A DNA stretch of 32,000 nucleotides from Ruminococcus sp. (lineage in GTDB: Bacteria; Bacillota; Clostridia; Oscillospirales; Ruminococcaceae), in NCBI GenBank assembly GCA_015066715.1, contig SVNU01000017.1:1-32000 (forward strand). The letters run 5' to 3'. Under the pieces are notes generated by a model that was not told where the DNA came from, did not search any database, and saw nothing but the letters and a program-made list of their open reading frames with translations. Shown here one piece after another: positions 1 through 32,000 of the stretch (positions within the stretch are counted from its first letter, which is position 1; each line of letters begins with the position of its first letter). Both the position numbers and the translations under genes were made by a program.

Positions 1-129
1 AAGAGGGGACGCTTTGCAAGAAAAAGCGTCCCCTTACCATCTGCCTTCGTAATATAAATCTGCCGATTTAATCGGCACAAAAGTCAATATTGAGGTTTTT
101 CTACAGTCTGAGGCGGTCAATGACCGCCT
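1..129. repeat. Palindromic intergenic repeat A, copy 1 (may continue beyond window edge)
   Basis: Near-identical to 23158-23268. Hairpins GGGGACGCTTT/AAAGCGTCCCC (5-15/23-33), TGCCGATT-T-AATCGGCA (61-77), then AGGCGGTCA-A-TGACCGCCT (111-129). Confidence 0.85.
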
Positions 130-130
130 G

Positions 131-388
131 TTTAAATTTAAACTTATATTTCTAATCTTATTATTAACTTTTCTTGCTTGTACAAGAAAAGTTACAAAAG
201 AATACCTAAACTTTCTTTGGAAAAGATGGACTTTTGATTTTGTAATTATGAAGTTGCCAAGTACAATGAAACATTATTATTTAAGTTACAAATTCATGCA
301 TAGAATTTTTTCTTTTTTGCTGACTTTTTTCCTTGCACAAGCAAAGAAAGTTAAGAAGAATACAGCGCTAAATATATATTCTTAATAA
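131..388 (-). mobile_element. MITE-like element B, copy 1 (short, internally deleted, inverted relative to copies 2 and 3)
   Basis: Reverse complement of 220-330 matches 12880-12990 almost base for base. Hairpin AACTTTTCTTG (166-176)/CAAGAAAAGTT (183-193). Both ends resemble the two ends of copy 2. Confidence 0.7.
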
Positions 389-458
389 AATATGCGGAGT
401 TTATTTATATTTATAAGTGAAATAACCGCAATATGGGTCCGGCACCCAAATGGTATTT

Positions 459-493
459 GTGTTTCAATTCAAATCGAAGATTTGATGAAACAC
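459..493. other. Long imperfect hairpin
   Basis: GTGTTTCA-att-CAAATC-gaa-GATTTG-a-TGAAACAC. Confidence 0.6.
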
Positions 494-534
494 TGGCACG
501 TCACGCTGGTAAATATAAATTATCTACTGTAAAA

Positions 535-2328
535 TCATGAGTTTTTTTCAGCAGCAATCCTTTCGGCAAGGTCATTTAAATAAACCCATCTCTCCATTTT
601 ATCGGAAAGCTCATTTTTTAGAGTCTCTTTTTTATCTAAAAGCTCCTGAAGCTTTACGTAATCGGAGAAACAACCTGCAATTTCCGATTCGATTTCTTCT
701 ATCTGTTCTTCAAGCTTGCTGATATCATCATCTATGGTGTCAAATTCACGCTGTTCGTTAAAGGAAAATTTCAGTTTCTTTTGACCGTTAAAGCTTTTGC
801 TTTTCTTTTCGGTCTGAGCTTTGATATTTTCCGTTTTACTGTCGTTGTGAAGCGTCTTTTGTTCATAATCGCTGTAATTTCCGTTGTATCTTGTTATAGT
901 GCCACTGCCATCAAATTCCCATATTTCCGTGGAAATTTTATCTAGGAAGTATCTGTCATGAGATATGGAAATAACTATACCGCTAAAGCTGTCCAGATAA
1001 TCCTCAAGTATGGTGAGGGTTGCAATATCCAGATCGTTTGTCGGCTCGTCAAGAAGCAGGATATTAGGTGCAGTCATTAAAACCTTGAGAAGACACAGTC
1101 TTTTTCTTTCGCCGCCGGAAAGCTTTTCAATTCTGTTCCACTGAAGCTCAGACGTAAAAAGAAATCTTTCAAGCATTTTTGCGGCGGTTACTGTTCCATC
1201 CGGTGTTTCTATGTGGTCAGCAGTTTCTCTGATATATTCAATTACACGCTGTGATGGATCCATGCTTTCGCATTCCTGTGAAAAATATCCGATTTTTACT
1301 GTTTCACCGATTGTTATTGCGCCATTGTCAGGAATCAGCTGTCCGGTTATCATTTTTATAAGGGTTGATTTTCCTGCACCGTTCTGTCCGACAATTCCAA
1401 TTCTTGCATCTCTTGGAATAATGTATGAAAAATCGTTTATAAGTTTTTTTCCTGCAATTGTTTTGGATATGTTTTCAAGCTCAATTGTCTTTTTGCCCAG
1501 CCTTGAAGAAACAGACTGCAGCTGCAGTTTTTCTGTTTCAACAGGCTTTTCTCTGTTTTCAAGCTCATAGAATCTCTCTATTCTGTCCTTTGATTTTGTA
1601 CCTCTTGCACGAGGGCCTCTTTTTATCCATTCAAGTTCCTGTCGGTAGAGTGTGCGGTTTTTACGTTCTCTTGCTTCGGCATCTGCTTCACGCTGTGCCT
1701 TCTGTTCAAGATAAACACTGTAATTCCCGTCATATTCAAAAAGATGTCCGTTATCAACTTCTATAATTTTTTTAGTAATGCTGTTAAGAAAATATCTGTC
1801 ATGTGTTACCATTACAATTGCACCACGGTATTTTTTCAGCTGTTCTTCAAGCAGCAGTACTGTTTGATTGTCAATATGGTTTGTCGGTTCGTCAAGGAGA
1901 AGAATATCGCTGGGCTGAATAAGTGCCGCCGCAATACCTGCACGTCGTCTTTCGCCACCCGACAATTCATTTATTTTTTTATTGAATTCAGTTATACCAA
2001 GTTTTCCAAGAATTGATTTTGCTTCAAATTCCTTGGCTTCCTTTAAATCATGGGGCAGGTGAGCCATAATTTGGTTAAGAACCGTTCCGTTTTCTTCAAA
2101 TTCCGGAATCTGGGGCAGATAGGAAATTTTTATACCGTTTGTGCGTACAATTTGTCCGGCATCTGCTTCTTCACGTCCGGCGAGAATTTTGAGAAGCGTT
2201 GATTTACCTGTACCGTTAATACCTATAATTCCAACTTTATCTCCCTCATTCAGAAAAAACGAGGTATCGTCAAGAATTTTTCGTTCCATGTATGTTTTAG
2301 AAATATTTTGCGCTGACAGAAGTATCAT
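535..2328 (-). CDS. ABC-F family ATPase, Uup-like
   Basis: Two ABC cassettes (GINGTGKST/LSGGERRR/LLLDEPTNHID and GQNGAGKST/LSGGERKR/LLLDEPTNDLD), no TM segments, C-terminal coiled coil. Confidence 0.95.
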   Translation of the reverse strand: MILLSAQNISKTYMERKILDDTSFFLNEGDKVGIIGINGTGKSTLLKILAGREEADAGQIVRTNGIKISYLPQIPEFEENGTVLNQIMAHLPHDLKEAKEFEAKSILGKLGITEFNKKINELSGGERRRAGIAAALIQPSDILLLDEPTNHIDNQTVLLLEEQLKKYRGAIVMVTHDRYFLNSITKKIIEVDNGHLFEYDGNYSVYLEQKAQREADAEARERKNRTLYRQELEWIKRGPRARGTKSKDRIERFYELENREKPVETEKLQLQSVSSRLGKKTIELENISKTIAGKKLINDFSYIIPRDARIGIVGQNGAGKSTLIKMITGQLIPDNGAITIGETVKIGYFSQECESMDPSQRVIEYIRETADHIETPDGTVTAAKMLERFLFTSELQWNRIEKLSGGERKRLCLLKVLMTAPNILLLDEPTNDLDIATLTILEDYLDSFSGIVISISHDRYFLDKISTEIWEFDGSGTITRYNGNYSDYEQKTLHNDSKTENIKAQTEKKSKSFNGQKKLKFSFNEQREFDTIDDDISKLEEQIEEIESEIAGCFSDYVKLQELLDKKETLKNELSDKMERWVYLNDLAERIAAEKNS

Positions 2329-2364
2329 TTGCCGTTCCTCCTTGTATTGTTACAGTTATTATAA

Positions 2365-2393
2365 ATTATATAAGATATTTATTTTTTTGTCAA
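2365..2393 (-). promoter_or_regulatory. Sigma-70-type promoter for the ABC-F gene
   Basis: Minus strand TTGACA-N17-TATAAT. Confidence 0.7.
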
Positions 2394-2480
2394 GAAAATG
2401 ACTGTGATTAGTATTTTACTATGTATGGGTATATCTTTTAACAAAGGTTCTTGTATTTTATAAAAAAATTAAAAGATATA

Positions 2481-2509
2481 TTGACTTTATATCATTGTAA
2501 TGCTATAAT
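2481..2509 (+). promoter_or_regulatory. Sigma-70-type promoter for the yfhO-rfb cluster
   Basis: TTGACT-N17-TATAAT, about 118 nt upstream of the first gene. Confidence 0.7.
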
Positions 2510-2626
2510 TAGATAGTAAATCGTATAATATCACAAAAATATTTTGAAAATCAGATTTGCTATGAGTGGTTATATGAATTTTGTTATTAATCATGTCATG
2601 TAAAGCATATAAAAGGAGGATTCCAA

Positions 2627-5380
2627 TTGAAATTCAAGCTCAGACCGCCAAAAAAGGGTGGCGTTATTCTTACAGCATTGCCGGCTTTTATAGCTTTGAC
2701 AGCTATTGTGCTTATTGTTTATGCTGTAAAGGGGATTATTCCGTTTGGAAGTGAATCGGTAATATATATGGATATGTGGCAGATGAATGTCCCTATATAT
2801 TATCACATTTATGATGTTCTGCATTTTGACAAGTCGCTTTTTTATGACTTTTATACTGCTTTGGGCATGAATATGTCTGAAAGTGTTGCAATATGCAGTT
2901 TGTTAAGTCCGTTTAATCTTTTCTTTTATTTTGTTCCAAGAGATAAAATAGTTGAATTTATGCCGATTTTTACCCTTCTGAAGCTTAATTTCTCTGCAAT
3001 ATTCATGTCTGTTTTTCTTCGCTACAGATTCAAAAACACACATAATTTCTGGAGAACAATAGCGTCAGTTGCCTATGGCTTGTGCGGAATGTGCATGATT
3101 TTCTGTACAAACAGCCAGTGGCTTGATATGGCTGCTCTTTTCCCGCTTCTAATGATGTGTCTTGATTACAGCTTGAGAAACAAAAAGGTTCTCCCATATG
3201 CATTTATGCTTGCTGTTTACTTTATAGTAAACCCATATATTGCTGCAATAACCCTGCTTTTTATTTTCTTTGCTGCATCTGCGCAGATTCTGCTTCTTGC
3301 TCCGAAAAGAGAGAAGGCTCTGAGAATTCTGCATCTGGGTATCGGAACGTTTGCAGGTGTCGGCATGTCTGCATTTGTGGTACTGCCGTTTATAAAGCAA
3401 ATGGGTAAAACTTCAAGAACTGCTTCAAGCAGTACACTGTGGGATACAATAAAAGCAATTCTTGACGGAACGAATCCTTATGGCGGCGGAACGGAAATTC
3501 AGAAATACTGGATGATGTGGGGGACAGCTCTTGCGGCCGCTATTATTATATACGGTATAATAATAAATCGTAAAAAAATCAGAAGGAATATCTTTTCGCT
3601 GATTTGTATTGCATTGGTCGTGCTTCAGATTTTCTTTGAAAATATTCACCTGATATGGCACGGCGGTTCCTATGCTCTTTTCCCTATGCGTTTTGGTTTC
3701 ATAACAACCTTTGTAATGTGGACAATTGCGATAAGCTACATAAACGATATAAGAAAGCTTAATATATTCCAGCCGCTTCCGGCACTTTTCAGTAACAAGC
3801 TGAAGGCAGCAATAAAGGTTGCCTGCGCATTGATTGGTATTGCTGCAATTCCGTTTGTCTCATATTTAATTGCGCAAAGCTTTATTAAAGTTAAATCAGA
3901 ATATTCAGAATATATTATATGGTTTTCACTGGCACTGTTCGGACTATTGATGATTCTGTATTTTGTTCTTGTAAACAGAAAGCTCAGAAATGTTTTCAGA
4001 ATTCTTGTATGTACACTTCTTGCAGCAGAGCTTAGTGCAGGTGTATATCTCTTTATCGGTGAGCCTTATATAGACCCTGTTTTTCTTCAGGGGCCTGATA
4101 TGCACTCGGCTGAAAAGGTTATTGATGCAGGAGAAGCATTTGAAACAAACGATTCTGTTATGTCAAGAGTAAAGAACTCTGACGGAACATTTATGACAAA
4201 TTATCCGTTTATCATGGAGAAAGCGGCACTCAGCAACTGGACGCACAGTGTTGACGCAGAGCTTCAGCATTCATATAAATCCCTTGGATATTCTACTGTT
4301 TATACAAGACTTCTCGATGCTGGGGGAACAGTATTTCTTGATGCTCTTATGAATGTTGAGGATGTATTCACAGCTGAAACTCTCCCTGCGAAATCATATA
4401 CATTTGAGAATTCACATACAATAAAGGCAACCGATAAGAATTCGGCCGACAAAACACTTAATCATTATAAAACAAATTATCATTTCGGAGAAGCCACTGT
4501 TATGTCTGATGCAATTCTGAATATGCCAAAGGGAACTGATTCTTTTGGTTTCCAGAATACTGCATTCTATGCTATGGGTGGACAGGGAAATCTTCTGCAT
4601 ATCATTCAGTATGATGCAGAAATTGATCCGAGTGTAATTATAGAAAAAACAGCAGAAAATCAGTCTGTTAAATATAAAATCAATGTTACAGGCTGTCAGA
4701 ATCTCTATCTTGCAGGACTTCAAAGCATATCAATCAATATTAACGGAGTTCCGCATAGCATGTATGACTGCGGAAATGTTACATATACCTACCCACAGGC
4801 ATACAATAATGGTATAATCGATCTGGGTGTTTATCAGGATGAGGTCGTGGATCTTGAAATTGTATATCCCTCCGGAATCAATGAAGCTTATACGAGATTG
4901 GTACTTATGGATTATACATTGCTTGACAGCTTGGTGGCAGCTGATAATGCTTCAGATGTAAGATTAATCGAAAGTGACGGAAACGGTCTTGAGTTTGCTG
5001 CGTTTGGAAGCGAAAATAAAAATATTTTATTTATACCGGTTTCATATGATGAAGGTCTTTCATGTGAAGTAAACGGTGAGGACGCCGTGGTTGAAAGTGT
5101 TTATGGCTGTTTTTCAGCTGTAAAGCTTGAAGAAGGTGAAAATACTGTTGAAATCAGCTTTACACCTCCGGGATTTAAGATTGGCATGATAATTGCTGTT
5201 ATTTCACTTGTACTTATTCTTGAGTATCATTTCTTAAAGCTTAGAAAAAGACCGCCTGTATTTAGTTATGCAGTCCGTACAGTAGCAGTATGGGAATACG
5301 CTAAATTATGGGTAATTGCACTTATTATTGTATATATTATTCCTATGGTTTACCAGATAGTGAATACGATAAAAAAATAA
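2627..5380 (+). CDS. YfhO family multi-TM membrane protein (GT-C-like glycosyltransferase)
   Basis: 917 aa, TTG start after AAAAGGAGGA; many TM helices with YMDMWQ...Y and a large C-terminal extracytoplasmic domain, as in YfhO. Confidence 0.88.
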   Translation: MKFKLRPPKKGGVILTALPAFIALTAIVLIVYAVKGIIPFGSESVIYMDMWQMNVPIYYHIYDVLHFDKSLFYDFYTALGMNMSESVAICSLLSPFNLFFYFVPRDKIVEFMPIFTLLKLNFSAIFMSVFLRYRFKNTHNFWRTIASVAYGLCGMCMIFCTNSQWLDMAALFPLLMMCLDYSLRNKKVLPYAFMLAVYFIVNPYIAAITLLFIFFAASAQILLLAPKREKALRILHLGIGTFAGVGMSAFVVLPFIKQMGKTSRTASSSTLWDTIKAILDGTNPYGGGTEIQKYWMMWGTALAAAIIIYGIIINRKKIRRNIFSLICIALVVLQIFFENIHLIWHGGSYALFPMRFGFITTFVMWTIAISYINDIRKLNIFQPLPALFSNKLKAAIKVACALIGIAAIPFVSYLIAQSFIKVKSEYSEYIIWFSLALFGLLMILYFVLVNRKLRNVFRILVCTLLAAELSAGVYLFIGEPYIDPVFLQGPDMHSAEKVIDAGEAFETNDSVMSRVKNSDGTFMTNYPFIMEKAALSNWTHSVDAELQHSYKSLGYSTVYTRLLDAGGTVFLDALMNVEDVFTAETLPAKSYTFENSHTIKATDKNSADKTLNHYKTNYHFGEATVMSDAILNMPKGTDSFGFQNTAFYAMGGQGNLLHIIQYDAEIDPSVIIEKTAENQSVKYKINVTGCQNLYLAGLQSISININGVPHSMYDCGNVTYTYPQAYNNGIIDLGVYQDEVVDLEIVYPSGINEAYTRLVLMDYTLLDSLVAADNASDVRLIESDGNGLEFAAFGSENKNILFIPVSYDEGLSCEVNGEDAVVESVYGCFSAVKLEEGENTVEISFTPPGFKIGMIIAVISLVLILEYHFLKLRKRPPVFSYAVRTVAVWEYAKLWVIALIIVYIIPMVYQIVNTIKK

Positions 5381-5402
5381 TTTTTGAAAGGATTTATAAA
5401 CT

Positions 5403-6176
5403 ATGAAGGTTGTTATTCTTGCAGGTGGTTTCGGAACAAGAATTTCCGAGGAAAGCCAGTTCAAGCCAAAGCCAATGATTGGAATTGGCGACAGACCTAT
5501 ATTATGGCATATAATGAAAACATATTCTCATTATGGTTTTAATGAGTTTGTGATTTGCCTTGGATATAAGGCTTATATTATAAAGGAATTTTTTGCAGAT
5601 TATTTTTTACATACATCAGATGTAACATTCAATCTTGCTGAAAACAAGATGACTGTTCATAACAACACAGCTGAACCATGGACAGTTACTTTGATTGACA
5701 CGGGTCTTAATACAATGACAGGCGGACGTGTTAAAAGAGTAAGGGAATATCTTGGTGATGAACCGTTTTTCCTGACATATGGTGACGGCGTTTCTGATGT
5801 AAATATATCAGATCTTCTTGAATTCCACAAAAAAAGTGGAAAAATTGCGACTATGACTGCTATTAAGCCTGAATCAAGATTTGGTGTCCTTGATATTAAG
5901 GATGACTGTATTCATGCATTCAGAGAAAAGAATAAAAATGACAGCGGCTGGATAAATGGCGGATTCATGGTTTTACAGCCGGAAATCTTCGATTACATCA
6001 AGGGCGGAGATGAAGTTGTTTTTGAGAGAGAACCGCTTGAAACACTTGCTTCTATGCAGCAGATTGCCGCATTCAAGCATGACGGCTTCTGGCAGTGTAT
6101 GGATACTCAGAGAGACAAGCAGTATCTTGAAAAATTATGGGCAGATAATACTGCGCCGTGGAAAGTGTGGGACTAA
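5403..6176 (+). CDS. rfbF: Glucose-1-phosphate cytidylyltransferase
   Basis: KVVILAGGFGTRISEES..KPKPMIGIGDRPILWHIMKTYSHYG; LTYGDGVSDVNI; WINGGFMV. Confidence 0.95.
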   Translation: MKVVILAGGFGTRISEESQFKPKPMIGIGDRPILWHIMKTYSHYGFNEFVICLGYKAYIIKEFFADYFLHTSDVTFNLAENKMTVHNNTAEPWTVTLIDTGLNTMTGGRVKRVREYLGDEPFFLTYGDGVSDVNISDLLEFHKKSGKIATMTAIKPESRFGVLDIKDDCIHAFREKNKNDSGWINGGFMVLQPEIFDYIKGGDEVVFEREPLETLASMQQIAAFKHDGFWQCMDTQRDKQYLEKLWADNTAPWKVWD

Positions 6177-7237
6177 TGGGATTTAATCTTGATTTCTATA
6201 AAGGAAAAAAAGTATTTGTAACAGGACATACGGGCTTTAAAGGAACATGGCTCTGCAAAATTCTTGCCATGGCAGGAGCAGAGGTAACAGGTTACTCCCT
6301 TGTTCCTTCAACAGACCCGAAGCTGTTTGAGCTTTGCGGTGCAGAATCCGAAATTAATTCTGTTATCGGAGATATAAGAGATTATCAAAAGCTATGGGAA
6401 ACCTTCAGCAAGGCGCAGCCGGAGATTGTTTTTCATCTTGCGGCGCAGCCTATCGTAAGAGAAAGCTATGAACGTCCGGTGTATACCTACGAAACAAATG
6501 TTATGGGTACTGTAAACATTCTCGAATGTATACGTAACTGCAGCAGCGTTGTTTCCTTTTTAAATGTTACTACTGACAAGGTTTACGAAAACAAGGAATG
6601 GGAATGGGGTTATCGTGAAAATGAACCGCTTAACGGTTTTGACCCTTATTCAAACAGTAAGTCCTGTTCAGAGCTGGTTACTGCGTCTTATAAAAATTCC
6701 TTCTTTGCCGATGAAAGAGTGAAAATTTCAACTGCAAGAGCCGGTAATGTTATTGGCGGCGGCGATTTCTCAAGAGACCGTATTGTGCCCGATTGTATAA
6801 GGGCTGCATTAAAGGGAGAAAAAATCGGCGTAAGAAACCCTTATTCAGTAAGACCATATCAGTATGTTCTTGAGCCGCTTTTTGTGTATCTTATGATTGC
6901 GGCGCAGCAGTATTCTGACATATCAAAGGCAGGCAATTATAATGTCGGACCAGATGAATGTGATTGTATTACAACAGGTGTGCTTACTGATATTTTCTGT
7001 GAAAAGTGGGGTAATGGTCAGCAGTGGGAAAATCACTGTGTTGAAGGTCCGCATGAAGCAAATTTACTCAAGCTTGACTGTTCGAGACTTAAAAAAGTTT
7101 TCGGCTGGAAACCGGTATGGAATATTGAAACGTCTATTGAAAAGACAGTAGAATTTACCAAGGCAATGACAGCAGGAGAGAACGTATCAGATGTTATGCT
7201 GGCTCAGATAAAGGAGTTTGCTGAGGGATTTCAGTAA
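6158..7237 (+). CDS. rfbG: CDP-glucose 4,6-dehydratase
   Basis: Rossmann motif VTGHTGFKGTWL, VTTDKVYENKEW, DPYSNSKSCSE; overlaps rfbF by 19 bp. Confidence 0.95.
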   Translation: MESVGLMGFNLDFYKGKKVFVTGHTGFKGTWLCKILAMAGAEVTGYSLVPSTDPKLFELCGAESEINSVIGDIRDYQKLWETFSKAQPEIVFHLAAQPIVRESYERPVYTYETNVMGTVNILECIRNCSSVVSFLNVTTDKVYENKEWEWGYRENEPLNGFDPYSNSKSCSELVTASYKNSFFADERVKISTARAGNVIGGGDFSRDRIVPDCIRAALKGEKIGVRNPYSVRPYQYVLEPLFVYLMIAAQQYSDISKAGNYNVGPDECDCITTGVLTDIFCEKWGNGQQWENHCVEGPHEANLLKLDCSRLKKVFGWKPVWNIETSIEKTVEFTKAMTAGENVSDVMLAQIKEFAEGFQ

Positions 7238-7298
7238 GTCTTTGATTTGGAAATTTTCTGAAGTAATTCTTTAATAAAATACAAAGAGGTAAAATGAA

Positions 7299-8633
7299 AT
7301 GAATAATATGAATGAAAAGCAGGCAAAGGAGCAGATTCTTGCTCTTGTTGCTGATTACTGCAAAAACTTTAAGACACCTAAAAATGAATTCAAGGAAGGG
7401 GACAGAATCCCTTACGCTTCAAGAGTGTTTGACCATCAGGAAATGGTAAACCTTGTTGACAGCGCTCTTGAGTTCTGGCTTACTTCCGGAAGATATGCTG
7501 ACCAGTTTGAAAGTGATTTTGCAAAGTATCTTGGCGTTAAATACTGCTCACTTGTAAATTCGGGTTCATCAGCGAATCTTCTTGCTTTCATGACTCTTAC
7601 TTCACCGCTTCTTGGTGACAGAAGAATCAACAGGGGAGACGAGGTTATCACTGTAGCATGCGGTTTCCCGACAACTATTGCACCGATTATCCAGTATGGT
7701 GCCGTTCCTGTTTTTGTTGATGTAACAATTCCGCAGTATAATATTGATGTAAATATGCTTGAAGAAGCTGTTTCCGATAAAACAAAGGCTGTTATGATTG
7801 CTCATACTCTTGGAAATCCGTTTGACCTTTCAGCTGTAAAAGCTTTCTGTGAAAAGCACAATTTATGGCTTGTTGAGGATAACTGTGATGCACTTGGTTC
7901 GGAATATACAATCAATGGCGAAACAAAGCTGACAGGCACAATCGGTGACATCGGAACATCAAGCTTTTATCCGCCTCATCATATGACTATGGGCGAAGGC
8001 GGTGCTGTATATACAGATAATCCGCTTCTTCATAAGATTATCCGTTCAATGCGTGACTGGGGTCGTGACTGTATATGTCCGTCTGGTCGTGACAACCTTT
8101 GCGGACACAGATTTGACGGTAAGCACGGTGAGCTTCCGGAGGGCTATGACCACAAGTATGTATATTCGCATCTCGGATACAATTTAAAGGTTACTGATAT
8201 GCAGGCTGCAATAGGTGTTGCACAGCTTGAAAAGTTCCCTTCATTTGTTGAAAAGAGACGTTATAATTTTGCAAGACTTCGTAAGGCTCTTGAACCGGTT
8301 GCAGATAAGTTTATTTTACCGGAAGCATGTCCGAATTCCGATCCGAGCTGGTTTGGTTTCCTTATTACATGTCGTGATGGTGTAAATAAAAATGATGTTG
8401 TAAAGTATGTGGAAGAACATGGTGTACAGACAAGAATGCTCTTTGCCGGTAACATCACCAAGCAGCCATGCTTTAATGAATTCCGTCAGAGCGGCGAAGG
8501 ATATCGTGTTGTAGGAAATCTTGAAAACACTGAAAAAATCATGACAAATACTTTCTGGGTAGGTGTTTATCCGGGTATGACAGATGAAAAAATTGATTAT
8601 ATGGCTAAAACCATTATTGAATCGGTAAAATAA
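7299..8633 (+). CDS. rfbH: CDP-6-deoxy-L-threo-D-glycero-4-hexulose-3-dehydrase (E1, PLP/[2Fe-2S])
   Basis: SSFYPPHHMTMGEGGAV, with His replacing the aminotransferase Lys as in E1; Cys cluster DCICPSGRDNLCG (C-X1-C-X7-C) plus upstream EDNCDALG. Confidence 0.94.
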   Translation: MNNMNEKQAKEQILALVADYCKNFKTPKNEFKEGDRIPYASRVFDHQEMVNLVDSALEFWLTSGRYADQFESDFAKYLGVKYCSLVNSGSSANLLAFMTLTSPLLGDRRINRGDEVITVACGFPTTIAPIIQYGAVPVFVDVTIPQYNIDVNMLEEAVSDKTKAVMIAHTLGNPFDLSAVKAFCEKHNLWLVEDNCDALGSEYTINGETKLTGTIGDIGTSSFYPPHHMTMGEGGAVYTDNPLLHKIIRSMRDWGRDCICPSGRDNLCGHRFDGKHGELPEGYDHKYVYSHLGYNLKVTDMQAAIGVAQLEKFPSFVEKRRYNFARLRKALEPVADKFILPEACPNSDPSWFGFLITCRDGVNKNDVVKYVEEHGVQTRMLFAGNITKQPCFNEFRQSGEGYRVVGNLENTEKIMTNTFWVGVYPGMTDEKIDYMAKTIIESVK

Positions 8634-9056
8634 ATGAGTGAAAATAAAAAAACGGGCAAAATCACAAAATTATTGGAGCAGTTTGTTAAATTCGGAATGG
8701 TAGGCGTTCTTAATACGCTGATTTCTACCGGTATATATTATATCTTTATTTTTGTAAATGAGGACTTATATCTTATCGGTCATATAGTTGGATTTATTGT
8801 CAGTGTTTTGAATGCTTACTATTTCAACCAGAAGTTTGTATTTAAATTGCAGATGTCAACGTTCAGGGAGCATTTAAAGGCTTTGCTGAAAACTTACCTG
8901 AGTTATGGATTTACGTTTTTGCTCAGTACATTTTTGCTTTGGTTTTTTGTTGAAATATGTGATATATCTGAAAAAATCGTTCCGTTTATCAATCTTCTGA
9001 TAACAACACCGCTGAATTTTATTTTTAATAAATTCTGGTCATTTAAAAAAAAGTAG
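8634..9056 (+). CDS. GtrA family protein (putative polyprenyl-phosphate sugar flippase)
   Basis: 140 aa, 4 TM; KFGMVGVLNTLISTGIYYIF...NAYYFNQKFVF...NFIFNKFWSFKKK. Confidence 0.92.
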   Translation: MSENKKTGKITKLLEQFVKFGMVGVLNTLISTGIYYIFIFVNEDLYLIGHIVGFIVSVLNAYYFNQKFVFKLQMSTFREHLKALLKTYLSYGFTFLLSTFLLWFFVEICDISEKIVPFINLLITTPLNFIFNKFWSFKKK

Positions 9057-9078
9057 AGGACGAAATATGTTCGTCCTC
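9056..9078. other. Intergenic hairpin between the GtrA-like gene and the TPP-enzyme gene
   Basis: GAGGACGAA-ATATG-TTCGTCCTC; no strong T-tract follows. Confidence 0.5.
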
Positions 9079-9141
9079 TCCGTTTGTTGAAGGACAGATG
9101 TGCACATTTTTTAGTGATTCAAAAAAGAAAGGAATAATTCT

Positions 9142-10848
9142 ATGCTTGTTAGTGAGTATATTGTTGAGTTTCTCCGTATGAGTGGTACTGAACATGTATT
9201 CGGTTATCCGGGAGGAATGGTTACACATCTTATGGATGCATTTTCACGTGCCGACGGAATAACTGCGCATGTCAATTATCACGAACAGGCATCAGCATTT
9301 TCGGCATGCGGCTATGCCTCAGCAAGCGGCAAAGTCGGTGCGGCATATGCAACAAGCGGCCCGGGTGCCACAAATCTTGTTACAGGTATTGCAGAGGCTT
9401 ATTTTGACTCGGTTCCTGTGATTTTTATAACAGGTCAGGTTAATACATATGAAGGCAAGGGGGATATGGCACTCCGTCAGAAGGGATTTCAGGAGACGGA
9501 TATTGTCAGTATCGTAAAGCCTGTTACAAAAATGGCAGAAGCAGTTACTGATGAAAAAGACATACGCTATATGCTTGAAAAGGCTTTGTATACAGCAACT
9601 GAAGGCAGAAAAGGTCCTGTTCTTCTTGATATTCCGATGAATATTCAGCGTAGTGAAATAAATCCTGACAAGCTTCGTGGATTTGATATTCCGGAAAAAC
9701 AGGATAAAGAACCTGATTTTAAATCCGTTTTTGACATGCTTAATTCCGCAAAGCGTCCATGCATCATTGCAGGTGCGGGAATAAAGCAGACTTTTACGCA
9801 AATGGATTTTCTAAGATTTGCAGAAGCTATGAATATTCCTGTTCTTACAAGCATGATAGCTGTTGACCTTCTTCCGGCTGACCATCCTCTGAATTATGGA
9901 TTTATTGGTGCATATGGTGACAGAAAGGCTAATTTCATAGCTTCAAAGGCAGATTTGATTTTGACATTAGGTACACGCCTTGATGTGCGTCAGACAGGCG
10001 CTAAGCGTGAGGATTTTGCTGTAAATGCAAGATTTATAAGATTTGATACAGATGTTAATGAGTTTGAAAATAAAATCCATGATGATGACCTGAATATACA
10101 GATGAATCTTGAAACTGATATGAAAAAGCTTGCAGACTCCGCTATCGATATAAATATTGGCGATTATTCCGACTGGCTTGGGGTGTGCGATAAAATAAAA
10201 AGAATGCTTGAAGGTACAGTTGAGAAGATGTATCCTGAAATTCTCATGAATAAAATCAGTGAATCAGTTCCAGAGGATGTAACTGTTACAACTGATGTCG
10301 GGCAGAATCAGGTATGGGTTTCGCAGCATTTTAAGGTGAAGAAAGGGCAGAATATCCTTTTTTCAGGTGGCATGGGAGCTATGGGTTATTCACTTCCTGC
10401 TTCAATAGGTGCGTCCCTTGCTGACAGCAGAAAGGTTATATGCTTCTGCGGTGATGGCGGATTTATGATGAATATGCAGGAGCTCCAGTTTATTTCACGG
10501 GAACGCCTGCCTATAAAAATCTGCGTTTTTAATAATAATGCACTTGGTATGATACGTCATTTTCAGGAAATGTATTTTTCTTCTAAGTATTCACAGACGG
10601 TAGCCGAAAATGGTTATACCGTACCTGAATTAAAGAAGATTGCCGATGCTTTTGGAATAGACTATAAGTGCATATATGAACAGAATCAGATTACAGATGA
10701 ACTCTTTAGCGGTGATGAACCTGTGCTGATTGAGATTGTGCTTCCTGAAACAACATATGTTTTCCCAAAGCTTGCAGTAAATAAGCCTATTCAGGATCAG
10801 GAACCGCCGATTGACCGTGAGCTGTACAGACAGCTTGATTCATTATGA
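9142..10848 (+). CDS. Thiamine-pyrophosphate carboligase, acetolactate synthase-like; candidate YerE-type sugar-modifying enzyme
   Basis: YHEQASAFSACGYA (catalytic Glu), TPP motif GDGGFMMNMQELQFISRERLPIKICVFNNN. YerE-like role inferred from location after rfbFGH. Confidence 0.88.
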   Translation: MLVSEYIVEFLRMSGTEHVFGYPGGMVTHLMDAFSRADGITAHVNYHEQASAFSACGYASASGKVGAAYATSGPGATNLVTGIAEAYFDSVPVIFITGQVNTYEGKGDMALRQKGFQETDIVSIVKPVTKMAEAVTDEKDIRYMLEKALYTATEGRKGPVLLDIPMNIQRSEINPDKLRGFDIPEKQDKEPDFKSVFDMLNSAKRPCIIAGAGIKQTFTQMDFLRFAEAMNIPVLTSMIAVDLLPADHPLNYGFIGAYGDRKANFIASKADLILTLGTRLDVRQTGAKREDFAVNARFIRFDTDVNEFENKIHDDDLNIQMNLETDMKKLADSAIDINIGDYSDWLGVCDKIKRMLEGTVEKMYPEILMNKISESVPEDVTVTTDVGQNQVWVSQHFKVKKGQNILFSGGMGAMGYSLPASIGASLADSRKVICFCGDGGFMMNMQELQFISRERLPIKICVFNNNALGMIRHFQEMYFSSKYSQTVAENGYTVPELKKIADAFGIDYKCIYEQNQITDELFSGDEPVLIEIVLPETTYVFPKLAVNKPIQDQEPPIDRELYRQLDSL

Positions 10849-11759
10849 TGCGTGCTGTAGTGACAGGGGCATCGGGATTTTTGGGTGTTGCCCTTGTAAA
10901 TGAACTTCTGAATAACGGTTATGAGGTTACAGCAGTTGTCAGACCGTTTTCACCCAATATGAAACGTTTAATAAGGCATCAGAAGCTTAATATTGTTGAG
11001 CTTGATATGGCTGATATTTCACAGCTTAAAAGTAAAACAGACGGTTGTTATGATGTGTTTTTTCATTTTGCCTGGTCAGGCATCAGGGGAGATGAGCGCA
11101 ATAATAAGCAACTGCAGGAGACAAACGTTGTAAGCTCAAAAGGGGCGGTTCATGCGGCTCATGACCTTGGCTGTAAAGTGTTTGTTTCTTCCGGTTCACA
11201 GGCAGAATGCGGCATTACAACAGATGTGATTACTGAAGAAACACCACTCAATCCCATATGTGAGTATGGAAAAGCAAAGGTAAGCTTTATGACTTATGCA
11301 AAGGATTTTTGTGAAAAAAACAAAATCAGTTTTGTATGGGCGAGGGTTTTCAGCCTTTATGGCGCAATGGATTATAAAAACAGTCTGATAAACTATGCTC
11401 TTGATCTTATGCTTGAGAATAAGCCTGTCAGCCTTTCACCATGTACGCAGATGTGGGATTATATGAATGTGAAGGATGCTGTCAGGGCAATTCGTATGGT
11501 ATCAGAAGAAAGGTGTTCCGGTATTATAAATATTGCCGATGGAAATTACCGTTTGCTCAGGGAATATATTCTTCAAATGAAGGAAATTGCAAAATCAGAA
11601 TCAGAGCTGCTTTTCGGAGAAATAAATTCTTCGGGAAATGAACTTGTAAATCTTTGTCCTGATATATCGATTCTGAAAAATATAGGTTTTACTCCGCAAA
11701 TCAGTTTTGAATGCGGTATTCGTGAACTTATTGATTTAAAACTGAAAGGAGTGTCTTAA
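10845..11759 (+). CDS. NAD-dependent epimerase/dehydratase family SDR; candidate YerF-type ketoreductase
   Basis: AVVTGASGFLGVALV Rossmann motif; VSSGSQ...EYGKAK (YxxxK); overlaps the TPP gene by 4 bp. Confidence 0.88.
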   Translation: MMRAVVTGASGFLGVALVNELLNNGYEVTAVVRPFSPNMKRLIRHQKLNIVELDMADISQLKSKTDGCYDVFFHFAWSGIRGDERNNKQLQETNVVSSKGAVHAAHDLGCKVFVSSGSQAECGITTDVITEETPLNPICEYGKAKVSFMTYAKDFCEKNKISFVWARVFSLYGAMDYKNSLINYALDLMLENKPVSLSPCTQMWDYMNVKDAVRAIRMVSEERCSGIINIADGNYRLLREYILQMKEIAKSESELLFGEINSSGNELVNLCPDISILKNIGFTPQISFECGIRELIDLKLKGVS

Positions 11760-11760
11760 A

Positions 11761-12717
11761 ATGAAAAAAATCAGCATAGTTATTCCGACATATAATGAAC
11801 AGGAAAATGTTGTTCCATTAAGCGAGGCAATTATTAGTGTTCTTGAAAAGGATTTATCAAAATATGACTATGAAATTATTTTTATAGATAATTATTCTAC
11901 TGATAATACACGAACTCTTTTAAAGGGATTATGCTCTGAAAATAAGCGGATAAAGGCAATCTTTAACTGTAAAAATTTCGGACAATTTAATTCTCCCTAT
12001 TATGGTTTATGTCAGTCAACTGGTGATTGCACAATACTTGTATGCGCCGATTTTCAAGATCCTATTGAGCTTATTCCGGAATTTGTAAAGGAATGGGAGA
12101 ATGGGTATAAAATTGTTATCGGTGTCAAGAAAACAAGTCGTGAAAATAAGATTATGCGTGCTATGAGAACTGCATATTATAAACTTATAAAAAAGCTTTC
12201 TTCTGTTGAGCAGATTGAGCATTTTACCGGCTTCGGATTATACGATAAGTCTTTTATCAAGGTTTTGAGTGAGCTTAATGACCCAAGTCCTTTTTTACGT
12301 GGAATTGTTGCAGAGCTTGGGCCTGAGCGCAAGGAAATACCTTATGAGCAGCAGAAAAGACGTGCAGGTAAAACAAAGAATAACTGGTATTCCTTATATG
12401 ATGCGGCAATGCTTAGCTTTACATCATACACTAAAATCGGTTTGCGAATGGCTACATTTCTCGGATTTTTATGTGCGGCTTTAAGTTTTCTTGCAGCGGC
12501 TGTTTATCTGGTTCTTAAATTTATTTATTGGGAAAGATTTGCTGCCGGTATGATTCCGATGCTTATTGGCATGTTTTTTATTGGTTCGCTGCAGCTTTTC
12601 TTTATAGGCTTTGTCGGCGAATATATTATGAGTATAAATACAAGGGTTATTCACCGTCCGTTGGTTATAGAAGAAAAGCGTTATAATTTTGATGATGCAG
12701 ATGAAAAAATAAAATAG
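11761..12717 (+). CDS. GT2 family polyprenyl-phosphate glycosyltransferase (GtrB/CsbB-like)
   Basis: ISIVIPTYNEQENVVPL, CADFQDP, two C-terminal TM helices, FIGFVGEYIMSI. Confidence 0.93.
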   Translation: MKKISIVIPTYNEQENVVPLSEAIISVLEKDLSKYDYEIIFIDNYSTDNTRTLLKGLCSENKRIKAIFNCKNFGQFNSPYYGLCQSTGDCTILVCADFQDPIELIPEFVKEWENGYKIVIGVKKTSRENKIMRAMRTAYYKLIKKLSSVEQIEHFTGFGLYDKSFIKVLSELNDPSPFLRGIVAELGPERKEIPYEQQKRRAGKTKNNWYSLYDAAMLSFTSYTKIGLRMATFLGFLCAALSFLAAAVYLVLKFIYWERFAAGMIPMLIGMFFIGSLQLFFIGFVGEYIMSINTRVIHRPLVIEEKRYNFDDADEKIK

Positions 12718-12730
12718 TGATAGGTAATTA

Positions 12731-12766
12731 AAAGAGAGTGTTTATTGAAAACTACTCTCTTTTTTG
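12731..12766 (+). terminator. Rho-independent terminator of the yfhO-rfb-GT2 operon
   Basis: AAAGAGAGT...ACTCTCTTT followed by T run. Confidence 0.75.
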
Positions 12767-12775
12767 AACTTTAGA

Positions 12776-13278
12776 AAAAGATAAATTTATATTTAGCGTT
12801 CTAATCTTATTATTAACTTTCTTTGCTTGTGCAAAGAAAGTTACAAAGAAAGCACATAAACTTTTTTCTTTTCTCGAAAAGAAAAAAGTCAGCAAAAAAG
12901 AAAAAATTCTATGCATGAATTTGTCACTTAAATAATAATGTTTCCTTGTACTTGGCAACTCCATAATTGCAAAATTAAAAGTCCATTTAAAGATGAAAGC
13001 AGCTAAGACGAACTTGCAAGCTTTCTCAAACTACAACTTAATTTGCGGGGAGAATTGAGTTTTATGCAGACTATCTGCAATAGTTTGCTTTTTATCGGGT
13101 ATGATAGTTCTTTTAATGGGAAACAGTCAGAGCTTTGCCGCAATTTCAAGCATAATATTTTCTTTGTTCAAACTTTCTTTTTATAAGAAAGTTTGTGCAT
13201 TCTTTTGTTACTTTTCTTGTGCAAGCAAGAAAAGTAAGGAATATAAACAGAAAGCTAAATATAAATTTTCTTCTCTAA
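12776..13278 (+). mobile_element. MITE-like element B, copy 2 (longest complete copy)
   Basis: About 500 bp with inverted-repeat termini (left TATATTTAGC..TTAACTTTCTTTGCTTGTGCAAAGAAAGTT; right, reverse-complemented, TATATTTAGC..TTACTTTTCTTGCTTGCACAAGAAAAGTAA). Tandem hairpins at both ends. 12905-13055 repeated at 31870-32000. Confidence 0.75.
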
Positions 13279-13297
13279 ATATTTTTCAACAAGCATG

Positions 13298-13333
13298 AAA
13301 TCCCCCATACAGCAAATGCTGTATGGGGGATTT
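13298..13333. terminator. Bidirectional terminator hairpin (MATE 3' end)
   Basis: 17-bp perfect stem AAATCCCCCATACAGCA-AA-TGCTGTATGGGGGATTT. Confidence 0.85.
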
Positions 13334-13359
13334 TTGGATTTTAACCGGTAAATTCAGCT

Positions 13360-14730
13360 TTATGCTGATACATCCTTATTATTTCTTGTAAGGTCCTTGA
13401 GCCACTTATATTTTTTGTAATGTATGTAAACAGCAGGAAGCTTTATAATTTCATCTATATTCATAAGGATATAAACTGTTACAACAGGGAGCTTTAACAC
13501 GAAAGCCGAAATGAGTCCGATTGGCACAACAATAACCCACATAGTTATTGTATCGCAGATAAAACCGAACTTCGAGTCACCTCCTGCACAGAAAATTCCT
13601 GCAATGGTGGTTGTATTCATTGTCTTTCCCACAACGTAGTAGGAGCACACAATAAGCATAATCTGAAGGTAGCCTGCAGCGGTTTCCGAAAGGTTTGCAA
13701 ACCGTACCACAAATGGACTCACAGCAAGAATAAGACCGCCTGAAATAAGTCCTATAACAAGTGCTGTTTTACAGGTTTTAGAGCCGTATTCCTTTGCTGT
13801 ATCAAGTCTGCCTTGTCCAAGCTGATTGCCGACCATAATACCTCCTGCACTTGCTGTACCCATACAAAAACATATCAGGATGTTTTTTACAATGTTTGCT
13901 ATGGAATTTGCCGCAATTGCGTCTGTCCCCAGACGCCCCATAATAACAGAAAACATTGCAAAACCGCATCCCCATACAAGCTCGTTGCCTAAAATCGGGG
14001 TTGTGTATTTGCAGTAATCACGGAAAAGGACTTTATCATTTCCGAATATGTATTTTCTTCTGAATTTTATGCTGTCCTTTTTAAGTGCCTGTGATAATGC
14101 CCATATAAGCTCGATAACCCTTGAAAGGAGCGTTGCAAGAGCAGCGCCTCTTATTCCCATTCGTGGAAAAAGGGCTATGCCGAAAATCAGGAAGAAATTC
14201 ATAACAATATTCAGAAGCATTGAAACTGAGCTTATCATTGAACTTGTTGAGGCTCTGCCGCAGTTTTTCAATATACACAGATACGCCTGTGAAATTCCCA
14301 TCATCAGATATGACGGTCCCACAACCCTGAGATACTGCGCACCCATTTCGATAAGCTCCGGTTGATTTGTAAATGCGGACATGAGCAGTTTCGGTGTGAA
14401 TACAGCGCCGACGGTAAATAAAAATGATATGCCGGCGTTGAATTTGAGTACAATACCAAGTATTTTCTCAACAGAATCAATATCACCCTTCCCGTAGTAC
14501 TGCGCCGCAAAAATAGCCGCACCGCTTGTCAGTGCAAACTGGAACAGAGTATAAACGAACATAACCTGTCCTGCCTGTGAAACAGCGGATAATGCCTCCT
14601 GTGAGATAAATCCCAGCATTAATGCATCCGAAGCGCTTACAAGCGCCAACATAAGCTGCTGAAATGCGATAGGAACAACAAGTGCAAAAAGCTTTGCGTG
14701 AAATGTATTTTTTGTTTTCAGTTTAATCAC
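13360..14730 (-). CDS. MATE family efflux transporter
   Basis: 456 aa, 12 TM; FQQLMLALVSASDALMLGFISQEALSAVS; GNQLGQGR motif. Confidence 0.94.
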   Translation of the reverse strand: MIKLKTKNTFHAKLFALVVPIAFQQLMLALVSASDALMLGFISQEALSAVSQAGQVMFVYTLFQFALTSGAAIFAAQYYGKGDIDSVEKILGIVLKFNAGISFLFTVGAVFTPKLLMSAFTNQPELIEMGAQYLRVVGPSYLMMGISQAYLCILKNCGRASTSSMISSVSMLLNIVMNFFLIFGIALFPRMGIRGAALATLLSRVIELIWALSQALKKDSIKFRRKYIFGNDKVLFRDYCKYTTPILGNELVWGCGFAMFSVIMGRLGTDAIAANSIANIVKNILICFCMGTASAGGIMVGNQLGQGRLDTAKEYGSKTCKTALVIGLISGGLILAVSPFVVRFANLSETAAGYLQIMLIVCSYYVVGKTMNTTTIAGIFCAGGDSKFGFICDTITMWVIVVPIGLISAFVLKLPVVTVYILMNIDEIIKLPAVYIHYKKYKWLKDLTRNNKDVSA

Positions 14731-14935
14731 CCTTTATTATTTTTATAATGACAATTATATCATATTTTTTGATAGAAACGCAAATTTGCAGATATTATTT
14801 TTTAAAAATTTTCTCATTTGATTTAAGCTTTTTATAAAAATATAAATAATACATAATTTCAAATGAATTACGAACCGATAACATATTTAAGTTGCTGTTT
14901 TTTGATGATTGAAAAGAATTGACAGATATGTGATC

Positions 14936-15187
14936 TATCGCATTCAGATGCCAAGTATTACGCCGCACATCTGCTGCCACACCTACTGCAGTAATCAGGC
15001 GAAAGCAGGTATGAACCCGAAAACGCTGCAATACCTAATGGGACATAGCGAAATCGGTGTTACACTGGATGTGTATACTCATCTGGGGCTGGAGGATGCC
15101 GCAGATGAGCTTCACCGCATAGAGGAACTGCACTCTGCACGGCAGGAGATAAACCGAACGAATAGAAGTAAAGCTCATCAATCCTAA
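14936..15187 (+). pseudogene. C-terminal remnant of a phage/ICE-type tyrosine recombinase
   Basis: ITPHICCHTYCSNQAKAGMNPKTLQYLMGHSEIGVTLDVYTHLGLEDAADEL; N-terminal part absent. Confidence 0.85.
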
Positions 15188-15480
15188 TAATGCAGAGTTA
15201 ACTAATGTATTTTCTTTATCAGCATCTGTTGCCAGTTGTTCCAAAGACTGTTTCCATAGCCAAAAATCAGTAGTAGCTCCTTGATTGTTACTTTTCTTTT
15301 CCAACACAATAATAGTTGTCACCACATCAGCATTTTTAAACCAGCGTCCTTTTCCACTAAGGTGTACTTGTTTTATATTATATTTCTTTCTTAACACCTC
15401 AATAAGTTTTACGCCTGCATTTGTGCCAAGCCATGAGTTGGAAACAATAATTCCGAGTGTTCCGCCTGGTTTTTTCTTAC
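15185..15480 (-). pseudogene. Fragment of an N-6 DNA methylase (type IIG/R-M-like)
   Basis: Continuous frame KPGGTLGIIVSNSWLGTNAGVKLIEVLRKKYNIKQVHLSGKGRWFKNADVVTTIIVLEKK..; truncated at both ends. Confidence 0.7.
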
Positions 15481-15714
15481 GCCCTTATCGTAAGGCTCGC
15501 CCTTGGTCATTTGTGGATTGTATGTTGGCTGCTTTTTATAAAAAACACATACGTCCTCATGTTTTCTCAATGGCTGTTTCTTTGCATTAAGGAAATTAGT
15601 CGGTTTAGATTTTTCCCAGATCCATTTATACTTGTAATACTTTGGCTGACTAAGTATAAGCTTAGCAGTAAACAAGCCTTGTGATGTTAGTACAATAGCA
15701 CCGTTTTGTTTAAT
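15481..15714 (-). pseudogene. Fragment of a site-specific (adenine/cytosine-N4) DNA methyltransferase
   Basis: KQNGAIVLTSQGLFTAKLILSQPKYYKYKWIWEKSKPTNFLNAKKQPLRKHEDVCVFYKKQPTYNPQMTKGEPYDKGVRK; truncated. Confidence 0.7.
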
Positions 15715-15732
15715 AATTCACAAATATTGTTC

Positions 15733-15837
15733 TCAAAGTGAATCGAGTGGAATATAGCTATCCCATTGGTTTTGTGTCATTCCATAAGGTGATATAGCTT
15801 CTTGTGGGTTATCGCCTTGACTATAACTTCCTTCAGG
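15733..15837 (-). pseudogene. C-terminal tail of an unidentified protein (mobile-element debris)
   Basis: In-frame PEGSYSQGDNPQEAISPYGMTQNQWDSYIPLDSL* with an in-frame stop immediately upstream. Confidence 0.4.
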
Positions 15838-15983
15838 TTACAAGCAACATTATATCACAAAAATGTGAATTTTTCAAGACTAACGATGACTGGTGGGCTA
15901 TCAAATCTTAATGTGAGATAGTCGGACAAATCAACAACATGTGAAAAAGAGTTGCAATTACTTATGCTTTATAATATCACACC

Positions 15984-16008
15984 TATATCAATGAAATGCA
16001 TTGATATA
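15984..16008. other. Perfect inverted repeat
   Basis: TATATCAATG-AAATG-CATTGATATA. Confidence 0.6.
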
Positions 16009-16128
16009 ATATGAAAAATCCTCGGCAGAAATGCTGAAGAAAAAATTTACAAGCTGTTTACTTTTGCAGACATGGGAGATGATGTCAGATTGCTTGATTA
16101 CCTTAGGTCTGATATACAATATTTATAT

Positions 16129-16163
16129 AAAATGGGACAACTTCAAGTGAAGCGTCCCATTTT
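16129..16163. terminator. Terminator-like nested hairpin
   Basis: AAAATGGGAC-aa-CTTCA-AG-TGAAG-c-GTCCCATTTT. Confidence 0.6.
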
Positions 16164-16229
16164 GTTGTCTTATATCGTTTGATGCAGAAAAGCGCCGTGT
16201 ACAGCATTGTGTGTCTGTCAAATTGATGT

Positions 16230-17768
16230 TTATCTCTTTACAAAATATTCCTCATACCAAACAAGGAATGTGTAAATAGTCCATACCTTTCTCCAGTTAT
16301 CAGAGTTGCCATTTATATATTCATCAAAGATTGCGTGAATTTCGTCCATATTAAAGAACTTTTCTGCAATATCACTGTTGAACAGTCTTACGACATCTCC
16401 GTTATAATTGCTGTCTGCAAGCCATATCCTGATTGGTACAATAAATCCCAGCTTTTTTCTGAATGCTATCGACTCAGGGAGAACCTTTGAAGCGGCAGTA
16501 CGGAATGCAACCTTATTTTGTTCTTCGTTTACCTTATATTCTGACGGTAAACGGGAAGCAATATCAAAAATTCTTCTGTCAGTAAGTGGCATTCTGATTT
16601 CAAGACCTGCGGCAGTACTCATTTTATCAACGTTTAAGTATATATCACCGTCAAGCCACACCTGAATATCAACAGCTGACATTTTTGTCAACGGGTCAAG
16701 ACCTTCTGTTTCTTCATATATATGCTTTACAAGGTTAATCGGCAGAATATCTTCATTGTAATTTTTGAGGATTTTTTTCTTCTCGTCTTCTTTCATAATA
16801 TTTGTGTTGCCGACATAGAATGTTTTTAAGTTTTCACCGTAACGTTCTGCGTTGCGGTACATGTTATAGCCGCCGAAAAATTCATCTGCACCTTCACCGG
16901 AGTAACAGAGCTTTGTTGATTTTGCAGTTGCAATGCATCCGAGTGCAAAGGCAATTGCAGAAGCATCACCAAGTGGCTGTTCCATATTGTACATTACATA
17001 AGGAACTATGTCAAAATAATCCTTTGGATTTATAATGCATGTTGAATGGCCACGGCCGAGTAAATCAGCTGTTTCCCTGGCAAGTCTTGATTCGTCAAAA
17101 CGTTCTTCCTCGTATCCGCATGAATTTGTCATCTGTACATCCGACATTGCAAGCACGTATGATGAGTCAACGCCGCCTGAAAGGAAGGAATGTGCAGTTT
17201 CATCATCAGTCTTGATTTCATCCATCATTAGTTTTACTGTTTCGTGAATTTCATCTGCCCACATATCAAGAGTTTTGCTGTTATCCGGCTTGAATTCCGG
17301 TTTCCAGTAACGTACAATTGAAATTTTGCCGTTTTGCCATGTCAGATGGCAGCCGGGCATAAGCTTTTTAAGACCTTTGAAAAATGTGTTTTCACCTGCA
17401 ACGTAAGTAAGTGAAAGATAAATCTGAAGAATTTCTTCATTAAGCTCTTTTTTGAAGCTACTGTTTTCAATGATTTTTCTTATTGAACCGCTGCACAGAA
17501 CTTCTCCGCTTTCTGTTACATAATAGTAAAAGGGTTTTGCGCCGAACTGGTCTCTCAGACAGAAAAGCTTGTTTTCCTCCTCATTCCATAATGCAAAAGC
17601 AAACATGCCGTGCATATGGTCAGCCATATCCGAACCCCATTTTTCATAAGCCTTTACGAGTATCCGGGCTTCACGTTCTTCTCTTGAAAGATCTGTTTCA
17701 ATTGAAAGCTCCTGACAAAGCTGTTTCCAGTTACGGATATGTCCGCTGTATTCTTTTATCTGTATCAT
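16230..17768 (-). CDS. Asparagine synthase-related protein lacking the N-terminal Cys1 segment
   Basis: Synthetase domain intact (SFLSGGVDSSYVL, YSGEGADEFFGGYNMYR). Starts MIQIKEYSGHIRNWKQL, aligning to the NGEIYN region of AsnB. In-frame TAA at 17796-17798 upstream of the ATG. Confidence 0.88.
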   Translation of the reverse strand: MIQIKEYSGHIRNWKQLCQELSIETDLSREEREARILVKAYEKWGSDMADHMHGMFAFALWNEEENKLFCLRDQFGAKPFYYYVTESGEVLCSGSIRKIIENSSFKKELNEEILQIYLSLTYVAGENTFFKGLKKLMPGCHLTWQNGKISIVRYWKPEFKPDNSKTLDMWADEIHETVKLMMDEIKTDDETAHSFLSGGVDSSYVLAMSDVQMTNSCGYEEERFDESRLARETADLLGRGHSTCIINPKDYFDIVPYVMYNMEQPLGDASAIAFALGCIATAKSTKLCYSGEGADEFFGGYNMYRNAERYGENLKTFYVGNTNIMKEDEKKKILKNYNEDILPINLVKHIYEETEGLDPLTKMSAVDIQVWLDGDIYLNVDKMSTAAGLEIRMPLTDRRIFDIASRLPSEYKVNEEQNKVAFRTAASKVLPESIAFRKKLGFIVPIRIWLADSNYNGDVVRLFNSDIAEKFFNMDEIHAIFDEYINGNSDNWRKVWTIYTFLVWYEEYFVKR

Positions 17769-17831
17769 ACTTACTCTCCAATCTTTTTTTATATTTTATG
17801 CACTGCATTTCAAAACATTTCTTTAAATAAA

Positions 17832-17860
17832 ATTATATCATAAGTATATACAATCGTCAA
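17832..17860 (-). promoter_or_regulatory. Promoter for the asparagine synthase-like gene
   Basis: Minus strand TTGACG-N17-TATAAT. Confidence 0.7.
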
Positions 17861-17903
17861 GAAAATATTTGAAGTAAATTTATTAAAAATAATGAAAAAA
17901 CTA

Positions 17904-17932
17904 TTGAAAAAGCCCATTTGTTATGATATAAT
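17904..17932 (+). promoter_or_regulatory. Promoter for the HExxH protein/mannanase gene pair
   Basis: TTGAAA-N17-TATAAT. Confidence 0.7.
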
Positions 17933-17988
17933 AAACTCAAGGAAAATAATTACATAATTTATTTATTGTCAGAAAGGAAGGTGCTTTT

Positions 17989-18543
17989 ATGAATATTCCG
18001 GCAATTGGCAGTTTATATTATTCTGCAAATCCTGCTGGCGGTGATGTTCAGCAAAATCTTAACAATCTGAGAAGCCGACGTGATGAGCTTCAGTCTCAGC
18101 TTGAAAGCGGTGCAGTTGAAGTGCAGGAGCAGATCAGTAATCTTGACAAGCAGATTAACACCCTTGAAAAGCGTGTTAACAAAGCAACAGGCAAGGAAGA
18201 ATGCCAGACATGCAAAAACCGTACCTATAAGGACGGCTCCGATGATCCGGGTGTTTCCTTTAAAACAGCGGGAAAAATCAACCCCGGCAATGTTGCCTCA
18301 ACTGTAAGGGGACATGAACAGGAGCATGTTGTAAGAGAACGTGCAAAGGCAGAGCGTGAAGATAAAAATGTAGTTTCCCAGTCTGTCAGAATTAAATCGG
18401 ACATATGCCCTGAATGCGGAAAATCATATGTTTCAGGCGGTGAAACGGTAACTGTAACAAAGTCAAAGCCTGAAAATCCGTTTAATGTAGGTATTGCACA
18501 GCAGGCAATGGCGTCAGGCAGTCTGCTCAATACTCAGATTTAA
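17989..18543 (+). CDS. Uncharacterised HExxH-motif, Cys-rich protein (putative metalloprotease-like, SprA-related type)
   Basis: 184 aa; coiled-coil N-terminus, ECQTCKNRTYKDGSDDPGVSFKT, VRGHEQEHVV (HExxH), CPECGKSYVSGG. Confidence 0.8.
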   Translation: MNIPAIGSLYYSANPAGGDVQQNLNNLRSRRDELQSQLESGAVEVQEQISNLDKQINTLEKRVNKATGKEECQTCKNRTYKDGSDDPGVSFKTAGKINPGNVASTVRGHEQEHVVRERAKAEREDKNVVSQSVRIKSDICPECGKSYVSGGETVTVTKSKPENPFNVGIAQQAMASGSLLNTQI

Positions 18544-18552
18544 GAGGTTAAT

Positions 18553-20346
18553 ATGAAAAAAATAAAAAGAAGAACTGCGTTGCTCAGAAAAACAGTATCG
18601 GCTTTTACTTCAGCAGCTGTTATGCTGTCATTGGCAGCTTTTGTACCAATGACATCATATTCCGCCGAGGAAGTGAAGTATGAATTTGAAAACGGTTCTA
18701 CAAGTGGTGGTACTATATATGCAGAAGGCTGGAAAGGAAATACAGCCGAGGACGGAACAGGCGAGGATTTTGATATGACAAACGCTTCCGGCGGATTTTC
18801 ATATCTTGACCAGAAGGGAACAACAGTAAGTATTGATGTTACCGTGGAGGAAGCAGGTCTTTATGAGCTTACAATATGTTACTGTGAGCCTTATGACTCG
18901 AATAAAAAGGTGCAGTATCTCAATATAAACGGTGTAAATCAGGGGGAAGTAAGTTTTCAGCACAATCTGACCTTTGAAGAAACATCCGGCGGTGTTGTTA
19001 TGCTTGATGAGGGTGTAAATACCATTGAGCTTAAAGCTTACTGGGGATATACGTTCTTTGATTACCTGACAATTAAACCGGCTGATGAAAGTCTTACAAA
19101 TCTTACTCCGACCCGTCAGCTTTCAAATCCCAATGCTTCGGATTCAGCAAAGAGACTGTATAATTATCTGTGCGACCAGTACGGAAATCACATAATTTCA
19201 GGACAGCAGGAATACTGTGGTTCCCATAACTACAATCTTTACGCAGACCCGACAAATTTTATAAAGGATAATGAAGCGGAGTTTGATTATCTTATGGAGC
19301 AGACGGGAAAAATGTGTGCTATCAGAGGTATTGACTTTCTCAATTACAATTCGGGTTCCACATGGGATGACAATGCAGCGGAAAGAACAATCCAGTGGGT
19401 AAACGAATATAAGGGTATTGCAACGGTTGTATGGCATTGGAATGTTCCGTCCGAAGAAGGCGGTACTGACAGGGCGTTTTATGTTGAATCGGCAAGCGAC
19501 AAGTACACAACCTTCAGCATTACAAATGCTCTCAAAGAAGGAACATGGGAAAATGAAGTCCTCATGGCTGATATAGAAGAAATTGCAAAGCAGCTTAAAA
19601 AGCTCAGGGATGCTGATGTTCCGATTTTGTGGAGACCTCTCCATGAAGCTGAGGGCGCATGGTTCTGGTGGGGTGCGGAAGGTCCTGAACCCTGTAAGGA
19701 GCTTTACAGACTTCTTTATGACCAGCTGACTAATGTTTACGGACTTGATAATCTGATATGGACATGGAACAGCTATACTTATGCAACCTCACCGCAGTGG
19801 TATCCCGGCGATGATGTGGTTGACATTGTAGGATATGATAAGTACAATGCTGTTGACGGTCTGCCGAATTTAAGCTCCATTTCCTCTACTTTTTACAGTC
19901 TTGTTCAGAGTACCGATGGTCAGAAAATGGTTGCAATGACTGAAAATGATACTATTCCTTCACTTGAAAATCTTCTTAAAGATAAGGCATCATGGCTGTA
20001 CTTCTGTCCATGGTATATGAATTATCTTACAAGTGAACAGAATAATCCTGTTGAAAATCTCAAGGAAATCTATAACAGTGAATATTGCATTACCCTTGAT
20101 GAGCTTCCTGACCTGAAAACATATCCTATGGCTGATGAGCAGCCCACAACAGAGGAAAAGGATATTCTTGTGGGAGATGTAAATGTTGATGGCGTTGTGT
20201 CGGTGGATGATGCAGTGCTTCTTTGCAAATTCCTGACGGCACAGGCAGAACTTGATGAATTACAGGCAAAAAATGCAGAGGTTTGTCCTGATGATTTACT
20301 CAATGTATTTGATTTTATAGCATTAAAGAGAATGCTTACAGAATAA
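18553..20346 (+). CDS. Secreted GH26 beta-mannanase with N-terminal CBM35-like module and C-terminal type-I-like dockerin
   Basis: Signal peptide; YEFENGS...WGYTFFDYLTIKPA CBM; GH26 motifs RPLHEAEGAWFWWG (acid/base Glu365) and VAMTENDTIPS (nucleophile Glu464); dockerin GDVNVDGVVSVDDAVLLCKFL...NVFDFIALKRMLTE. Confidence 0.93.
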   Translation: MKKIKRRTALLRKTVSAFTSAAVMLSLAAFVPMTSYSAEEVKYEFENGSTSGGTIYAEGWKGNTAEDGTGEDFDMTNASGGFSYLDQKGTTVSIDVTVEEAGLYELTICYCEPYDSNKKVQYLNINGVNQGEVSFQHNLTFEETSGGVVMLDEGVNTIELKAYWGYTFFDYLTIKPADESLTNLTPTRQLSNPNASDSAKRLYNYLCDQYGNHIISGQQEYCGSHNYNLYADPTNFIKDNEAEFDYLMEQTGKMCAIRGIDFLNYNSGSTWDDNAAERTIQWVNEYKGIATVVWHWNVPSEEGGTDRAFYVESASDKYTTFSITNALKEGTWENEVLMADIEEIAKQLKKLRDADVPILWRPLHEAEGAWFWWGAEGPEPCKELYRLLYDQLTNVYGLDNLIWTWNSYTYATSPQWYPGDDVVDIVGYDKYNAVDGLPNLSSISSTFYSLVQSTDGQKMVAMTENDTIPSLENLLKDKASWLYFCPWYMNYLTSEQNNPVENLKEIYNSEYCITLDELPDLKTYPMADEQPTTEEKDILVGDVNVDGVVSVDDAVLLCKFLTAQAELDELQAKNAEVCPDDLLNVFDFIALKRMLTE

Positions 20347-20352
20347 AAAACG

Positions 20353-20379
20353 GCGTCCTGTTTTCGGGACGCTTGTTTT
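20353..20379 (+). terminator. Terminator after the mannanase
   Basis: GCGTCC...GGACGC followed by TTGTTTTG. Confidence 0.65.
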
Positions 20380-20413
20380 GTGACATAATTTAACTATAAA
20401 AGGGGATTTTAGT

Positions 20414-21580
20414 ATGACAGAAATGCTTGTCAGAGTTTTTGTAAAAAATCATAATGAAATCGGTAATCCGATTGTAAGACAAAAGTATGGAACACTAAGC
20501 AGTATTGTGGGAATAATATGCAATCTGGTTCTGTTCGGGCTTAAATATCTTATCGGAACACTTGCAAATTCTATTTCAATAGTGTCAGATGCCTTTAACA
20601 ATCTTTCCGACTGCGCAAGCTGTCTTGTGACTCTTTTCGGGTATAAGCTTGCATCAAAGCCGGCTGATAAGGACCATCCGTTCGGACATGGGAGAATAGA
20701 GTATCTGACATCGCTTATAATTGCGGTAATTGTGGTTCTTGTTGGTATAGAACTGCTTGAAAGCTCGGTTAAAAAAATACTTAAACCGGAAGAACTGACA
20801 TTCAGTATAGCAGCACTTCTGGCACTTGTTTTTTCAATCGGCGTAAAGCTCTGGATGTCATTTTTCAATATGAAGCTTGGAAAGAAAATCAATTCAACTG
20901 TTATGATTGCAACTGCAAAGGACAGCAGAAGTGACGTTATAGCAACTGCGGCATCTTTAATTGCGCTTGTTGCTTCTGTATTTACAAAACTTCCTGTTGA
21001 CGGAATAATGGGTGTTATTGTTTCTGTATTTATTCTCAGGGCAGGATATGAGATTTTAAAGGATACTGTTGATGAGCTTCTTGGAAAACCTGCTGATCCC
21101 GAAATAGTAGAAGAAATAAAAAAGCATGTAACCGAAAACGAAAAAATTATAGGTATACATGATCTTGTTATACATAATTATGGTCCTGGTAATATGATAG
21201 GCAGCTGTCATGTTGAGGTGTCGGCAGATGAAGATTTTACAATCGTTCACGATGTTGTTGATGAAATAGAAAGAAAAATTATGCATGAAATGAATATCAT
21301 GATGACGATTCATATGGATCCGATAGCGACCGATGATGAATTTACAAACAGCTCAAGAGAGCTTGTCAGCGGAATCCTTTCTGAAATTGATTCGAGTCTT
21401 AGCATACATGATTTCAGAACAGTTCATGGTGAAACGCATACAAATCTTATATTTGATATTGTTGTACCTTATGAATGCAGCATTGAAAATAATATTATTA
21501 AAGAAATGATTGATGAAAAGTTGTCAGGAGAGGAAATAAATTATTATACGGTAATTGTTTTTGACAGGGAATATCATTAA
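20414..21580 (+). CDS. Cation diffusion facilitator family transporter
   Basis: SIVSDAFNNLSDCASCLVTLFGYKLASKPADKDHPFGHGRIEYL; C-terminal cytoplasmic domain. Confidence 0.95.
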   Translation: MTEMLVRVFVKNHNEIGNPIVRQKYGTLSSIVGIICNLVLFGLKYLIGTLANSISIVSDAFNNLSDCASCLVTLFGYKLASKPADKDHPFGHGRIEYLTSLIIAVIVVLVGIELLESSVKKILKPEELTFSIAALLALVFSIGVKLWMSFFNMKLGKKINSTVMIATAKDSRSDVIATAASLIALVASVFTKLPVDGIMGVIVSVFILRAGYEILKDTVDELLGKPADPEIVEEIKKHVTENEKIIGIHDLVIHNYGPGNMIGSCHVEVSADEDFTIVHDVVDEIERKIMHEMNIMMTIHMDPIATDDEFTNSSRELVSGILSEIDSSLSIHDFRTVHGETHTNLIFDIVVPYECSIENNIIKEMIDEKLSGEEINYYTVIVFDREYH

Positions 21581-21586
21581 AAAATG

Positions 21587-21609
21587 TCTGCTTTTAAGCA
21601 GATATTTTT
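21587..21609 (+). terminator. Terminator after the CDF gene
   Basis: TCTGCTT-TT-AAGCAGA then ATTTTTT. Confidence 0.75.
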
Positions 21610-21620
21610 TGACAAATTGA

Positions 21621-21654
21621 AAAGGGAGTGTTTTGCAGTGAAAACACTCCCTTT
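21621..21654. terminator. Bidirectional terminator (thioesterase 3' side)
   Basis: 14-bp perfect stem AAAGGGAGTGTTTT-gcagtg-AAAACACTCCCTTT. Confidence 0.8.
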
Positions 21655-21667
21655 TATCATAAAAGTA

Positions 21668-22078
21668 TTATTTGCTGAAAATTTCGTAGATTTCAGGATG
21701 AGTTTTATTAATCCTTATTGGTTTCATATTCATGTCTGTAAAGCAATGGGATGTGCTGCCGCTTGCTCGAAGCTCATTTGTTTGCTTATCATATATCTTG
21801 TACTGAATTTCCATTTTAAAGCCGTTAAAGGCGTTGATTGAAGTATGTATAACAACTGTATCGCCAAAGCGTACAGAACTTCTGTACTTGCATTCGGCTG
21901 AAAGTACTGGCATCATTATTCCGATAGCTTCCATTTTATCATAAGGAAAACCAACTTTTTTCATGTAATCAATTCTTGCTTCTTCAAACCATCTTATATA
22001 ATTTGAGTGATGAATTACGTCCATTCGGTCAGTTTCATAATAAAAAGGACTGCGTTCATATGTAAAGTTATTTTTCAT
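21668..22078 (-). CDS. Acyl-CoA thioesterase (hotdog fold, 4HBT/YbgC-like)
   Basis: YYETDRMDVIHHSNYIRWFEEARIDYMKKVGFPYDKME. Confidence 0.93.
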   Translation of the reverse strand: MKNNFTYERSPFYYETDRMDVIHHSNYIRWFEEARIDYMKKVGFPYDKMEAIGIMMPVLSAECKYRSSVRFGDTVVIHTSINAFNGFKMEIQYKIYDKQTNELRASGSTSHCFTDMNMKPIRINKTHPEIYEIFSK

Positions 22079-22185
22079 TTTTACCTCCGTGTATAAAAAT
22101 ATACTTTTATTATATCACTTTTAAATAAAAAAAGCAAAGGAATTAAAAGTTTATTTACCTTAAAATCCAAAAATTAAGTCATTAA

Positions 22186-22214
22186 TTGACAATGAATTTT
22201 CTATATGATATAAT
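22186..22214 (+). promoter_or_regulatory. Consensus sigma-70-type promoter
   Basis: TTGACA-N17-TATAAT. Confidence 0.8.
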
Positions 22215-22232
22215 CAATATTGGAAATAAATG

Positions 22233-22314
22233 ACACATGTTATACCCAGCAGGTATGTAAATCTGATCACAGAATTATTTCTATGATTGTGCAAGGGTAA
22301 CGTGTGTTTTTTTT
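22233..22314 (+). promoter_or_regulatory. Candidate structured leader/attenuator ending in an intrinsic terminator
   Basis: ACACATGTTA[ta]CCC (22233-22247) pairs with GGGTAACGTGTGT (22295-22307), followed by T8 (22307-22314); inner hairpin TCACAGAA-TTAT-TTCTATGA (22267-22286). Confidence 0.55.
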
Positions 22315-22350
22315 GTGCCATTTTAAAGATGTCAGAAGGAGGAAAAAATT

Positions 22351-22929
22351 ATGCCACAAAATCAATTTCAAAGAACGGTTTTTGCGCTTATGACTGTTTT
22401 GGTTACTGTTCATGCTTTTGTTTTTTACAGTATTTACGTTGTAAACGGAAGCACACTTATGGCAGTAACAGGGGAGTCAAGCGTTCTTGGAGCAGTAAAT
22501 TCAATGGGGGGAGTTTACATGTTCGGTACAAATCTACCTATATGGGCAGTTGTTGTCATTGAGTTTGCTCTTGCTCTTACACTTGAGCTTGTTATGGGAA
22601 GTCCATGTTCATTCAGGCTTGCAATGAAAATTTTTGACCCTAAAAAAACACATCCTGTTTTGTTTGAAACAGCAATTATTTGTGCAACTGCAGCAATTAT
22701 GTGCCCAGCAATGAGCCTGCTTGCTGCTGTAATGTATTATCCTTACTATGCAGGATTTGACGTGATTACACTTTTGGCAAACTGGGTAAAGCTTGTATGC
22801 TTTAATTTTCCGTTTGCGCTTCTTTCACAGCTTTTCTTTATTCAGCCTTTGGTAAGAAAATGCTTCAAGATTATTTTCAGCGTTGGTGCGGCAAAGGAAT
22901 CGCAGGTTGCCAGAAAAGATGTATGTTAA
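22351..22929 (+). CDS. Small multi-TM membrane protein (DUF2798-like)
   Basis: 192 aa, 4 predicted TM segments; RBS AGAAGGAGG upstream. Confidence 0.8.
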   Translation: MPQNQFQRTVFALMTVLVTVHAFVFYSIYVVNGSTLMAVTGESSVLGAVNSMGGVYMFGTNLPIWAVVVIEFALALTLELVMGSPCSFRLAMKIFDPKKTHPVLFETAIICATAAIMCPAMSLLAAVMYYPYYAGFDVITLLANWVKLVCFNFPFALLSQLFFIQPLVRKCFKIIFSVGAAKESQVARKDVC

Positions 22930-23157
22930 GATTAATAAAAATAAAATGCATTCCAAAAATGGAATGCATTTCAGTTTGTCGAAAAAGTCGTTTTTGGAAT
23001 TTCAAACCAAAAGTTTTTTGGTCCAGCAATTTTTCAAAAATGCTGGCGGAATCCAAAGGCAGAGCCTTTGGTCGCTCACCGCAGTGAGCGAAAATTCCAT
23101 GTCGAAGGCGCATTTACGAGGGGTGAATTGACAAAACAGCCCGGTGGGCTGTTTTTC

Positions 23158-23268
23158 AAGAGGGGACGCTTTGCAAGAAAAAGCGTCCCCTTACTATCTG
23201 CCTTTTGTAATTTAAATCTGCCGATTTAATCGGCACAAAATTTAATATTGAGGTTTTTCTACAGTCTG
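23158..23268. repeat. Palindromic intergenic repeat A, copy 2
   Basis: Near-identical to 1-110, same orientation, through ACAGTCTGA. Confidence 0.85.
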
Positions 23269-23404
23269 AAATGCATTCCAAAAATAGAATGCATTTTGTT
23301 GTATAACGAGAAAGCCATAATAATTACATAGTCTGGATAAATTGACTATCGTGTTTCAACATTCTTCAAGAGGTGACTTATGTTTAACTCTATGCGTAGC
23401 ATAA

Positions 23405-23427
23405 AGAAAAAACCCGGCTTTGCCGGG
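23405..23427 (-). terminator. Terminator of the aro/DUF4364 operon
   Basis: Minus strand CCCGGC-AAA-GCCGGG-TTTTTT just past the DUF4364 stop codon. Confidence 0.85.
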
Positions 23428-23436
23428 GAATATTAT

Positions 23437-24024
23437 TTATAAGTCATCAGGATTAAATTCCTCATCCTGATTATTAAGAGCTATTTCAAGAATTTTACTG
23501 TAAAATCCCGTTGGATTTTTCATAATGTTTTTTCCGAGAAGCTCTGCCTGCCCCAGATCAGGCGCATAAAGCTTTAAATCCATGAGGTCATCCTTGATGT
23601 CAAGGCAACGGCAATGAACATAATAGCCTTTTTCAAGCTGTATATATTCAATCTTTATTTCATTCTGATATTTTAACTGTGCAAAGTATCTGAGTGCAGC
23701 TGAAACAATTTTATCTCTGTATGATTTGGGAACATATCCACGCAGAGTTTTTGCGCAATCAATACCCTTTTGCGTAAGTGTAAAAAGTTTGGATTTATCT
23801 TCATTTTCAGAAACTTCAATGGAACCGTTTTCAATGAGATAATTAATTGATTCCTGATAAAAGAAATAATTTATAATTTCAGTGCTTACAGCTATATCAT
23901 AAAGCTGTTCGGAATCAATAGGCTTATGAAGCCTGTACAGAAGATAGCAAATCAGAATTTTTACTGTCTGAACATCCTTGAGCTCTGTTGAGGCGAGTTC
24001 GGACATTTTTGTATAGTTTTCCAT
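23437..24024 (-). CDS. DUF4364 family protein
   Basis: 195 aa, winged-helix-like start KILICYLLYRLHKPIDSEQLYDIA. Confidence 0.85.
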   Translation of the reverse strand: MENYTKMSELASTELKDVQTVKILICYLLYRLHKPIDSEQLYDIAVSTEIINYFFYQESINYLIENGSIEVSENEDKSKLFTLTQKGIDCAKTLRGYVPKSYRDKIVSAALRYFAQLKYQNEIKIEYIQLEKGYYVHCRCLDIKDDLMDLKLYAPDLGQAELLGKNIMKNPTGFYSKILEIALNNQDEEFNPDDL

Positions 24025-24033
24025 TAAATCACC

Positions 24034-25128
24034 TTAATAAAAATGCGGATAATCAAGCATATGCGATAAAAGACCAATATTCACAGCTGCTTCAATGCAA
24101 GGAACGGCACGAGGTACAATACATGGGTCATGTCTGCCATGAACCTTTAGAATATCATTTTTCATGTTCTGTGCGTCAATTGTTTCCTGTGGCTTTGAAA
24201 TAGACGGTGTCGGCTTGATTGCAGCTTTCAATGTAATCGGCATTCCGGAAGAAATTCCTCCGAGTATACCGCCATGATTATTTGTTTTTGTTTTTACATG
24301 TCCGTGGTCATCTACATAGAAGTCATCATTATTCTGACTTCCCACCATTTTTGCACTAAGAAATCCTGCACCGAATTCAAGCCCCTTAACAGCAGGAATT
24401 CCAAAAATAAGCTGTGCAAGTGTATTTTCAAGCCCGTCAAACATTGGTGAGCCTATACCGGCAGGAACGTTTACTGCTGCACATTCAATAATTCCTCCAA
24501 GAGATTCTCCACCTTCGGCAGCCTTATGAATATCGGCAACCATTTTTTCGCCCTGTTCATCGTTGATTACAGGGAATTTTTTATATCTGACTTTTAAAAT
24601 ATCATCTTTATCTACATTTACACGATTAAATTCATCATCGGTAATTCCGTGAATTTCAGAAATATGCGCACCTGTATAAATTCCTCGTCTTTCGAGAATC
24701 TGGGCGCAAACAGCACCAGCAAAAACAAGCGGTGCAGTAAGGCGTCCGGAAAAATGTCCGCCGCCTCTTATGTCATTAAATCCTCTGTATCTAACAGCAC
24801 CTGTATAGTCGGCATGTCCCGGTCTTACAAGCTTTGAAATGTTTGAATAGTCTTTTGAACGTGTATCAGTATTCTGAATAAAAGCGCAAAGTGGAGTGCC
24901 GGTTGTTTTGTCATTAAACATACCTGACATAATCTGCGGCATATCCTTTTCGCTTCTCGGAGTTGTTGTTCCGTCTTTCTTAGGAGCACGTCTTGCCATA
25001 AATCGGCTGAGTTCCTGAATGTCTATATATTCTCCAGGCGGCAGGTTGTCCATTACAACACCAATTGCAGGGCCGTGTGATTCTCCAAAAATAGAAATGG
25101 AGATACGGTTATTCCAAAGTGATGACAT
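24034..25128 (-). CDS. aroC: Chorismate synthase
   Basis: SIFGESHGPAIGVVMDNLPPG; RPGHADYTGAVRYRGFNDIRGGGHFSGRLTA; GRHDPCIVPRAVP. Confidence 0.97.
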   Translation of the reverse strand: MSSLWNNRISISIFGESHGPAIGVVMDNLPPGEYIDIQELSRFMARRAPKKDGTTTPRSEKDMPQIMSGMFNDKTTGTPLCAFIQNTDTRSKDYSNISKLVRPGHADYTGAVRYRGFNDIRGGGHFSGRLTAPLVFAGAVCAQILERRGIYTGAHISEIHGITDDEFNRVNVDKDDILKVRYKKFPVINDEQGEKMVADIHKAAEGGESLGGIIECAAVNVPAGIGSPMFDGLENTLAQLIFGIPAVKGLEFGAGFLSAKMVGSQNNDDFYVDDHGHVKTKTNNHGGILGGISSGMPITLKAAIKPTPSISKPQETIDAQNMKNDILKVHGRHDPCIVPRAVPCIEAAVNIGLLSHMLDYPHFY

Positions 25129-26341
25129 CAGTAATTCCTCCTAAGTTTGAATAATCCTTGAAAAAGTCAGGGTATGATTTTTCAACAGATTCAGCATTTT
25201 TAATTATAACTTCACTACTGCAAATTGTAGCAGCAATAGCCGCAGACATGGCAATCCTGTGGTCGCCGCAGCTGTCAACAATACCGCCGTCAAGCTTTGC
25301 ATGATGAATGCAAAGACCGTCGCCTGTAACCTCAACCTTTCCGCCGAGATTGTTCAGCGCTTCCGATGTAGTAAGAAGTCTGTCGCTTTCCTTGATTTTA
25401 AGTCTTTGAGCACCGGTTATTACAGAGGAGTTTTCGCAGTAAGTGCCCAGAACTGCAAGAATCGGCACTAAATCAGGAATATCCATTGCATTTACTTTAA
25501 ATCCTTCCGGACTCTTTCTATCATTATAACACAAATTATCAATAATTTCAACAATTTTCTTATCGCCCTGATAGCTGTCGGTTTCAAGATTGCATATTTC
25601 AAGATCGCTTCCGAGAACATTTGCAACATAGAAAAATGCTGCCTGTGAATAATCACCCTCAACAGCCATATTCTGCGGAATGTATTTCTGATTGCCTTTT
25701 ATATAATATCCATTTTCGGTTTCCGAAATTTCAATGCCGAAATTTTCAAGACACTTTACGGTCATATCTGCATATGGTTTGGATTCCAACGCAGATGTCA
25801 TTACAATTTCTGAATCACCGTTAAGAAGTGGAAGTGCGAACATAAGTCCTGTGATAAACTGGGATGAAATGTTGCCCTCAAGCTCGAATTTGCCGGAGGA
25901 AAGCTTGCCGGATGTTGTAAAAGGCATTGTATTATTATAATCAAACCTTATATTTTTTTTGCCAAGTTCTCTTATGTATGGTGTAATCGGTCTTTCCGGG
26001 AGACGTCCCTGACCGTAATATGTGGCATCTGTTCCAAGTGCACAGGCAATTGGAATAATGAATCTTAGAGTAGAACCGCTTTCGCAACAGTCTATATCAG
26101 CCTTGTGGTTTTTCTGCGAAATTCCCTTTACTGTAACAGTATTTTCATCTACAGTTATTTCGGCTCCAAGGGCTGTAAGAGCATCAATGGTTGCATATAT
26201 ATCCTTTGAAAAGGTAATGTTTGTTATACTTGAAGTTCCTTCCGATAAAGCTGCACATATAAGCATACGATGCGTCATGCTTTTAGAGGAGGGAATATTA
26301 ACTTTACCTTTGAGTTTTGCAGGTGTAATCTTTATGTCCAT
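25109..26341 (-). CDS. aroA: 3-phosphoshikimate 1-carboxyvinyltransferase (EPSP synthase)
   Basis: IPSSKSMTHRMLICAALSEG; CCESGSTLRFIIPIA; RLKIKESDRL; DSCGDHRIAMS. Confidence 0.97.
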   Translation of the reverse strand: MDIKITPAKLKGKVNIPSSKSMTHRMLICAALSEGTSSITNITFSKDIYATIDALTALGAEITVDENTVTVKGISQKNHKADIDCCESGSTLRFIIPIACALGTDATYYGQGRLPERPITPYIRELGKKNIRFDYNNTMPFTTSGKLSSGKFELEGNISSQFITGLMFALPLLNGDSEIVMTSALESKPYADMTVKCLENFGIEISETENGYYIKGNQKYIPQNMAVEGDYSQAAFFYVANVLGSDLEICNLETDSYQGDKKIVEIIDNLCYNDRKSPEGFKVNAMDIPDLVPILAVLGTYCENSSVITGAQRLKIKESDRLLTTSEALNNLGGKVEVTGDGLCIHHAKLDGGIVDSCGDHRIAMSAAIAATICSSEVIIKNAESVEKSYPDFFKDYSNLGGITDVITLE

Positions 26342-26351
26342 ATTGTTTCCT

Positions 26352-27395
26352 TTAGTTTAAAATAAAATTTTCAAAATCAGCAATCGCAAGCTTTTTGATT
26401 TGTGCATGTCCGATTTGTGGGCAGACTATAAAGTTAAGCATAGCGCTTTCACGCTTTTTATCATTTCCGCAAAGCTTTACAAGGCTTGATACAGGAGCGT
26501 CGCAGCCGCAGGGCAGCTTATATGCTTTGATACAGCTTTTAAGCTTTTCAAGAACTGTATTGTCGCATGTTTTTTCAGTCATCATATACATACCGATTGC
26601 AACAGCGCTTCCGTGGGTATATGTTTCATAATTATAGTAGCTTTCGACAGCATGTCCGAGTGTATGTCCGAAATTGAGAATCATGCGTTCACCGGTATCA
26701 AATTCATCATTTTCAACCACATCACGCTTGATTGAAATGCATTTGTAAATAATTTTGTCAATAACACTGCTGACATTTTCGGTATTATGCGATGCTATGA
26801 GTTCAAATAATTCCCTGTCCCTTATCATTCCGTACTTTATAGCTTCCGCCATACCGTCTGACATGATTTTTTCAGAGAGGGTTGAAAGTACGTCAGGGTC
26901 GCATATTACGCAGGAAGGCTGCTTGAATGCGCCTACAAGATTTTTTCCGCATGGAAGGTCAATGGCTGTTTTTCCGCCCACAGATGAGTCAATCTGCGCC
27001 AGCAGGGTAGTAGGAATCTGAATATATTTAAGACCTCTTAAAAAAGTAGCTGCCGCATATCCGGAAATATCTCCCACAACACCGCCGCCGAGAGCAATAA
27101 TACAGTCAGAGCGTGTAATGGAGTTTTCGCACAGAAAGTTATATATCTCATTTAGTGTTTCAGTGGATTTTGAAGCCTCGCCGTTTGGAAAAACGAATTT
27201 AACTACTGAAAAACCCTCATCCTTTAAGGCTTTTTCAAGCTTTTTATAATATAACCCGTCAACAATATCATCTGTAATGACTGCTGCTTTGCGTGTATTT
27301 ACAACATCTGCAATAAGTCTGCCGCAATTATTCAGAAGTCCTCTTTCAATATAAATATTGTAATTCAAGCTTGCCTTTACACTGATTGTCTGCAT
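26352..27395 (-). CDS. aroB: 3-dehydroquinate synthase
   Basis: ALGGGVVGDISGYAAATFLRGLKYIQIPTTLLAQIDSSVGGKTAIDLPCGKN; LNFGHTLGHAVE. Confidence 0.97.
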   Translation of the reverse strand: MQTISVKASLNYNIYIERGLLNNCGRLIADVVNTRKAAVITDDIVDGLYYKKLEKALKDEGFSVVKFVFPNGEASKSTETLNEIYNFLCENSITRSDCIIALGGGVVGDISGYAAATFLRGLKYIQIPTTLLAQIDSSVGGKTAIDLPCGKNLVGAFKQPSCVICDPDVLSTLSEKIMSDGMAEAIKYGMIRDRELFELIASHNTENVSSVIDKIIYKCISIKRDVVENDEFDTGERMILNFGHTLGHAVESYYNYETYTHGSAVAIGMYMMTEKTCDNTVLEKLKSCIKAYKLPCGCDAPVSSLVKLCGNDKKRESAMLNFIVCPQIGHAQIKKLAIADFENFILN

Positions 27396-27421
27396 AAGGT
27401 TTCAGTCCTTTCAGAAAAAAA

Positions 27422-28219
27422 TTATCCGATTATTGATGAAAAAAGATTTTTTTCAAACCATTTACCGTCTTCTGCCTGTGAAGGGGTAAACCATCTTTCT
27501 CCGTTAATGTAAAGATCATCCTCTTTCCATTCTATTTTTACATCTGTAAGAGGGCGTTTTACACAGAGTGTTCTGTCGTAACCCTTTGATTTATAGGTTA
27601 CAGAGTTTCTTACAATATCCTTGTCATTTGGTTCAAGGAGAACAGTTGTACTTCCGTTTGAGCTGTCGGTTGTGGCTATTACTTCATATCTGTAAAGTCC
27701 GGATGGTGAAGCGCCTGTTTCAACTGTTTTTTTGATTGCAGGTGATGCAAGATAACTTGTGAAAATAAAATAGGCAAGAGCGGTTAAAATATAAAGAAGA
27801 ACATAAATAGTTCCAAGAAGGGTTTTTGTACCTTCATTTGAACCGTTTGCAAAAAACATTATAATAGCACACAGTGCCAGCGGAATAATCATGCCCCATG
27901 CGCCAAGGCACATGAATACAATAGGAAGCAGTGCCGGCAGCAGTATGAAGCTTGCAAGTCGTGTCAGAAGCTGATGTCTCGAAAAAATCATAAGTGCTGT
28001 TGCACCAGCTGATATAAGTGAGAGATAAATGCAGAACATAACAGGTTTTGTAATTATTACATCATAAAATACTGAGCGATATGCAAGAACGCATATGTAT
28101 ATTGAATAAATAAAGCCAATAACAGATGCAATGCGCTTAAGCCATATATTGCTTGATGTTGTATCTGTTTTAACTGATTTTGCAGCTGATTTCATTTCAT
28201 TCTCCTTTTGGACAGGCAA
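27422..28219 (-). CDS. Hypothetical membrane protein
   Basis: 265 aa, several TM helices and an extracytoplasmic C-terminal domain; first gene of the aro operon by position. Confidence 0.75.
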   Translation of the reverse strand: MPVQKENEMKSAAKSVKTDTTSSNIWLKRIASVIGFIYSIYICVLAYRSVFYDVIITKPVMFCIYLSLISAGATALMIFSRHQLLTRLASFILLPALLPIVFMCLGAWGMIIPLALCAIIMFFANGSNEGTKTLLGTIYVLLYILTALAYFIFTSYLASPAIKKTVETGASPSGLYRYEVIATTDSSNGSTTVLLEPNDKDIVRNSVTYKSKGYDRTLCVKRPLTDVKIEWKEDDLYINGERWFTPSQAEDGKWFEKNLFSSIIG

Positions 28220-28274
28220 AATATTTGTTGTTCAGAAAAGGATTTTGGAAATCCATCCTAATCTGCACTTATAT

Positions 28275-28303
28275 ATTATACCATTATTTTTATCAGCGTG
28301 CAA
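28275..28303 (-). promoter_or_regulatory. Promoter for the membrane protein-aroB-aroA-aroC-DUF4364 operon
   Basis: Minus strand TTGCAC-N17-TATAAT. Confidence 0.65.
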
Positions 28304-28415
28304 GTATAAAAAGGGAAAATAATGTTGCAAAATCTGAAAAAAGTGATATAATTACATATAAGAGGTAAAAACAATGCAATTATCTAAGAAAAAACCTGAT
28401 TAACGGAGGAATGGG

Positions 28416-29141
28416 ATGTCAAAAAAAAGCAAAATTGTCAAAATTATTATACTTGTATTCGTTGTTATTTTTTGTATAGCTCTTACTATTGTTATTGTGC
28501 CGTTTATAAATTCGCTGAGAACCGAAGAAGGAAAGATGGCAATGGAGAAGATTATAAACGACCTTGGAATATTCGGACCTTTGATATTTGTTGCGGCTGA
28601 GATTGTGCAGATTATTCTGGCACTAATTCCCGGCGGCCCTGTTGAAATTATAGGCGGTGCAGTTTTCGGACCTCTGAAGGGACTTATTCTGTGTGAAATA
28701 GGTATATTTACTGCAACAGTCATTATATATAATCTTGTGAAAAGGTTCGGACGTCCTATTGTAAATACCTTTGTATCAGAGGACAAATTTAAAAAATTCA
28801 AATTTCTTCGTGACGAAAAAAAGCTTGAGCTTGTTGTATTTATTTTTCTTATGATTCCAGGAACTCCGAAGGATGTAATAACCTATATTGCTTCACTGAC
28901 GGACATAAAGCCAATAAGATTTTATTTTATAGCGGCAGTTGCAAGAATACCTGCACTTACATTGTGCGTGCTTTTTGGCGGGTCTTTGTATGAAAGAAAT
29001 TATACCTTTGCTATAATTATTTTTGCTATTACAGCGGTGGTAGGAATTACAGGCATCCTTTTGAATGGTAAAATTACTTCATATCGTCGAAATAAGCTTC
29101 AACAGAAAAAAGAAAAAACAAAATTAAGCGATAACGATTAG
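28416..29141 (+). CDS. TVP38/TMEM64 (VTT domain) membrane protein
   Basis: FVAAEIVQIILALIPGGPVEIIGGAVFGPLKG; FIFLMIPGTPKDVITYIASLTDIKPIRFY. Confidence 0.9.
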   Translation: MSKKSKIVKIIILVFVVIFCIALTIVIVPFINSLRTEEGKMAMEKIINDLGIFGPLIFVAAEIVQIILALIPGGPVEIIGGAVFGPLKGLILCEIGIFTATVIIYNLVKRFGRPIVNTFVSEDKFKKFKFLRDEKKLELVVFIFLMIPGTPKDVITYIASLTDIKPIRFYFIAAVARIPALTLCVLFGGSLYERNYTFAIIIFAITAVVGITGILLNGKITSYRRNKLQQKKEKTKLSDND

Positions 29142-29179
29142 TTAAATAACAACTTGAAAGTTTTATTAATCTTAAAATC

Positions 29180-29203
29180 AGCGGGCGACCATTGGTCACC
29201 CGC
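29180..29203. other. Hairpin downstream of the VTT gene
   Basis: AGCGGGcGACCA/TGGTCaCCCGCT; weak or no T-tract. Confidence 0.5.
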
Positions 29204-29217
29204 TATTGTAAAACATC

Positions 29218-29427
29218 TAAGGCAACACCGCACAAATAACGATTTTAATCTTTGCGCGAAATATACTGTGCCTGAAGGAAGTGCCCTTGTGGGACATGCT
29301 TTCCGTTATATTATATGGAAATTTCTTAACATACGTCAGTATGCCTGTGAAATTTTTATGCACTCTATCGAAAAATCTGACTGCGTATCTTCCACACAAT
29401 CTTTGTGCTTTGTGCTGTATCGCCTTA
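29218..29427. mobile_element. Short MITE-like element, 210 bp
   Basis: Imperfect terminal inverted repeats TAAGGCAACACCGCACAAA (29218-29236) and reverse-complement TAAGGCGATACAGCACAAA (29409-29427), 16/19 identical. Confidence 0.5.
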
Positions 29428-29453
29428 AGATTTTGGAATTGCAGTCAAAAAAA

Positions 29454-29481
29454 TAAATCGGAAAAGCAACTTTCCCGATTT
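29454..29481. terminator. rpmB terminator
   Basis: AAATCGGGAAA-agcaac-TTTCCCGATTT; minus strand followed by ATTTTTTT. Confidence 0.75.
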
Positions 29482-29494
29482 ATATTTTCATTGA

Positions 29495-29689
29495 TTATGC
29501 TCTTTCTACCTTACCGGAACGAAGGCATCTTGAACAAGCGTAGATATGACAAGGGGTACCCTTAACAATAGCTTTAACACGCTTAACATTTGGTTTCCAA
29601 GTTCTGTTTGTTCTTCTGTGTGAATGAGATACCTTGATACCAAATGTAACACCCTTACCGCATATTTCACATTTTGCCATTGACTGCAC
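29495..29689 (-). CDS. rpmB: 50S ribosomal protein L28
   Basis: MAKCEICGKGVTFGIKVSHSHRRTNRTWKPNVKRVK; the ORF-track start MQS lies 2 codons upstream of the likely MAKCEIC start. Confidence 0.97.
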   Translation of the reverse strand: MQSMAKCEICGKGVTFGIKVSHSHRRTNRTWKPNVKRVKAIVKGTPCHIYACSRCLRSGKVERA

Positions 29690-29932
29690 CTCCCTTAATT
29701 TACTAATGAAAAAGTCAACAGTAATATTTTATCAGATTATCATAAAAAAATCAAGTCTTTTTTTAAAAAAAATCCAAAATAAAATCTTTGTTACAAAAAG
29801 GCAAGGCAAAACTTGATAATATTTTACAAATACACCGGAATGATTCGGAAATAATCATATATCATTTGAATATTTTCTTTAAAAATGTATTTATTGCAAA
29901 ATTTTTGGAATATCTTTCAAATACTTATTCGG

Positions 29933-29961
29933 TTGACATATTTTTGTTATTATGATAAAAT
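29933..29961 (+). promoter_or_regulatory. Promoter for the cohesin/dockerin protein
   Basis: TTGACA-N17-TAAAAT. Confidence 0.7.
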
Positions 29962-29992
29962 AAGATATGTTTTATAAAATGGAGGTTAATTA

Positions 29993-31645
29993 ATGAAAAA
30001 ATTAAACAGACTTATATCTGTTGCTGCTGTCATAGCATGTACAGCTGCTTTTTGCCGGTCTGACGGTTGGATAATGGAAACCGGCGCTGCAAGTACGCTT
30101 CAGTTTGATTATACAAAGATAGATGAAAATCCGCAGAACCAGTTTTATTATTCAGATCAGGACGAGTTTTATGTTGATGGAATAACTGTATACTATAACA
30201 ATGAAGATGTTACATCGCAAGTAAGCTTTTCCTTCAGTACAACTCCTGAAACTACATATGACGGGAAAAATATCGATTACGTAATTCCGTTTACCGCAAC
30301 ATATAACGATATATCCGTTGACGGATGCTTTGATGCTAAAATTGGTTTGCGTGGTGATGCAAACTGTGACGGTAAGGTTACTCTGAATGATCTGGTTTTA
30401 ATACAGAACGACCTTAAACAAAGCTATAATACGGGCAAATCAAGTCTTACAGCAAATGATAGCTTTGGTATTTTTCTTTCAAATGCAGACGGCAGACATG
30501 CGGATGGTGAAAACTCACCTTATGGTTCAAATCTTCTTAATGTAGGAGACGCTTTCTTTATCAGTAGCTATCTCAATGGCAAGGGAAAAGGAAGCATGTA
30601 CAATAACATACTTTTAAATAATGCTATTAAGTTAACTAAAGGTGAAATTACAGTCTCCGATTGCAATGTAAAGGCAGGAGAAATTATTAATGTTCCTGTT
30701 TCACAGGTTACAGACGGTACTCTCGGTGCATTTGAAATAACATGTGAATGGGGAGATTCCGGTTTAATTCCACTTGGTGTTGTTTCACCTAATGCAAAGG
30801 CTTCTGTTTTTTCTGTAATTAAAAACGATTCAATGAAAATTTGGGGCTTTGGGAACAATGATGCGCTTAGCAACGGTGAGTTTGTATATCTTCAGTTTCA
30901 GGTTCCGAATTCTGCTGCAAAGGGTGAAAAGTACAGTATTAATATAAGCAATATTGATTATTTCGGTACAGGAGTGGATATTTCAGATTATGTAGTTCCA
31001 AACAGTGGAACAATAACCGTATCGGAAGAAAGTGAAAATCCTGATGCAGAGAATCTTTTACCGGTGACAGATGAAGCTGTTTCCTATGATTATGCTGTAA
31101 AAGCATGGGACGCTGTCGTTGAGTACGGTTCTACTGAAGCAACTGTACCGGTGATGCTGCTTTCGGGACTTGAAACAAACGGCCTTATATTAAAGGTTCA
31201 GTGTGATGCTCCGCTTTCGATAGATAAGCTTGAAAACGCCTTGATGATAACTGAATCATCTGATGGGGGATACACTGGAGTATATGAAAGCGATACAAAT
31301 CTTCAGGTCGATTTTGAAACCCTTAACGTTAAAATTGCCGCCAATACCGCTCCGGGTACGTATCCTGTCAGGATAGCAGTTGAAAGTGTTAATGGTATGG
31401 AGGATGTGTCAGAACTCGTTGTTTTGAACGGTTCGGTAACCATTAAGGAAAAGTCAATTGTAAAGGGTGATGCGAACTGCGATAATGCTTTGACTGTAAG
31501 CGACGCTGCATACATTGCACGAACACTTGCAAAGCGTGAAACGATCGATATCGAATCAAATCCGGCCGCAGACTATAACGGTGACGGAAAGGTGACTGTT
31601 GCTGATGCAGCGGCAATTGCAAGATACCTTGCAAAACGAAAATAA
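29993..31645 (+). CDS. Secreted dockerin-cohesin-(cohesin-like)-dockerin protein, putative small scaffoldin/adaptor
   Basis: Signal-peptide-like start; internal dockerin-like GDANCDGKVTLNDLVLIQNDL...NVGDAFFISSYL (aa 121-194); cohesin-like aa 218-343; second cohesin-like aa ~367-486; C-terminal dockerin GDANCDNALTVSDAAYIARTLA...DYNGDGKVTVADAAAIARYLAKRK (aa 492-550). Confidence 0.8.
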   Translation: MKKLNRLISVAAVIACTAAFCRSDGWIMETGAASTLQFDYTKIDENPQNQFYYSDQDEFYVDGITVYYNNEDVTSQVSFSFSTTPETTYDGKNIDYVIPFTATYNDISVDGCFDAKIGLRGDANCDGKVTLNDLVLIQNDLKQSYNTGKSSLTANDSFGIFLSNADGRHADGENSPYGSNLLNVGDAFFISSYLNGKGKGSMYNNILLNNAIKLTKGEITVSDCNVKAGEIINVPVSQVTDGTLGAFEITCEWGDSGLIPLGVVSPNAKASVFSVIKNDSMKIWGFGNNDALSNGEFVYLQFQVPNSAAKGEKYSINISNIDYFGTGVDISDYVVPNSGTITVSEESENPDAENLLPVTDEAVSYDYAVKAWDAVVEYGSTEATVPVMLLSGLETNGLILKVQCDAPLSIDKLENALMITESSDGGYTGVYESDTNLQVDFETLNVKIAANTAPGTYPVRIAVESVNGMEDVSELVVLNGSVTIKEKSIVKGDANCDNALTVSDAAYIARTLAKRETIDIESNPAADYNGDGKVTVADAAAIARYLAKRK

Positions 31646-31693
31646 CCAATGTACAAACTGGTTTTTAAAGTTGAAAAATTAATTTACACGAAA

Positions 31694-31726
31694 ATGAGTC
31701 TGAAGTTTTATCAGGCTCGTTTTTTT
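31694..31726 (+). terminator. Terminator after the cohesin/dockerin gene
   Basis: GAGTCTGA...TCAGGCTC followed by GTTTTTTT. Confidence 0.7.
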
Positions 31727-31729
31727 GAA

Positions 31730-32000
31730 AAAGTATTTAGCTTTCTAACTTTTTATGTACTTTCTTTGTATGTACAAAGAAAGTACCAAAGAAATACATA
31801 AACTTTTTTCTTTTCTTCGAAACAGAAAAAAGTTTAATCAAAAAAGAAAAAATTCTATCCGTCACCCTGCAAATTAAATAATAATGTTTCCTTGTACTTG
31901 GCAACTCCATAATTGCAAAATTAAAAGTCCATTTAAAGATGAAAGCAGCTAAGACGAACTTGCAAGCTTTCTCAAACTACAACTTAATTTGCGGGGAGAA
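31730..32000 (+). mobile_element. MITE-like element B, copy 3 (cut by window end)
   Basis: Hairpin GTACTTTCTTTGTA-TG-TACAAAGAAAGTAC (31757-31786); 31870-32000 essentially identical to 12920-13052. Confidence 0.75.

Follow-up and report, generated by a model that had tools for sequence, protein, structure and literature searches.

The 550-aa protein encoded at 29993..31645 on the forward strand of the window (the whole 32,000-nucleotide stretch of DNA analysed) is probably a four-valent, non-catalytic adaptor scaffoldin of the ruminococcal cell-surface attachment layer, with two dockerins of differing specificity. Its modules follow the order signal peptide, X module, dockerin with an extended insertion, cohesin 1, cohesin 2 and dockerin, and with dockerins at both ends and two cohesins between them it is probably a branching joint of the plant-fibre-degrading surface machinery and not an enzyme. 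By composition it is a putative adaptor scaffoldin, since cohesin and dockerin modules occur together in a single secreted-looking, non-catalytic protein. The initial annotation had already proposed a branching adaptor lacking a recognisable catalytic domain: a Pfam scan of the protein found no such domain, both middle modules proved to be cohesins, and the layout recurs and is kept between species, all of which agrees with that proposal, with the binding itself predicted.

The adaptor gene and its surroundings

The window is the entire contig C90 of a fragmented metagenome-assembled genome (MAG, G000; 2.66 Mb, 192 contigs, 83.5% complete) from a Ruminococcus relative of gut or rumen type, and the stop codon of the adaptor gene lies 355 bases from the contig end. 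The open-reading frame begins with ATG. Orthologues that span the whole protein and keep its order of modules occur in two congeners, G008 and G006, each 48% identical. Upstream, a sigma-70-type promoter-like site (TTGACA-17-TAAAAT with an extended -10 TG; 29933..29961, +), recognised by consensus match only (11 of 12 positions), ends 31 bases before the ATG, and a Shine-Dalgarno-like GGAGGT was read from the sequence at 29981..29986 (+). Downstream of the stop, a hairpin followed by a T run resembles a Rho-independent terminator (31689..31727, +; −17.5 kcal/mol, z −4.7), and is absent from the listing of the consensus scan. Together, promoter-like site, GGAGGT and hairpin make the gene look like a single-gene unit. 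A signal peptide was assigned by eye to aa 1-34 (29993..30094, +), from a charged start (MKK..R) and the hydrophobic run LISVAAVIACTAAF.

Searches with the whole protein were informative for the dockerins: Pfam Dockerin_1 matched twice (45.3 bits in total over the protein), most strongly near the C terminus at aa 491-546, a PDB search with the single sequence matched dockerins and no cohesin, and a search for relatives across the contigs of the MAG returned dockerin matches only. An AlphaFold model of the whole protein from its single sequence reached pLDDT 32 and was discarded as useless.

An X-dockerin at the N terminus

Residues 36-205 form an X-dockerin dyad like those of CttA and ScaB, placed here at the N terminus and not at the C terminus. 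The X module (aa 36-117; 30098..30343, +), assigned from the X part of a CttA-like X-dockerin encoded on contig C63 of the same MAG and from PDB matches to CttA, directly precedes a dockerin with extended insertions (aa 118-205; 30344..30607, +), assigned from an alignment of seven X-dockerin dyads (profile A3) and from Dockerin_1 and CttA matches. Residues 42-169 share 43% identity with the C-terminal X-dockerin of the C63 protein, and the best PDB matches of profile A3 are the R. flavefaciens CttA X-dockerin (4iu2/4iu3 and 4wkz, E 5e-4). The first Ca loop of the dockerin is canonical, and the second carries the extended insertion. In the initial annotation this region was a plain internal dockerin-like module at 30353-30574; the start was right, but the module is the second half of the dyad, and the X module, at about 30098-30343, had been overlooked, the stretch before the internal dockerin having been left blank. 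The recognition motifs are NDLVLIQNDL / GDAFFISSYL, against NDAAKIARDL / SDAAVLAKFL in the CttA X-dockerin of the MAG. Despite this changed motif, the N-terminal X-dockerin might bind ScaE.

Two ScaE-like cohesins

Cohesin 1 (aa 212-345; 30626..31027, +) is a ScaE-like cohesin by Pfam, orthologue score and tree. Its own Pfam Cohesin match is borderline, with 25.7 bits when the genome was scanned (cut-off 24.1) and 23.4 bits as protein, and its G008 orthologue scored well above this, with 39 and 34.3 bits respectively, in agreement with the cohesin-like module previously placed at 30644-31021. Cohesin 2 (aa 362-486; 31076..31450, +) gave no Pfam match above the cut-off in the protein scan. This absence could be taken to mean that the two modules in the middle merely space the dockerins as generic Ig-like domains, in a linker of which the two dockerins alone are functional, and the AlphaFold models are poor enough to suit such a reading (pLDDT 32 for the whole protein, 58 for module 2); however, the missing match is not decisive, since ruminococcal cohesins are known to escape the profiles of Pfam and InterPro (PMC11557425).

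Profile searches identify module 2 as a cohesin. A profile of the three orthologous module 2 sequences (A2) matched the cohesin of a sortase-anchored ScaE-like protein in the congener G004 (E 1.3e-9) and two modules of a G004 X-Doc/Coh/Coh/LRR/Doc protein (E 7e-11 and 5e-5). When the matched G004 modules were added (A5) and the profile was compared by hhalign with a set of twelve further cohesins from the genus (A6), the match reached 96.8% (E 2.8e-10, 122 columns), against 0.2% for the Ig-like (Big_2) modules of the MAG (A7) used as control; with the three orthologous modules alone, profile-profile comparison was weaker (61% and 34%). Similarly, a PDB search with the three-row profile gave weak matches only, and the wider A5 profile settled the identity: its four best PDB matches are cohesins of R. 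flavefaciens. A single-sequence AlphaFold model of module 2 was moderate (pLDDT 58, pTM 0.52), and when it was searched by Foldseek against 350,542 chains the two best matches were cohesins (3ul4_A and 2xdh, at low confidence), with the R. flavefaciens ScaE cohesin at ranks 4 and 9. The fold match alone would not convince, but the combined evidence is convincing that module 2 is a real, diverged cohesin. The Ig-like folds that would have spoken against the initial cohesin reading were thus not borne out by profile-profile comparison, PDB profile or Foldseek, and the spacer reading, rejected on the Big_2 control, is highly improbable. Module 2 had been described as cohesin-like and the more diverged of the two; it is indeed the more distant from the Pfam consensus, yet the better conserved when orthologues are compared (44-54% identity, against 34-37% for cohesin 1). 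The corresponding values are 49-52% for the X module, 57-65% for the first dockerin and 50-52% for the last.

In a tree of 32 cohesins from five genomes, the ScaC cohesins and the CttA-like tandem modules each formed one separate clade, and the remaining clade (support 93/87) held ScaE, the adaptors and both cohesins of the adaptor family described here; order inside it lacks resolution, so that no cohesin is singled out as nearest to these two. The MAG carries a compact sca cluster on C63, composed of a ScaC-like Coh-Doc protein, the CttA-like X-dockerin protein and a ScaE-like cohesin protein with an APKTG sortase-like signal; the ScaC cohesin lies at C63 14746-15681 and the ScaE cohesin at C63 18601-19350. 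The CttA-like protein of this cluster (L050; C63 15787-18573, +), which ends in the X-dockerin, also contains two near-identical tandem modules with weak cohesin scores and a clade of their own, candidates for cohesins or carbohydrate-binding modules.

Dockerin classes in the genome

The C-terminal dockerin (aa 490-550; 31460..31642, +) had been recognised from the start, and scores 38.6 bits against Dockerin_1. It is of a symmetric DAA.IAR type, resembling R. flavefaciens group 4 in its two symmetric repeats (SDAAYIARTLAK / ADAAAIARYLAK) with canonical D-x-N-x-D...D Ca loops, and LRR_5 proteins of the same genome carry dockerins that match it with up to 83% identity. We sorted the 84 dockerin hits of the MAG by simple motif pattern under labels of our own, a few assignments being debatable: 42 are type B (DAA.IAR), found on LRR_5 proteins, subtilases and adaptor scaffoldins, 30 are type A (NVFD..KR), on GH9, GH10, GH26 and others, five are type C (LYPL..IEF), on GH9, GH5 and others, and seven fall outside these types. 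The last dockerin of the adaptor is type B; subtilases bearing a dockerin of this type are encoded at C69 5729-9274 (−) and C100 5507-9058 (−).

In R. flavefaciens FD-1, ScaE is the partner of group-4 dockerins (those of adaptors, of a peptidase and of an LRR-Coh-Doc protein, and the ScaB/CttA X-dockerins), and ScaC is the partner of groups 3 and 6, which are carried mostly by hemicellulases (PMC5301203). The parent proteins of type B (LRR_5 proteins, subtilases, adaptors) resemble those of the ScaE-binding group 4 (PMC5301203), although most dockerins of R. flavefaciens LRR proteins had no partner on arrays and some bound ScaA/ScaB (PMC5301203). The window also encodes a GH26 + CBM35 enzyme (18553-20346, +) that ends in an asymmetric type A dockerin (20173-20337), weakly matched by Pfam Dockerin_1 at 22.7 bits. 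This dockerin is an unlikely ligand of the adaptor, because it belongs to the enzyme-type class whilst the adaptor cohesins are ScaE-like in the tree.

Covariation of recognition motifs between species

If type B dockerins and the CttA X-dockerin share a partner, their motifs are expected to change together between species. Across seven genomes, those of the CttA X-dockerin and of the LRR/adaptor dockerins do so: both carry DAA.IA in G000, G002 and G010, LYDAI/IYDAI in G001, G004 and G007, and DAS.F..YK in G009. The last of these was seen in G009 on CttA-type X-dockerins and LRR dockerins of contigs C5 and C35 (L157, L173, L204) and C1 (L174). Each X-dockerin was scored by BLOSUM against the best LRR/adaptor dockerin of each genome and the diagonal sum permuted, with the set assembled and the motifs aligned by hand from a sample of the dockerins, and G003 omitted as it had no matching-type LRR dockerin among those read. 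A diagonal sum as high was obtained in 18 of 5040 permutations (in 6 of 720 when G007 was dropped), a count that is suggestive and not a probability, since the genomes are related and hold about three distinct motif states, so that it overstates independence.

As read from their motifs, the C-terminal dockerins of the orthologues track their own genome, whilst the N-terminal X-dockerins keep a motif of their own across species. The last dockerin of the G008 orthologue scores 113 against the LRR dockerin of G008 and 63 against that of G000, and the N-terminal X-dockerins of the three species score alike (89-105). These observations bear on whether the protein is an ordinary anchored scaffoldin, in which the X-dockerin would grip ScaE at the cell surface just as those of ScaB and CttA do, dockerin-bearing cargo would dock on the cohesins, and the C-terminal dockerin would serve as a redundant second anchor for the same type of cohesin. 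The fold and insertion of the X-dockerin do match CttA, and the CttA X-dockerin covaries with dockerins of the C-terminal type; yet against the CttA X-dockerin of the MAG the N-terminal X-dockerin scores 41 and the C-terminal dockerin 66, and the N-terminal motif is conserved in three species with differing C-terminal motifs. We therefore regard an ordinary scaffoldin as unlikely.

Proposed function

In the branching adaptor that we favour, the C-terminal dockerin would join a cohesin of ScaE type, which may be the sortase-anchored ScaE itself or a ScaE-like module in a sister adaptor. A second, different cohesin would receive the N-terminal X-dockerin, as suggested by recognition residues that are unlike those of the CttA X-dockerin and kept in the orthologues. 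The two cohesins would take surface-class dockerins, such as those of LRR proteins, subtilases and other adaptors, and not the dockerins of glycoside hydrolases. The result would be a four-way joint that branches or cross-links surface-bound complexes. As the MAG is 83% complete, partners of the adaptor may be missing from it.

More tentatively, the N-terminal X-dockerin could represent a new cohesin-dockerin specificity, the adaptor being a cross-linking node between two recognition systems that possibly polymerises with sister Doc-Coh-Doc adaptors. On that reading the two systems would be separate because the N-terminal motif was kept across species while the ScaE-class dockerins drifted. 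Self-assembly is a related idea: a dockerin of one adaptor molecule would bind a cohesin in a second molecule, or in a sister Doc-Coh-Doc adaptor, and so build chains or networks on the surface. Dockerins and ScaE-like cohesins do share proteins here, several Doc-Coh-Doc proteins occur in one genome, and the dockerin of R. flavefaciens ScaH recognised its own cohesin (PMC5301203); the sole precedent comes, however, from another species, and we consider self-assembly rather improbable.

Relation to known scaffoldins

Like CttA, ScaB and RflaF_05439 of R. flavefaciens, the adaptor fuses an X module to a dockerin with an extended insertion. The X-dockerins of these proteins bind the sortase-anchored ScaE cohesin (PMC3573020, PMC5301203); they are C-terminal and the sole dockerin of their protein, whereas that of the adaptor is N-terminal, has another recognition motif and is accompanied by a second dockerin at the opposite end. 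The adaptor likewise resembles the R. flavefaciens adaptors ScaH and ScaF (Coh-Doc), ScaI (LRR-Coh-Doc) and ScaJ (Coh-Coh-Doc) (PMC5301203) in being a non-catalytic cohesin protein with a dockerin, and the dockerins of ScaH, ScaF and ScaI bind ScaE (PMC5301203 Table 1); but these proteins have a single dockerin and no X-dockerin, whereas the adaptor has both an X-dockerin and a second dockerin. More than one dockerin per protein is a feature shared with the double- and multiple-dockerin proteins of Clostridium thermocellum and others, the two dockerins of which possibly serve different cohesins (PMC12484212, section 3.2); these are described with a protease or no partner domain (PMC12484212), whereas the adaptor has cohesins between its dockerins. 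Monovalent and polyvalent adaptor scaffoldins combine cohesin and dockerin and thereby switch type or extend the complex (PMC11557425), and two dockerins of different type fall outside these definitions, which comprise a dockerin and cohesins. Each part of the adaptor is thus of a known kind, and the combination is new relative to PMC3573020, PMC5301203, PMC12484212 and PMC11557425. We found no description of a dockerin-cohesin-dockerin (Doc-Coh-Doc) protein in the openly licensed papers searched, and an earlier description elsewhere is possible.

Depictions of ruminococcal cellulosomes show trees in which each scaffoldin has a single dockerin. Dockerins of two classes flanking cohesins would permit cross-links, loops and branches, and such adaptors would lend themselves to use in designer cellulosomes. 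That the CttA X-dockerin varies from species to species along with LRR and adaptor dockerins also points to a simple route for assigning partners to the dockerins of LRR proteins, mostly partnerless on published arrays.

Recurrence of the layout

Proteins with an X-dockerin, one or more cohesins and a dockerin occur in 5 of 11 genomes of the genus, and this recurrence marks an architecture class. The layout was found on contigs C14 and C86 of G000, C41 of G002, C66 of G004 and C94 of G006; G002 C412 encodes an X-dockerin and two cohesins, the part read stopping short of the protein end. The module 2 profile matched at E < 1e-4 in this genus only, among 299 genomes sampled from the family. The layout had initially been called unusual; it is not unique, as several proteins of the MAG flank cohesins with dockerins. 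Plain adaptors are encoded at C141 20330-21286 (+), a Doc-Coh-Doc protein of 318 aa, and at C86 25164-27650 (−), a Doc-Coh-(Big_2)-Coh-(Big_2)-Doc protein of 828 aa.

Two further arrangements were seen alongside these. A 1209-aa protein of G000 (L052; C86 29358-32987, −) combines three dockerins with two cohesins, Big_2 modules and an LRR_5 region, and the X-dockerin profile matches its N-terminal part as well. In three species a multi-cohesin/dockerin protein adjoins a rubrerythrin-like gene (G000 C178 32576-33901, −; G008 C377 956-2716, −; G006 C19, L155 1775-3073), and its cohesins form their own clade (100/100).
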